From positions 1 to 58,847 of the forward strand of contig JAKBPE010000007.1 of assembly GCA_021829835.1 (NCBI GenBank): a stretch of DNA of 58,847 nt, in the 5' to 3' direction. Positions 1-58,847 of this stretch are shown in pieces. The translations under genes were made by a program, and so were the position numbers. Under the pieces are notes generated by a model. The model worked only from the letters and a program-made list of their open reading frames with translations. It had not been told where the DNA came from and did not search any database. The first letter of the stretch is position 1, and every line of letters begins with the position of its first letter. This stretch comes from a bacterium. GTDB taxonomy: Archaea > Micrarchaeota > Micrarchaeia > Micrarchaeales > CABMGC01.

Positions 1-66
1 GGCTTTGATAGGGCGGGCGTGTAGACAGGGAGCGCAAGCGACCTGTGAGCGCACCGCAACTAAATC
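1..66 (+). rRNA. 3' terminal fragment of 23S rRNA (5' part outside window)
   Basis: TTGATAGGGCGGGCGTGTAGACAGG...CCTGTGAGCGCACCGCAACTAA matches the layout of the 23S 3' end (cf. E. coli GUUGAUAGGCCGGGUGUGUAAGC...GUUGAGCUAACCGGUACUAAU); contains hairpin ACAGG-GA-GC-GCAA-GC-GA-CCTGT. Exact 3' end estimated. Confidence 0.8.
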
Positions 67-138
67 CTAATTTGAAGCACTCTCTTTAGAGAGAAAGTTT
101 CATCAAAAATCAAGCTTGCTTCTACTTACTTTTTCTAT

Positions 139-158
139 CGGCAGATAGCTATCTGTCG
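139..158. promoter_or_regulatory. Inverted repeat CGgCAGATAGCTATCTGtCG upstream of toxin-antitoxin-like pair
   Basis: Perfect 14-bp palindrome CAGATAGCTATCTG (142-155) extended with one mismatch pair; extra ATCTG half-site just downstream. Confidence 0.5.
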
Positions 159-232
159 GTTATCTGATTTTTAAAAGGTTGTATGCCAGTAAGACATTTA
201 TATTTATCATTTCCTGAGATAAGCGTGTTAAC

Positions 233-502
233 ATGTCTCTGGCGACTGCAAACATGTCTCCAAATGGGGAAGTTGTAATACCGTACGAACTTAGGAAGAA
301 ATTAAACATTTCTGAGAAGAGTATACTGGTTTTTAGGGAATCGAACGGAGAGTTGATTATAAGGCCAATATCTCCATTCTCAGAACTTATGGGGATAGAC
401 AAGAAACTTGGGATAAGTTCTTCTTCTTTGAAGAAGCTTAGAAGTGAGTGGAACAGAAAGCAGGTTAAGAGGATTGGTGCTTCTGATGGATTACATATTT
501 GA
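233..502 (+). CDS. AbrB/SpoVT-type antitoxin-like DNA-binding protein (VapB-like)
   Basis: NGEVVIPYELRKKLNISEKSILVFRESNGELIIRP swapped-hairpin AbrB motif; overlaps downstream PIN gene. Confidence 0.8.
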   Translation: MSLATANMSPNGEVVIPYELRKKLNISEKSILVFRESNGELIIRPISPFSELMGIDKKLGISSSSLKKLRSEWNRKQVKRIGASDGLHI

Positions 503-878
503 TACATCTTCATTCATAGCTTTTTTCAACAGTGATAAAGGCGCTGGAAAGATAGCAAAGCTCTTGAATAAAGTAGAAAAGGAGGAAGTGAACGGATATG
601 TAAGTCCTATAACCCTCACAGAACTCTATTACCTTTATGCGAGGAAGGATGTTTCGCTTGCCAATGACAGAGTCGAGGCGATTCTCTTCTCAAAGCTGAA
701 AATGGTAAAGATAGATGCTGAATTGACTCTGAAAGCAGAGAAGTACAGCAATAAGGATGTGCCGCTTGCTAACGCACTTATAGCCGCTGCAGCGGAGAAG
801 TATGGAGCCACTGTAGTCGCGCATTGCGACGGATTTGAGAAATTAGGGATTGATCTCTTTGATTACGAGTCAGGATAA
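486..878 (+). CDS. PIN-domain protein (VapC-like)
   Basis: MDYIFDTSSFIAFF...TELYYL...PLANALIAAAAEKYGATVVAHCDGFEKLG; in-frame ATG at 486 preferred to the ORF start at 444. Confidence 0.8.
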   Translation: MDYIFDTSSFIAFFNSDKGAGKIAKLLNKVEKEEVNGYVSPITLTELYYLYARKDVSLANDRVEAILFSKLKMVKIDAELTLKAEKYSNKDVPLANALIAAAAEKYGATVVAHCDGFEKLGIDLFDYESG

Positions 879-990
879 GTATATAGAGATAGATAGGCAT
901 TATAGGATATAATTAAGAAGCTTTTCTGGTTAATGTTAATAGTAATTAATCGGTTTAAGGCAAGTTTAAGATAAAAAAAATAAGAATAAT

Positions 991-1527
991 GTGAATATTA
1001 TGAATTTTGGAAGATATGCGATATTGGCAATTATTGTAGTAGTCATAATGGCAGTGATAGGTGTTCTCTTTTTTGTATACGCAGCAAACGCCCAGACAGT
1101 AAAGGTAGGGGACAATGTAAGCGTGTATTACACTGGAAGCTTTACTAATGGTACAATTTTTGGTACTAATGTAGGCCAAGCACCGCTTAATTTTACAGTT
1201 GGTGCAGGACAGCTTATACCTGGTTTTGATTTTGGAGTTGTGGGAATGAGGCTTGATCAGAACAAGACAATAACAGTATCACCTCAGGAAGGCTATGGAG
1301 AAGTCAACTCTTCGCTTTTTGTGAGCGTTCCTGTAAATGCATTCGGAGTAAACAGCACTGCGAATATAATTGTAGGCACTCCAGTCACAAGGATAGCCAA
1401 TGGGCTTCAGGAACACGGAATCATTTCAGCAGTAGGCTCGAATGATGTAACCGTAAACTTCAACTCTCCGCTTGCAGGAAAGACTCTAGTGTTTAAGATT
1501 GAAGTAGTAGCAATACATAAACCTTGA
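991..1527 (+). CDS. Membrane-anchored FKBP/SlyD-like peptidyl-prolyl isomerase
   Basis: N-terminal TM helix followed by VKVGDNVSVYYTGSFTNGTIF and SlyD-like tail VNFNSPLAGKTLVFKIEVV. Confidence 0.85.
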   Translation: MNIMNFGRYAILAIIVVVIMAVIGVLFFVYAANAQTVKVGDNVSVYYTGSFTNGTIFGTNVGQAPLNFTVGAGQLIPGFDFGVVGMRLDQNKTITVSPQEGYGEVNSSLFVSVPVNAFGVNSTANIIVGTPVTRIANGLQEHGIISAVGSNDVTVNFNSPLAGKTLVFKIEVVAIHKP

Positions 1528-1658
1528 ATAGATTTTGTTTATTTTAGGAAGAGATAAAAAATAAAATAAATTCGAATTAAGATGGAGCTATCCTGAAGGC
1601 CATAACCAGATAGGGAATCTTGTATTCAGTTAAAAGGCTTATAGCTTGTTTTGCCTTC

Positions 1659-1799
1659 TTACTTCCCGCCTATCTTGAACATCTTGGTTCCGCAAGATTC
1701 GCATGTTCCGGTCATTGCTTTTTTGCCGTTTTTCATGGTTACTTCCTTCGCTCCCTTCATCTCTTTCTTTTCTTTGCATTTAACACAATATGCTTCCAT
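1659..1799 (-). CDS. 46-aa zinc-ribbon protein (DUF5679-like), absent from supplied ORF track
   Basis: Reverse-strand translation MEAYCVKCKEKKEMKGAKEVTMKNGKKAMTGTCESCGTKMFKIGGK*; CxxC...CxxC. Confidence 0.85.
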   Translation of the reverse strand: MEAYCVKCKEKKEMKGAKEVTMKNGKKAMTGTCESCGTKMFKIGGK

Positions 1800-1948
1800 A
1801 TTATCTCCTGATTATACCTTTCATGCTAACATTATAAAAATATTACTGAGGATTAAGGCTATAATGCCGGAATAGCTTATGAGAATATGCCCTCTTCCTG
1901 ATTTAGAATAACTTTATAAAGACTTCCTTTCTAATATAATCGAGTTAC

Positions 1949-2773
1949 ATGGGAAATTTCAAGCTCCAAAGTGCAATGGAGTATCTTATGACATACGGAT
2001 GGGCAATACTTATAATTGCTGTAGTTCTAGGTGCGCTGTTTGGTTTGGGAGTCTTTAATGCAGGATTTCTTACTCCAAAAGTAGGTCCTGGAGCTTGCCA
2101 GATAGAGAGACCTAATGGACCTGGAACCTCTGCACACGTATCAGCACAGGGAGAGTGTACAAATGGCGAGCCAGATCAGGTTGCTTCTTTCAACCCTATC
2201 TCAAATTCTTATGTTGAGGCAACAGGAGTTATTTCAGGAAGTTCTTCAGGAACAATATCTTTCTGGATGGATGCAAAGAGTACACAGCCTGCGCAGTCAG
2301 GAGTGGTCTCATTTGCAGGAGGAAATTACATAGGATTTGGAAGCGGAGGCTTGGGAGTTGATGGGAACGGATATACTGGAGTATCATCACTCTACAACAC
2401 ATGGAGTTTTATAACAGTAACATTCAACGGAATAAATACAGTGTATGTGAACGGACAGCAGGTCTACTCTGCATCTGGAAGTTTTACAACTAACCCTACA
2501 ATGTACATAGGAGATGTTGCAGGAACATCAGGCACCACATTTAACGGAATGATATCTAACGTGCAGTACTATAATGCAACATTAAGCCCTGCAGAGGTGC
2601 TTGCAATGTATCACAGCGGCATAGGAGTAGTGCCTTCAGTAGCAGTGAATCTTGTAGGATGGTGGCCTCTTAACGGAAATCCTAACGACTACAGCGGAAA
2701 CGACCAGAATGGCGCCTCGGTAGGATCTGTGGTATACACCAACTCATGGCAGTCTGAATACACAGCCCCTTGA
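1949..2773 (+). CDS. Pilin-like protein with class III signal sequence and LamG/concanavalin-like domain
   Basis: N-term KLQSAMEYLMTYGWAILIIAVVLGALFGLGVF; C-term GTISFWMDAKS...VTFNGINTVYVNGQQVYS...YIGD...LVGWWPLNGN LamG-type pattern. Confidence 0.85.
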   Translation: MGNFKLQSAMEYLMTYGWAILIIAVVLGALFGLGVFNAGFLTPKVGPGACQIERPNGPGTSAHVSAQGECTNGEPDQVASFNPISNSYVEATGVISGSSSGTISFWMDAKSTQPAQSGVVSFAGGNYIGFGSGGLGVDGNGYTGVSSLYNTWSFITVTFNGINTVYVNGQQVYSASGSFTTNPTMYIGDVAGTSGTTFNGMISNVQYYNATLSPAEVLAMYHSGIGVVPSVAVNLVGWWPLNGNPNDYSGNDQNGASVGSVVYTNSWQSEYTAP

Positions 2774-2782
2774 TTTTATTTT

Positions 2783-2814
2783 AAAGGCCCTCTTGCCAAC
2801 AAGAGGGCTTTTAG
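2783..2814 (+). terminator. Hairpin with T-rich tail (intrinsic-terminator-like or mRNA 3' stabiliser)
   Basis: GCCCTCTTG-CCAA-CAAGAGGGC perfect 9-bp stem followed by TTTTAGATTTATTTTG, just after the pilin-like gene. Confidence 0.65.
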
Positions 2815-2821
2815 ATTTATT

Positions 2822-4357
2822 TTGTTTAAAATTACCATGGGACTGCTTAAGATTCAGAATATTATGACAAATGAGCTTGCTAAGAGAACATTTCTTAGCA
2901 GGCCTCCTGAACCGCCTTACGAATTCTTGTTAAATGATCCTACAAATTCTATATTCGTAGGCATAACTAAACTCTTTGGAGTGCCTTTTACCTGGACATT
3001 TGCTTCTCTCACAAACCCACATATAAGCGTGGTGGGCATAACAGGTTCTGGAAAGAGTTTTTTTGTAAAGACATTCCTTACAAGGGCAAGCTATGTGTGG
3101 GGCACAAATGCCATAATAATAGACTGGGCAGGAGAGTATATATCATGGGTTAAGCAGAGTGGAGGAAGGGTAATCTCCTTCTCGAAAGGAGATTACATGA
3201 ATATAATGGATCTCTCAGGGATGAGACCCCTTGACAGAACCAAGCAGATAATGAACTCGCTGGATATACTTACAGACATAGGCGAGTATCCTGAACAGAG
3301 AAGGCTTACTGCCGAGGCTGTTGAACAGGCATACGTAAATTTCGGATTCAATATAGCAAATCGTCCTCCTGAAGGAAAGGAGGCGCCTACACTCAAGGAT
3401 GTTGTCAGCCTTCTCGAAGAAAAGCAGACAGAGGGAACGTATGCATACCCTGCAGAGCTTGAGAATGCCATATACAGGCTCAGGCAGTTCTCAAGACCTG
3501 GCGAAGATTATTTTGCAAATAGGAGCACCATAGACATAGGCAAGCTTACCACTTCTGGACTTGTCGACCTTGATCTTTCAAGCCTTCCGGATGAGAGATT
3601 TAGGGCTCTGGCTGCCCTTTTCATACTCCAGACTCTTAAGGAAAAGATGAGGATGGAGTCATGGAGCTCTAATGCAGGACTTAAGACAATAGTAACACTT
3701 GATGAGGCATGGAAGATAGCTAGCGACGAAAGGAGCGACGCCGTTACAATAATAAGGGAAGGTAGAAAGTACTCTTTTGGGCTTATAGTTGCATCTCAGA
3801 ATCCTACAGACATAAACGAGGCAATATTCTCCAATGTCGGAACTACAATAATGCTTAGAATAAAATTCGAGAAGTTTATGCAGTATCTCCAGGGATCGCT
3901 CAATTTCTCGGATTTCATGAGATCTGAGATAAGCAAGCTCGGGGTAGGCCAGGCGGCGGTGGACATGTCATTCAATACCTCGGTAAAATTCCCAAATGTC
4001 TTCCTTCTTGAGCATATTGTCGGAGAACTTCCTCTCGATATGTATATTATAAGCATAGAAAGCCTTCTGGAAGCTGATGAGCTTCGAAATCCTGACATAA
4101 AGAAAGACTTTACATTCGACAGGATTACGCTTGATGCGAAGCTAGTGGAGAACGGGCTGAATCCTGAAAGCTATATCAAGGTATTCAAGGAGATGGGTGC
4201 ACAGGAAAAGAAGGTAGATATAAGGAATTTTGTGGAGCTGTTGCTTGCCGAGAACATAGGAAGGGATGTGGTTGTTGCCCTGCTCAGGGATATAGGCTTA
4301 TCCGATATGCTAATAACCAAGGTATTCTCGTATGAGCGGAAAGGGGCTGGTGTCTGA
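2822..4357 (+). CDS. VirB4/HerA-like (DUF87-type) ATPase; true start may be 2837
   Basis: Walker A VVGITGSGKSFF; Walker B TIVTLDEAWKIA; FGLIVASQNPTDI. Confidence 0.85.
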   Translation: MFKITMGLLKIQNIMTNELAKRTFLSRPPEPPYEFLLNDPTNSIFVGITKLFGVPFTWTFASLTNPHISVVGITGSGKSFFVKTFLTRASYVWGTNAIIIDWAGEYISWVKQSGGRVISFSKGDYMNIMDLSGMRPLDRTKQIMNSLDILTDIGEYPEQRRLTAEAVEQAYVNFGFNIANRPPEGKEAPTLKDVVSLLEEKQTEGTYAYPAELENAIYRLRQFSRPGEDYFANRSTIDIGKLTTSGLVDLDLSSLPDERFRALAALFILQTLKEKMRMESWSSNAGLKTIVTLDEAWKIASDERSDAVTIIREGRKYSFGLIVASQNPTDINEAIFSNVGTTIMLRIKFEKFMQYLQGSLNFSDFMRSEISKLGVGQAAVDMSFNTSVKFPNVFLLEHIVGELPLDMYIISIESLLEADELRNPDIKKDFTFDRITLDAKLVENGLNPESYIKVFKEMGAQEKKVDIRNFVELLLAENIGRDVVVALLRDIGLSDMLITKVFSYERKGAGV

Positions 4358-4653
4358 TGCCTGGAAGTTACAGCGTTAGCAGAATAGATCTGAAGAAGAT
4401 GCTTACTGCCTTAGGAATAGGAGAGGGAGCAGCAGAAGAGCTGGTAAATAAGCTCAACAAGATGCATAGGCATGTGAATGTGGTCTTCTTTGTTGATATG
4501 CTTGAGAAGCTTGGCCTGCGGCAGTATGATATAAACAACATATTAAGAAGGATAGGAGTAGATGACACGACAGTGGCTGAGGTATTCAATGTGCTTGATG
4601 AAGAGAGGATAAAGAGCTCTTTTGGAAGGCTTGTAAAACTTGAGGTAGATTGA
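4357..4653 (+). CDS. 98-aa helical protein paralogous to the C-terminal domain of the preceding ATPase
   Basis: Start overlaps ATPase stop (TGATG); HVNVVFFVDMLEKLG...NILRRIGVDDTTVAEVF aligns with KVDIRNFVELLLAEN...ALLRDIGLSDMLITKVF. Confidence 0.75.
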   Translation: MPGSYSVSRIDLKKMLTALGIGEGAAEELVNKLNKMHRHVNVVFFVDMLEKLGLRQYDINNILRRIGVDDTTVAEVFNVLDEERIKSSFGRLVKLEVD

Positions 4654-5049
4654 ATGGAGAAGAAGGCTTATTACTGTATGCTTTGCGGAAAGGAGAAGCG
4701 CGGCATAGAGATTGAGGAAGATGACGTGATACGCAGTATAAGGTGGTTCAAGCATGATATTCTTAAGAAACCGCTTTCAAACAACAAGGTAGTGATATGC
4801 AACGATTGTTATGATAATTATAAGAAATATTTTAAGAAATACAAATCAAGGCAGAGGACTTATATTATACTGGGAGTATTGTTTGCTGTTTTTGGAATAA
4901 TAGTGGCGCAGAATAAGGTATTGGCTATTATAACAGGAATAGTTGTAGTTGGTGCGTTGTACCTTCTCTCCTTTCTGAGTTATATGCCTGAGTTGAAGAT
5001 TAGCCAGAAGGATAAAGACGTAAAGAAAAAAGGCCAGAAACAACATTAA
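4654..5049 (+). CDS. Zinc-ribbon, two-TM membrane protein
   Basis: YYCMLCGKEK...VICNDCYDNY CxxC pairs followed by two hydrophobic segments. Confidence 0.6.
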   Translation: MEKKAYYCMLCGKEKRGIEIEEDDVIRSIRWFKHDILKKPLSNNKVVICNDCYDNYKKYFKKYKSRQRTYIILGVLFAVFGIIVAQNKVLAIITGIVVVGALYLLSFLSYMPELKISQKDKDVKKKGQKQH

Positions 5050-5102
5050 GCGATTAGCCTACTGCGTAGAAAGAGAGATTTTGCAGATCAATCTTAATGG
5101 TC

Positions 5103-5438
5103 TTAATGAGATACCATCTGAAGTATGTATGCCCTCTGTTTTACGCTGACATCGCTCATCTTCATCTCTCCGTGCTCTATCCTGCTTGCATATTTGACTA
5201 CTTCGGAAGCGCATTTTCCACAGAGCACTCCTCCGAATATTCTGGAATTGGTCTTTAGGCTCTTTCCTTTGGCATTCTTCTGGATTGATATCCCACTGAG
5301 CTCCTTTTCACATATGCTGCAGTGAGGCATCGAATTCTTTCTTCTTACATAATGCACAACGTGCTTTCCGGATGGGGTTACCCTATCCAGCCTTCTCATA
5401 CTTCTTGATCTATGCATAGGTTTTGGCAAATTTAACAC
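5103..5438 (-). CDS. rpl34e: Ribosomal protein L34e
   Basis: MHRSRSMRRLDRVTPSGKHVVHYVRRKNSMPHCSICEKEL...LCGKCASEV; syntenic with DUF106 and adk. Confidence 0.9.
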   Translation of the reverse strand: MLNLPKPMHRSRSMRRLDRVTPSGKHVVHYVRRKNSMPHCSICEKELSGISIQKNAKGKSLKTNSRIFGGVLCGKCASEVVKYASRIEHGEMKMSDVSVKQRAYILQMVSH

Positions 5439-5439
5439 C

Positions 5440-5931
5440 TTAAGTATTATTTTTAGGCTCTTCTTTAAATGATGACTGCATTATGCCGAAGTTGTACTTG
5501 TCTTTTAGACGCCTTCTGTCATAATATGCTATAAGCTGCTGCAGCACCATAGTCAATATAAGTGAAAAAACTATAAATGCTAGTCCATAATTCAGAGTGA
5601 ATGAGAAGATATGGAAGTTTGGCACATTGCTAAAATATCGTGGTAATACAAGATAGTATAGTACAGCATATAATGGAAGAGTCACTATCATTGGCTTCAT
5701 CTGCATCTTCATGCTCTCTGAGCTGACTGCCATGAGCTCTTTCTGTTTTTCTGCAATCTCTTCCTTTGTTGCATTTCTCTTGGTAAGTTCCATAAGATGT
5801 TTTTGATGGGTATTCATATGTGCGCGCAGTTCATACATTCGGTCAACATCTATGATGACTCTTTGCAGAGCTATGAGTAGTATTGAGTAAGCTGCTGCAA
5901 CTAATATTATTTCTGCCTGAAGGGGTATCAT
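5440..5931 (-). CDS. DUF106/YidC-Oxa1-EMC3-like membrane protein
   Basis: Three TM segments; KEEIAEKQKELMAVSSESMKMQMKPMIVTLPLYAVLYYLVLP; adk-DUF106-L34e order. Confidence 0.85.
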   Translation of the reverse strand: MIPLQAEIILVAAAYSILLIALQRVIIDVDRMYELRAHMNTHQKHLMELTKRNATKEEIAEKQKELMAVSSESMKMQMKPMIVTLPLYAVLYYLVLPRYFSNVPNFHIFSFTLNYGLAFIVFSLILTMVLQQLIAYYDRRRLKDKYNFGIMQSSFKEEPKNNT

Positions 5932-6498
5932 TTAAACACTCTTTCCAAGTATCTCATTTATTGCTTCTTCCATATCACTGACGGCACGTTCAACTTGATT
6001 CTGCCTGTTCTTTACTATGTATAAAGGCAGATTTAGATGTGCTGCATAATATGACGCCATTGAGATATTTATACGCCGCTGTTCGTGTATCTCTTCTTCT
6101 GGCTCATCCTCCCTTGACCTTGTTTTGTCAATAAGCCTTCTGAACAGTATATCGTTTGCGTGTGCGTCTATATATATTATGCCTTTTAGGTCTTTGAATG
6201 AATCAAGATCGGATTTGGAGAAGCCAGGCACATATCGTGTCTTCTTCTTGACAGTCAGATGCGTATCTATTAAGAGGTCTTCATTTATCTTGTTTATTGT
6301 GTTGAGAATCACATCCTTTCTTATCGAAGCGATCTGATCATAGGACATATACCTTAGCTTGTCCCTGTCGACTACGCCGTTTGTTGAGGAACGCTTAAGC
6401 ATTTCGTCTGCAAGGCTTATTATCTTGATTATTTTTATGTTGTTTAGTATGGTCGACTTTCCTGAGCCTGGGGTGCCGGTTACTATTATTTTAGCCAT
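5932..6498 (-). CDS. adkA: Archaeal-type adenylate kinase
   Basis: MAKIIVTGTPGSGKSTILNNI P-loop; MSYDQIASIRKDVILNTINKI; IDTHLTVKKK. Confidence 0.85.
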   Translation of the reverse strand: MAKIIVTGTPGSGKSTILNNIKIIKIISLADEMLKRSSTNGVVDRDKLRYMSYDQIASIRKDVILNTINKINEDLLIDTHLTVKKKTRYVPGFSKSDLDSFKDLKGIIYIDAHANDILFRRLIDKTRSREDEPEEEIHEQRRINISMASYYAAHLNLPLYIVKNRQNQVERAVSDMEEAINEILGKSV

Positions 6499-6676
6499 AA
6501 GAACACGCAGTATTTATAATAAAGATTATTCAACAGCAATATATAATGATATTCAAGATATATAGCTTTTTGTCTGAATTGGGCTTGTGGGGGGGTAGTC
6601 CTGGACTAATATTTGCTTGTAACAAGGTGCACATTGTAACTTGGGGGTTTTTAGATATTTTTGTATAAATCGAGTT

Positions 6677-7627
6677 ATGAATCGTAAGAGAATCGCATTT
6701 ATAGTGTCTGCTATTATCGGAATAGTCATAGTACTGCTTGCAGTTTTGGTGGTAGTTCCTGGAATTATACAGAATTCTGGTTTAAATCAAATCTCTACGG
6801 ATCATACATACCGACTGGTATCCACACAAGTTCAAGGAACAGGATCTATAGTTGCAGAGATTAACAGCGTCTTAGGAATTTACTATTTGTTACCTAATAC
6901 CAACAGTTGGATTCTGAGTGGAGATACTTCAACAAATTATGATTTATATCCGGTATCTTACTTCTTGTCGTTCATGAATCTGAACAATGCAGCAATTAAC
7001 ACTAATAACAGTAATTTCGTTAAATCTAGTATAGCTTCTAATGTTATAGGTATTGCATCGGATTTTCTTAAAAACAGACTAGGACAGAATTATTATGATA
7101 GGTATGTACATCCTCTACTTGAAGTTCCTACATATAATTCGAATATCAGTATAGTTTATTTTTCATATAATATACCTATTGCAAATTCAATCATTATAAG
7201 TAATGAAATAGCACAGAACTCTGGAATAGTTATAGTTAACAACACCATAGAAGGTTCGATAATTGTACCAGTTTACAACAATGGTTCAGTAATACTAAAT
7301 ACAAATAATTCTGTAATGTTATATAATGGTCCAATGCGGCCTTATTATATCTCAGTCTCTCCGGATTATGCCATAAAAATAGCTAAAAGATTTGGGCTTT
7401 ATGCAGATGGTTATAATACTACATATTTGGCTTCGTTAAACTATGTTGTTAAAACAGGAAATAACTACACAGACATTTCACCTATGGTCTTTGTTTGGGT
7501 GGTGTATGTTGAAGGCAAAAATATGGGAAATTGTCTAAATCCAAATTTTGAAAAAGGGATATACATAGACGCAGAAAGTGGCAATATTATAGGCAGATTT
7601 AATGGACGGGGATGCGGCACGGCGTAG
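6677..7627 (+). CDS. Secreted or membrane-anchored protein of unknown function
   Basis: MNRKRIAFIVSAIIGIVIVLLAVLVVVPGI signal anchor and Asn-rich ectodomain; in-frame ATG at 6677. Confidence 0.6.
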   Translation: MNRKRIAFIVSAIIGIVIVLLAVLVVVPGIIQNSGLNQISTDHTYRLVSTQVQGTGSIVAEINSVLGIYYLLPNTNSWILSGDTSTNYDLYPVSYFLSFMNLNNAAINTNNSNFVKSSIASNVIGIASDFLKNRLGQNYYDRYVHPLLEVPTYNSNISIVYFSYNIPIANSIIISNEIAQNSGIVIVNNTIEGSIIVPVYNNGSVILNTNNSVMLYNGPMRPYYISVSPDYAIKIAKRFGLYADGYNTTYLASLNYVVKTGNNYTDISPMVFVWVVYVEGKNMGNCLNPNFEKGIYIDAESGNIIGRFNGRGCGTA

Positions 7628-7754
7628 TGTGCCAGATTTCCCAGGATTAGAGACTATATGCTTCCAAAGGATGAATTTTGCAAGAAGGATATTTCTCAAT
7701 GGTAAACTTTGATCCGTTATTTGAAAGCTTATTTATTATCCTATAGGAAATAAA

Positions 7755-7825
7755 CATAAATAAATAAAAAAAATAAAATAAGCGGGGCCTTTTTCTGTTT
7801 CGATTCAGATTTCATCGGCCCTGCT
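7755..7825 (-). terminator. Thermosome terminator-like hairpin with long U-run
   Basis: On minus strand AGCAGGGCC...GGCCCCGCT (9 bp incl. one G-U) followed by TATTTTATTTTTTTTATTTATTT. Confidence 0.6.
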
Positions 7826-7836
7826 TTTGTTTTTCA

Positions 7837-9492
7837 TTATTCAGGCATTCCTCCCATTCCTGGAGGCATTCCGCCTCCTGCGCCAGCGCCTCCAGACCTT
7901 CCTTTGGAGCTTATCATATCATCTATCCTAAGGATTGCAGCTGTTGCTTCTGTAGCGCTTGAAAGGGCTTGGAGCTTTACCTTCAGAGGCTCTATTACTC
8001 CTGGCTTTTCCATGTCAGCTATGGAGTTGGTGTACACATCTATTCCATAGACCTTCCCAGAATCTGTTTTATGCTTAGTCCTTAGGCTTACTAGAGTATC
8101 TATGGCATCCATCCCTGCGCTGTCTGCAAGTGTCTTAGGTATGACTTCAAGCGCGTCTGCAAATGCCTGTATTGCAAGCTGCTCTCTGCCTCCTACGTCA
8201 GTTGCATAGTCCCTTATCTTTGAGGCTACCTCTATCTCGGTACTTCCTCCTCCGGTCACATATTTGCCTGACTCTATTGCGCTTGCTAGTGCACCTAGAG
8301 CATCTGTAAGTGCCCTTTCTACCTCATCGACTGTCTGTTTTGCGCCTCCCCTTATGAAAATGGTCACGCTCTTTGGATCTTTGCATTTCTCTACAAATAC
8401 CATCTGTTCTCCTGAGACTTTCTTCTCCTCAACCATTCCCGCAAAGCCGAGATCCTCTTTTGTGAGGTCATCAAGGCTTGTTACAAGCCTTGCGCCAGTT
8501 GCCTTTGCAAGTTTTTCCATGTCGCTCTTCTTTGCTCTTCTGACAGCCATTATGCCTGCCTTTGAGAGATAGTGCTGTGCAACATCGTCTATTCCTTTCT
8601 GGACGAATATTACGTTTGCTCCGCTCTTTGCTATCTTTTCGGCCATCTCCTTCAGCATCTTTTCTTCCTGGGCTAAGAATGCCTGCATCTGATCTGGAGA
8701 GGTTATCTCTATCCTTGCATCAGTCTCTGTCTTTTCTATCTCCAGAGCGACATCAAGTAAAGCTATCTTCGCGTCCTTTATCTGCTTAGGCATTCCAGGA
8801 TGTGCTATCTCCTTGTCTATAAGGACACCGTTTATGAAGCTGGTCTCTTCTATGGAGCTGCCTTCCTTCTTCTCGAGCTTAATGAAGTCTCTGTCTATTG
8901 TTACTTTGTCTCCATTAGTTATGGATACCTGTTTTATTGCCTGCAATGCTAATTTTGCGAGCATCTGCTTTGTCTCTGGGCTTCCTATGTTCTTTGAGCC
9001 CATCGAGATCATTGCTATCTTTTGAAGCTTGTCCTCGTCGTTCAAGCTTATCTTGCCTGCTATTGAGTTTAATATCTCATATGCCTTGGATCTTGCCATC
9101 TCGTAGCCTTTTATTATTGCTGCAGGAGGTATCCCTTGGTCGAGTAGGCTTCCTGCATTCTTAAGCATCTCTCCGGCAATTATCACCGCGGAGGTTGTTC
9201 CGTCGCCTACCTCCTTGTCCTGAGTCTTGGCTATCTCTACCATTATCTTTGCTATAGGGTGCTCTACATTCATCTCTTGCAGGATTGTTGCTCCGTCGTT
9301 AGTTATTATTATGTCTCCTAATTCGCTTACAAGCATCTTGTCCATTCCTTTAGGACCCAGAGTAGTTCGCACTATGCTGGATACCGCATACCCTACTGCA
9401 ATGTTGGTACGCTGGGCTTCCTTTCCGATTAGTCTGCTTGCCCCTTCAGGTAATATCAAATACTGTTGCCCTCCTAGTTGGTTTTCTGCCAT
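7837..9492 (-). CDS. ths: Thermosome (group II chaperonin) subunit
   Basis: GKEAQRTNIAVGYAVSSIVRTTLGPKGMDKMLV...GDGTTSAVIIAGEML...GGM tail; internal start MAENQLGG preferred to 9522. Confidence 0.97.
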   Translation of the reverse strand: MAENQLGGQQYLILPEGASRLIGKEAQRTNIAVGYAVSSIVRTTLGPKGMDKMLVSELGDIIITNDGATILQEMNVEHPIAKIMVEIAKTQDKEVGDGTTSAVIIAGEMLKNAGSLLDQGIPPAAIIKGYEMARSKAYEILNSIAGKISLNDEDKLQKIAMISMGSKNIGSPETKQMLAKLALQAIKQVSITNGDKVTIDRDFIKLEKKEGSSIEETSFINGVLIDKEIAHPGMPKQIKDAKIALLDVALEIEKTETDARIEITSPDQMQAFLAQEEKMLKEMAEKIAKSGANVIFVQKGIDDVAQHYLSKAGIMAVRRAKKSDMEKLAKATGARLVTSLDDLTKEDLGFAGMVEEKKVSGEQMVFVEKCKDPKSVTIFIRGGAKQTVDEVERALTDALGALASAIESGKYVTGGGSTEIEVASKIRDYATDVGGREQLAIQAFADALEVIPKTLADSAGMDAIDTLVSLRTKHKTDSGKVYGIDVYTNSIADMEKPGVIEPLKVKLQALSSATEATAAILRIDDMISSKGRSGGAGAGGGMPPGMGGMPE

Positions 9493-9674
9493 ATTATCAC
9501 TTGTTTTCTTTTTTAAGTACAAATAGAGACGTTTTTCAAAACAATTCTTGCTATTCTGAAAGACAATATATTATGCCAGGCAAAATATTTATACCTTTGG
9601 AGAGAGGCTTTGATAGTGCAGATGCATGCCTTTTAGTCGAGAATAGGGCTTCCGGATGAGTGGTTTCCCGAGAT

Positions 9675-9688
9675 AGCTTTAAAAAGCT
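9675..9688 (+). promoter_or_regulatory. Palindromic TATA-box-like element AGCTTTAAAAAGCT
   Basis: 6-bp arms, 2-nt spacer, contains TTTAAAAA about 30 nt upstream of the ATG at 9715. Confidence 0.5.
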
Positions 9689-9714
9689 TCATGTTATAAG
9701 TATATCTGAATACC

Positions 9715-10023
9715 ATGGCAAAGGAAGAAAAAAACAGGAAGCCCTTAGTTAAGATAAACCCTAAGATAAAGATACAAAACATAGTGGTAAAGTCGGATCT
9801 TCATGCCAATATAGACCTTTTTTCTCTTTCAAAGAATATCAGGGAAGTTGATTACGAACCTGAACAATTTCCAGGCGCGATATATAGGATAAAGGAGCCT
9901 AAGGCAGTTATAATATTATTCAAAAATGGAAAACTGATCTGTACCGGGTCGAATACAACCAAGAATATAAAGATAGTACTCGAGAGGGCAACGAAGGTCA
10001 TATCGAAGTATGTAATTTCTTGA
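9715..10023 (+). CDS. Single-repeat TATA-binding protein (one TBP saddle half)
   Basis: IKIQNIVVKSDLHANIDLFSLSKNIREVDYEPEQFPGAIYRIKEPKAVIILFKNGKLICTG: a complete TBP repeat, but only one copy in the 102-aa ORF; stop followed by unrelated ORF. Confidence 0.85.
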   Translation: MAKEEKNRKPLVKINPKIKIQNIVVKSDLHANIDLFSLSKNIREVDYEPEQFPGAIYRIKEPKAVIILFKNGKLICTGSNTTKNIKIVLERATKVISKYVIS

Positions 10024-10027
10024 GGTC

Positions 10028-10660
10028 ATGTTTGGTTTTGGGTTTATAGTTTCAAAGAGTAAGCCAAATAACGCAGATTCTTCTATTCCTTCTGGATATA
10101 ATTCACAGAGTAATCCTTCTGCTCAGTCTGTAAATCCTACATCATCCGCTTCTTCCAGAGGCACAGGTACGAAAGTCAGCCGCTTACTTGTGATTGGAGT
10201 AGTGGCTGTAGTGATAATTGCATATTTTGGATATTCGAAATTCACAGTAAATAAGACAAGTGTCTCTTCCAATAGACAGGGACTGACTTTAGGTTTGGGA
10301 AATTATGAGTGTACCGGATACGCAGGATTTACATGTGATATCCAGAGTATTAATTCTAATAATAATACAGATAGTATTACCTTGAGTATAAGTCAGAATA
10401 GTGGCAGTAATTGGACCGATGTAAAATTCTTTTTAATGAATTATTCTTTTTATGATCAGAATTATAATCTTGGTATTTTTCCAAGTTATAATGTAAGCTT
10501 ACCCGCGCTGAATAACGGAAGTATTGCGAAGATAACTTTGTCAGTTCCTGCTATTTCAAATAAATCGAGCGACTACCTTGTTGCTAGTTACAGTACTCCA
10601 GATGAGCCGAATGCGACATCATCAGTAACATTAGGTGAGATTGGATCGCAGATTCCTTAA
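10028..10660 (+). CDS. Membrane-anchored protein of unknown function
   Basis: Ser/Pro-rich N-terminus, one TM (LLVIGVVAVVIIAYFGY), Asn/Ser-rich ectodomain. Confidence 0.55.
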   Translation: MFGFGFIVSKSKPNNADSSIPSGYNSQSNPSAQSVNPTSSASSRGTGTKVSRLLVIGVVAVVIIAYFGYSKFTVNKTSVSSNRQGLTLGLGNYECTGYAGFTCDIQSINSNNNTDSITLSISQNSGSNWTDVKFFLMNYSFYDQNYNLGIFPSYNVSLPALNNGSIAKITLSVPAISNKSSDYLVASYSTPDEPNATSSVTLGEIGSQIP

Positions 10661-10824
10661 TGTAATTTAGTTTCTGGATTTCCTAGAATGAGCCTAGACT
10701 ACTATAATTTTAGCATCAGGGCAGAATAATTGTAGGAGTTTAACGTAGTGTGCTGATTCGTCTGTAGTCTATCCGGCAGGCGTGTATTGTTTGTTGCTCT
10801 GGTATTCTATTATCTAAATACTCT

Positions 10825-11643
10825 TTATAAGTTTATATTTCTCTTTAATTTTCCAATGTCTTTTCTTAGTCTGCCAGACTCAAGCAGATCGGATATCTTA
10901 CCGTTTTTATTCTTATACCTTAGGCCGCTTATCAGAATGACAGGTAGACCGGCGTCGCTTTGACCCATTAACAGAGAACCGGCGGCGGCGACCTCATCTG
11001 CAAATGCGATCCTTACGTTCCTCTTCTTGCCATATATGTCCACCTCATTCATATCTCCTGTCAAAAGTGCAGGTATACCAGACACTCCTATTGCAAGCCC
11101 CAGCGAACCTGCCCTATACCTTATCCCTAATGAATCATTTATCACAATTCCAACTTCCTTGCCTGTGAGAGTCTTAATCCTATTCCTGATGCGGTTCGCG
11201 CTGTCGTCTGGATCTGCTGGCAAAAGGCTTACCATTTCCTTTTCTAGAGTGCCTGTGTTGGCCCTATCTATCCCACTGCTTGTGCAGATAAAACCTAACT
11301 TATGAATTGTTTCGATAATGCCGTTCTCCACACGTATTATCTCTCCTTCCTTCATTATCAGTTCAACCACTCTGGGGTCCTTCCCGCTTTTCTGCGCTAT
11401 CCTCTCTGCTTTTTTTGATGGTATTATCGATTTAAGAGAGACTAAGCGCCCTTCTGCTTTGGAGATAATTTTAGATGAGATGACCAGAATATCTCCATCT
11501 CTTGTCTCCATCTTATTTCGTGCCATAGCACCGAATATGATCTCTCCTAGATCATTCCCAGCTTTGATCAGTGGAATATCTGGAACTGCAGTCATAGTGG
11601 TTTTGTAGACTGCACATTTTAGCTTCTTATTCACAAATACCAT
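10825..11643 (-). CDS. cofE: CofE-like F420-0:gamma-glutamyl ligase
   Basis: GDILVISSKIISKAEGRLVSLKSI...RNRIKTLTGKEVGIVINDSLGIRYRAGSLGLAIGVSGIPAL; true start may be MTAVPDIPLIKAGNDL (11595). Confidence 0.85.
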   Translation of the reverse strand: MVFVNKKLKCAVYKTTMTAVPDIPLIKAGNDLGEIIFGAMARNKMETRDGDILVISSKIISKAEGRLVSLKSIIPSKKAERIAQKSGKDPRVVELIMKEGEIIRVENGIIETIHKLGFICTSSGIDRANTGTLEKEMVSLLPADPDDSANRIRNRIKTLTGKEVGIVINDSLGIRYRAGSLGLAIGVSGIPALLTGDMNEVDIYGKKRNVRIAFADEVAAAGSLLMGQSDAGLPVILISGLRYKNKNGKISDLLESGRLRKDIGKLKRNINL

Positions 11644-11730
11644 ATTGCAATTACACCTTATTAATCATTGTTTTTGTGATCCTACGCGTTTCAGCCAAAA
11701 TGCTTGCTAACTTTTGCGTTTGAATATCAA

Positions 11731-12873
11731 TTATCCTTTCTGGATCTGCTTTCTGGCTTTTGAGAGCTCAATATCAAACTTTTTGAAGAAAATTTCCCAG
11801 GAATAATTGCTTACGACTCTCTTCCTTCCGTTTCTGCCCATCTTTGCAGATTCCCCCGGATGCTCTGTGAGATAAAGCATCTTTTCGGCCATCTCCTTTG
11901 GTGAATTGACTAGGAAACCGGTTTTTCCTTCTGATATTGTCTCTGTTGGGCCTCCTTCATTTACAGAGATTACAGGCTTGGAGCTTGCCATTCCTTCCAA
12001 TGGCACATATCCATAATCCTCGTTTATAGCAGAAAAGAGCACTGCTGAAGATCTGGAGTATAGTTCTGAAAGCTCCTTGTCTGTTATGTTTGTTTTTATC
12101 TTTATATCAAGGCCTTTTGATAAGGATATCAGCTTTTTATAGTAGGCCTGGTGTTCCGGATTTGCAGATAAGGTGCCTGCAATTATAAGATGGTACCTTT
12201 TTTTAGAAGACTTGCTGAATCGCTTGAATGCTTCTATTACATAATCTTGGCGCTTGTTGGTGAGTATTCTTGAAGGATAGAAGAAGTATTTGTCGTCTCC
12301 TTGATTACTGAATTTTTCGTAGTCTATCCCTGGATTTATGACTTCGGATTCCCTTCCAAGATATTTCAGGATTCTTGCTTGTGTGTTTGTTGAATTTGCA
12401 GCTATGGCTTCTATGTTTTTTATAACCCTGTTGGATATAAGCTTGTAGGCTTTAGTCATTGCGGAATATAGGAACTTCTCTTTGTATGACCGGTATTTCA
12501 TCCTTTCAGAATAGAGATCGTAGACCTCCCTTGGAGGAGTATGGCAGTACCACAGAACTCTTGGATTCTTATGGCGTATCCACTCGCTTGGAGAGATATG
12601 TGCATTTAGCACATCGTAGTCTTCAGTTAGCTTTAAGTTGTAGAAGTTGTATCCGTATCTGAGGCCTTGTGATGCCCTGTATGGAAGCGCTTCTGAGAAA
12701 GGCACATCCTTTCCTATTACCTTTATGTCTAAGTCTTTGAATTCGGGAAATGTTGTTTTCGGATTGTATTCCAGAGTATATATTGGTGCTGAATAATGCT
12801 CGGCTATCTTCAGCATTACGCGCTCGAAGCCTCCTTTCAGGGATACATATGGCTGTATTATGAGAAGTTTCAT
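11731..12873 (-). CDS. Family GT4 glycosyltransferase
   Basis: KGGFERVMLKIAEHY...FFYPSRILTNKRQDYVIEAF...DYGYVPLEGMASSKPVISVNEGGPTETI. Confidence 0.9.
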   Translation of the reverse strand: MKLLIIQPYVSLKGGFERVMLKIAEHYSAPIYTLEYNPKTTFPEFKDLDIKVIGKDVPFSEALPYRASQGLRYGYNFYNLKLTEDYDVLNAHISPSEWIRHKNPRVLWYCHTPPREVYDLYSERMKYRSYKEKFLYSAMTKAYKLISNRVIKNIEAIAANSTNTQARILKYLGRESEVINPGIDYEKFSNQGDDKYFFYPSRILTNKRQDYVIEAFKRFSKSSKKRYHLIIAGTLSANPEHQAYYKKLISLSKGLDIKIKTNITDKELSELYSRSSAVLFSAINEDYGYVPLEGMASSKPVISVNEGGPTETISEGKTGFLVNSPKEMAEKMLYLTEHPGESAKMGRNGRKRVVSNYSWEIFFKKFDIELSKARKQIQKG

Positions 12874-12884
12874 TCACTATCACC

Positions 12885-15800
12885 TCATCCAGGTATAGTG
12901 TAATTGTTGTGAACCCAGCTTGGCTTAGGAGGTATGTATGGAAGCTTTCCTGTGTAGTTATTCAGCCTCAATATCATTACCTGGTTTGATGAGTTCACCA
13001 TGTTTATTCCGGAGAAGTTCTCAGGATAAACTAGAGTGTATCCTGGCAGTTTTCCAAAGAAGAAGCCCTTGTAGTATGTCGAGCTGTAAAACTCAGTAGG
13101 TGCATTCGTAATGGTATCATTTGGCCCGTTTGGCAGATATATTGCAAGGAACTCCATTAGTGTCTGGCCGTTAGGGCCCTGTAGGCTTCCCATATAGTAA
13201 TTAGTAGACAGTACTATGTTGGTCTTGGTGCCGTTTTCGTTGTATACATCCAGGACTCCGTTTGAGTTAGGGGTTGTTGAGACACAGTATGAGGAGTTTA
13301 GAACATTTGGTATGGTTTGGCCTACAAGTGCCAATCCCTGCACTGCGGTAGTAGTGTTGGAAAAGCTGCAGTACTGGTTTATAGTAGGCTGTGCTGGAAT
13401 GGCTATGTCTACCGGATCGTGAGCCGTCTCGCATGGAGAAGTGCCTATCAGGAATGGCTGGTTGTACTGGGCTCCTTGTGAAATTGCATATGCACGGCTT
13501 GTTTGGTTTATGTCTACGCATGCAAGGAAATCTAGAGCAGACCATTTTTGCACTAGTTGGTTGTCAAATAGAAGATATCCTGCCTGAGCTGTATTGTCCA
13601 TGAATGATGCAAGCCTGGTGGCATTGTATCCGTCTTTGTTTCCCAGAACAAAATGTGCAGCTACATTGTAGTCGAGAGTTGCGACTGCGTTGTCGCCTCG
13701 AATCACGGCATTGCTGTTTCCAAACCAGTTTATCCAGTCTCCATAGTCCCACCATGCAAGTATTCTTGGCGCGTGTGGTCCTATGTTGCTTTTCGTCCAG
13801 GAAAGGGCATTTAGCCATTGATTTGTAAGGGTATTGCAGTACATAGTAGCTGCGACTACATTTGTTACATTGTTGCAGCTTTTTCCATATGCAGTGAATG
13901 TGCTTAACATTGAGCCTGATTCGAGTATTATTGCAATTAATATAATACCGATCAGAACATAAGTTGCAATCTGCCTCTTTGAAGGCTCAAGCCTTTTTAT
14001 CAATATATAAAGTTCCCCTATCACGATTCCCAGTGCGATTATGTAAGCTACTCCGAAGTGTGGAAGATATTTTATTTCACTCATTCCTGCAACTGCAAGC
14101 ACTGCGACCATGACAAATGTAAATATTGCAGACCTTGAATCTTTTACGAAGATATCATAGATGGTGAATATTCCAAACAATACAAGAATTATCCATACAG
14201 TTATAGGGAATCCAGATATGGCTGCGCCTATGACTCCGAATCCCGCAGATCCGAAGTTGAAGGCAGCGCCGGTAGTCACGTATTCCTGTACAGTCATGAA
14301 TAGTGGGGTTGATGGAGTTGTAAAGTGAGAAGCCAGAGCTAGAAATGAGGTTATAGGCCTGCTGAGAGGGCTGAGTACGGCAAGAGCCAGAATCAAAACA
14401 AGAAGACTTATTCTTACTACAAGGTCATTTACAGTTGTTCTCTTTAGGAGCTTGTACTTTTCAAGATAAACGGGCAGGTATTCGAATATCAGGGCTGCTA
14501 TGAACGCTATAAGAGGGAAGCCTATGATAGTTGGTATGCCAAGTATGCTTGGAATCCTGTTTGAAAGGGTTGCGTTGTAAGGGGCATATATCACATAGAA
14601 TATTATTATGACAAGGAGCATGATTCCGTTTGACTTGAAGAAGTCTATGCTGCTCTTCTTCCTTAGGGTATCGATTATTCCTTGTACAAGTATGTAAAGT
14701 GCAAGTACTGCGGCAGTTACATTGTAGTAGTGGGCTCCGAGGAAATTGGATGCGAACGCTATTCCTGCAAGTATTGCATATCTCTTCTCTTTTGGGTTCT
14801 TTACTGCGAGGGAGTATGCTGCCACCATGAAGAATAATGCGAAGATGCCCCATGGTTCAAGAAGTTGCTCTCCGGCTATGAATGTTGTTATTAGTGTAGG
14901 CATTGTTGCTATAAGTGCTGCGGCAGTAAGCGCTGGTAGTGAGCCATACTCATGATAGACAAACATGAAGACTATGAAAACGAGGAGTGCCGCTGTTATT
15001 GGAGGATAATAGGAACTTACAAGTGATAGAAGGTTAGTGCTTATTGTGGATGAACTTGGATGCGTATCTGCAATTCGATACCAATACGCTTCCAGATAAG
15101 GAATCAATGGCTGTATTCTGTCAGTAGTGCCGTTATTGACAGGCCATGCAGAATAATCAAGCCGGAATTGGTAGCCATAGGCCAGTATCTGCCTTGTGCT
15201 TAACATGTCAAAATAAGGATCAAACTCGAAGTATTTTGGAGAGTTTCCTATATTTATTATTCTTGAAGCGAATGTGATCAGCATTATAGCGAAGAGGATT
15301 CCCCATACAACATAGGCCCATTTCTTTGAGTCTGAAGAAGAGTTTTTCTCCGCTGGGCTCTTTCCGCTGCTTAGGAAGTGTTTTTCCTCTCTTTCATGCT
15401 CGCTTATTAACCTGTTTTCTTCCTCTATGTGGGATTTCTTTACATGTTCTAGTTCTTCTGCTCCTGCTCCCTTCTTTTTTAGAGCCTCGATCTCATCGTT
15501 GTTTCTTCTTGCGAGCTCTTCCTCTTCTTTTTCATGAGCCTTTACCATAGCCATGTCTAGTTCTGCTGAAGAGAATTGCTTTCTAAGATGTGTTATCCGC
15601 TCTCTTGCTGATGCGTTTATTTCAGTTATGACTCTAGAACTGGATTTTGAAGAGGATACCTTATTACTAAGAAAGGAGAAGTCTAAAGCTCCCTGTTGAT
15701 ATGATATAGCAATTCCTATTATAGTAAGCAGTATTACATTTATGTTGTAAAGGCCTACTGAAAATGAGAATGCATGTATAATATCCCTGAAATAGGATTC

Positions 15801-15971
15801 TGTCCAAGTAAGCATAGGAGGGAATATCATTCCGAATATGAATCCTATAACCGATATCTCAAATATGTTAAGCTTAGTTTTCTTGAGCAGGCCTAAGGCC
15901 AGGAAGAAGCCAGGAATCATTATTGATAAGAATCCGATTAGGAGGTCGGTGAAGAGCATTGTAGAAACCAT
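12885..15971 (-). CDS. aglB: Oligosaccharyltransferase STT3/AglB with extra N-terminal TM and coiled-coil region
   Basis: WWDYGDWINWFGN catalytic motif; multi-TM; N-terminal roughly 210-aa extension with TMs and HEKEEEELARRNNDEIEALKKKGAGAEELEHVKKSHIEEE. Confidence 0.9.
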   Translation of the reverse strand: MVSTMLFTDLLIGFLSIMIPGFFLALGLLKKTKLNIFEISVIGFIFGMIFPPMLTWTESYFRDIIHAFSFSVGLYNINVILLTIIGIAISYQQGALDFSFLSNKVSSSKSSSRVITEINASARERITHLRKQFSSAELDMAMVKAHEKEEEELARRNNDEIEALKKKGAGAEELEHVKKSHIEEENRLISEHEREEKHFLSSGKSPAEKNSSSDSKKWAYVVWGILFAIMLITFASRIINIGNSPKYFEFDPYFDMLSTRQILAYGYQFRLDYSAWPVNNGTTDRIQPLIPYLEAYWYRIADTHPSSSTISTNLLSLVSSYYPPITAALLVFIVFMFVYHEYGSLPALTAAALIATMPTLITTFIAGEQLLEPWGIFALFFMVAAYSLAVKNPKEKRYAILAGIAFASNFLGAHYYNVTAAVLALYILVQGIIDTLRKKSSIDFFKSNGIMLLVIIIFYVIYAPYNATLSNRIPSILGIPTIIGFPLIAFIAALIFEYLPVYLEKYKLLKRTTVNDLVVRISLLVLILALAVLSPLSRPITSFLALASHFTTPSTPLFMTVQEYVTTGAAFNFGSAGFGVIGAAISGFPITVWIILVLFGIFTIYDIFVKDSRSAIFTFVMVAVLAVAGMSEIKYLPHFGVAYIIALGIVIGELYILIKRLEPSKRQIATYVLIGIILIAIILESGSMLSTFTAYGKSCNNVTNVVAATMYCNTLTNQWLNALSWTKSNIGPHAPRILAWWDYGDWINWFGNSNAVIRGDNAVATLDYNVAAHFVLGNKDGYNATRLASFMDNTAQAGYLLFDNQLVQKWSALDFLACVDINQTSRAYAISQGAQYNQPFLIGTSPCETAHDPVDIAIPAQPTINQYCSFSNTTTAVQGLALVGQTIPNVLNSSYCVSTTPNSNGVLDVYNENGTKTNIVLSTNYYMGSLQGPNGQTLMEFLAIYLPNGPNDTITNAPTEFYSSTYYKGFFFGKLPGYTLVYPENFSGINMVNSSNQVMILRLNNYTGKLPYIPPKPSWVHNNYTIPG

Positions 15972-16150
15972 TGATTGTTTAGCTATTTAACGATGCGTTT
16001 TAAGCACTATTGATTACAGCATAATATTTTTAGGTCATATTTATATAGATGATGTTTCATTTAGGAAAAAGAGTGTCTGGAAGAGGTATAACATAAAGTT
16101 TCTTAATTTTTAATTGTAAGTATTATTATCAATTTTAAGTGAGCTAGATA

Positions 16151-17272
16151 ATGGAAGAGAAGGTTTCGGTAATTGGAGGAGGGACAGCAGGGCTTGTTAC
16201 AGCCAAGAGGCTTGCGAAGCTTGGCATAAATACTGTAGTCTATGACCAGAAGAGAGTTTTAGGAGAGCCGGTCAGGGCCTCAGGCATTCTTTCAATAAAA
16301 GGTCTTCAGAAGATAGGCATGAACTATAGCAGTGCAATCACTAATACGCTTCATGGAGCTAGGATACATGCTAATGGCAAGACCATGAATATTTCCTCAA
16401 AGCCTGCAGTTGCCCACGTACTTGACAGAAAGCGCCTTAATGATATATGCCATGATGAAGCTGTTGCAGAAGGTGCTGATGTCCTTTTAGGAAAGAGAGT
16501 GACAGGAAGAGAACTCGAAGGATTCTCTTCGGAAGGGATAGTGGTTGGTGCTGATGGGGCAGTCTCTGAAGTTGCAAGGCACTATAAAATCGGCAGCATT
16601 AAGAATTATCTGCTTACATATAAGGCAGAGTATAACACAAGCCATGACGACCACAGGGTAGTTGATGTTTTTTTTGATGGTAAGGTTTCAAAAGGCTTGT
16701 TCGGATGGATATGCCCAAATTCCGAAGATATACTGGAAGTAGGAATAGGTGTTGATTCTTCTTTTGGAAATGCAATGGCTTCTTTTAAGAAATTTATATC
16801 CACAAAGGAGATTTCAGATGTAATAGGAAACGCTAAAAGAATCTCAGAAGGGGCAAGCATGATACCGGTATCGCAGCGCAGCCGCATAGTAGACCCTAAA
16901 TCCAGAGTATTGCTTGTAGGAGATGCTGCGGGGCAGGTAAAGCCCTCGACAGGTGGAGGCATTATATATGGAAGCATTGCAGGCATTCTTGCCGCTGAAT
17001 CTATAAAGAATTATTTTGAACATGGAGCGGATCTTTATCAATATGAAAGAGCTTACAGGAAGACTTTCATGCTTGATATATGGATGCATGAGATGGTGAA
17101 GAGTTTCTATTCCGGAGTTGGAAACATGGGAATGGGTTTCACCCTGAAAATTCTTGAAGTATTGGGATTCGGTAGATTCCTTGGCAGGTATGGGGATATG
17201 GATATGCCAAGCGAAATGGCAAGGAATCTTTTAAGGCTTGGCAGCAAGAATTCTGAGATCAGCTTTGGCTGA
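16151..17272 (+). CDS. Geranylgeranyl reductase family FAD-dependent oxidoreductase
   Basis: SVIGGGTAGLVTAKRLAKLG FAD motif; RVLLVGDAAGQVKPSTGGGIIYG. Confidence 0.85.
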   Translation: MEEKVSVIGGGTAGLVTAKRLAKLGINTVVYDQKRVLGEPVRASGILSIKGLQKIGMNYSSAITNTLHGARIHANGKTMNISSKPAVAHVLDRKRLNDICHDEAVAEGADVLLGKRVTGRELEGFSSEGIVVGADGAVSEVARHYKIGSIKNYLLTYKAEYNTSHDDHRVVDVFFDGKVSKGLFGWICPNSEDILEVGIGVDSSFGNAMASFKKFISTKEISDVIGNAKRISEGASMIPVSQRSRIVDPKSRVLLVGDAAGQVKPSTGGGIIYGSIAGILAAESIKNYFEHGADLYQYERAYRKTFMLDIWMHEMVKSFYSGVGNMGMGFTLKILEVLGFGRFLGRYGDMDMPSEMARNLLRLGSKNSEISFG

Positions 17273-18059
17273 TTTTCGGAGGTACTGAAGAAGTACCAAT
17301 CTCGGGCTTATTCTGATTTGGCTTTTGATTAGAATAAAAGTAGAATAATGGAATAGCGATCAAGAAAATCGGAGTGAATATTATTGAAGATATTGAAGAT
17401 ATTATGCTGCCTAGAATTGGAGAGAATATAAGTGATATTAGATATCCTATTGAAACAATTGCGCCTGCGATTGCAGAAATTGCAAACTCTATTTCAAATA
17501 TAGACCAGAAAAATGGGAGAGATTTGTTGTAACTTTTTTTAATAGATGCTATTATACCTAGATTTTCAATTATAGATATGGTTAATGATTGTGTAATTGT
17601 CACTGCGAGAAAGACAGAGAGTACAAAACTTATTAGGATAATGAGAAACCCTCCTATTCCGCCGAATATGAATCCAGATACCATCAGCGTTGCTATTATT
17701 CCGAAGATCAGGAATATTACAATAAATAAACCCGCAGTTCTTGCGAAAAAGGGCTTTGCGTCGCTGAATGCTTTTTTCAGGAGGATCTTTCCTCCTTCGA
17801 TTTTTTGTTTAGCTATCATTACAGACATCGAAGCCAGAATGATATAGAATACAAAATTTACTATAATTAGTGCTGCTAGAAAAACTATAGAAAGTGTAAA
17901 TAATTGAAGATTAGAAGGATTTGAAGCGTTTTGAATAAGGAATAAGTATAGAAAGAGAATGGGAAGTTGGAATATCTCGTATCCGATGAACAAAAGTATA
18001 ATCGTTGGTTTTTCCTTTAGGGTTAAGTATGCGTTCCTGAGAGAATCGTTTACATACAT
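17259..18059 (-). CDS. Multi-TM membrane protein of unknown function
   Basis: Several hydrophobic segments; 3' end overlaps convergent GGR-family gene. Confidence 0.6.
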   Translation of the reverse strand: MYVNDSLRNAYLTLKEKPTIILLFIGYEIFQLPILFLYLFLIQNASNPSNLQLFTLSIVFLAALIIVNFVFYIILASMSVMIAKQKIEGGKILLKKAFSDAKPFFARTAGLFIVIFLIFGIIATLMVSGFIFGGIGGFLIILISFVLSVFLAVTITQSLTISIIENLGIIASIKKSYNKSLPFFWSIFEIEFAISAIAGAIVSIGYLISLIFSPILGSIISSISSIIFTPIFLIAIPLFYFYSNQKPNQNKPEIGTSSVPPKISQS

Positions 18060-18086
18060 AATTGGACCTTAATCTAGTTTTGTTTG

Positions 18087-18557
18087 TCAACCCTTGAATA
18101 TAAATAACAATATGGCACCTATCACGGATAATATGAGCCCTATTATGAAGCCGCCGCCCATTGGCAGGCTTATAAACGCGGCAATTGCTATTGCTATCGC
18201 CATAAGCTTAGAATGCTTCAATGTTTTTGATATGAAGAGAGCTGATAAACCAAATGCTATTATCAATATTCCACATATTACTGAGACCGCTGTTAGCTCT
18301 GAAGCATAAGGTAGGGCTTTATGCACAGCTGCAAGCGTTGTTGCGTTTATTTCATTTGTAAAATTAGCCGGATGGTTTAATATGTAGTGGAAGGAAGAGA
18401 GTACATAAACAGAGGATACTATTATCAGTATGCCACCGATTATTGCAAGTAGGCTTGCAGCAATAGGCCTCTTTTTGCTTTCCTGTGTTGTGGGTTGCTC
18501 TGAGTTTTCAGCCGGTGGATTCTTGTTCCTTCGCTTTCTTGATGAAGACGTTGCCAT
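18087..18557 (-). CDS. Four-TM membrane protein of unknown function
   Basis: Basic N-terminus then hydrophobic segments. Confidence 0.55.
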   Translation of the reverse strand: MATSSSRKRRNKNPPAENSEQPTTQESKKRPIAASLLAIIGGILIIVSSVYVLSSFHYILNHPANFTNEINATTLAAVHKALPYASELTAVSVICGILIIAFGLSALFISKTLKHSKLMAIAIAIAAFISLPMGGGFIIGLILSVIGAILLFIFKG

Positions 18558-18631
18558 TTTATCTTATAGCTTTAGAAAGAAATAATTTAAAAACTATTCT
18601 AATTTTCAGATGAAAGAGAGTTAGCAGATAA

Positions 18632-20695
18632 TTATTCATCCTCCCTTCTGACAATCTTTACTATGCCTCCCCTCGGGGTGAAAATATCTCCGCTGCGCTC
18701 CAGTTCGCTCAGGTACCTGGTTGTTGTTGCGCGGTCTATTCCCTGCTTCTCTGCTTCTGATAGAAGGTCGACTATTTTTGCTATGCCTTCATTAGACTCT
18801 TCCTGAAGTTTCTTTATTATGGACATTATTGAATTTATCTTATTTACTTTTTCCCTGGGCATTCCTGTCAATAAGGCATCTATATCCTTCCTTCCACCTC
18901 TGTCAACTGCTAATGTATTAAGCATGTATTCAAAGAGAGAGATCCCTAACTGTGCGTCCTTTTCTTCTATTATGTCTGAAAGCCGCGATTTTGCGCTTGA
19001 TTCTGATAGGCGGACTAGGCCCTCTATCTGCCTTGGAGTTATAGGAGTAGCGCCGCTCTTTATGCCGATCTTCCTGAGCTCCACATAATACTCAGAGATC
19101 CTATTCGAGGCTTCCGGGCTTAGCCTTGGCCTTATGTTCTTTTTTGCGTATGCAACATATTTTCTAAGTAGATCGTGATTGAGGGGAGGAGTCTCCACTT
19201 GTTCATAATCAGATAGATCTGCCAGTTGTGCACCTGCTGCACTATGCTGCATTAGGATATGACTTGCTATCTGTTTGTCCTTTTCCTCATCAAGATTATC
19301 CTTTATAGGGAATATGAGATCGAATCTGGAGAGAAGCGTTGGAGGAATGTCGAACTGATCAGCAGGATATGCATTAGGATCAAATCTTCCGTATTTTGGA
19401 TTTGCGGCTGCAAGTATTGTGGTTTTGGTATTGAATCTTGCGACTATTCCTGCTTTAGCAACGCTGATGGTTTGGGATTCCATTGCCTCCAGCAGTGAGG
19501 ATTTGTCTTCGTCACTGACCTTGTCGAATTCGTCTATTGAGACTTCGCCTCCTGAACCTAAGACTAATGCTCCTGCTTTTAAGACCCATCCTCCTTCTGC
19601 GAATTCATCCTTTTCTGCGGCCGCAGTAAGCCCTGCTGATGTTGTTGATTTTCCACTTACATATATGCCTTTGGGCACGAGCGCTGTTACAGATTGCAGA
19701 AGTCTTGTCTTAGCTGAACCTGGGTCACCTATGAGAAGCATGTGTATATCACTTCTTATAGGCGCTCCGTCTACTAATTTTTTGTCAGGAGTTCCGCCGA
19801 ATAATGCAAGTGCCAATGCCTTCTTTATCTCGTCGTAGCCGAATATTGAAGGAGCTATGGATTTGGAAATCTTTTCAAATATCTCCGGGTCTTTGGACAA
19901 TGTCTTTATCTCGTTCTCCTCTTCTTTTGAGATTTCAAGGTCGGTAAACTCCTTCTGTTTATGCTCTATGGAAACAGCATCAAATAACATTGAGTAAAGC
20001 ATCTTGTCTTCTTTGCCTTTTGAGGATTTTCTTGGCCTTATTCTGAGAATCCCGGTTATATCTATCCTGTCTCCAGGTGTTACAGTATTTACAAGATCGT
20101 CTTCAAGCCAGACCTCCAACTGCCATGTCGGAGTGCTTCCCTTTAGCTTTTCCAGGGGATCCTGTACAGCTATCTTTTGAAGATTTGTGAAATGTGATTC
20201 GTTATTATCTTGTTTCAATGATCGTCTCTTGCATTGAGGACATATTTCTATTGCAGTATCCCTCTCCATCTTTATTTTTATTGTTGTGCCACAGAACGTG
20301 CACTTGAATACGCCTATTGAGACCTTCGGTATTATCTCAGAGCGCTTTACTGGGAGGGAATCCAGAGTTAACATCTTTCCTATGTATTCGGAGCCTACAT
20401 CCTGTATGAGAGGCGCGCCTTCAATGCCATAAAACCTTGCATATACATTTTCTTTCGCTTCAGGATTAGGATTAAGCTTTGCCAAAGCCGCATTTGCAGC
20501 TGGGAGTATGCTATCGGGATTGTTTATCATTTCGAGTGCAAGTTCATGATCTATTTTCTCCAGGTCTTTTATATTGACCATGATGCTTCTTGTTTTCGGA
20601 TAGCCTATATACATATCATTTATTTTTTCAGTGTAATATTCATTGAAAAACTCGAGGAATTTGTCACTTAGTTCTGCTGCTGCTATTTCGTCCAT
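18632..20695 (-). CDS. mcm: MCM replicative helicase
   Basis: LLIGDPGSAKTRLLQSV; SIDEFDKVSDEDKSSLLEAMESQTISVAKAGI; zinc motif CTFCG...CPQC; C-terminal wHTH. Confidence 0.97.
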   Translation of the reverse strand: MDEIAAAELSDKFLEFFNEYYTEKINDMYIGYPKTRSIMVNIKDLEKIDHELALEMINNPDSILPAANAALAKLNPNPEAKENVYARFYGIEGAPLIQDVGSEYIGKMLTLDSLPVKRSEIIPKVSIGVFKCTFCGTTIKIKMERDTAIEICPQCKRRSLKQDNNESHFTNLQKIAVQDPLEKLKGSTPTWQLEVWLEDDLVNTVTPGDRIDITGILRIRPRKSSKGKEDKMLYSMLFDAVSIEHKQKEFTDLEISKEEENEIKTLSKDPEIFEKISKSIAPSIFGYDEIKKALALALFGGTPDKKLVDGAPIRSDIHMLLIGDPGSAKTRLLQSVTALVPKGIYVSGKSTTSAGLTAAAEKDEFAEGGWVLKAGALVLGSGGEVSIDEFDKVSDEDKSSLLEAMESQTISVAKAGIVARFNTKTTILAAANPKYGRFDPNAYPADQFDIPPTLLSRFDLIFPIKDNLDEEKDKQIASHILMQHSAAGAQLADLSDYEQVETPPLNHDLLRKYVAYAKKNIRPRLSPEASNRISEYYVELRKIGIKSGATPITPRQIEGLVRLSESSAKSRLSDIIEEKDAQLGISLFEYMLNTLAVDRGGRKDIDALLTGMPREKVNKINSIMSIIKKLQEESNEGIAKIVDLLSEAEKQGIDRATTTRYLSELERSGDIFTPRGGIVKIVRREDE

Positions 20696-20783
20696 ACCTC
20701 CTCCTCTTAGGAAAATTATATAACTTCTAAAGAATTAAAAATAATGCATGAAAAAGATATTAGTGGAAGTTCCGGTGTAATTC

Positions 20784-22268
20784 TTGGAAAAATTTTATAT
20801 AACGTCATCTATACCCTATGTAAACGCTTCGCCGCATATCGGCCATGCGCTCGAGTATACACAGACCGATGTAATTGCGAGGTATCACTCCCTTTTGGGA
20901 GAAGATGTGACATTGGGTACAGGAACCGATGAGAATAGCCTGAAGAATGTCAGGGCAGCTGAACTTCGCAGTATATCTACAGCGCAGCTCTGTGCTGAAA
21001 ATTCTGAAGTTTTCAGGAATCTTTTGAAACGGATGAATGTCTTAAAGGGGCCTTTCGTGAGGTCTTCAGTAAAGGAAGAGCATTGGGCGGGAGTATACAA
21101 GATCTGGGAGACCTGCAAGAAGAATGGAGATATCTATAGTAAGAAATATAGAGGACTTTATTGCGTAGGATGTGAGGCGTTTTATACTGAAGGAGAGCTA
21201 ATAGACGGCAAATGCCCTAACCATAATACCAGGCCTGAGGAAATCGAGGAGGAGAATTATTTCTTCAGGCTTTCCAGATATCAGGAAAAGATAGAAGAGA
21301 TAATTAGATCCGGAGAGTATATGATACTCCCGCAGGAGAGAAAGAATGAGATATTGAGTTTTATAGACTCAGGGCTTGAGGATTTCAGTATTTCAAGATC
21401 GGTAAGCAGAGCCCATGGGTGGGGTATACCCATACCTGGGGATCAGGGGCAGATTTTTTATGTATGGTTTGACGCTCTTGCAGTATATCTTACATCTGCA
21501 GGATATGGAAAGAATGAGGAAGAGTTCAAACGGCTCTGGCCTGCGGATGTGCATGTCATAGGCAAGGATATTATAAGATTTCATGCGGTTTATTGGCCAG
21601 CCATGCTTCTTTCTGCCGGATTGGCTCTTCCTAAAAAACTCTTTGTGCACGGATTTCTTACGGTTGAAGGCAAAAAGATGAGCAAATCGCTTGGAAATGT
21701 GATAAGCCCGTTTGAGATTATGGACAAATACGGCGCGGATGGCATGCGTTATTACCTAATCAGGGACATTTCAACTTTTGGAGATGGGAATTTTTCACAG
21801 GAAGGCATTAAAGACAGATATAACAAGGAACTGGTTGGGGATCTTGGAAATCTGGTAAATAGGGTTCTTACCATTGCTGAGAGAAGTGGTAAAACTGTTT
21901 TTGAAGGAAAAATTGAACTTTCGGAAAATTTGCATCTTGATGATATCTTAAAAAATATGAATGAGTGTAATCTCCATGAAGCACTGGAGAAGATCATGGA
22001 GTTCGTTAGAAGCTGCAATGCCTATGTAAACATTAAGGAACCGTGGAAAAAGAGCGGAGCTGAGCTTGATTCTGTACTTTATAACCTGCTGGAAGCGCTC
22101 AGGATATCTGCCATACTTCTGCACCCTTTCATACCAGAAACAGCAGAGAAAATATTAGCCAAAATAGGCGTTGACACCGGAACTTTCAGAATTCAAGACT
22201 GCAGCTTCAGGAAGAAATTCGCAGGAAACCTGAGCAGAGGCGAGCTTCTTTTCAGAAAGATTGAGTAG
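20784..22268 (+). CDS. metG: Methionyl-tRNA synthetase (TTG start)
   Basis: ITSSIPYVNASPHIGHALEY; GKKMSKSLGN; zinc knuckle CVGCEAF...CPNH; in-frame stop just upstream leaves TTG 20784 as the only usable start. Confidence 0.95.
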   Translation: MEKFYITSSIPYVNASPHIGHALEYTQTDVIARYHSLLGEDVTLGTGTDENSLKNVRAAELRSISTAQLCAENSEVFRNLLKRMNVLKGPFVRSSVKEEHWAGVYKIWETCKKNGDIYSKKYRGLYCVGCEAFYTEGELIDGKCPNHNTRPEEIEEENYFFRLSRYQEKIEEIIRSGEYMILPQERKNEILSFIDSGLEDFSISRSVSRAHGWGIPIPGDQGQIFYVWFDALAVYLTSAGYGKNEEEFKRLWPADVHVIGKDIIRFHAVYWPAMLLSAGLALPKKLFVHGFLTVEGKKMSKSLGNVISPFEIMDKYGADGMRYYLIRDISTFGDGNFSQEGIKDRYNKELVGDLGNLVNRVLTIAERSGKTVFEGKIELSENLHLDDILKNMNECNLHEALEKIMEFVRSCNAYVNIKEPWKKSGAELDSVLYNLLEALRISAILLHPFIPETAEKILAKIGVDTGTFRIQDCSFRKKFAGNLSRGELLFRKIE

Positions 22269-22292
22269 TAAATTGCAGTGCATCATAAGTTG

Positions 22293-23048
22293 TTACATAC
22301 GCAATACTTTTCTCATCTCGTTTTCCGTTATCATAATACGAGACGGTTTATGACTGAAATTTTTTGCAGTTATTGTGAATAGAGGAGATTCTGATTCTGC
22401 AATTACGGAGTGCGGAGTTTCAGGATTTACAGTTATGATTCCTGAATCTACTGCCTTATTTAGCATTAGTTTTTGGGCCTCCAGCCATATGACACTGGCT
22501 CTGCCCATGCTTACATAGGTTTTGGTTTCTGGACAGGCATGGAAATCTTGTATAAATGGCTCTTTTTCCATGTAAAATTCTACAGATGATCTATCAGTGT
22601 TTATCGATTTCCCAGTAAGAGCCAGTCCTATGGGTGATTTATTGGTAAATATTTTGCTATTGTTTAGTTCGAGCAAGAAGAGGAACGAATTTCCATGAAG
22701 CCTAATTTCATAGTGTGTATTTGGGGGGAGCGTAGCCATCTTTACCCTTTCTAGTATTCCTTCTGAATGATTCAACCTCCATGAGACAGAGAGAAAATCA
22801 TTGGATATTGCAACAGTATAAGAATATTCAGATGCTCTTGCTCTAATCATTCCTTGCGGGGTGTTTACTATGGAAAGACTCATATCTTCGCCACAGGAAT
22901 GCCTTAGAAAGTGGCCATAGCTAGGCAGGGAGATCACCTTAGGAGGCGATGATTTTACAGATGACACGGAGGGAGTGATATAGGGCCTTAGAACCCCACA
23001 TAGGATATCCAACTCCCTCCCTGTTATCGCTCTTTTGCTTGAGTGCAT
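22293..23048 (-). CDS. Hypothetical protein
   Basis: 251-aa ORF, no recognised motif. Confidence 0.5.
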   Translation of the reverse strand: MHSSKRAITGRELDILCGVLRPYITPSVSSVKSSPPKVISLPSYGHFLRHSCGEDMSLSIVNTPQGMIRARASEYSYTVAISNDFLSVSWRLNHSEGILERVKMATLPPNTHYEIRLHGNSFLFLLELNNSKIFTNKSPIGLALTGKSINTDRSSVEFYMEKEPFIQDFHACPETKTYVSMGRASVIWLEAQKLMLNKAVDSGIITVNPETPHSVIAESESPLFTITAKNFSHKPSRIMITENEMRKVLRM

Positions 23049-23178
23049 TAGAAATCACTGGATTTTCAGATTATAAGATATAATCATACTAAGTAATACT
23101 TTATCATATTAATATAAATTAGGATAGGGTAAAATTAGGTTTTTACCATATCCGAAAACGTTGTTATGGCATGAATCT

Positions 23179-24087
23179 TCAAGACCTGCCTATAGAATTA
23201 ACAACTTTGGCGAGGAGCTTGAGACTTCCTTCTATGTTTTTGGATTCGAGCGGATACCACGGGCTGGAAAAAGCATAGCCGAAAAGTTTTCCTTCCGCAG
23301 CGAGCTTTGGGAATATGTTCTTTTCAAGAGTTATATGGTTTGATTTTTCTCTTTCGATTGTATCGAATATGGATTGGTTGAATATGTAGACTCCTGCGCT
23401 TATGAGTTTCCCTTTCTCGTCGGTCGGTTTTTCCAGGAAGCTTGTCACCTTAAATCCATCAAGTTTTGTAACTCCGAAGCCAGTTGTTATATCCGCAGGA
23501 TAAAGCGCAATCGTTATTTCTGCCTTGGTGGAAATATGCTGCTTATACATGTCTTGCAGGTTAATCTTAAAGATGTTGTCCCCATTTATTACAAAAAAAG
23601 GCGAAGCGCCTACAAGGCCTTTTGCAAGATCTATTGCATTGGCAGTTCCCTTTGGTGAATCTTCTTTTATATAATTTATTTTAACTCCGAAGAGAGAGCC
23701 ATCGCCAAAATATCTGGTTATCTTCTCTCCGCCTCTGCCTATTGCTATAAGTATATCAGTTATCTCGTTTCTTTTCAGCTCTTTTACAACGTATTCCAGT
23801 ATGGGCCTTTCATTTACCATCAGCATGGGTTTCGGAACCCCTGCCTGCTGCTTTGTGTTGACCGTTTCTCCTCCGGCTAGTATTACGGCTTTTTTAGGAG
23901 AGGATTGCCCAAGAACTACGCTCAGAAGGCGCTCTATCGCATGTGATCTGTTTCGTATGTTGACTCCATCTATGGTTGAATCTAACTCTTTGAGCAATTC
24001 AGTATCCAGAGTTATGGTTAGACGCTCTTTCATGGATTTCTCCGTTATAAAGACTAAGGAATTGGTATTTTTATCTTTATCTGTCAT
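23179..24087 (-). CDS. Sugar-phosphate nucleotidyltransferase with N-terminal ribbon-helix-helix domain
   Basis: RLTITLDTELLKELDSTIDGVNIRNRSHAIERLL (RHH) then KKAVILAGGETVNTKQQAGVPKPMLMVNERPILEYVV (NTP transferase). Confidence 0.85.
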   Translation of the reverse strand: MTDKDKNTNSLVFITEKSMKERLTITLDTELLKELDSTIDGVNIRNRSHAIERLLSVVLGQSSPKKAVILAGGETVNTKQQAGVPKPMLMVNERPILEYVVKELKRNEITDILIAIGRGGEKITRYFGDGSLFGVKINYIKEDSPKGTANAIDLAKGLVGASPFFVINGDNIFKINLQDMYKQHISTKAEITIALYPADITTGFGVTKLDGFKVTSFLEKPTDEKGKLISAGVYIFNQSIFDTIEREKSNHITLEKNIFPKLAAEGKLFGYAFSSPWYPLESKNIEGSLKLLAKVVNSIGRS

Positions 24088-25070
24088 TTTATGAAAGACG
24101 CTTGAAATGCATTCCGATTCGAGTCTAGAATTTGCTTTTTTGTAAGGATATTATTTGATATGAGAAAGTCCATTTCGTTTCTGAGGTTTGTCATCAGAAG
24201 TTCGGGACCGTCTGTGTTTATAGCGTATTTTATCTTTTCGGAGTTCAATGCCTTGAAGATCTTCTTCATCTGGGCGAGGTCTTTTATTACACGTGTGTGG
24301 AGATTCGAAGTGGGACATATCTCTAGGGTTATTTTTGCGTCTTTTATCATTTCTATTGCCTTGCCGCTTTTCAGTGCTTGTATGCCATGGCCTATCCTGT
24401 CAGGTTCTAGATAGGTTATAGAATCTATCACTGATTGAAAATCTTCATTTTCCCCTGCATGCACGGTAAGTCCTAAGCCTTCTTCTTTTGCATGTTTGTA
24501 TAGCTTTCTGTAGTCAGAATATTTGAATTTGGAACTTATAGGATCTGCAAGGTCTATTCCTATGATTCCTCTGTGTCTGTATTTTATTGCCTTCTGAACA
24601 AGTATCTCGTTTTGCCTGTATGTGAAGGTGTTCTTGTCAAGGCATATAATTATTCCTGCTTTTATTGGATATTCCATTGATGCTCGATCAAGGCCCCTGG
24701 TAGCTGCCATAATAATTTGGTCGAGATCCTGCTCTCCATTACGGTTGCGTTTCATCGGATTGAACCTTAATTCAAGCAGAGTTATGTTGTTTTTCCGGTA
24801 TGCCCCTGCTATTGTCTGATAGATAGCCCTTTCTACAGCAAGAGGGCTGGATTGTATGAGTTCTGTCCATTTGAATAGTGAAGTGTAGTCTTCCAGGGAT
24901 TTTACATTTTTGGAATTTACAGTTATCATATCTGCAAATCTCCAGTAGTCTTTTGTTGGGAGTTTTATTCCTTGGGAGTGGGCTATCTCCCACATTGTTG
25001 CAGGATCCACAGATGCACCAAGATGGACATGGAGCTCTGCTAGTTTTTCTTTCGCATCTATCTGCGTCAT
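24084..25070 (-). CDS. Adenosine deaminase-family protein
   Basis: AELHVHLGAS; LTVHAGENEDF; RIGHGIQ; EICPTSN; INTDGPEL. Confidence 0.85.
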   Translation of the reverse strand: MTQIDAKEKLAELHVHLGASVDPATMWEIAHSQGIKLPTKDYWRFADMITVNSKNVKSLEDYTSLFKWTELIQSSPLAVERAIYQTIAGAYRKNNITLLELRFNPMKRNRNGEQDLDQIIMAATRGLDRASMEYPIKAGIIICLDKNTFTYRQNEILVQKAIKYRHRGIIGIDLADPISSKFKYSDYRKLYKHAKEEGLGLTVHAGENEDFQSVIDSITYLEPDRIGHGIQALKSGKAIEMIKDAKITLEICPTSNLHTRVIKDLAQMKKIFKALNSEKIKYAINTDGPELLMTNLRNEMDFLISNNILTKKQILDSNRNAFQASFIK

Positions 25071-26164
25071 TCTACTCCCTTTTTCTCTTCCTTCGGCCTT
25101 ATTATTGCAAAATTAGCCTTTGCTCCCATTTCGTAGACGTTTCTTGCTCCTACATATCCCATTGAAGTTTTAAGCGCTGAGGTGAGCTTCTCTACCATAT
25201 CGCTTACAGGGCCTTCTGATTCTACATGTATTTTTATTCCTTCGGCGATGTCTTTTCCTTTTCCTGAATCCTGATAGCGGTCAAGCGCTGCACGCTTGGC
25301 TCTTGCCTCACTGCTTCCCATTCCCCAGTATACCTTGTATTGCTTGCCGTCTTTTTCTATTTTTTGTCCTGGGCTTTCATCACAGCGTGCTAACATGTTG
25401 CCCAGCATAACAAATGAGGCTCCCAACCCGAAAGATATCGCTATGTCTCTTGGCTTGCGTATTCCACCATCTGCAATTATCGGTATTGAAAGTTTCAGTT
25501 TTCTTAGAGCGGAGGTAGCCTCTTCCAGAGCAAAAGGGACAGGAGAGCCTACCCCAGTCACATCAGTAGTAGTGCATATGGAGCCTCCGCCCATTCCGAC
25601 TTTTATTCCGGATATGTTTTGAGAGCCTATTTCCTTTACCGCATGTAGTATTCCTTGCTCTGTGCCTAAATTTCCTATTACTATCTTTTTTCCTGTAGAT
25701 TGGATTATCTTTTTAACAGCTTCGAATATCTTTTGATTGTGGAAGCTAGCAACATCAGTAAATAATATGTCGGCTTCTTCTGCTATTGCTATTGCGCGCT
25801 CCACTTCTGAAGAGATAGCTACACCTACTGCGAGCCTGCCTTTCATGTCTTTCGTAGCATTTGGATTATTTTCAGGAATTTTGAATGACTTGACTTTCCG
25901 AAGCATCTCTAATGCCTCTTCAGTACTGCAATTCCGATGTATTACACCAAGGCCACCGCTGAGACCTAGGGCTATGGCCATTTCAGGACCTGTTACAGTA
26001 TCCATCGCCGCGGAGAGAAAAGGGGATTTTAAAATAATCCCGTCAAGCGAAGAAGAAGAATCTATATCTTTCGGGCTCATTTGTGCATATCCTGGAAGCA
26101 TTAGAAGTTCATCAAAAGAGTATGCCTTTTTGCAATTCCCAAGTTTGCTTTCGTCTATTTCCAT
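25067..26164 (-). CDS. guaB: IMP dehydrogenase lacking the CBS (Bateman) module
   Basis: FDELLMLPGYAQMSP; SAAMDTVTGPEMAIALGLSGGLGVIHRN; VGMGGGSICTTTDVTGVGSP; GMGSSEA; catalytic barrel continues directly where CBS normally inserts. Confidence 0.9.
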   Translation of the reverse strand: MEIDESKLGNCKKAYSFDELLMLPGYAQMSPKDIDSSSSLDGIILKSPFLSAAMDTVTGPEMAIALGLSGGLGVIHRNCSTEEALEMLRKVKSFKIPENNPNATKDMKGRLAVGVAISSEVERAIAIAEEADILFTDVASFHNQKIFEAVKKIIQSTGKKIVIGNLGTEQGILHAVKEIGSQNISGIKVGMGGGSICTTTDVTGVGSPVPFALEEATSALRKLKLSIPIIADGGIRKPRDIAISFGLGASFVMLGNMLARCDESPGQKIEKDGKQYKVYWGMGSSEARAKRAALDRYQDSGKGKDIAEGIKIHVESEGPVSDMVEKLTSALKTSMGYVGARNVYEMGAKANFAIIRPKEEKKGVE

Positions 26165-26238
26165 ATGGCTTATACGTAGACAATATTTATATGGGTTTTC
26201 TGGCCTTTCCAGAATTTTACTACCAGCGTATGTTTAAG

Positions 26239-27783
26239 CTATTCCCACTCGATTGTTGATGGAGGTTTGTTGGTTATGTCATATACAACACGTACAACGG
26301 ATGGTATCTCGGCAGTTATTCTTCCTGATATCTTTTCAAGTATTTCATAAGGAATTGCAGAGAAATTGGCAGTCATGGCCTCCCTGCTTTCGACTGCCCT
26401 TAATGCAATTACATTCCCATATGCTCTTGAATCTCCCTTGACGCCTGTGCTTTTTGTTCCGGTGACGACAGCAAAATACTGCCATGGCCTTTCTTTTATT
26501 GGGATTTTTTCAATTTCGGAACAGAATATGGCATCTGCTTTTTTAAGTATTTTTACTTCCTCTGCTGTTATTTTCCCCATTATCCTTACTGCAAGCCCGG
26601 GTCCTGGGAATGGCTGTCTGTAAACCATTTCTTCTGGAATGCCGATTTTTTTTGCTAGCCGCCTTACTTCATCTTTGTATAAATCCCTTAATGGCTCTAC
26701 AATTTTCTTGAATTTGGAGTCAGAGGGTATTCCTCCGACATTATGGTGGGTCTTTATAATGCTTGAATTCTTTGAATGGCCTGACTCAATCCTGTCAGGA
26801 TATATGGTGCCCTGTATAAGGAATTCTGCCTTGTGTTTTTTTGCCTCTGCCTCAAAGATACGGATAAATTCTCTTCCTATTATCTTTCTTTTTCTTTCAG
26901 GATCTTTCACATTTTTTAATTCGGCAAGGAATTTCTCTCCCGCATTTATGCTTATGAGATTAATGTTTAGCTTTTTGGCCATCTCTGAGATCTTTTCTGG
27001 CTCTCCCTCACGCATAAGACCTGTGTCAACAAACACGGCTGTGAGACGGTCCCCTATCGCCTTTGAGGCTATTGTTGCGGCGGTGGTAGAGTCTATTCCA
27101 CCACTAAGAGCCATTATGGCACGACCACTTCCTATTTCCTTTTTTACATTGTTTATGTATTGTATTACATTTTTCTCCGCGTTCCATTCTTTCTTGCATT
27201 TGCATATTCCGAAAATAAAGTTTGAGAGTATTTTTGAACCGTTTTTGGTGTGCGCGACTTCAGGATGCCATTGTATCCCGAATATCTTTCTTTTTTTGTC
27301 TTCATATGCTGCTATCTTGCAATTTGTACTGCTTGCAGTAATCGAGATGCTTTCAGGAAGTCTTGTTACACTATCGCCATGGCTCATCCATACCTCTTCA
27401 TTGGTTTTTAGGCCTTTTAGTATGTCGCCTGTTTTCATTATTTTCGCTGTGGCGTTTCCGTATTCCTGCTTTTCAGTTTTTTCGACTCTGCCTCCGATAT
27501 AATCTGCAAGAAGCTGATGCCCGTAGCATATTCCAAGTATTGGAATTCCGGATTCAAGAATTTCTTTGTCCATTTTTGGAGAGTCTGGGGAGTAAATGCT
27601 TAGAGGTCCCCCAGATAATATTATGCCTTTTATATTCATATTTTCCTTCATTGACATAAGCTCCTTTTTGCTTATGTCATATGGTACTATTTCGGAATAG
27701 ACGCCCATTTCCCGTATGCGCCTTCCTATTAGGTGGCAGTATTGGCCTCCAAAATCAATTATAAGAATAGTGTCAGTTACCAT
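26239..27783 (-). CDS. guaA: GMP synthase, fused glutaminase + ATP-PPase
   Basis: GICYGHQLLADYIGG; QWHPEVAHT; ALSGGIDSTTAATIA; RQPFPGPGLAVRI; PSTIEWE C-terminus. Confidence 0.97.
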   Translation of the reverse strand: MVTDTILIIDFGGQYCHLIGRRIREMGVYSEIVPYDISKKELMSMKENMNIKGIILSGGPLSIYSPDSPKMDKEILESGIPILGICYGHQLLADYIGGRVEKTEKQEYGNATAKIMKTGDILKGLKTNEEVWMSHGDSVTRLPESISITASSTNCKIAAYEDKKRKIFGIQWHPEVAHTKNGSKILSNFIFGICKCKKEWNAEKNVIQYINNVKKEIGSGRAIMALSGGIDSTTAATIASKAIGDRLTAVFVDTGLMREGEPEKISEMAKKLNINLISINAGEKFLAELKNVKDPERKRKIIGREFIRIFEAEAKKHKAEFLIQGTIYPDRIESGHSKNSSIIKTHHNVGGIPSDSKFKKIVEPLRDLYKDEVRRLAKKIGIPEEMVYRQPFPGPGLAVRIMGKITAEEVKILKKADAIFCSEIEKIPIKERPWQYFAVVTGTKSTGVKGDSRAYGNVIALRAVESREAMTANFSAIPYEILEKISGRITAEIPSVVRVVYDITNKPPSTIEWE

Positions 27784-27871
27784 GATAGATTAGTGTTGAA
27801 ATGTTTTAATAAACATTAGGTATTGGTATGGGTTTTGTAGTTTTGCTGTCATCCGGTTTTTAGTCGAGAAT

Positions 27872-29200
27872 CTACAGTATTTTAGAGAGCCTCACAGCTG
27901 CGAAAGGAATCAGCATTTCTTCTGGACTCAGTCCTCCGTGCACTCCTACATAGTGCCATTCGGATTCTTTCAGGTGTTTATACCATACGGCTCTTCCCGA
28001 GTATGGAAGTATGAGAAGATTGCCTACCCTTGACTTGAATTTTTTGTTTGGCTTTTCATTGCCGAAGAGAGTCTTTATAACCGAATCGTTGAGCTTGACT
28101 ACCTTTGCGGTTTTTGAGAGTTTTTTCGATAGGAAAGCATAGGCTTCTTCAAGCTTTTCTGGTTTTATGTGCATGAATACATCTCTTGGGCCGCCATAAG
28201 GGAGTATAGGCTTTCCGTTTCTTCCTAAATCGTAATAACTATTTAGTTTCTTATATTTGTTGAGATACAAGACGTTCTCTGGCTTTATAGAAGTATGGCC
28301 GTGGTCTGCTGTTATTATCAGAAGGGTTTCTGATGCGGTTTTTTTGGAGAGCTTGCTAAGGAAACCGTCTTCGAGAGAGTGAGATATGGATAGTATCTCG
28401 GCTTCTGATTCTTCAGTATGGGAACCGTACGCATGGGCCAGTGAATCTATACCGTTTAGGTATACGTAAAAATATGATCTATCTTTTTCATTCTCGAGGA
28501 TCCTCCTTAACTTTATTGCAAAATCCGAATTTTTTATATGGGTTTCACTTGTTTTTTTTGAACTGAATTGTTTGTTGTATTCTGAAGATGCTATTCTGGA
28601 ATCTAGTAGCGTGTATGTATTCACTTTTGATTTTTTTGCATTGCCGTATATAGTTATGCCACTGTATAGAATTTTTGGATTCTCTTTTCCCTTTAGAGAC
28701 TCGTTCGTAAGGGAGGTGAATGGAAGCGTATTTATTATCTGGTCTATTTCATCAAAATATAATGTCCATTCGATAAGACCATGCTCCTTTGGAGTAAGGC
28801 CTGAATTTATAGTAGTTATAGAAGCCGCAGTTGTGGAGGGGAAACCGCTTGTTATAGGCGCAAATATCCCATTATCTGCAACTTTCCTGAAGAAGGAAGC
28901 ATATTCAAGTGATTTGAGGAACATGTCGTAGCCGAAGCCGTCTAGAAGCAGAACGACTATTTTCTTTATGTTTTTTGTATCTATGTGTTTGATTATGGAT
29001 TTGTCGAGGGTTTTGCCTACAGGTTTTGCCCCTAATAGATCAAGCGCGGTGTTTGACACATTTGCGAGGGAGTATCCATCATACAAAGGGTAGACGATTC
29101 CGTTTTTCTCCGAGCCGCAGACATGTTTTTCTACGTCTTTGAGTAACATGTAGCCATCTCTTCTGATTTTATACTTGAGATTATTTATATGTGAGTCCAT
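27872..29200 (-). CDS. Alkaline phosphatase superfamily (type I phosphodiesterase/nucleotide pyrophosphatase-like), paralogue A
   Basis: VVLLLDGFGYDMF; GFPSTTAASITTINSG; ITADHGHTSI; GVHGGLSPEEMLIP. Start probably ATG of MLLKDVEKH (29149) by comparison with paralogue B. Confidence 0.85.
   Translation of the reverse strand: MDSHINNLKYKIRRDGYMLLKDVEKHVCGSEKNGIVYPLYDGYSLANVSNTALDLLGAKPVGKTLDKSIIKHIDTKNIKKIVVLLLDGFGYDMFLKSLEYASFFRKVADNGIFAPITSGFPSTTAASITTINSGLTPKEHGLIEWTLYFDEIDQIINTLPFTSLTNESLKGKENPKILYSGITIYGNAKKSKVNTYTLLDSRIASSEYNKQFSSKKTSETHIKNSDFAIKLRRILENEKDRSYFYVYLNGIDSLAHAYGSHTEESEAEILSISHSLEDGFLSKLSKKTASETLLIITADHGHTSIKPENVLYLNKYKKLNSYYDLGRNGKPILPYGGPRDVFMHIKPEKLEEAYAFLSKKLSKTAKVVKLNDSVIKTLFGNEKPNKKFKSRVGNLLILPYSGRAVWYKHLKESEWHYVGVHGGLSPEEMLIPFAAVRLSKIL
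28838..29164. repeat. Long direct repeat copy 1 (5' part of paralogue A)
   Basis: About 8 mismatches by eye versus 30219-30545, no indels, constant offset 1381 bp. Confidence 0.9.
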
Positions 29201-29261
29201 TCTACAGATTTCAGAAATAATGCAATAAAAATTCGGATTTTAGGATTTTGGAATTAGTATG

Positions 29262-30530
29262 TTATAGGATTTTGGAGAGCCTTACAGCTGCGAAAGGAAT
29301 CAGCATTTCTTCTGGGCTCAGTCCTCCGTGCACCCCTATGTTTCTTTCTTTATGCCCTTTCTCGTGTTGATACCATACAGATTTTCCAGTATATGGAAGT
29401 ATGAGAAGATTTCCGGCTCTTTTTAGAAATTTTTTATTTTCATTGCTGCTTAACAGTCTATCTGATTCGGAGGCATCTGTCAGCTTGACTACCTTTGCAG
29501 TTTTTGAGAGTTTTTTCGATAGGAAAGCATAGGCTTCTTCAAGCTTTTCTGGTTTTATGTGCATGAATACATATCTTGGGCTTCCTATTGGTGGTATTGG
29601 TTTTTTGTTTTTGTCTAATTTATAATAATTATTGAGCTTTTTAAATTTGTTAAGATAGATTGTTTTTTTAGGGTATATTCTAATATGGCCGTGGTCTGCT
29701 GTTATTATCAGAAGGGTTTCTGATGCGGTTTTTTTGGAAAGCTTGCTAAGGAAACTAGATTCAAGGGCATTTGATATGAGAGAAATCTCGGCTTCTGATG
29801 CTTCAGAATGTGGTCCGTGTATGTGGGTAATTGTATCTATCCCATTTAGATATGCAAAGAAATAGGATTTTTCTTTTTCATTCTCAAGGATTTCTCTTAG
29901 CTTTATTGCAAAATCTGAATCCTTTACATGATATATGCTTTTCCTTTTTGACCTGAATGACTGGTTATAGTCAGTTTTATCGATTTGATAATCGATGAGT
30001 GTGTATGGATGGATTCCTGACTTTTTAAAATTCCCAAATACGGTAGATTTTGTATGGAATATATCTTGGCTGAGCATTCTACTTCTTTTGTCTTTATTAT
30101 GATTTAAGACATTTATTATCTGGTTTGAAGTTTCAGAGTAAAAAATCCAGGAGAGGATGCCGTGATTGGTAGGGACCTCTCCGGTGTTCATAGTAGTTAT
30201 TGAAACTGCAGTTGAAGAGGGGAAACCGCTTGTTATAGGCGCAAATATCCCATTATCTGCAACTTTCCTGAAGAAGGAAGCATATTCAAGTGATTTGAGG
30301 AACATGTCGTAGCCGAAGCCGTCTAGAAGCAGAACTACTATTTTCTTTATGTTTTTTGTATCTATGTGTTTGATTATGGATTTGTCGAGGGTTTTGCCTA
30401 CAGGTTTTGCCCCTAATATATAAAGCGCAGTGTTTGGCACGTTTACGAGGGAGTATCCATCATACAAAGGGTAGACGATTCCGTTTTTCTCCGAGCCGCA
30501 GACATGTTTTTCTACGTCTTTGAGTAACAT
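29262..30530 (-). CDS. Alkaline phosphatase superfamily protein, paralogue B
   Basis: Near-identical N-terminus and C-terminus to paralogue A; GFPSSTAVSITTMNTG. Confidence 0.85.
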   Translation of the reverse strand: MLLKDVEKHVCGSEKNGIVYPLYDGYSLVNVPNTALYILGAKPVGKTLDKSIIKHIDTKNIKKIVVLLLDGFGYDMFLKSLEYASFFRKVADNGIFAPITSGFPSSTAVSITTMNTGEVPTNHGILSWIFYSETSNQIINVLNHNKDKRSRMLSQDIFHTKSTVFGNFKKSGIHPYTLIDYQIDKTDYNQSFRSKRKSIYHVKDSDFAIKLREILENEKEKSYFFAYLNGIDTITHIHGPHSEASEAEISLISNALESSFLSKLSKKTASETLLIITADHGHIRIYPKKTIYLNKFKKLNNYYKLDKNKKPIPPIGSPRYVFMHIKPEKLEEAYAFLSKKLSKTAKVVKLTDASESDRLLSSNENKKFLKRAGNLLILPYTGKSVWYQHEKGHKERNIGVHGGLSPEEMLIPFAAVRLSKIL

Positions 30531-30545
30531 ATAGCCATCTGTTCT
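30219..30545. repeat. Long direct repeat copy 2 (5' part of paralogue B)
   Basis: See copy 1. Confidence 0.9.
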
Positions 30546-30566
30546 TATGCAATCTCTGTTTTGGAC

Positions 30567-31643
30567 CTATTCTTTGGATTGGGCCGCTGACTTTGATTTT
30601 TTTATTTCTTCCTTTTTAACTGCGAGTCTGACCGAACCGGTACCTATAGGTATCTGTTTTCCTACGAGGATATTTTCAGTTACGCCCCTCATAGGATCTA
30701 TCTCTCCGAATGAAGCCGCATTTACAAGATGTTTTATTGTTTCTTCGTATGCAGCCTTGGCAAATACTGAGTTTTTTTGGCCGCTAAGACCATGCCTTCC
30801 TACTCCCTTTATGTCTCCAGAGTAAGTCATCGCATCTGCAACTAGCATTATATGTCTCTCATCTACGTCTATCTTCTGCTCATCGAGAGTCTTTTTCAGC
30901 TCGTTTACAATCGTATTCCTTGCTGCTTCTATTCCGAATAATCGGTGCATTGCAAAGACATCGTTCGTATAAAGCCTTGAGCGGTCTATTCCCTCGGTGT
31001 CGATTATTCCCTCAATATGGCTTCCTGCTGCCACTATGTAGAATTCCCCTTCTTTTGTCCTTTGTATTACTGCCTTTCCTGCGCCTTCTATTCCCTGTAT
31101 GGTCTTGCGCATTATCCTTACGCTTGTCTGCCTTATCTCACTTAGATTCTTTGTCTTGAGCTTTACTATTATATTGCCGTCTTCTGATACCTTCGCCTCG
31201 ACTTCCATTGCCTTTGATAATTTCTGTGCAACATGTGAAGGAGTAAGATCGTTTGCTACCATAGCCTGCTTGTCCAATATGAATTTTATTGCGCCTTTTG
31301 AGAAACTTTCTATTGCTCTTTTGGCTATGTTTCCCATCCTTACCTCATTTATCGATTTTACTACATGTTCAGCCTTTTCAAAGTTGGATTTTGCCGATGA
31401 GTTAAGATAGACATAGGTTATTGGGGTCGCAGGTTTCTTCCTTGCATCTACCAACTCCACTATTCTTGGAAGTCCGGATGTAGCGATTGTTGCCTCTATT
31501 CCTGCGTAGTGAAATGTCCTTAGAATCATTTGGGTTCCTGGTTCTCCTATCGACTGCGCAGCAAGCATGCCTACAGGTTCTCCATAATTTACTGTGAATT
31601 TTTTATTTTTTGATTCTTTCATACAATCACTCTTCCTCTTCAC
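30567..31643 (-). CDS. rpoA2: RNA polymerase subunit A''
   Basis: [28 protein letters not shown]...[15 protein letters not shown]. Confidence 0.97.
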
Positions 31644-34224
31644 TCATCTTTGCAAACTGCACCTTTACCGGATCTATTGCATCTGCACCATAAACAGTCT
31701 CGATTATGTTGTTGTTTATATCTCTGACGCTAAGATCTTTCTTTACATAATAATCCTGGAGGGCATTGGATAGCCTTCTGTATAAGTATCCTGATCTTCC
31801 CGTTAGGAGCGCCTTGTATACTTCTGAACCTCTTGAACCTACAGCGTGGCTGAAAATATCTATAGGAGAGAGTCCACCGTAATAGTTTGTTATTATGAAT
31901 CCTCTTGCAGTAGGTCCTACATCTCCTGGCTTTATGTGAGGGAGGAGCCTGTTTGTGTAATAGCCTCTTTTTATTCTTCCTCCGCTAAGGGTAGCCTGCT
32001 GCCCGAGGAACATAGACATCTGTTCCAGGTTAAGTATGCTTCCTCTTGATCCTGAAAGGGCCATTTCCACTGCGCTGTTGGATTCACTGGAGTGTTTTGC
32101 GAGATATTCTCCGGCATTGCTTCTGGCTAAGTTTAGTTCTGCGATTATCATTCGTTCAAGAGACTCTTTTGGAGTGTAGCCGATCATTGGTTCAAACTTG
32201 CCTGTCTTGTACTCTTCTATCATCTTCTCTATCTTACTGAAGGTATCGCGGAGTATTTTCTCCTTCTCCTCCTCTGTTTTTTTGTCTATTGAGTATTCCT
32301 TGACTCCTACAGTGACTCCTGCTAGCGTTACGTAGGCATCTGAAAGCTTTGATGATACATATATGAATTTCCTAAGCTCTTCGTAGCCGAAATCCATAGC
32401 TATCTTTATTGCAAGTCCGTTGTCTCTCCCATAAGTTTCCTTTGTAACTACCCCTTCGATGAGTTTTCCGTCTTTTATTACGAAAGGACCCATCTTGGTT
32501 TTCTGGCTGTAATTAAGCTTTTTAGGTAGAATCATTGAGAATATATCTTTTCCTGAATACATACCGTCTTTGTTTGCCTTTGGTAGTTCATATACTCCGC
32601 AAATGCCCATAAGATAGCAAGCTAGATCTTTCGTTATGAAGTTTGTATCCTTTGTAAGTGCGTACATACCGCTGATTCCGTCTTCGCTGTTGGTTATTAT
32701 TGCTGATCCGTCTCTTGGCGAAAATATCTGGTATTGTACTTCCATAAGATGCCTTGCTTCAGCCTGTGCTTCTAATGTCTGCGGTACGTGGAGGTTCATT
32801 TCGTCTCCGTCGAAGTCTGCGTTGTAAGGTGCAGTTGCACAGTAGTTTATCCTGAAAGTCTTTCCAGGAAGAACCTTTATTTTGTGCGCCATTATTGAGA
32901 CCCTGTGAAGTGAAGGCTGCCTGTTAAACAGTGCTATATCTCCGTCGATTATCTGCCGCTCCATTATTGTGCCTGGGATTATGCTCTTCATTATCTCTTC
33001 TTTGTTTCCTTCCAACACTCTGAGTCTTTTGCCGTCTTGCAGGATTATATTTAGTATCATAGGGTGTGTAGTTCTCTCCGCAAGCTCCTTTGCAAATTCA
33101 AGGTTCCATTGTGTTACATAGAATGGTACGGTGAGTTTTTCAGCGATCTCTTGAGGCACTCCAACCTCATTTATATCAAGATAAGGATCTACGCTTATTA
33201 CAGTCCTTGCAGAGTAGTTTACCCTTTTTCCGCTTAGATTATACCTGAATCTTCCTTCTTTGCCTTTAAGCCTCTGTGCGAGGGTCTTGAGTGCCCTGCC
33301 GCTCCTATGTCTCGCTGGAGGTATTCCTGATGCTTCATTGTTGAAGTATGCGGTAACGTGATACTGGAGAAGTTCCCAAAGGTCATCTATTATGATCTGG
33401 GGCGCTCCGGCATTTATGTTCTGCTCAAGGCGCTGGTTTATTCTCATTATGTCTACAAGCTTATGTGTCAAATCGTCTTCAGACCTCTCTCCGGATTCCA
33501 GAGTTATTGAAGGCCTTACATTTACAGGAGGCACCAGCAGAGAGGTTATTATGAGCCATTCAGGTCTTGATCTGTGTGCATCTATGTTTAACAGGCTTAG
33601 GTCAGCATCACTTATCTTTGCAAGCATGTCACGTATCTCGTCGGGCTTGAGCCTTCTGTCTCCTGCCGTAAAATATGTAGGCTGAGAGAACTTGAGCTTT
33701 GCCTGTTCCTCATTGCAGTAAGGGCATCTTTTTGTCCTCTTTACTTTTTTGGCTTTCTGATTTTTTGACTGCTTTGTAAGCTTTGCGTTTGCCTCTTCAG
33801 ATTCAGCTTCTGTTGCATTTTCAAGTACTACACGCTCTATTCCGGAGGCTGCTTCTGGAGCATCTATAGCTTCTATTTTTTTAATGGCTTCTATCTGTTC
33901 CTCGTCTAGAAGAATCCTATGGCAATTCATGCATGTTGCCTGAAGGATCATGTATATTACTTTTGAGAATTCGGAGTGTATGACTGGCTTTACAAGCTCT
34001 ATGTGCCCGAAATGGCCAGGGCATGTCTTTGCCCTTGCACCGCATGTCTTACATATAAGTCCAGGATCGATTATTCCAAGGCGCTGGTCGAGTAGGCCTC
34101 CATCTATGGGATAACCGTCTTCATTGTATGTATCTGGAACAGTAAGCTTGGCGACGCTCATCTTCTTTACTTCGTCAGGGGAGACTATCCCGAATCGTAT
34201 ATAATTTATTGCTTCGGCTTGCAT
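31627..34224 (-). CDS. rpoA1: RNA polymerase subunit A'
   Basis: [50 protein letters not shown]. Confidence 0.98.
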
Positions 34225-34228
34225 GTTA

Positions 34229-36049
34229 TCACTCCTTCATTTTTATGCTTGGCATTATGTGCATTGACTTTATCTCATCAAGAAGCACTTTGAATGCATA
34301 GCTCATTTCCACAGGAACTATCTGGCTATTGCCGTCTATAGGACATACGTTGACCCTTTTAACATGATCATAATATCCTATCTCTCCACACTCCTTGCAG
34401 ATCAATACCACAGTCTTGTCTGACTGATCAAGCATTCTCTCTTTTAGAAGAAGGCTTGCGCCGTGGCCTATCAATGCGTCACGTTCCATCTCGCCGAATC
34501 TAAGTGCACCCTGTCGGGCCTTTCCTTCAGTAGGCTGGTGTGTGAGTATCTGAACCTTTCCTCTGCTTCTTACCTGAATCTTGTTGCTTACCATATGGTA
34601 GAGCCTGTTATAGTACACCACTCCGGTGAATATCTTTGATTTGAATGGTACGCCTGTTATTCCGTCATAAAGAACTTCGTCTCCGTGTTCATCGAATCCG
34701 GTGTTCTTAAGCATATCTCCGTATTCCTTGAGCCGTTCTTTTCCCTCTCCTGCAAATGCGGTTCCGTCAGTTTGCCTTCCGCTAACTGCGCCGGCCTTAC
34801 CTGCAAGCATCTCCATAAGATGGCCAAATGTTAATCTTGTAGGTATTGAGTGTGGGTTTAGAAGCAGATCTGGTACTATTCCTGTTTCTGAGAAAGGCAT
34901 ATCTTCCTGATTTACTATTAGGGCTATGACTCCTTTCTGTCCGTGCCTGCTTGCAAACTTATCTCCTTTCTCAGGCACCCTCTGGCTTCTTATTCTGACC
35001 TTTACAATTTTGGTTGCGCCTGATGTCTCTGTCAGTATTACGCTGTCTACCTTTCCTACTTCTCCGGTTTTTAAAGAGGTAGAATCGTCACGCATCTTTT
35101 CTTCGAGGCCTCCTGCGCCTATATTTTCTTCTAGGAATCTTGGAGGTGCAACCTTGCCTATTAGTACATCCCCTTCACTAACTGATACTTCAGGCTCTAT
35201 GATTCCGTCTTCGCTTAGCTTTGAGTATGCATGTTCTCCCATGTATCCGTCTGCCGTTGGGGATGGTATCTTGAATCTGTCTTTCTGCCCGCCTGGATAT
35301 CTCCTCTCTTCGTCGCTGTAAGATTTGTAGAATATGCTTCTTCCCATTCCGCGATCTACAGCTGCCTTATTTATCACTATTGCGTCTGCCATATTGTATC
35401 CGTAGTAGGTTGAAATTGCAACAACGAAATTCTGTCCTGAAGGATGGGTATTAAGGCCAGTAGACCTATATGACGCAGTTGTTACTACAGGTATCTGAGG
35501 ATAATAAAGGAGGTAGCTTCTTGAATCGAAGCGGTGGTTGAAGTTTGTAGTGAAGAGCCCTTGGGACTGTTTGATAAAGTTGGCGCTCATTGCATGTCGT
35601 GCCAGTGCATTATGTTCTGGAAATGGTGAAGTGTTTATGGTAAGCCCAAATATTGAAGTATAATTAACCTCAATGTGTGTTGTGCTTTCGTTTATATCTT
35701 TCTCGCTTAGAGCTACCTGTGCATTCTCCTCCTCCTCAGCGTCGAGGTATTCCATTATTCCGCTCCTTAGAAGATAGTTGAAGGTTATCTCTTTTCTCTT
35801 GAGTTTTGCCATCAATTCCTCTGTCATTTTTGGCTTTCCGTTTTCTACTATTATGTATGGTTTTCTGAGCCTGCCTCTGTCAGTATTTATATGTATCTCT
35901 CCGTTCTTCGCAAAATATGCTATATTGACCTCTCCTGAAATCTGTCCTTTTCGCCTAGACTGCCTTACCTCGGTTACGAATTTTACAGGATCTTCTATGA
36001 ATCCTATTGCTCTGCCATTCAGATGCAAGTATGTTTTTTTATTGCTCAT
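34229..36049 (-). CDS. rpoB1: RNA polymerase subunit B'
   Basis: GDKFASRHGQKGVIALI; NPHSIPTRLTFGHLMEMLAGK; CKECG...CPIDG. Confidence 0.97.
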   Translation of the reverse strand: MSNKKTYLHLNGRAIGFIEDPVKFVTEVRQSRRKGQISGEVNIAYFAKNGEIHINTDRGRLRKPYIIVENGKPKMTEELMAKLKRKEITFNYLLRSGIMEYLDAEEEENAQVALSEKDINESTTHIEVNYTSIFGLTINTSPFPEHNALARHAMSANFIKQSQGLFTTNFNHRFDSRSYLLYYPQIPVVTTASYRSTGLNTHPSGQNFVVAISTYYGYNMADAIVINKAAVDRGMGRSIFYKSYSDEERRYPGGQKDRFKIPSPTADGYMGEHAYSKLSEDGIIEPEVSVSEGDVLIGKVAPPRFLEENIGAGGLEEKMRDDSTSLKTGEVGKVDSVILTETSGATKIVKVRIRSQRVPEKGDKFASRHGQKGVIALIVNQEDMPFSETGIVPDLLLNPHSIPTRLTFGHLMEMLAGKAGAVSGRQTDGTAFAGEGKERLKEYGDMLKNTGFDEHGDEVLYDGITGVPFKSKIFTGVVYYNRLYHMVSNKIQVRSRGKVQILTHQPTEGKARQGALRFGEMERDALIGHGASLLLKERMLDQSDKTVVLICKECGEIGYYDHVKRVNVCPIDGNSQIVPVEMSYAFKVLLDEIKSMHIMPSIKMKE

Positions 36050-36065
36050 TCTAAAAACCTTGGTT

Positions 36066-37556
36066 TTACATGGGTTCTATCTTCCCAAGAGACCTTATGC
36101 TCTTTTCTACACTTTCCTCTTCTGCGCCTACAGTTACCTTGGACATAAGCGCAAGGTACTTGGTAAGACCTACTTCCTGGCCTTCAGGGCTTTCAGAAGG
36201 ACATATTTTGCCCCATTGAGTTCCGTGTACATCCCTTGCCTTGAAATGTGGGTGCTTCTTTGCAAGAGGTGATTTTACCCTTCTCAAATGTGCATACGTA
36301 CTTATCAGATTTGTTCTGTCGAGAACCTGCGATACTCCAGTCTGCCCTGCAACCCATGTTCCTGTTCCCATAGCATAAGCTATCTTCTCTGTTAGTGTGT
36401 CTGGACTTATTATTGATTGTATTGAAAGCCTCCTTCCTCTAGCTGACATTCTTTCAACCTGATACTTTATCTCTTTCAGGAAGAACCTGAATGCGTATGC
36501 AAAGAGCTCTTCCATAAGTTCTCCTGCGAATCTTGTCCTTTTGTTTGTATAATTGTCTTTGTCATCTTGCTTTACTAATCGGTTTGCGACCATTGTTCCC
36601 TTTCTTGACATCTCCAAGAGATACCTTGCCTTCTCTTTCCTTGATTTTGGATCTGTGCCTATGTGTGGAAGCAGGTAACTGTCAAGCTGCATTTCTGCTC
36701 TTCTTATCTGGTATTCGCGTGCCTGGCCTGGTGTTGCCTGACGACCTACTTCGAGAAGCGCATCTGCAGGTTGCATTCCTCCGTCCTTGTTTATTTGGCT
36801 GAGCTCTAGATTAAGCATCATGTCATTCCTAAAGGAGGGTAGTTCTGAGGCGTATTCTTTTATGTCTTCAGGCTGCATGCCTAATGCCCTGAGCAGCAGT
36901 ATCAATTCTATACTCTTGCTTACTGTTGGGAAGTCAACAGAGAATACTCCCGTAGTATTTCTTGTTACTACACACCTGGCACGGAAGCCCGGAGTAGATG
37001 AAAAGACTCTGCTTTTAGTCTCAGTTCCCTTTTTCTCTTTTGTAGTTATTATACGGTTTGATGCAACATCGTCAAGCCCTATGAGAACTCTCTCGACTCC
37101 TTTTATTATAAAATAGCCTCCAGGATCTTCTGGATCTTCGCCGTTTTCTATCAACTGGGTTTTGGTAAGCGATTTCGTAGGACATAGATTGCTCTTTACC
37201 ATTATAGGAAGATCTCCTACATACACTTCGCCATATGATGCTGTCTTTTCTATTCCGCGTATTACAGGCACCACTTCCATGAAGATTGGTGCTGAGTATG
37301 TTAGGTTTCTAAGCCTTGCCTCGTTTGGAAGTATATTCCTTCTGGAGCTGTCTGCTTCTATTACTGAAGGGCTTCCTATCCTTACATTGCCAAGTTTAAG
37401 TGCAAAGCCTTCAACACTTGGCTCTATGAGTGTCTGCCCACCCATCGCCTTTGGTATCCCGGTATCGAGAAACCTGTTGTAGCTGTCGATCTGATGCTGC
37501 ACTAATGATGCGGCATTCAAATATGATTCCAATAAAACATTACCATCGGACGCCAT
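36066..37556 (-). CDS. rpoB2: RNA polymerase subunit B''
   Basis: GGYFIIKGVERVLIGLDDVASNRI; QWGKICPSESPEGQEVGLTKYLALM. Confidence 0.97.
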   Translation of the reverse strand: MASDGNVLLESYLNAASLVQHQIDSYNRFLDTGIPKAMGGQTLIEPSVEGFALKLGNVRIGSPSVIEADSSRRNILPNEARLRNLTYSAPIFMEVVPVIRGIEKTASYGEVYVGDLPIMVKSNLCPTKSLTKTQLIENGEDPEDPGGYFIIKGVERVLIGLDDVASNRIITTKEKKGTETKSRVFSSTPGFRARCVVTRNTTGVFSVDFPTVSKSIELILLLRALGMQPEDIKEYASELPSFRNDMMLNLELSQINKDGGMQPADALLEVGRQATPGQAREYQIRRAEMQLDSYLLPHIGTDPKSRKEKARYLLEMSRKGTMVANRLVKQDDKDNYTNKRTRFAGELMEELFAYAFRFFLKEIKYQVERMSARGRRLSIQSIISPDTLTEKIAYAMGTGTWVAGQTGVSQVLDRTNLISTYAHLRRVKSPLAKKHPHFKARDVHGTQWGKICPSESPEGQEVGLTKYLALMSKVTVGAEEESVEKSIRSLGKIEPM

Positions 37557-37571
37557 AGATACACCGTTTGC

Positions 37572-37802
37572 TTATACAATAAGCCTGAAGTATTCGTATT
37601 CCTGACCGTTGTCTTTTCTGTATATTTTCACTACCTGGTTCGATTTGCCTCCTATTTTTACTATCTGTGGGTCTTCTGTGGAGATTTTTGGAAGATTCTC
37701 CCTTCTCAAAGACATTTTTTCAAGGACTTCTGATGCTTCGCTCTCTGATAACAGTTTATGCACAGGAACAAATTCATGATCGCGTTTTTCAGCCAAGGAC
37801 AC
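37572..37802 (-). CDS. rpoH: RNA polymerase subunit H (GTG start)
   Basis: HEFVPVHKLLSESEASEVLEKMSLRRENLPKISTEDPQI...YRKDNGQEYEYFRLIV. Confidence 0.95.
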   Translation of the reverse strand: MSLAEKRDHEFVPVHKLLSESEASEVLEKMSLRRENLPKISTEDPQIVKIGGKSNQVVKIYRKDNGQEYEYFRLIV

Positions 37803-37819
37803 ACCAATAATAGGATATA

Positions 37820-37831
37820 GTTAGCGCTAAC
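37820..37831. promoter_or_regulatory. Perfect palindrome GTTAGCGCTAAC in rpo operon leader
   Basis: 12-bp perfect palindrome 18 bp upstream of rpoH start, next to near-palindrome CATGCCGGTATG; TATATAGG-type TATA region further upstream near 37870. Confidence 0.45.
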
Positions 37832-37986
37832 CATGCCGGTATGCGTATTCTACAATTAGAATAATAATATTTATATAGGTTTTTATATAAAGTAGGGAGT
37901 TTATTCTGAATCGGTAATTAGGCTCGTAGGCAAAGTGTGTATCTTTCTACACTTTTTATGAGATAAGTATATGAGTATTGGTTGAA

Positions 37987-38694
37987 TTACCAAAACTTTC
38001 TCTTAGGCGCGTCCTGAGGCTTTCCCTCACGTTCTATACTTATCCTGTATTTGTCAGATGCCACAACACGGCCAACGCCTCTGCAGACATGGCATGCTTT
38101 TTCGAATACCTTCCCTCTTCCCCCGCATCTGTCACATATTGAAACCATGCGAATTACTCCGAAAGGAGTATTCTGCTGTATGTTCCTTCTTCCAGTTCCA
38201 TTGCATGCAGTACATTTTATCTGCTTGGAGTCGGGCTCCCCTCCGCTGCCCCTGCAGTTAGTGCAGATTTTATAATGCTGCACTGAGAACTCCCGATTTA
38301 TGCCGCGATCCATTTCGTCGAATGAGAAGTATAGGTTAATCCCAGTTTGCTCCTGTTCGCTTTGCTGGCCGAACATTTCACCGAAATTGAAGCCTCTGCC
38401 TCCAAACATATCCTTGATGAAATCTTCAGGATTGAAGCCCCGGAAGATATCTTCCTCTGAGAACCTCTCGTTAAAACCTTCTGCCCCGTATGCATCGTAG
38501 GTCTTCCTTTTTTCAGGGTCGCTTAGAACAGCATAGGCGGTATTTATCTCCTTGAATTTCTCTTCGGCTTCTTTGGATTTGTTCCTATCCGGATGAAATT
38601 TCAGTGCAAGCTCACGATATGCTCGTTTTATCTCTTCCTGAGATGCTGTTTTCTTAACTCCAAGAATGTCGTAATAATCTCGCACCGAAATCAA
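37987..38694 (-). CDS. dnaJ: DnaJ-type co-chaperone lacking distal C-terminal domains
   Basis: J domain with HPD ([10 protein letters not shown]), four CxxCxGxG repeats ([32 protein letters not shown]); ORF ends about 28 aa after the last repeat. Confidence 0.92.
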
Positions 38695-38702
38695 AACCTT
38701 TT

Positions 38703-40538
38703 TTAAGACGGCGAAGGTCCTGCTTCGCTGGCTTCAGGACCTGGACCTGCTGACTGGTTGGGATCGGGTTCCTCTCCGCTGCCTTGTGACTCGTTTCCGG
38801 AGCCGTACATGCTTGTGCCTATCTCCTTGAGTGCGTCATTCAGCTTTTCATACCTCTCTTTTATTTCGGAGATATCATCTTTTTTTAATGACTCTTCAAG
38901 GTCTTCCTTTGCCTTCTCTACCGTTTCATATATTTCGGCAGGAATTTTTTCCTTGAACTCTTTCAAGGATCTCTCAGTGCTGTATACCAGAGAATCTGCC
39001 ATGTTTTTAGTCTCTGCCTTTTCAAATTCCTCTTTGTCCTGTGTGGCGTATGCCTCGGCTTCTTTCATCTTCTTTTCAAGGTCTTCCTTGCTCATTTTCT
39101 GCGGAGCTATTATCTGTGTCTTCTGCTCCTTTCCGGTGGCCTTGTCCTTTGCGGATACGTGGATAATTCCATTAGAATCTATATCAAAGGTTACCTCTAT
39201 CTGAGGAGTGCCGCGTGGAGCAGGTGGGATTCCGGTAAGCTGGAATCGCCCTAAAGAAATGTTGTATTTTGCCATCTTATTTTCTCCCTGCAGAATATGT
39301 ATGTCTACAGCAGGCTGATTGTCAGACGCTGTTGAGAATATCTGGGATTTCTTAACAGGTATGGTGGTATTGCGCTCTATGAGCGGTGTTGATACTCCTC
39401 CGAGAGTCTCGAGCCCCAACGTCAATGGAGTGACATCTAACAGGAGTATGTCCTTCACCTCTCCTGTAAGCACACCTGCCTGTATTGAAGCTCCGAATGC
39501 CACAGCTTCCATAGGATCAACTCCTCTCTCAATCTTCTTTCCCAGAAGCTGTTCCACATATCTCTGTACTATAGGCATTCTGGTAGGCCCGCCTATGAGT
39601 ATTACCTTGCTTATGTCCTTAGGCTCCAGCTTGGCGTCCTTAAGGGCCTGCATCACCGGTTTCGTAGTCTTCTCTACTATCTGTACGACTATATCTTCTA
39701 GTTTTGCCCTAGTAAGAGCATATGAAAAATTGAAAGGTTTCCCGTCTTTTGACACACCTAGGAAAGGCAGGTTTATCTCAGATGAAAGGGTTGTGGATAG
39801 CTCTATCTTAGCCTTTTCAGCGGCTTCCTTGAGCCTCTGTAGGGCCTGCGCATCTTTAGATATGTCAAGACCTTTCTGGGCAATCTCGGATTTGAGGAAT
39901 TCGGTAATGGCATTGTCCATGTCTGTGCCTCCTAGCTGTGTATCTCCGCTTGTGGACTTTACCTCAAAGACGCCGTTTCCGAACTCCATTATGGTTACGT
40001 CTAGTGTTCCTCCTCCCAAATCATATACAAGTATCTTCATTTCCGAGCTCTGCTTGTCTAGTCCATATGCCAATGCTGCGGCTGTAGGTTCATTCACGAG
40101 CCTTACAACTTCGAGCCCGGCTATCTCTCCGGCGTCTTTTGTAGCCTGGCGCTGGTTGTCATTAAAGTATGCAGGTACTGTTATGACTGCTTTCTTTACT
40201 TCTTCCCCAAGGAAGGCTTCAGCATCTGATTTTATCTTTTGTAGGATCATTGCCGAGAGCTCCTGCGGAGTATACTCCTTGCCGAATATCTTGTATTTGA
40301 AATCTGTTCCCATCTTTCTCTTGAAGCCTGTTATTGTACCTTCATAGTTTGCAACTGCCTGCCTCTTTGCAGGCTCTCCTATAAGACGCTGGCCTTCTTT
40401 TGTAAATGCTATATAACTCGGGAAGGACTTTCCGTAAAGAGACATTCCTTCTGCGCTCGGTATGAGCACCGGCCTTCCGCCTTCTAGTACTGCAGCTGCT
40501 GAGTTTGAAGTACCCAGGTCTATTCCTATTATTTTCAT
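38703..40538 (-). CDS. dnaK: Hsp70 chaperone DnaK
   Basis: [42 protein letters not shown]. Confidence 0.98.
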
Positions 40539-40548
40539 ATATATCTAC

Positions 40549-41115
40549 CTATTTTTTATCAATCTCGTTTTCGTGTTCTTTGCTTTCTCTTTCTCCCTTG
40601 TGGTTATGTACTGGCGCCTTTGCAACAACCACCGACGCAGGCCTCAACATCATGTCTTTCCAGAGATAACCTTTGCGCAAGGTTGCGATTATGGTTCCTT
40701 CTTTTTCATTGCTCTCTTTTGTCATCAGGACTTCATGCTTGTAGGGGTCGAAGATTCCCGTGCTCTCCATCTCGGATAGGCCTTCCTTCTTTAGTATGTC
40801 TATGAAGTTTGATAAGACTATTGCTATTCCTTTTCCTTCTTCTGTGCTCATATCCATGTTCTTTGCTGCAAGCTCAAATTCATCCAATATGGAAAGAAGC
40901 TTTCTGGCAAGGTTCATCTTCCCTCTCTGCTCTGAAATTTCGATTTCTTTATATGTTCTTTTTTTGTAGTTATCGAATTCTGCTGCTAGCCTTAGAAGGC
41001 TCTCCCTGAGAACCTCTATGCTCTCTCCGTTCTCGGCTTTCTTGTTTTCAGACTTATCTTCTTCAGTTTTGTTATTTTCTTTTTTATTATTTTCTTCTTT
41101 TTTGTCTTCTGTCAT
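40549..41115 (-). CDS. grpE: Nucleotide exchange factor GrpE
   Basis: LAAEFDNYKKRTYKE...LLSILDEFELAAKN...FDPYKHEVL; gene order with dnaK/dnaJ; internal ATG preferred. Confidence 0.93.
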   Translation of the reverse strand: MTEDKKEENNKKENNKTEEDKSENKKAENGESIEVLRESLLRLAAEFDNYKKRTYKEIEISEQRGKMNLARKLLSILDEFELAAKNMDMSTEEGKGIAIVLSNFIDILKKEGLSEMESTGIFDPYKHEVLMTKESNEKEGTIIATLRKGYLWKDMMLRPASVVVAKAPVHNHKGERESKEHENEIDKK

Positions 41116-41515
41116 GCACATCCTCCTCTATTAGCTGGTCGAGTTGTTGAGCAAATTCTATAAGCCTATTGAATTCATGCAGTATCTCTGACTGCAGTTC
41201 CTCCATTGTGCTTTCCATGTCATTTGAGCGCAGATAATACTTTCTTCCCTTCCTTATTACGATCCCTGAATAGATGAACCTGTTCAGATGGTATATTACA
41301 GTGCTTCTGGGGATGTTGAGCTTTTCTGTAAGTTCTATGCTTGTTACGCCCTCGCCTTTCATGCTCCCTCCTGCTATTTCTTTGAGCAGGTAGGGTTCTA
41401 TATCTCCGCTTCCGTTTAGGTCAAATACCTCGCAGAACCACTCCAGGAGGCCTTCTTCGTCCCCTCCTGACGGCTTGTTTATTGTCTTTATAACAAGCTT
41501 CTCAGTGTTTGTCAT
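41087..41515 (-). CDS. Winged-helix transcriptional regulator, first gene of heat-shock operon
   Basis: GVTSIELTEKLNIPRSTVIYHLNRFIYSGIVIRKGRKYYL wHTH; overlaps grpE. Confidence 0.85.
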   Translation of the reverse strand: MTNTEKLVIKTINKPSGGDEEGLLEWFCEVFDLNGSGDIEPYLLKEIAGGSMKGEGVTSIELTEKLNIPRSTVIYHLNRFIYSGIVIRKGRKYYLRSNDMESTMEELQSEILHEFNRLIEFAQQLDQLIEEDVHDRRQKRRK

Positions 41516-41559
41516 GTATTTAGATTATATTGAAATAAATATATATATCTTTGTTTTCT

Positions 41560-41576
41560 TTCAACTTTTAGTTGAA
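41560..41576. promoter_or_regulatory. Putative operator TTCAACT-TTT-AGTTGAA
   Basis: Perfect 7-bp inverted repeat about 45 bp upstream of the wHTH gene and directly downstream (minus strand) of ATATATATAAAAA. Confidence 0.6.
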
Positions 41577-41724
41577 GTTTTTATATATATTGAGTTTTAG
41601 TTTGAGATATTGAAGCCGTAAAACAGGACATATATAAGCAAGGTATATAAGGATTGCTTGCGTTGCGGTATATGGGAAAGGGCAGTGCGTTTGGGATTCG
41701 CACTAAAGCTTAAACGGCGGGGCA

Positions 41725-42471
41725 ATGGATGCTATTCAGAAAAACTTCACTCTTGCAAGATTGAAAACGGGGATCGATGGGCTCGATAGGTTACTTTGTG
41801 GAGGCATACCTGAGAACAGCCAAATGCTCCTCCTTGGGGAGGCGGGCTCCGGAAAGACTCTACTTTCATTCCAGATCGCTTATGAAGCGGCAAAGGCTGG
41901 AATACATTCCACATATTTGACAATTGAGGAAAAGAAAAAATCACTGATAGAATTTGCAGAGGAGACTTTTACCTCGCTTTCAGACGTACAGAAACAGATA
42001 GACAGTGGCATGCTTCATGTTGAAGAAAAAAAACTGCAGTATGTTATAAGGAGCCCTGAGAATATACAGGCAATAGTAGCTGAAATAATAAGGACCGTTG
42101 AGGAAAACGGTTCAAAATTTCTGGTTATAGATTCGTTCAGTCTTCTCAGATCACTATATACCGATGACAGGTCATTCACACGTGGCGTCAATTACATAAT
42201 AGAGAGCATAAGAAACCAGAATGTGACTAGCCTGATAACATTTGAGAATTCAAAACAGAATCCGAATAAGGTACCTGGGCTTCTGGAAGAATCTATGTTC
42301 GACGGGGTAGTCAAGGTAGCCAGAAACAACAAGAAAGGAAGGCTTGAGTATTTTTTAAATGTGGTGAAACTCAGGTATTCTAAATTTATTAATGATGAAT
42401 GTCGTTTTGAGATAACACCTTCAGGAGTTTTAGTGATGGAGCAGAGTCAGAAAAAGATATCCCAGGATTAG
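41725..42471 (+). CDS. Single-domain KaiC-like RecA-superfamily ATPase
   Basis: KTGIDGLDRLLCGGIPENSQMLLLGEAGSGKTLLSFQIAYE; FLVIDSFSLLRSL. Confidence 0.88.
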   Translation: MDAIQKNFTLARLKTGIDGLDRLLCGGIPENSQMLLLGEAGSGKTLLSFQIAYEAAKAGIHSTYLTIEEKKKSLIEFAEETFTSLSDVQKQIDSGMLHVEEKKLQYVIRSPENIQAIVAEIIRTVEENGSKFLVIDSFSLLRSLYTDDRSFTRGVNYIIESIRNQNVTSLITFENSKQNPNKVPGLLEESMFDGVVKVARNNKKGRLEYFLNVVKLRYSKFINDECRFEITPSGVLVMEQSQKKISQD

Positions 42472-42472
42472 T

Positions 42473-43594
42473 TTATTTTAACATGAAATCTTCTATCTTG
42501 TTTTCGATTCTTGTTCGGTTTTTCCTGTGATTTTCAAGGAATTTGTTTATTTTCATGGCTAAGTCTGCCTTGTGCTCTCCGGCAAGAAGGCTTCCCGATC
42601 TTTCAGCTTCAAATATTGAAGCAAGTTTTTTGTCATCTGGCTCGAAGAGGAATTTGTAATATTGGCATACTGAACATTTCTCAGGATCGCCTCCGTGTTT
42701 CTTTTGCAGTTCGGCTGTTGGCTGCTGCCCCGTTATGGCCTTATTTACCTTTTTTACCACTGTTTCCGGAGAATCAGATAAATAAATCGCGTCTTCGGGC
42801 TTGCTTGAGGACATCTTCGGGTCTCCTTTTAGGCCGGGTAGAAATCTGCTGTGTATTATTGCCGGTTTGTAGTAGCCTAGTTTTTCAACAACGTCTCTTG
42901 CCACCCTGAAATGTACATCCTGATCAACACCGAGGGGTACCAGGCATGGTATCTTCCTGTTTTCTTCTGCCGATTTTATAAATGTGCCAACAGCCTGGAG
43001 ACTTGTATAGAATATTGCACCTATGTTGGTCTCATTTGAAAAGCCGAAAGCGTCTTTTATAGTAGAGAAGGTTATTTTTTTGGAGACTCTTACTGCGTGC
43101 TTGTATATCTGTGTTGCATTTTCGGTGTCTATGTATATCTTGGTCTTGCCTGGCTTGAAACCTAGGGCGACTATATCCATTGCATCTTCGTGTGCAAGTT
43201 TGTTTATATGGTCAATCGTGAGATTGGGATCGTTTTTTGTCAGGAATTTTTCTTCATCTGGAATCTGTATGTATACGTCCGCGTCGAATTTTTTCTGTAG
43301 CCATTGGGCCATTATAAATGGAATGAGGTGGGCAACTGTCATCCTGCCGGAAGGAGCTATTCCAGTATATACATAAAACTTGTTTCCTTTCTCATATTGG
43401 TCGAGAAGCCATGATAGCTCACGCTGTGCAAAATAGATCTTCCTTCGGATTAGATAGTGGGATTCTCCGGCAAGCCGGGTTATCCTCGATTGCATGTCTT
43501 CAGTTATAGGCATTATCCCGAAGCGCTTTTCTAAGGTATTATAATCTACCTTTCCTTCGACTTTGTATGCGGTCACTTTGAAGTCTTCTTCCAT
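42473..43594 (-). CDS. trpS: Tryptophanyl-tRNA synthetase
   Basis: YTGIAPSGRMTVAHLIPF; KMSSSKPEDAIYLSD; archaeal/eukaryal-type length; internal start MEEDFKV preferred. Confidence 0.9.
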   Translation of the reverse strand: MEEDFKVTAYKVEGKVDYNTLEKRFGIMPITEDMQSRITRLAGESHYLIRRKIYFAQRELSWLLDQYEKGNKFYVYTGIAPSGRMTVAHLIPFIMAQWLQKKFDADVYIQIPDEEKFLTKNDPNLTIDHINKLAHEDAMDIVALGFKPGKTKIYIDTENATQIYKHAVRVSKKITFSTIKDAFGFSNETNIGAIFYTSLQAVGTFIKSAEENRKIPCLVPLGVDQDVHFRVARDVVEKLGYYKPAIIHSRFLPGLKGDPKMSSSKPEDAIYLSDSPETVVKKVNKAITGQQPTAELQKKHGGDPEKCSVCQYYKFLFEPDDKKLASIFEAERSGSLLAGEHKADLAMKINKFLENHRKNRTRIENKIEDFMLK

Positions 43595-43700
43595 ATGATA
43601 CCATCTGTTAGGTATTTGCCTTACTGCTGCATGATACCTTTGCAATGCTGCAATAATGCTCTTTACTACTTTGCCGAGAATCTTATTAGATGTTAGGATT

Positions 43701-45044
43701 TTACATCCTTTGCGGGTATAGAGGGAAGGCTCTGCAGAGCACTTCGGATCTTTTGCGTAGCTCTTTTAGATTTTTGTTCTCTCTTAGCTCTGCGAATGCT
43801 TTTTCAAGATAAGCGTGGCGTTCCTCTCTGTTTTCAGGGAAAGAATAACCGCGTATTTCTTCCAGCGCGCCTGCAATTATAGATGCTATCTCTTCCATCT
43901 CTTTTTCTTTCATGCCTCTTGTTGTTATTGCCGGAGTTCCCATTCTTATTCCGGTAGGGAAGAATGGCGATGAAGGTTCTGCAGGAATTGTGTTTTTGTT
44001 TGTAGTTATTCCTGCTGATTCTAGGGCTTCCTGCGCAAATGCTCCGCTTCCTTTTCCGAAAGATCTCAAATCTATAAGAAGAAGATGGTTGTCTGTGCCT
44101 CCGGTCACTAGATTTATGCCTTTTGAAGTAAGTGCAGATGCAAGTGCCTTAGCATTCATGACTACCTGCCTTGAGTATTCTGCGAATTCAGGAGATGATG
44201 CCTCAAGCAAGGCTATAGCTATTGCTGCTGTCGTGTGGTCGTGAGGTCCTCCCTGCATGCCTGGAAATACAGTCTTGTCTATCTTTTCCGCTAACAATGG
44301 ATCTTTCTTGAGGCCTTTTGCAGTCACCATTATAATTGCGCCTCTTGGGCCTCTCAGGGTCTTGTGTGTTGTCGTGGTTATGATATCTGCATAGTTGCTT
44401 GGGCTTTTGTGGACCCCTGCGACTATCAAGCCTGATATGTGTGATATGTCTGCTGCAAGATATGCTCCACATTCCTCAGCTATCTTGGAGAATTCTTCAA
44501 ATGGAAATTCGCGCATATATGCAGTTGAGCCTACCCAGATTAATTTTGGCTTGTGTTCGATTGCAAGGCGCCTGGCTTCTTCTATATCTATGAATCCGTC
44601 CGGCCTTACGTGGTAAGGTATGCTTTTGAAGATCTTTCCGGTAACACTTGTCTTAAATCCATGTGTAAGATGTCCTCCGTCCGTTAAATTCTGTCCCATT
44701 ATAACATCGCCAGGGTTGCATACTGAAAGATAGACTTCCAGATTTGCAGGAGAACCTGAATACGGCTGTACATTTGCATGCGCTACGCCGAAGAGTTTTT
44801 TGGCGCGTTCTATTGCTATCGATTCTATCTTGTCGATGAATTGGTTGCCTCCGTAGTATCTGTGCTGAGGATATCCTTCCGAGTATTTATTGGTGAGTAT
44901 GCTGCCAGAAGCTTCCATAACTGCCTCGCTGGTAAAATTCTCCGAAGGTATCATTTCAAGGCTGTACTGCTGCCTCCCCCATTCTTGCATAAGCTGTTCG
45001 TATATCTCAGGATCCCTGCCTTTAATATGCTCTCCTATTTTCAT
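43701..45044 (-). CDS. glyA: Serine hydroxymethyltransferase
   Basis: MIPSENFTSEAVMEASGSILTNKYSEGYPQHRYYGG; TTTTHKTLRGPRGAIIM. Confidence 0.97.
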   Translation of the reverse strand: MKIGEHIKGRDPEIYEQLMQEWGRQQYSLEMIPSENFTSEAVMEASGSILTNKYSEGYPQHRYYGGNQFIDKIESIAIERAKKLFGVAHANVQPYSGSPANLEVYLSVCNPGDVIMGQNLTDGGHLTHGFKTSVTGKIFKSIPYHVRPDGFIDIEEARRLAIEHKPKLIWVGSTAYMREFPFEEFSKIAEECGAYLAADISHISGLIVAGVHKSPSNYADIITTTTHKTLRGPRGAIIMVTAKGLKKDPLLAEKIDKTVFPGMQGGPHDHTTAAIAIALLEASSPEFAEYSRQVVMNAKALASALTSKGINLVTGGTDNHLLLIDLRSFGKGSGAFAQEALESAGITTNKNTIPAEPSSPFFPTGIRMGTPAITTRGMKEKEMEEIASIIAGALEEIRGYSFPENREERHAYLEKAFAELRENKNLKELRKRSEVLCRAFPLYPQRM

Positions 45045-45098
45045 AGAAACACCATGAGATTCTTTTAACTTATGTGTTTATATCATATAGGTGGCTTT

Positions 45099-46022
45099 GT
45101 GAGGATTGGTATAACAAGTGTCAGCAATGTCTTTGAGGAATGGAACTCTAAGGATGTTGCAGATCTTAGGAAAGCCATATCGCTTTCTGGAAATACTCCA
45201 GTGATGATATATGCTGATTCGCTCGATGTTGCTCTTGATAAAAACAGAATAAAGATTACACAATCAAGTGAAAGAGCATCTGGCATGTCTAATGGAAGGG
45301 AAGAAATCAATGTAGATGCGGTGTTGTTAAGACACCTTGGTACAATAAGGGATTATGAGCAGTTTACCTTCAGGCTGTTCGGCGTGAGATCTTTTGAAGA
45401 GAGAGGAATTTATGTAATGAATCCTGTAATGAACTGGCTTTTTGCTACTGACAAATTCGGAGCCCTGTTGAGATTGTCTGCAAATGGGCTTCCTGTGCCT
45501 GAGACAGTTGTCAGCGAACATATGTTTGTTGCCTACTCGGCAGTCAGAAAATTCGGAGAAGCGGTGGTAAAACCGCTGCGGAGCGCAATGGGTTTCGGAG
45601 TATTCAGGGTTAATGACCCGGATATTGCAATCCATTCGTTCAGTACAATGACCAGTATGAACAAGCCGCTATATGTGCAGAAGTATTTTGAGAAAAAGGG
45701 AGGAGGGGACTATCGTGCCGTTGTTGTGGGAGGAGAGCTCGTAGGCACTGAGTTTAGGAAGGGAAAGACATGGAAGAGTAATGTCGCACAAGGAGCAATA
45801 CCGTTAAAGGTTAAGGCAGATAGTGAGCTTGAGGAGCTTGCTATACGCTCGTGTGAAGTGCTTGGATTGGATTACGCAGGGATAGACATAGCCGAGACTT
45901 CTGAAGGATATCTTATCCTTGAAACAAACCCTACGCTTTCATGGCAGGGATTCAAGAAAGCGACTGGAATAAACCCTGCGAAGCTCATAGTTAGAAAGAT
46001 AATAGAGAAGGCAAAGAATTGA
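45099..46022 (+). CDS. RimK-like ATP-grasp ligase (CofF/MptN-type candidate), GTG start
   Basis: AVVKPLRSAMGFGVFRV; GLDYAGIDIAETSEGYLILETNPTLSWQGFKKATGINPA. Confidence 0.8.
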   Translation: MRIGITSVSNVFEEWNSKDVADLRKAISLSGNTPVMIYADSLDVALDKNRIKITQSSERASGMSNGREEINVDAVLLRHLGTIRDYEQFTFRLFGVRSFEERGIYVMNPVMNWLFATDKFGALLRLSANGLPVPETVVSEHMFVAYSAVRKFGEAVVKPLRSAMGFGVFRVNDPDIAIHSFSTMTSMNKPLYVQKYFEKKGGGDYRAVVVGGELVGTEFRKGKTWKSNVAQGAIPLKVKADSELEELAIRSCEVLGLDYAGIDIAETSEGYLILETNPTLSWQGFKKATGINPAKLIVRKIIEKAKN

Positions 46023-46027
46023 GATAT

Positions 46028-47086
46028 TTATTCTTCAAATTTCTTCTTGCCTATTTTTCTCAACGTTACAAAGATCACCAAGAGTGAGATAAGAGCAACC
46101 ATTCCTGTAAGTATCGAAAAAGAAGGATCTCTTGGTTTTGAGATTAGGAATGCCAATGAGAGGAAGGCGCTCATGAACGCGAACAGAGGAGGTATTGCCG
46201 GAAGGCCTATCTTATACTTCCTAAGAAGGAAGATGGTGAAGAGAAGCCCGGCTCCAGCCCCGGTGATTATCATCATACTTATGAATAAGTTTCCTGATAT
46301 CATGTAAGAGCCTACTGCAAGTGTCATAGGCAGCATTATGTCGCCGTTGCCTAGCATTATTGCAGATATCGATGGAGTTCCGGATCTCTCTGCAATATAT
46401 CTCATTTCGGGATTTGGTATCTTTTCAAGGTCCTCTTTTTTCATCCTCTTTTTTGATTTTGATGGGGAGAGTTCCAGATCTGTGGAGCCTATCATAAATG
46501 CAAGGTTTCTCTTTGATGCTTCCTGCGCAAAAGGTATCATGAACTTTAGCACGAAAACGGCTAGATAATCATAGACTGCGAATAACCCTATTAGCAGATA
46601 TAGTGTCAGGAATCCGAAGCCTATGCCTATGTTTGCGCCTATGAATATTCCTGCGCCTATGCTTGTTATCAATGTTATGAGATTTCTCATTTTGTTGAAT
46701 TTTATCTTGTATGCCAGTAATGCGAGTGATATAAAAAGAGAAATTGCAGATAGGGGAAATATGGCTATAGCCGGGAGTATATCGTTTATCAGTGTCATGA
46801 AGAAAAAGAATGAACCGAATATGATTATGTAGGCTTCAAGAAGCCTGAAGAACATGTTGCCTTTGTAGTATCTCAATACGAGCATTAGCACCAGTATGAT
46901 TATGATTATGTCTATTATGAACCAGAAAAAGAATGAGACTGAGCCTCCCTGCTGAGGGGTTGTTGTGTTCGCATATGAATAAGATGGCGAGTATGATGGG
47001 ATGACTAAAAGAAGGCCTATGAATTGTGCTATTAGGAATAATGAAAGTATAAAGATTATCTGCCTAGTTCCTATTTTTCTCTCCAA
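46028..47086 (-). CDS. Presenilin/signal-peptide-peptidase-family intramembrane aspartyl protease (TTG start)
   Basis: Multi-TM with YDYLAVF (YD) and MLGNGDIMLPM (GxGD); GLPAIPPL at the PAL position. Confidence 0.82.
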   Translation of the reverse strand: MERKIGTRQIIFILSLFLIAQFIGLLLVIPSYSPSYSYANTTTPQQGGSVSFFFWFIIDIIIIILVLMLVLRYYKGNMFFRLLEAYIIIFGSFFFFMTLINDILPAIAIFPLSAISLFISLALLAYKIKFNKMRNLITLITSIGAGIFIGANIGIGFGFLTLYLLIGLFAVYDYLAVFVLKFMIPFAQEASKRNLAFMIGSTDLELSPSKSKKRMKKEDLEKIPNPEMRYIAERSGTPSISAIMLGNGDIMLPMTLAVGSYMISGNLFISMMIITGAGAGLLFTIFLLRKYKIGLPAIPPLFAFMSAFLSLAFLISKPRDPSFSILTGMVALISLLVIFVTLRKIGKKKFEE

Positions 47087-47195
47087 TTAAACACCAAGAT
47101 GCGGTAATATTTCCAAGGGCCTCATGGCACGGGGCAGCAATGCTTCGTCTGGAGTGATTTGGATTTTAGACATAATTCTTAGATTCTTGTATGTA

Positions 47196-47414
47196 TCAAT
47201 CGTAATCAGAATCTGCCAGAATCTCTATTATCTGCCCTTGTCCCAGCCCAGATGGAAATTTATCAAGTTTTATTACTATGAATGAGTCCTGTATTCCGGA
47301 AACAGTGCCTGGCCATACGTGCTCATTTGAATCTACATATTGTGCCTTTTTACCTATTAGCGTTTTTATGTCTACAGGTTCCATTGGAGTTGCCAGAAGA
47401 TTATCTTCATCCAA
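47196..47414 (-). CDS. Small hypothetical protein, possibly beta-barrel
   Basis: LIGKKAQYVDSNEHVWPGTVSGIQDSFIVIKL; no family recognised. Confidence 0.5.
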   Translation of the reverse strand: MDEDNLLATPMEPVDIKTLIGKKAQYVDSNEHVWPGTVSGIQDSFIVIKLDKFPSGLGQGQIIEILADSDYD

Positions 47415-47483
47415 AGAGGTAACTATTGCGTTTATGATAAAATCACTTTACTATTGGTTCTCAGAATAAATATTTAAATTAAC

Positions 47484-47556
47484 TGCGCCAACCGGGATTT
47501 GAACCCGGGCCACGAGCTTGGGAAGCTCGGATCCTACCAGGCTAGACAATTGGCGC
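47484..47556 (-). tRNA. tRNA-Gly (anticodon CCC), no encoded CCA
   Basis: GCGCCAA...CGAGC-TTCCCAA-GCTCG...CCGGG-TTCAAAT-CCCGG-TTGGCGC-A folds as cloverleaf. Confidence 0.93.
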
Positions 47557-47574
47557 CTTTTAGTCTGGTTTCTG

Positions 47575-48078
47575 TTATTGATCCTTTTTCTTTTCGTCAA
47601 GCATCTTTTTGCCGAGAGCTTCCCTATTTTTAATGTCTTTCATTACTTTTTCATAATCTTCCTTGCTGAGAACTCTGCCCAGTATGTATTGGGAGTAGTT
47701 TATAGATATGCTTGCTATATCAAGTAGGATTGACTGCAGTTCGCTTGGGCTTATTTTTATTTCGCTTAAAGGCTTGAGTATCTCTATCCCTGCAGGAGCG
47801 AAATTGAAGGAGATATTCACAAGAGAGCCTATATCTTTTACAAGTGTTGTTACTGCGGCGCTGGTTGTATAGACGTCTTCAAGTTTTATAGGTTCTCTTA
47901 TTTCACCTACGCAGTATATTACCCCTTGGGATTTGAGAAGGCGGTTGTTTATCATTTCAGTCATTATAGGCTGGAGATCTTCTTGCTTCTCGCTCTGCAT
48001 GTCGAAATGCAGCCTTGCAAGTATTCCTCCCTTTGCTATTGTTTCTTCTGTAAGTTCATCGACTTCTGATTTTCCCAT
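47575..48078 (-). CDS. Hypothetical protein next to hisS
   Basis: 167-aa ORF, tightly spaced with hisS; no recognised motif. Confidence 0.6.
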   Translation of the reverse strand: MGKSEVDELTEETIAKGGILARLHFDMQSEKQEDLQPIMTEMINNRLLKSQGVIYCVGEIREPIKLEDVYTTSAAVTTLVKDIGSLVNISFNFAPAGIEILKPLSEIKISPSELQSILLDIASISINYSQYILGRVLSKEDYEKVMKDIKNREALGKKMLDEKKKDQ

Positions 48079-48082
48079 TGGA

Positions 48083-49360
48083 TCAACTTTTTAGCTTAGA
48101 TATAGCTTCTTCAATATCAAACATTTCTTCTTCTCCGCTTATCATGTCTCTGATGCGGATTTTTTTTGAGAGCCGCTCCTGGTTTCCTATTATTGCAACA
48201 TATTTTATGCGCATTGAATTTACATATTCGAGCTGTTTCGCAAGGGATCGTTTTGTGACACCAAGATCTGCATATATGCCTGCCTTTCTAAATGTAGATG
48301 CTATCTCTATTGCATACTCTTGATTTTCTTCCTTTATATATGCTATGTGTATCCTTGAATATGTCTTTAGGAGCTCTGCCCTGTTGAGCAATTCGAACAC
48401 TCTCGATACTCCAATGGCGCTTCCTACTGCAGGCATGCTGTTTTTTGAATACATCTCGATTAGATTGTCGTATCTTCCCCCTGACGCTATAGTTGGGAGT
48501 CTTTTGCCGTCTTCATATGTTACGAATTCCCAGACACCCCCAGTATAGTAGTCAAGTCCTCTTGCTAGTGATATGTCGAATTTTATTTTTTCTTCAAGTC
48601 CGTTAAGCTTCAACATTCTGAATAGGGATTCGAGACTTTCCAGGGAGTCTTTTGCTTCCGGGAGCTGGGCGTGGAGCCTTGCCAAGGTCTCCTCGTTTTT
48701 CTCATTTGAGGTATTTATGAATGAGATGAGGGAAATGGCATCCTCTTTTTCGGTTCCAAGTGATATGAGTTTTTCGATTATTTCGTCTTGGCTTATCTTC
48801 TCAAGTTTGTCTATTACCCGTATGGCCTCATTATGCCTCTGGTCAGGAACCCTGAACTTTCCTAGGATTCTGTCTAGAATCGTTCTGCTGTTTATCAATA
48901 TACGGTAATCAGTTATGCCTAATTCGCCGAGTGCGAATGCTATTGGAGAGATCACTTCAGCGTCGCTTATCGGTTCTGAACTCCCTATTATGTCTATATC
49001 GGCTTGTATGAATTCACGATTGCGCATTTTTTGTGGTTCGTCCATACGCCAGACATTTCCGATCTGATATCTTTTGAATGGCAGGGGAAGGTCTTTGTTC
49101 ATGGCCATAAAGCGCGCTAGAGGTACTGTGAAATCATATCTGAGCCCTTCCTCCGCCCCTTCTATTTTATATATTTCTTTTTTGGCATCTTCTCCGTATG
49201 CTTTTGCATTTAAGGTTGAGAGAAGCTCTATTGCAGGAGTTGTTATAGGATGGAATCCGAAGCGCTTGAATGCTTCCTCTATTACCAGCATAATTTGTTT
49301 TAAGAGTATTGTTTCTCCAGGACTGTAATCCTTTGTGCCGCGAGGAAGGCTTAATTCCAT
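48083..49360 (-). CDS. hisS: Histidyl-tRNA synthetase
   Basis: PRGTKDYSPGE; RYDFTVPLARF; RREFIQADIDIIG-type motif; ARGLDYYTGGVWEF. Confidence 0.96.
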   Translation of the reverse strand: MELSLPRGTKDYSPGETILLKQIMLVIEEAFKRFGFHPITTPAIELLSTLNAKAYGEDAKKEIYKIEGAEEGLRYDFTVPLARFMAMNKDLPLPFKRYQIGNVWRMDEPQKMRNREFIQADIDIIGSSEPISDAEVISPIAFALGELGITDYRILINSRTILDRILGKFRVPDQRHNEAIRVIDKLEKISQDEIIEKLISLGTEKEDAISLISFINTSNEKNEETLARLHAQLPEAKDSLESLESLFRMLKLNGLEEKIKFDISLARGLDYYTGGVWEFVTYEDGKRLPTIASGGRYDNLIEMYSKNSMPAVGSAIGVSRVFELLNRAELLKTYSRIHIAYIKEENQEYAIEIASTFRKAGIYADLGVTKRSLAKQLEYVNSMRIKYVAIIGNQERLSKKIRIRDMISGEEEMFDIEEAISKLKS

Positions 49361-49400
49361 TTGTCTACCGTTGTATTCCCTAATGGTAAATTAAGAGAGT

Positions 49401-49715
49401 TCAAAGATTCTTGGTTAGCCAAGATTTGAACATCTCCTTTGGCATTGCGCCCACTGATGTTGCCTTGACTGCACCATCCTTGAATAACAATACGGAAGGT
49501 ATGCTCATTATGTTGTATTTTGCTGCTATTTCCTGATTTTCGTCAGTATTGAGTTTTGCAAACTTTACTTTTCCAGAATATTCTTTTGAGACTTCTTCTA
49601 TTACAGGAGAAAATATTCTGCACGGACCGCACCATGGCGCCCAGAAGTCAACTACAACAGGAGTAGTGGATTTCATTACTTCTTTTTCGAAGTCATTTTG
49701 ATTGAGTTCTATCAT
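49401..49715 (-). CDS. trxA: Thioredoxin
   Basis: VVVDFWAPWCGPCRIFSPVIEEV; YNIMSIPSVLLF. Confidence 0.96.
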   Translation of the reverse strand: MIELNQNDFEKEVMKSTTPVVVDFWAPWCGPCRIFSPVIEEVSKEYSGKVKFAKLNTDENQEIAAKYNIMSIPSVLLFKDGAVKATSVGAMPKEMFKSWLTKNL

Positions 49716-49803
49716 TTTCGCACCTTATTATATTCTGCCTCTTTGGATTTATATATCTTTCAGATGATTATTAATAAGTGATGAGCAATACTTCTGATAA
49801 AGG

Positions 49804-50046
49804 ATGATGAAGATCTTGAGTGCTGAATTTATGGCAAGCATACCGAAGGCTTCAATAAAGAGATTCGTTAAGAAAAGATTTAAAGCCAATATAACAGACG
49901 AAGGAGCCGATGAGATAGTCAAGATACTTGAAGAAAAGGCAGAGAGGATATCAAAGCACGCAGTAGGCAATGCTAGGAAAGAAAAGAGAGGGAAAGTGAC
50001 CAAAGCCGATGTGATGAAGTACGTCATAGGAGGCTATGATGAGTAA
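49804..50046 (+). CDS. Archaeal histone
   Basis: ASIPKASIKRFVKKRFKANITDEGADEIVKILEEKAERISKHAVGNARKEKRGKVTKADVMKYVIGG histone fold; start may be ATG of MASIPKA (49831). Confidence 0.88.
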   Translation: MMKILSAEFMASIPKASIKRFVKKRFKANITDEGADEIVKILEEKAERISKHAVGNARKEKRGKVTKADVMKYVIGGYDE

Positions 50047-50599
50047 TATTATCACTGCATATCTTAGTCCTGATGGAAGATACAGAACAATGCCATATAA
50101 AAAAAACGCAGAAGATAGATTCTGCCTCTCTGAAAAAACAAGGAAAGGAACCTTGATTACCGAATTCGGTAAGAATGGGAGGATAATAGACCAGATTTAT
50201 TTGAATGGAGGCGATCCTGAATCTTCTCTCGAGAAGTATCTAGGGATAAGTTTACATATAGAGAAGAAGGCAAGTTATGATAGAGTCAATGTTTCAGCTT
50301 CATGCAGAAAATGTGGATCGCGGGAAAAGATTTACAGAGAGCTTGACCTCACTCTTATCTCATATGTTGAAAGCGTTCCTGTTGTTCCTATATTCAGGTG
50401 TATTGGTTGTGGAAGCAGATTTTATGCTATGGAGATAGAGTATCTAAATGCTCTTGTATCTAGAAATACTGCTCTGTTCACTGAAGACGAACGCAGGGGT
50501 ATTGAAAAGGACAGTGAGAGTGCAATAAAGGAACTTAATGAGTACATAATAAGAATATTTGCGTCAAAAAAGATAATGAGATTGGTATTTGAAGAGTGA
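50036..50599 (+). CDS. Zinc-ribbon protein of unknown function
   Basis: CRKCGSREK...CIGCGSRF; overlaps both neighbours. Confidence 0.65.
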   Translation: MMSNIITAYLSPDGRYRTMPYKKNAEDRFCLSEKTRKGTLITEFGKNGRIIDQIYLNGGDPESSLEKYLGISLHIEKKASYDRVNVSASCRKCGSREKIYRELDLTLISYVESVPVVPIFRCIGCGSRFYAMEIEYLNALVSRNTALFTEDERRGIEKDSESAIKELNEYIIRIFASKKIMRLVFEE

Positions 50600-50837
50600 T
50601 ATAATGATGATTTCTGAACTTTATGGGAAGAGAATAATATCGAATGAGGGAAAGAGGCTTGGCGAGGTTAAGGGAGTGATGATAAATTTCGAGGAGGGAG
50701 AGATATCACATCTGCTCCTTACGGAGCCCGAGAGACTCATCAAAAGCCAAAATCCCAGAACAGATATACAGAAAGGCAGCGTCGCTTACAAAAGAGTCAG
50801 GAATATCTCCGAAACGATTATCGTAGGAAAGGAATAG
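50589..50837 (+). CDS. PRC-barrel domain protein
   Basis: SELYGKRIISNEGKRLGEVKGVMINFEEGEISHLLL. Confidence 0.85.
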   Translation: MKSDIMMISELYGKRIISNEGKRLGEVKGVMINFEEGEISHLLLTEPERLIKSQNPRTDIQKGSVAYKRVRNISETIIVGKE

Positions 50838-50916
50838 AAGAGTATTTTCTTATTCTGGTAAGTAGAGGCAAGCAGTTATAATCTGGTTTTTCTTACCGGA
50901 GATGGAGAAGTGAGGG

Positions 50917-51051
50917 TCAATCAGTCTTTACTTCCCTTGCCATGGAAGATCTCTTCTTTGAAACTACCCTGTAGCCGCAGTATGGACATCTTATGTTGTT
51001 TCGTTCCAGCGACTTTATCTCTTTTCCACAGTGAATGCACATGTAGGCCAT
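50917..51051 (-). CDS. rpoP: RNA polymerase subunit P (44 aa), absent from supplied ORF track
   Basis: MAYMCIHCGKEIKSLERNNIRCPYCGYRVVSKKRSSMAREVKTD*; downstream of L37Ae as in other archaea. Confidence 0.92.
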   Translation of the reverse strand: MAYMCIHCGKEIKSLERNNIRCPYCGYRVVSKKRSSMAREVKTD

Positions 51052-51071
51052 ATCAATCATCAAGCGTAATT

Positions 51072-51431
51072 TTATTTGGTCTTTGCCTTTAACCATTTTG
51101 CAAGTTCAACATGAAGGTTGGACTTGCTTGTATCTATTATCCTTATATTCATCACGGCTTTGTATTCTTCCTCATTCAGTGTCATTATTGGAGTATACTT
51201 AGGCTCTTTTGCGAAATGAATCTCAAGCCAGTGCACCTTTCCTCTTAGGTAATCCCTTATTATTTCCTCAGTCATAGGTATGGAAGAAAAACTGAATAAG
51301 ATGCCATTGCACCAGTATAGGGGCATATTGCCCTGCGGAGTTATTCTCTCCCTGAGAAGATCGTCTTTAGGTACTTCTACCACTTCATGGACTACAAGTT
51401 CTTCTATAGGAGAATATGTTATCCTTACCAT
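51072..51431 (-). CDS. Hypothetical protein inserted between L37Ae and rpoP
   Basis: 119-aa ORF, same strand; no recognised motif. Confidence 0.6.
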   Translation of the reverse strand: MVRITYSPIEELVVHEVVEVPKDDLLRERITPQGNMPLYWCNGILFSFSSIPMTEEIIRDYLRGKVHWLEIHFAKEPKYTPIMTLNEEEYKAVMNIRIIDTSKSNLHVELAKWLKAKTK

Positions 51432-51520
51432 CTTATCATCTTTTCAATTATAACCTATTTGATGCCTTCTGTTTATAATACATAGGCCTGAACTGATGCC
51501 TTGCTGTCTGGGCTTGTCTC

Positions 51521-51757
51521 TCATTCGGAATTTCTTCCCAGTATTTTGCTTACAGCTTCTCCTGCCGCAGTATGGAAAGAGTACGCTCCTCCGGCATATG
51601 TAGCATTGCAGTATTCACAGTGCCATATCCCTGTTCCTTTTCTCCTTACGGCTTCCTTGCCGCAGGTATTGCAGACATACCTGGCTTTCTGTTGCCTTAT
51701 TACTGCCTCTTCCCTTTTTCTGAGGCTTACACCATATCGTATGCTTTTTTTTGCCAT
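51521..51757 (-). CDS. rpl37ae: Ribosomal protein L37Ae
   Basis: RYGVSLRKREEAVIRQQKARYVCNTCGKEAVRRKGTGIWHCEYCNATYAGGAY. Confidence 0.96.
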   Translation of the reverse strand: MAKKSIRYGVSLRKREEAVIRQQKARYVCNTCGKEAVRRKGTGIWHCEYCNATYAGGAYSFHTAAGEAVSKILGRNSE

Positions 51758-51758
51758 A

Positions 51759-52544
51759 TTAGTCTCCTCTTGTTTTCTGTATTATTCCTCTGAGCTCTTT
51801 TGATTTCTCAAATGTATTGTCTACAAACATGTCTATCTCGTTTGGAAGGAATGATCCGCCGAGACCTTTTTGCATTGCCCTTACAAAATGCTCATCGTTT
51901 GCTATTGTCATCCTTGCGTCTGCAAATACCTCCTCGCTTGCGTTTGTATCGAGAAGTATGGAATTTCCGATTTTTGCATATGTACATGATGTGCTTATAT
52001 TATTTATAGGCAGCCTTTCCAGATTTCCTTCCCTTATGACTTTACCTTCTTCGTACTTAGGCATGCGTGAATTATACAGGGCCGCAACTGCTGCTAGAGC
52101 TGAAGAGTCAAAAAGGTTGCCATCATAATTGAGCACGTATAAATCTATGAAAACATTCCATGATTTGCCCTCTTCTATGAAGAGTTTTTTTACATCGATT
52201 ATATTGCCTGCTCTTATTCCGCGATCTACTACCCTGGCTAGCTCCACTGCATCGGGAGAAGGTGGGCCTGCATCATAGGAATGATGAGCCATTGGAAGGA
52301 GCTCCGCACCTGTCATTATGGATCCTTCATCTGGCTTATCCTTCATAGGTTCTCCTACATCCATCTTTATTCCTACCAGAATTTTTGTGTTGCCCAGGCG
52401 TATCTCTGCAGAGCCTTCGGCGTGTGGTATTTTTCCTGTTTCCAAAGATATCTTCCTGAATGAAAGAAGATTCCTGCCGTCATCCCTTATTCCTTTGGAA
52501 AGCCTTTCCTTTAGATACTGTTCTGTTAAAATAGTCGTGTTCAC
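51759..52544 (-). CDS. rrp42: Exosome subunit Rrp42
   Basis: KGIRDDGRNLLSFRKISLETGKIPHAEGSAEIRLGNTKILVGIK; synteny. Confidence 0.94.
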   Translation of the reverse strand: MNTTILTEQYLKERLSKGIRDDGRNLLSFRKISLETGKIPHAEGSAEIRLGNTKILVGIKMDVGEPMKDKPDEGSIMTGAELLPMAHHSYDAGPPSPDAVELARVVDRGIRAGNIIDVKKLFIEEGKSWNVFIDLYVLNYDGNLFDSSALAAVAALYNSRMPKYEEGKVIREGNLERLPINNISTSCTYAKIGNSILLDTNASEEVFADARMTIANDEHFVRAMQKGLGGSFLPNEIDMFVDNTFEKSKELRGIIQKTRGD

Positions 52545-52553
52545 ATTCTCGCC

Positions 52554-53279
52554 TTATATTCTTTCTTCTATCTTTTGATAATGCTCAAGAAGCGCATCTT
52601 TCTGTGTCTTGGTTATTATCTCTCCTGCTTTTATGACCATCTCTATTCCTCTGTGGATCTCTTCTGAGGTGAGTTCACCATCCATTTGAAGAAGATTTAT
52701 CTCCTTGGTTCTAGGGTTTATTGCTATAGGCATGTCAGCAGTAGAATAGTTGTCTTCTGTCTTATCCATGTCCAATATCAATGTGTTTTCTGCTTTGCCT
52801 ACTGACACCGCAAACGGCATGTCCCGCATAGGAATGCCTGATGCCGCAAGCGCTACAGATGCACACGTTATTCCTGCCGCACGTGTGCCTCCATCGCTCT
52901 GCAATACTTCGATAAATATGTTTATTTCTGTTCCGGGAAAGAGATCAGTAAGCACCACATTCTCAAATACCTCCTTTGTTACTTTGGATATTTCTATTGC
53001 TCTCCTGTTCATTCCAGGTCTGCCGTGTTCTTCCAAAGATGAGAAGGGAGCCATGGTATACCTGCATTTTATGACTGCCTTGTTTAAGTCCTGCGTATGT
53101 CTAGGTAGAGCCTCTCGTGGGCCATATACTGCAGAAACAATCTTGTTGTTTCCCCATTCTATGTATGCTGATCCTGAAGCATTCTTTATAGGGTTGATAG
53201 ATATTTTGATTTGGCGCATTGTCCCAGGATCCCTGCCGTCAAGCCGTTTTCCGTTTATTATTAATGTTGGTTTTTCCAT
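52554..53279 (-). CDS. rrp41: Exosome catalytic subunit Rrp41
   Basis: RLDGRDPGTMRQIKISINPIKNASGSAYIEWGNNKIVSAVYGPRE; EVLQSDGGTRAAGITCASVAL. Confidence 0.96.
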   Translation of the reverse strand: MEKPTLIINGKRLDGRDPGTMRQIKISINPIKNASGSAYIEWGNNKIVSAVYGPREALPRHTQDLNKAVIKCRYTMAPFSSLEEHGRPGMNRRAIEISKVTKEVFENVVLTDLFPGTEINIFIEVLQSDGGTRAAGITCASVALAASGIPMRDMPFAVSVGKAENTLILDMDKTEDNYSTADMPIAINPRTKEINLLQMDGELTSEEIHRGIEMVIKAGEIITKTQKDALLEHYQKIEERI

Positions 53280-53293
53280 TTTATCTTCCGTCT

Positions 53294-53896
53294 TTATTCT
53301 TTACTTGGAGTTTCAAGCATCTGAGCTATTCTTTCAGTTAAGCCAGGTATGTGCGACTCGTCCTGTATGCGCATTATGGCTTTTGTTGCAATGTCAGAAT
53401 CCCCTCCCTTTATCCAGATTAGGCCATTCATGCCTACCGATATGCTGGCCTTTGTCTTTTCTGTTATCTGCCTTATCATTGTGTCCTGCTTGCCTAGAAG
53501 CCTTGGTACCTTTGAAGGCTTTATCGCTATCACCTTTCCTCCGAAAAGCACTCTTGGTCTTGATAGTATAACTGTGCCTGTTTTGTCAAGTTCTTTCACA
53601 ACAGCTTCAATTATATCGCCATTTACCACGCTTGTCTCTGAGAATTTGGATATAATAAGTCCTTTGTAAGGCGCATTTAAGCCTATTACGTCGGTATTGA
53701 GCTTTGCTTCTTCCACTATGCCTACAATTTTCTCTCCTGGGACAGGGTACCATAATCCTTCCATCGGTATGAATGAATTTTTTTCGTCGTCATACATTCC
53801 TATCACAGTAGAGCATGTCTTGCCGTTCTCGACTATAGTGTGGTCTAGCCTTAGCGGTTTTTCCGCTATTATGTCTCCTGGGAGAACTATTTTCCT
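53294..53896 (-). CDS. rrp4: Exosome RNA-binding subunit Rrp4
   Basis: S1/KH layout, VLPGDII...YWYPVPGEKIVGIVEE-type; GLIWIKGGDSDIATKAI. Confidence 0.93.
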   Translation of the reverse strand, partial: RKIVLPGDIIAEKPLRLDHTIVENGKTCSTVIGMYDDEKNSFIPMEGLWYPVPGEKIVGIVEEAKLNTDVIGLNAPYKGLIISKFSETSVVNGDIIEAVVKELDKTGTVILSRPRVLFGGKVIAIKPSKVPRLLGKQDTMIRQITEKTKASISVGMNGLIWIKGGDSDIATKAIMRIQDESHIPGLTERIAQMLETPSKE

Positions 53897-53908
53897 CATT
53901 AAAATCAC

Positions 53909-54589
53909 TTAAATTGTGTCTATCTGGGCTTCTCCTTTGGTAAGCCCGTTTATCTTGTCAAAGAACTCCTGCTTTAGACCTGCAGGGAATTCTACAGAAA
54001 CTTTGAGAGATCCGTCATTTTGCCACTCCTCTGATTTTAACCCGTATTGCTTCAATGTGCCATAGCATCTGTTAGCAAAAGACGCAGGTATGCGGATCTC
54101 AAGGTGTGCTGTTGCAAATTTCAGGGGGATTATGGTATTTATTTTCTTTATTATGCTGTCTACCTGTTCATTTGCATTCTTGAATGGGTCTATTACAATA
54201 TGGGCCTGCTCAAGCGCTCCTTCTATTCTTATAGGAGTATGTGGCGCGTTGGTTCTTGGATCTATCGAGTTTACTGCTATTATGTTTATTATCTGTTTTC
54301 TCTTCTCTTCTACTAATTTGTGTCTCTGTTCAGTGGTTATTGGTACGTCCCCTTTTTTCAATATTGTATCTACAATCTTGGCAAGGTCTTCTGTTCCGAA
54401 TATCTTTTTAATCTTTTCCTGATTCTGGCGCTCTCCCTTATTCGCATTCTTGAATATCTCTTCTGCTTCAAGAACAGATAGGGGATCTTTTCGCTTTCCG
54501 GTTATGTACTCATAAGCCATATCCGAATCTATGAATATCTCAAATTCTTCTCCGTTCGTGGAATATTTGGCTATTACTGTTTTTGACAT
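53909..54589 (-). CDS. sdo1: SBDS ribosome maturation protein
   Basis: GEEFEIFIDSDMAYEYITGKRKDPLSVLEAEEIFKNANKGERQ...HTPIRIEGALEQAHIVIDPFKNANEQ. Confidence 0.96.
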   Translation of the reverse strand: MSKTVIAKYSTNGEEFEIFIDSDMAYEYITGKRKDPLSVLEAEEIFKNANKGERQNQEKIKKIFGTEDLAKIVDTILKKGDVPITTEQRHKLVEEKRKQIINIIAVNSIDPRTNAPHTPIRIEGALEQAHIVIDPFKNANEQVDSIIKKINTIIPLKFATAHLEIRIPASFANRCYGTLKQYGLKSEEWQNDGSLKVSVEFPAGLKQEFFDKINGLTKGEAQIDTI

Positions 54590-54594
54590 AGAAT

Positions 54595-55290
54595 CTACAG
54601 GTATTTCGCAACTTCTTCAGGAGTTACTACTCGGTAGCCTTCGCCTTCTTTTATATAGCCTACTTCCATGCTTTCCTGAGGTACTTTTCCTTCTGATACT
54701 TTCTTTATTATCTTTGCTCCGAGAGTTATCATCTCTTCTACTCGCATGTTGTCCTTGTACTCCTTCACAAGGATTTCAGTGGCTATCTTTTTTCCTGAAC
54801 CTATTGCTTCAGCTTTGTAACCAAGAATTGATGCTCCAGGCTCTATCTCATATAATTTAGGCCCGTTGTCTATTCCACCTACCAAGAGTGAGACGGCATA
54901 AGGTCGAAGCCCTCCATACTGTGTGGCCTGCATCATATACGATGCTATCTCTTCGGTGAGAGACTCGACAGATTTGTCATCATCATAAACAAGTCTGTGG
55001 TTTAGCGCTGTGATCCTTGCCCTGTCTATAAGATGAAGGCCGTCGGCAACAAGGCCGCTGTAGGTAGCCCCCATGTTTGAATCTATCTTGAATACCTTGT
55101 GTACTGTAGATTGTATGGCAAGAGGCTCGGTGACTACCTTGTGTGCAACAAATACCACGCTGTCTTTTCCTGTCATTCCTATGGATGTCGCGCCTTTCCT
55201 TACTGCTTCCTTTGCATACTCTACCTGGAATAGTCTGCCGTCTGGATTGAACATTACACCGCGGTCGTATGCTTGTACATTTGGATACAT
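54595..55290 (-). CDS. psmA: Proteasome alpha subunit
   Basis: AYDRGVMFNPDGRLFQVEYAKEAVRKGATSIGM. Confidence 0.97.
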   Translation of the reverse strand: MYPNVQAYDRGVMFNPDGRLFQVEYAKEAVRKGATSIGMTGKDSVVFVAHKVVTEPLAIQSTVHKVFKIDSNMGATYSGLVADGLHLIDRARITALNHRLVYDDDKSVESLTEEIASYMMQATQYGGLRPYAVSLLVGGIDNGPKLYEIEPGASILGYKAEAIGSGKKIATEILVKEYKDNMRVEEMITLGAKIIKKVSEGKVPQESMEVGYIKEGEGYRVVTPEEVAKYL

Positions 55291-55433
55291 AATATCACTT
55301 AATATAATTAGCAGATTTGCTATGTTTTAGGATAATCTAATTTTAATCATTAAAAGCTTATATAACTATCTGGTTCAGAGAAAAAGCCGAAGCTGTACAG
55401 TTTGGATGCCTCTCTGCCTTATGGTATGATTTT

Positions 55434-55622
55434 TCAGGAGTTTATGCTCAAAGCATAAGTGCCATTTGCTGTTATGCCTAGTTTTTTGGCAAGCTCTGAC
55501 TTTTCCGAATTGAGTATCACTACATATCCGCTCCATTTTACAGTCATGTCAGATGATCCGCATATGGGGCAGACATCTCCCTGGGCTATTATTACCCTGC
55601 ATTTTTTGCATGCTTTTTCCAT
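55434..55622 (-). CDS. spt4: Spt4 / RNA polymerase subunit E''
   Basis: KACKKCRVIIAQGDVCPICGSSDMTVKWSGYVVILNSEKSELAKKLGI. Confidence 0.94.
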   Translation of the reverse strand: MEKACKKCRVIIAQGDVCPICGSSDMTVKWSGYVVILNSEKSELAKKLGITANGTYALSINS

Positions 55623-55627
55623 TTATA

Positions 55628-56227
55628 TCACTTCTTTCCTTTAGGTTTTGATTGTGCTCCTCCCCTTCGTGGGCCTCTTTCCCTTGGTTTTATAGGTTCC
55701 TTTATCCATTCGTATTTTCCAAGTCCTTCAGGCCTCATTGTCAGAGCAATCTTAGTGTCTTTTATGTTGTTCTTAAGGCTTATTGTGGATACCTTTGTAT
55801 AAACCACATCTCCTTTCTTTAGAGTTCTTCCGCTGTTTCTTAAAACAAATGCGGCTGATTTCCTGTCGTGGGTTATGAAGTCGTTGGTTATCTGCGAGAG
55901 GTGTACTAGCCCGTCTATAGGACCAAGCCTTACGAAACACCCGAAATCTACGAGTTCAGATATCTCACCCATAAGGATTTCGCCTACTTCTATGTTAAAT
56001 GCTAACATGTCGAAAGTAACCTGATGGTGTGTTGAAGGGTCTCCAGGCATTATGAAGCCGTCACTTATATCCCTTACATTGAATACTGCCAGCACGACGC
56101 CGAAATCCTTCTCCATGAGGCGCTCATGTCTCTTTCTTAGTATCGTTTCTGCGGCTTTTTGAAGATCTTCTCCGAAGTGTGTTGGGGGTATGTTTATCGT
56201 ATCTTTTATAGTGTATACATAGAACAT
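55628..56227 (-). CDS. rpoE1: RNA polymerase subunit E' (Rpo7)
   Basis: MFYVYTIKDTINIPPTHFGEDLQKAAETILRKRHE; S1 domain LVDFGCFVRLGPIDGLVHLSQI. Confidence 0.95.
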   Translation of the reverse strand: MFYVYTIKDTINIPPTHFGEDLQKAAETILRKRHERLMEKDFGVVLAVFNVRDISDGFIMPGDPSTHHQVTFDMLAFNIEVGEILMGEISELVDFGCFVRLGPIDGLVHLSQITNDFITHDRKSAAFVLRNSGRTLKKGDVVYTKVSTISLKNNIKDTKIALTMRPEGLGKYEWIKEPIKPRERGPRRGGAQSKPKGKK

Positions 56228-56284
56228 AGGATTGCCTCTGAGGTTAATATTCGTTTTAGATATTGGGAGTTATATTTATTAATA

Positions 56285-56656
56285 CTATCGCAGGTTCCTG
56301 TTTTCCCCTAATGTCAGTGCAACTATGCCTTGCGCCCGGAGTCTGCGCCGCAGTTCTGTATCGTTTGTGCAGACTTTTGCCTCTTTCGACTTAACAGCAT
56401 GGCATAATATCCAGTCGTCAACATGGCCTTCGGAGCGGATTATAGATATTTTTTTGCCCTGCATAAGCTGCAATGCTACAGCTGCGTCCTTGGAGTTTTT
56501 TTTCTTTGATTTTTTTAGCTTTTCAAGCTCTGCTACTGTACCACTTGCCACTATGATCTCGTGATCTGGAAAGGCTTCGCTTACTATATCGAATGCGTCA
56601 GCTTTTATTGAAAGCCCGAAGAGAATCGAGCTTGTGTCTATTATTATCTTTTTTAT
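56285..56656 (-). CDS. FCF1/Utp24-like PIN-domain protein, apparent ATA start
   Basis: Extending the 88-aa ORF upstream gives (ATA)KKIIIDTSSILFGLSIKADAFDIVSEAFPDHEIIVASGTVAELEKL...HVDDWILCHA...CTNDTELRRRL; in-frame TGA precedes ATA. Confidence 0.8.
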   Translation of the reverse strand: MKKIIIDTSSILFGLSIKADAFDIVSEAFPDHEIIVASGTVAELEKLKKSKKKNSKDAAVALQLMQGKKISIIRSEGHVDDWILCHAVKSKEAKVCTNDTELRRRLRAQGIVALTLGENRNLR

Positions 56657-56714
56657 TCAATCACTCTTTAGAATATGCCCAGAAAGGGCTAAATTAATTA
56701 AGAGACTATAGGTA

Positions 56715-57128
56715 TTGCTGTTTATGTCACTTGATATGTATGCCGAAAGCATGATATATGCGTATGAGCATCCTCAGCATAAGCGCCGGATTGAGAATGC
56801 GGACGTTAGCTTCAGCGAAGAGAATATTTCATGTGGAGACAAGCTTACAATATACATAAAACTTGACGGCAGGATCATGAGAGAGGTCTCTTTTGACGGG
56901 CTTGGATGTGTCGTGTCCATGGGTACTGCAGAGATACTCTCCGATGAGATGCAGGGCAAGCCGATAGAAGAAGCGCTTGCGTTCGGAAAAGACGAACTCC
57001 TTAAATTGATAAATATAGATCCCGGACCAGTAAGGATGCACTGTGCGACCCTCTCACTTAGAGCATTAAGAAAGGCACTTTTCCTGCATGAAGGAATTGC
57101 ACCTGACAGAGAGACAAAGGAGCTTTGA
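56715..57128 (+). CDS. SufU/IscU-type Fe-S scaffold protein
   Basis: ISCGDKLTIYIKLDG; FDGLGCVVSMGTAEILSDEMQGK; VRMHCATLSLRALRKAL (three Cys). Confidence 0.92.
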   Translation: MLFMSLDMYAESMIYAYEHPQHKRRIENADVSFSEENISCGDKLTIYIKLDGRIMREVSFDGLGCVVSMGTAEILSDEMQGKPIEEALAFGKDELLKLINIDPGPVRMHCATLSLRALRKALFLHEGIAPDRETKEL

Positions 57129-57173
57129 AGTGAGTAAGAAACCTGTCTTCTTTTGATTGCAAATAAAAAAATT

Positions 57174-57185
57174 AGCCTGATGGCT
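57174..57185. terminator. Short hairpin AGCC-TGAT-GGCT flanked by A-run and T-run (possible bidirectional terminator between convergent genes)
   Basis: aataaaaaaattAGCCTGATGGCTtttag; stem only 4 bp. Confidence 0.3.
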
Positions 57186-57224
57186 TTTAGACTACTTCCT
57201 GTCTTAGGATTCTATTCCTTGGTT

Positions 57225-57530
57225 TCAGGAAAGTATCATTTCGATCTGTACCGTGTCAGGAACAGGTATTCTCATTACCTGCCTTAATGCAGTATCACTT
57301 CCGTCTATCGAAACCAGCCATTTATGGATTCTCATCTGCCATCTTTCGTAGGTTTTGGATCCGTCGCCGCAAGGAGTCTTTCTTGTAGTTACCTTTATAT
57401 TCCTTGTAGGAAGCGGTATGGGACCGTTGCATTTTACTCCCAGGGATTTTGCTATCTCAGCTATTTGCTTTGCTATGTCCCTTGCCGCTGTCCTGTTCCT
57501 GCTTATAAGTTTTATCCTTGCGACTGGCAT
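57225..57530 (-). CDS. rps10: Ribosomal protein S10
   Basis: ARIKLISRNRTAARDIAKQIAEIAKSLGVKCNGPIPLPTRNIKVTTRKTPCGDGSKTYERWQMRIHKWLV. Confidence 0.97.
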   Translation of the reverse strand: MPVARIKLISRNRTAARDIAKQIAEIAKSLGVKCNGPIPLPTRNIKVTTRKTPCGDGSKTYERWQMRIHKWLVSIDGSDTALRQVMRIPVPDTVQIEMILS

Positions 57531-57535
57531 TTAAT

Positions 57536-58804
57536 CTAAGCCTTCTTTGTTATATCAAGCACTACTCCTGCAGCTACAGTCTGGCCCATGTCCCTTATTG
57601 CAAATCTTCCAAGTTGTGGGAAGTCTCCGAACTTCTCTATTACTATGGCTCTTGTAGGCTTTATCTTTACTATTGCTACATCACCATTTTTTATGAACTC
57701 TGGGTTGACCTGAAGAGTCTGTCCTGTTTTAGGGTCCTTCTTTTCAACTATCTCAGTTATTGTAGCTGCTATCTGCGCAGTGTGTATGTGGAATACTGGA
57801 GTGTATCCTGCGGCTATTGCCTGCGGATGGTTTATCACTACTATCTGAGCTGTGAACTCCTGTGCTACTGTAGGAGGGTTGCTTGCTGGACCTACTACGT
57901 CGCCTCTCTTGATGTCTTTCTTGTCAACTCCCTTTATGTTGAAGCCTATATTGTCTCCTGGGCCTGCTTGTGGCATCTGCTGATGATGCATCTCTATTGA
58001 TTTTACATCAGTCTTTGCACCGCTTGGCATGATTACTATCTGGTCTCCAGGCTTTATTATGCCTGTTTCAACTCTCCCTACTGGAACGGTTCCGAATCCA
58101 GCTATGCTGTATACGTCCTGTATAGGAAGCCTTAATGGTTTGTCTGTTGGCTTCTTTGGCACCTGGAATGAATCTATTGCCTCCAAAAGTGTAGGTCCGG
58201 TATACCAAGGCAGTTTATCTGACTTGCTTGATACGTTTACGCCTTCAAGCCCAGAATAAGGTACGAATATTATTTTAGAAACATCGTATCCTACTGATTT
58301 GAGAAGTTCGCTTGCCTTTGCTTTTGTCTCTTCGAACTTTGCCTTGTCATAATTTGCAGCGTCTATCTTGTTAAGTCCTACCACTACCTGTTGTATTCCT
58401 AGCACTTTTGCAAGGTATGCGTGCTCTCTTGTCTGTGATTGAACTCCGTCTGGAGTTGATACTACAAGGACTGCGGCGTCTGCCTGGCTTGCTCCTGTTA
58501 TCATGTTCTTTACGAAGTCTCTGTGTCCTGGAGCATCAATTATAGTGAAATAATATTTAGGGGTCTGGAAGTCTCTGTGCATTATGTCTATTGTTATTCC
58601 TCTTTCCCTCTCTTCTTTGAGTTGGTCCATTACGAATGCAAATTCGAATGTTGCCCTGTTGTACTTCGTTACTTCTTCCTTAATCTTTTTCATATCCTGT
58701 TCTGTTACGGCCTTTGTATCGTATAACAATCGTCCTACAGTAGTTGACTTTCCGTGGTCTATATGTCCTATGAAAATCAGATTCATGTGTGGTTTATCTG
58801 CCAT
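57536..58804 (-). CDS. tuf: Translation elongation factor 1-alpha
   Basis: [44 protein letters not shown]; upstream of S10. Confidence 0.98.
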
Positions 58805-58847
58805 TCAATTCACCTAGTATTTTTAGTATATATTTGTATTCTGGCGG

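Follow-up and report, generated by a model that had tools for sequence, protein, structure and literature searches.

One-repeat TATA-binding proteins in a micrarchaeal genome and many of its relatives, and their probable action as a dimeric saddle

The window analyzed here is a stretch of 58,847 nucleotides from a micrarchaeal draft genome of 992 kb (38 contigs, 89% complete). It carries a short gene, hereafter B, encoding a TATA-binding protein (TBP) with a single repeat, and a second gene of this kind, hereafter A, lies on another contig of the same genome. The features concerned are the following:

7837-9522, minus strand: thermosome gene, divergent neighbour of B, which also adjoins B in several relatives
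9678-9685, plus strand: putative TATA box TTTAAAAA, at -37 to -30 from the ATG of B, by consensus match only
9715-10023, plus strand: one-repeat TBP paralogue B, 102 aa, with Pfam and PDB matches and conserved in relatives
9763-10011, plus strand: the TBP repeat proper (PF00352 positions 1-85), from its motifs and an AlphaFold2 model
10028-10660, plus strand: downstream ORF of 210 aa with one hydrophobic segment, outside the TBP, from the Pfam scan and the ORF list
C12:16595-16843, on another contig of the genome: main one-repeat TBP A, 120 aa

We compared the B protein with the Pfam TBP profile PF00352 and obtained a match of 86.7 bits (E 9.6e-25; curated cut-off 22.9 bits) in a single stretch covering positions 1-85 of the 85 in the profile, in agreement with the original prediction that the ORF at 9715-10023 holds one complete TBP repeat. 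In a phmmer search against the PDB, the best match was the M. jannaschii TBP 2z8u (E 6.3e-36), and B aligned in turn to both halves of two-repeat TBPs. The full-length profile match above the cut-off, together with a half-saddle fold, places B in the TBP-lobe superfamily (PF00352). By contrast, the two tandem repeats in one polypeptide that characterize a classical TBP are lacking in B and in its relatives, which are likewise one-repeat proteins (60-89% identity). The nearest of these are named as Candidatus Micrarchaeota (81-89% identity) and B is also present in a Mancarchaeum record; the taxonomy of the tree tool places several such named records in Microcaldota. The downstream ORF gave no significant Pfam match and is, judging by its sequence, unrelated to TBP, and the six-frame search of the genome revealed no second repeat beside B, as predicted. 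Gene order showed that the thermosome gene adjoins B in the window and in several relatives (L111, L112, L115).

The DNA-contact residues of B were compared with the yeast repeat, using the letters and residue roles that we take the latter to have. B carries the motifs QNIV (dyad Asn, Val), YEPEQFPG (stirrup, first intercalating Phe), ILFKNGK (second Phe, Lys) and LICTG (Ile, Thr), and the intercalating Phe pair on which the prediction had relied is thus present. The equivalents of N69, V71, F99, F116, T124, R105, K110 and K120 (yeast numbers) are kept, as are both stirrup Glu, a pair that is invariant in the one-repeat proteins sampled. The V122 position is Ile in B, as in all one-repeat proteins sampled, and L114, a minor-groove contact, is Ile in 10 of the 10 B proteins sampled, a conservative change. 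A loss of DNA-contact residues, named beforehand as a finding that would count against the gene, was not seen, L114 to Ile being the only replacement among the contacts checked.

The AlphaFold2 monomer model of B (pLDDT 83), built from 10 sequences only and with a low-confidence N-terminal tail, showed the topology of a TBP half-saddle. It superposed on half of human TBP 1cdw with an rmsd of 0.8 Å over 81 columns and on many other TBP halves with 0.8-1.2 Å in most alignments. The S1 strand is short in this model (25-28), which fits an edge that would need a partner. The model of a natural two-repeat TBP from Micrarchaeota, whose halves closely resemble each other, was a full saddle (pLDDT 93) with a TM of about 0.8-0.9 to TBPs and a long S1 in both halves.

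The six-frame search of the genome returned two TBP matches only, B and A, each with one repeat, and no two-repeat TBP. The idea that B might be a specialized TBP beside a normal paralogue was therefore not borne out: a paralogue exists, but it is itself a one-repeat protein. In the repeat tree, B is the sister of A (UFBoot 89); B is a paralogue of A that apparently arose in the ancestor of the order and is absent in some genera. The TFB of the genome is ordinary (364-aa frame, two cyclin repeats), and both cyclin repeats are also present in nearly all related genomes checked. Besides this TFB, the same genome holds another, divergent TFB-like ORF (L191, G000:C19:9512-9778; 300-aa frame, 24.9 bits).

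We then considered the distribution of these genes. TBP matches were found in 59 of 60 relatives, all 59 with one-repeat genes and none with a complete two-repeat TBP, G021 having a partial tandem at a contig end. The single-contig genome G033, from the same family as the window (f1), has exactly one one-repeat TBP, A; the single-contig genomes G042, G048 and G058 of the sister family f2 have two one-repeat TBP genes each and no others; and G007 (3 contigs, 97% complete) has A alone. On these genomes, missing data are excluded as the cause of the absence of two-repeat TBPs. The genome-wide check proposed with the original prediction, for a second TBP with two repeats, thus came back empty for the genome itself and for its closed relatives. 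Nearly all f2 genomes carry two one-repeat genes, which form the A and B pair in those read, and many f1 genera have A alone, with B absent from G007, G033 and others.

These counts bear on whether the gene is an artefact of assembly, frameshift or binning, the real gene having two repeats of which one was lost in the draft. The fragmented and incomplete state of the genome would allow this. However, the same short gene, with a start and a stop of its own, was met again in dozens of independent genomes, single-contig ones included, and the second copy in the same genome also has one repeat. The frameshift or assembly error that the prediction itself had raised is excluded by this recurrence, and we regard the probability of any such artefact as negligible.

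The survey was extended to 215 genomes of the phylum, including drafts of varying quality, and families were tallied from sampled members, among the matches listed. In the members read, a single one-repeat TBP was found in f8, f9, f10, f13, f14, f15, f17, f22, f24 and f25, up to three in f11, and two-repeat TBPs in f3, f4, f5, f6, f7, f12, f20 and f23. The observation is therefore larger than first noted: one-repeat TBPs occur in the genome of the window and in many relatives across the phylum. Diapherotrites have two-repeat TBPs, with G230 as the sole exception.

Several individual loci were also recorded. In G021 (f1), a contig ends within an in-frame tandem of two A repeats (L039, G021:C39:10700-11423; also L026), identical at 93 of the 93 bp compared; this may be a two-repeat TBP re-created very recently or else a product of assembly. 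In the f2 genome G093, the TBP matches include one to a canonical two-repeat protein of 185 aa, of the ordinary archaeal type (L104/L052, G093:C43:2733-3251), present by contamination or horizontal transfer. Three unlinked one-repeat TBPs (L078, L079, L080; G081:C1) lie in the two-contig f11 genome G081 and could permit combinatorial dimers. Weak single TBP-lobe-like matches of about 95-116 aa were found besides the main TBP in Diapherotrites (L324, L325, L326, L327) and at L323 (G158:C12:19300-19539); L324-L327 share an EF.PKK/R-like front and, with L323, may constitute a small TBP-lobe family. A viral origin was rejected, as a scan of IMG/VR gave two-repeat TBPs, save one locus split across two frames.

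Gene order was informative on orthology. A adjoins L21e, RpoF and DUF655, a neighbourhood common to the one-repeat TBPs of many families, to the two-repeat TBPs of Micrarchaeota and Diapherotrites and to the one-repeat gene of G230. Therefore, A is the TBP orthologue, as its synteny with archaeal TBP indicates, and it is at a single locus that the number of repeats varies; B is a paralogue. In the repeat tree, all micrarchaeal repeats, from one- and two-repeat genes alike, formed one clade with both Diapherotrites halves (UFBoot 100). The one-repeat sequences formed a clade of their own (100/97). Their placement with the canonical N or C repeat was tried and abandoned, as the alternatives were not rejected (AU p 0.42 and 0.45; 88 columns).

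That the one-repeat clade could be assigned to neither canonical repeat would be in keeping with these proteins being relics that predate the TBP duplication of archaea and eukaryotes. However, 88 columns are too few for so deep a node, and the gene neighbourhood is that of the two-repeat TBPs of sister families and Diapherotrites. In addition, G142 has one repeat (L093, G142:C11:137433-137675) among the two-repeat relatives of f6, which makes the change in repeat number recent in at least one case. The locus common to A and the two-repeat TBPs favours the view that repeats were gained or lost within the phylum; a relic left untouched since before the duplication we consider very improbable.

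Two histories of such a change were weighed. In the first, the one-repeat TBPs arose several times by secondary halving of a two-repeat TBP, through in-frame deletion between the repeats, without re-duplication. This accords with a sister phylum that is nearly all two-repeat and with the lone one-repeat gene of G142; the front of the latter is nearer to the N half than to the C half of L097 (27/34 vs 18/34) and tied for L156, weakly suggesting a possible chimeric origin. By contrast, the most parsimonious history on the RpoB tree needs two changes, with the second repeat lost at the base of Micrarchaeota and regained in a nested group; the backbone of this tree is weak, and its f17 row had an extreme branch. 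The halves of the micrarchaeal two-repeat TBPs also count against simple halving: the N and C halves share 49-77% identity and in several cases group together, as re-duplication predicts, although gene conversion would look alike. Elsewhere, the corresponding identity is 40-54% in the other archaeal TBPs compared, 29% in yeast and 51-55% in Diapherotrites. For the micrarchaeal two-repeat TBPs, a single N clade was not rejected by the AU test (p 0.209). For Diapherotrites, halves orthologous to those of canonical TBPs were rejected (AU p 0.007) and the two halves pair with each other, therefore pointing to independent duplication or gene conversion. Overall, we give halving close to an even chance. 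In the second history, the TBP of the micrarchaeal ancestor was a dimer of one-repeat chains, and a new round of duplication and fusion within the phylum gave rise to two-repeat TBPs again; we propose this tentatively, as a serious possibility that stays somewhat below even.

With one repeat per polypeptide, a saddle would take two molecules, and dimerization, as the original prediction had supposed, would be the simplest route. We consider it likely that the best explanation of gene B and its relatives is a dimeric one-repeat TBP that forms a saddle on the TATA box and works with a normal TFB. Two one-repeat subunits would join across the dyad, S1 against S1, and restore the saddle of two fused repeats. 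The dimer would bind and kink a TATA box of the ordinary kind, located some 30 bp before the start codon, and would be recognized by the normal two-cyclin-repeat TFB. In A-only genomes, the saddle would have to be an A:A homodimer; in the genome of the window, it would be A:B and/or B:B. With a complete TFB stirrup on each subunit, the platform presented by TBP would be symmetric or nearly so, and direction would be left to TFB and the BRE. TFB-BRE contacts can orient archaeal complexes. Dimerization, binding to DNA and TFB, direction and the pairing of B with A are all steps that we infer.

For B, we also considered that it may no longer be a promoter factor but a protein whose single lobe binds DNA or regulates, for example by titrating A in a dominant-negative manner while A:A initiates. 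Its absence from several f1 genera, in which A shows no visible change, is in keeping with this, as is the invariant Leu-to-Ile change, which could alter DNA binding. However, B keeps the remaining contacts and both stirrup Glu, and two one-repeat genes persist in nearly all f2 genomes; we therefore judge this role unlikely. The same absence also counts against B as a general partner in the dimeric saddle: B is dispensable in places and may have a specialized or regulatory role.

The promoter element was analyzed in the A-only genome G033. All-A/T octamers peaked about 29 bp upstream of start codons (207 at -45 to -16, vs 105 in shuffles and 32 further upstream), much as in the two-repeat genome G133. 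This peak suggests that a full-length TATA-like element is still in use, with no visible shrinkage to a half site. We also considered whether a palindromic TATA box might betray a symmetric dimer. The G033 motif TTTTTATA correlated with its own reverse complement (r 0.92), mostly from A/T content, and offered no useful difference from the box usual in archaea. For G042, G133 and the window, the motif searches failed to settle on a TATA box.

Compared with classical TBP (PF00352; M. jannaschii 2z8u, P. woesei 1ais), B shares the repeat fold, the intercalating Phe pair, the dyad Asn, the minor-groove Val/Thr, the phosphate-contact Lys, the YEPEQFPG stirrup and a two-cyclin TFB partner in the genome, and differs in that each polypeptide has a single repeat where classical TBP has two, fused together. 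The two-repeat TBPs of Micrarchaeota and Diapherotrites occupy the same locus, bear the YEPEQFPGAI and LFKNGK signatures in each repeat and fall in the same fully supported clade; they differ by their fused repeats, with unusually alike halves in Micrarchaeota. The N-terminal domain of RNase HIII and other single TBP-lobe proteins likewise have one lobe and bind double-stranded nucleic acid, but are parts of other proteins and not initiation factors (Ravarani 2020, PMC7221094). B does not belong with DUF3378/RNase HIII (17.5 bits vs a cut-off of 27), and RNase HIII structures were matched only at a Foldseek E of 0.33. Poxvirus VITF-3 is also a divergent TBP system assembled from separate chains, but it pairs a TBP-like with a TFIIB-like subunit (PMC12917281), whereas here two TBP repeats would pair.

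In a study of TBP evolution, archaeal TBP is described as a protein of two lobes, N lobes being as numerous as C lobes both in archaea and in eukaryotes (PMC7221094), and DPANN surveys list TBP as present without comment. Our searches of the open literature turned up no description of an archaeal TBP with one repeat, an absence that is no proof of novelty. Two repeats are regarded as universal for TBP in archaea and eukaryotes, and here a large archaeal group has a one-repeat orthologous TBP. Genomes with A alone force a homodimer, if TBP works there at all. One-repeat archaeal TBPs thus offer a natural means to test how the saddle first formed, whether transcription can be oriented without an asymmetric TBP, and how readily the duplication arises or disappears. 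If two-repeat TBPs did re-evolve from a one-repeat ancestor in Micrarchaeota, the duplication behind classical TBP would be one that can be undone and repeated, and the dimeric state supposed for the earliest TBP would be on view in living cells.
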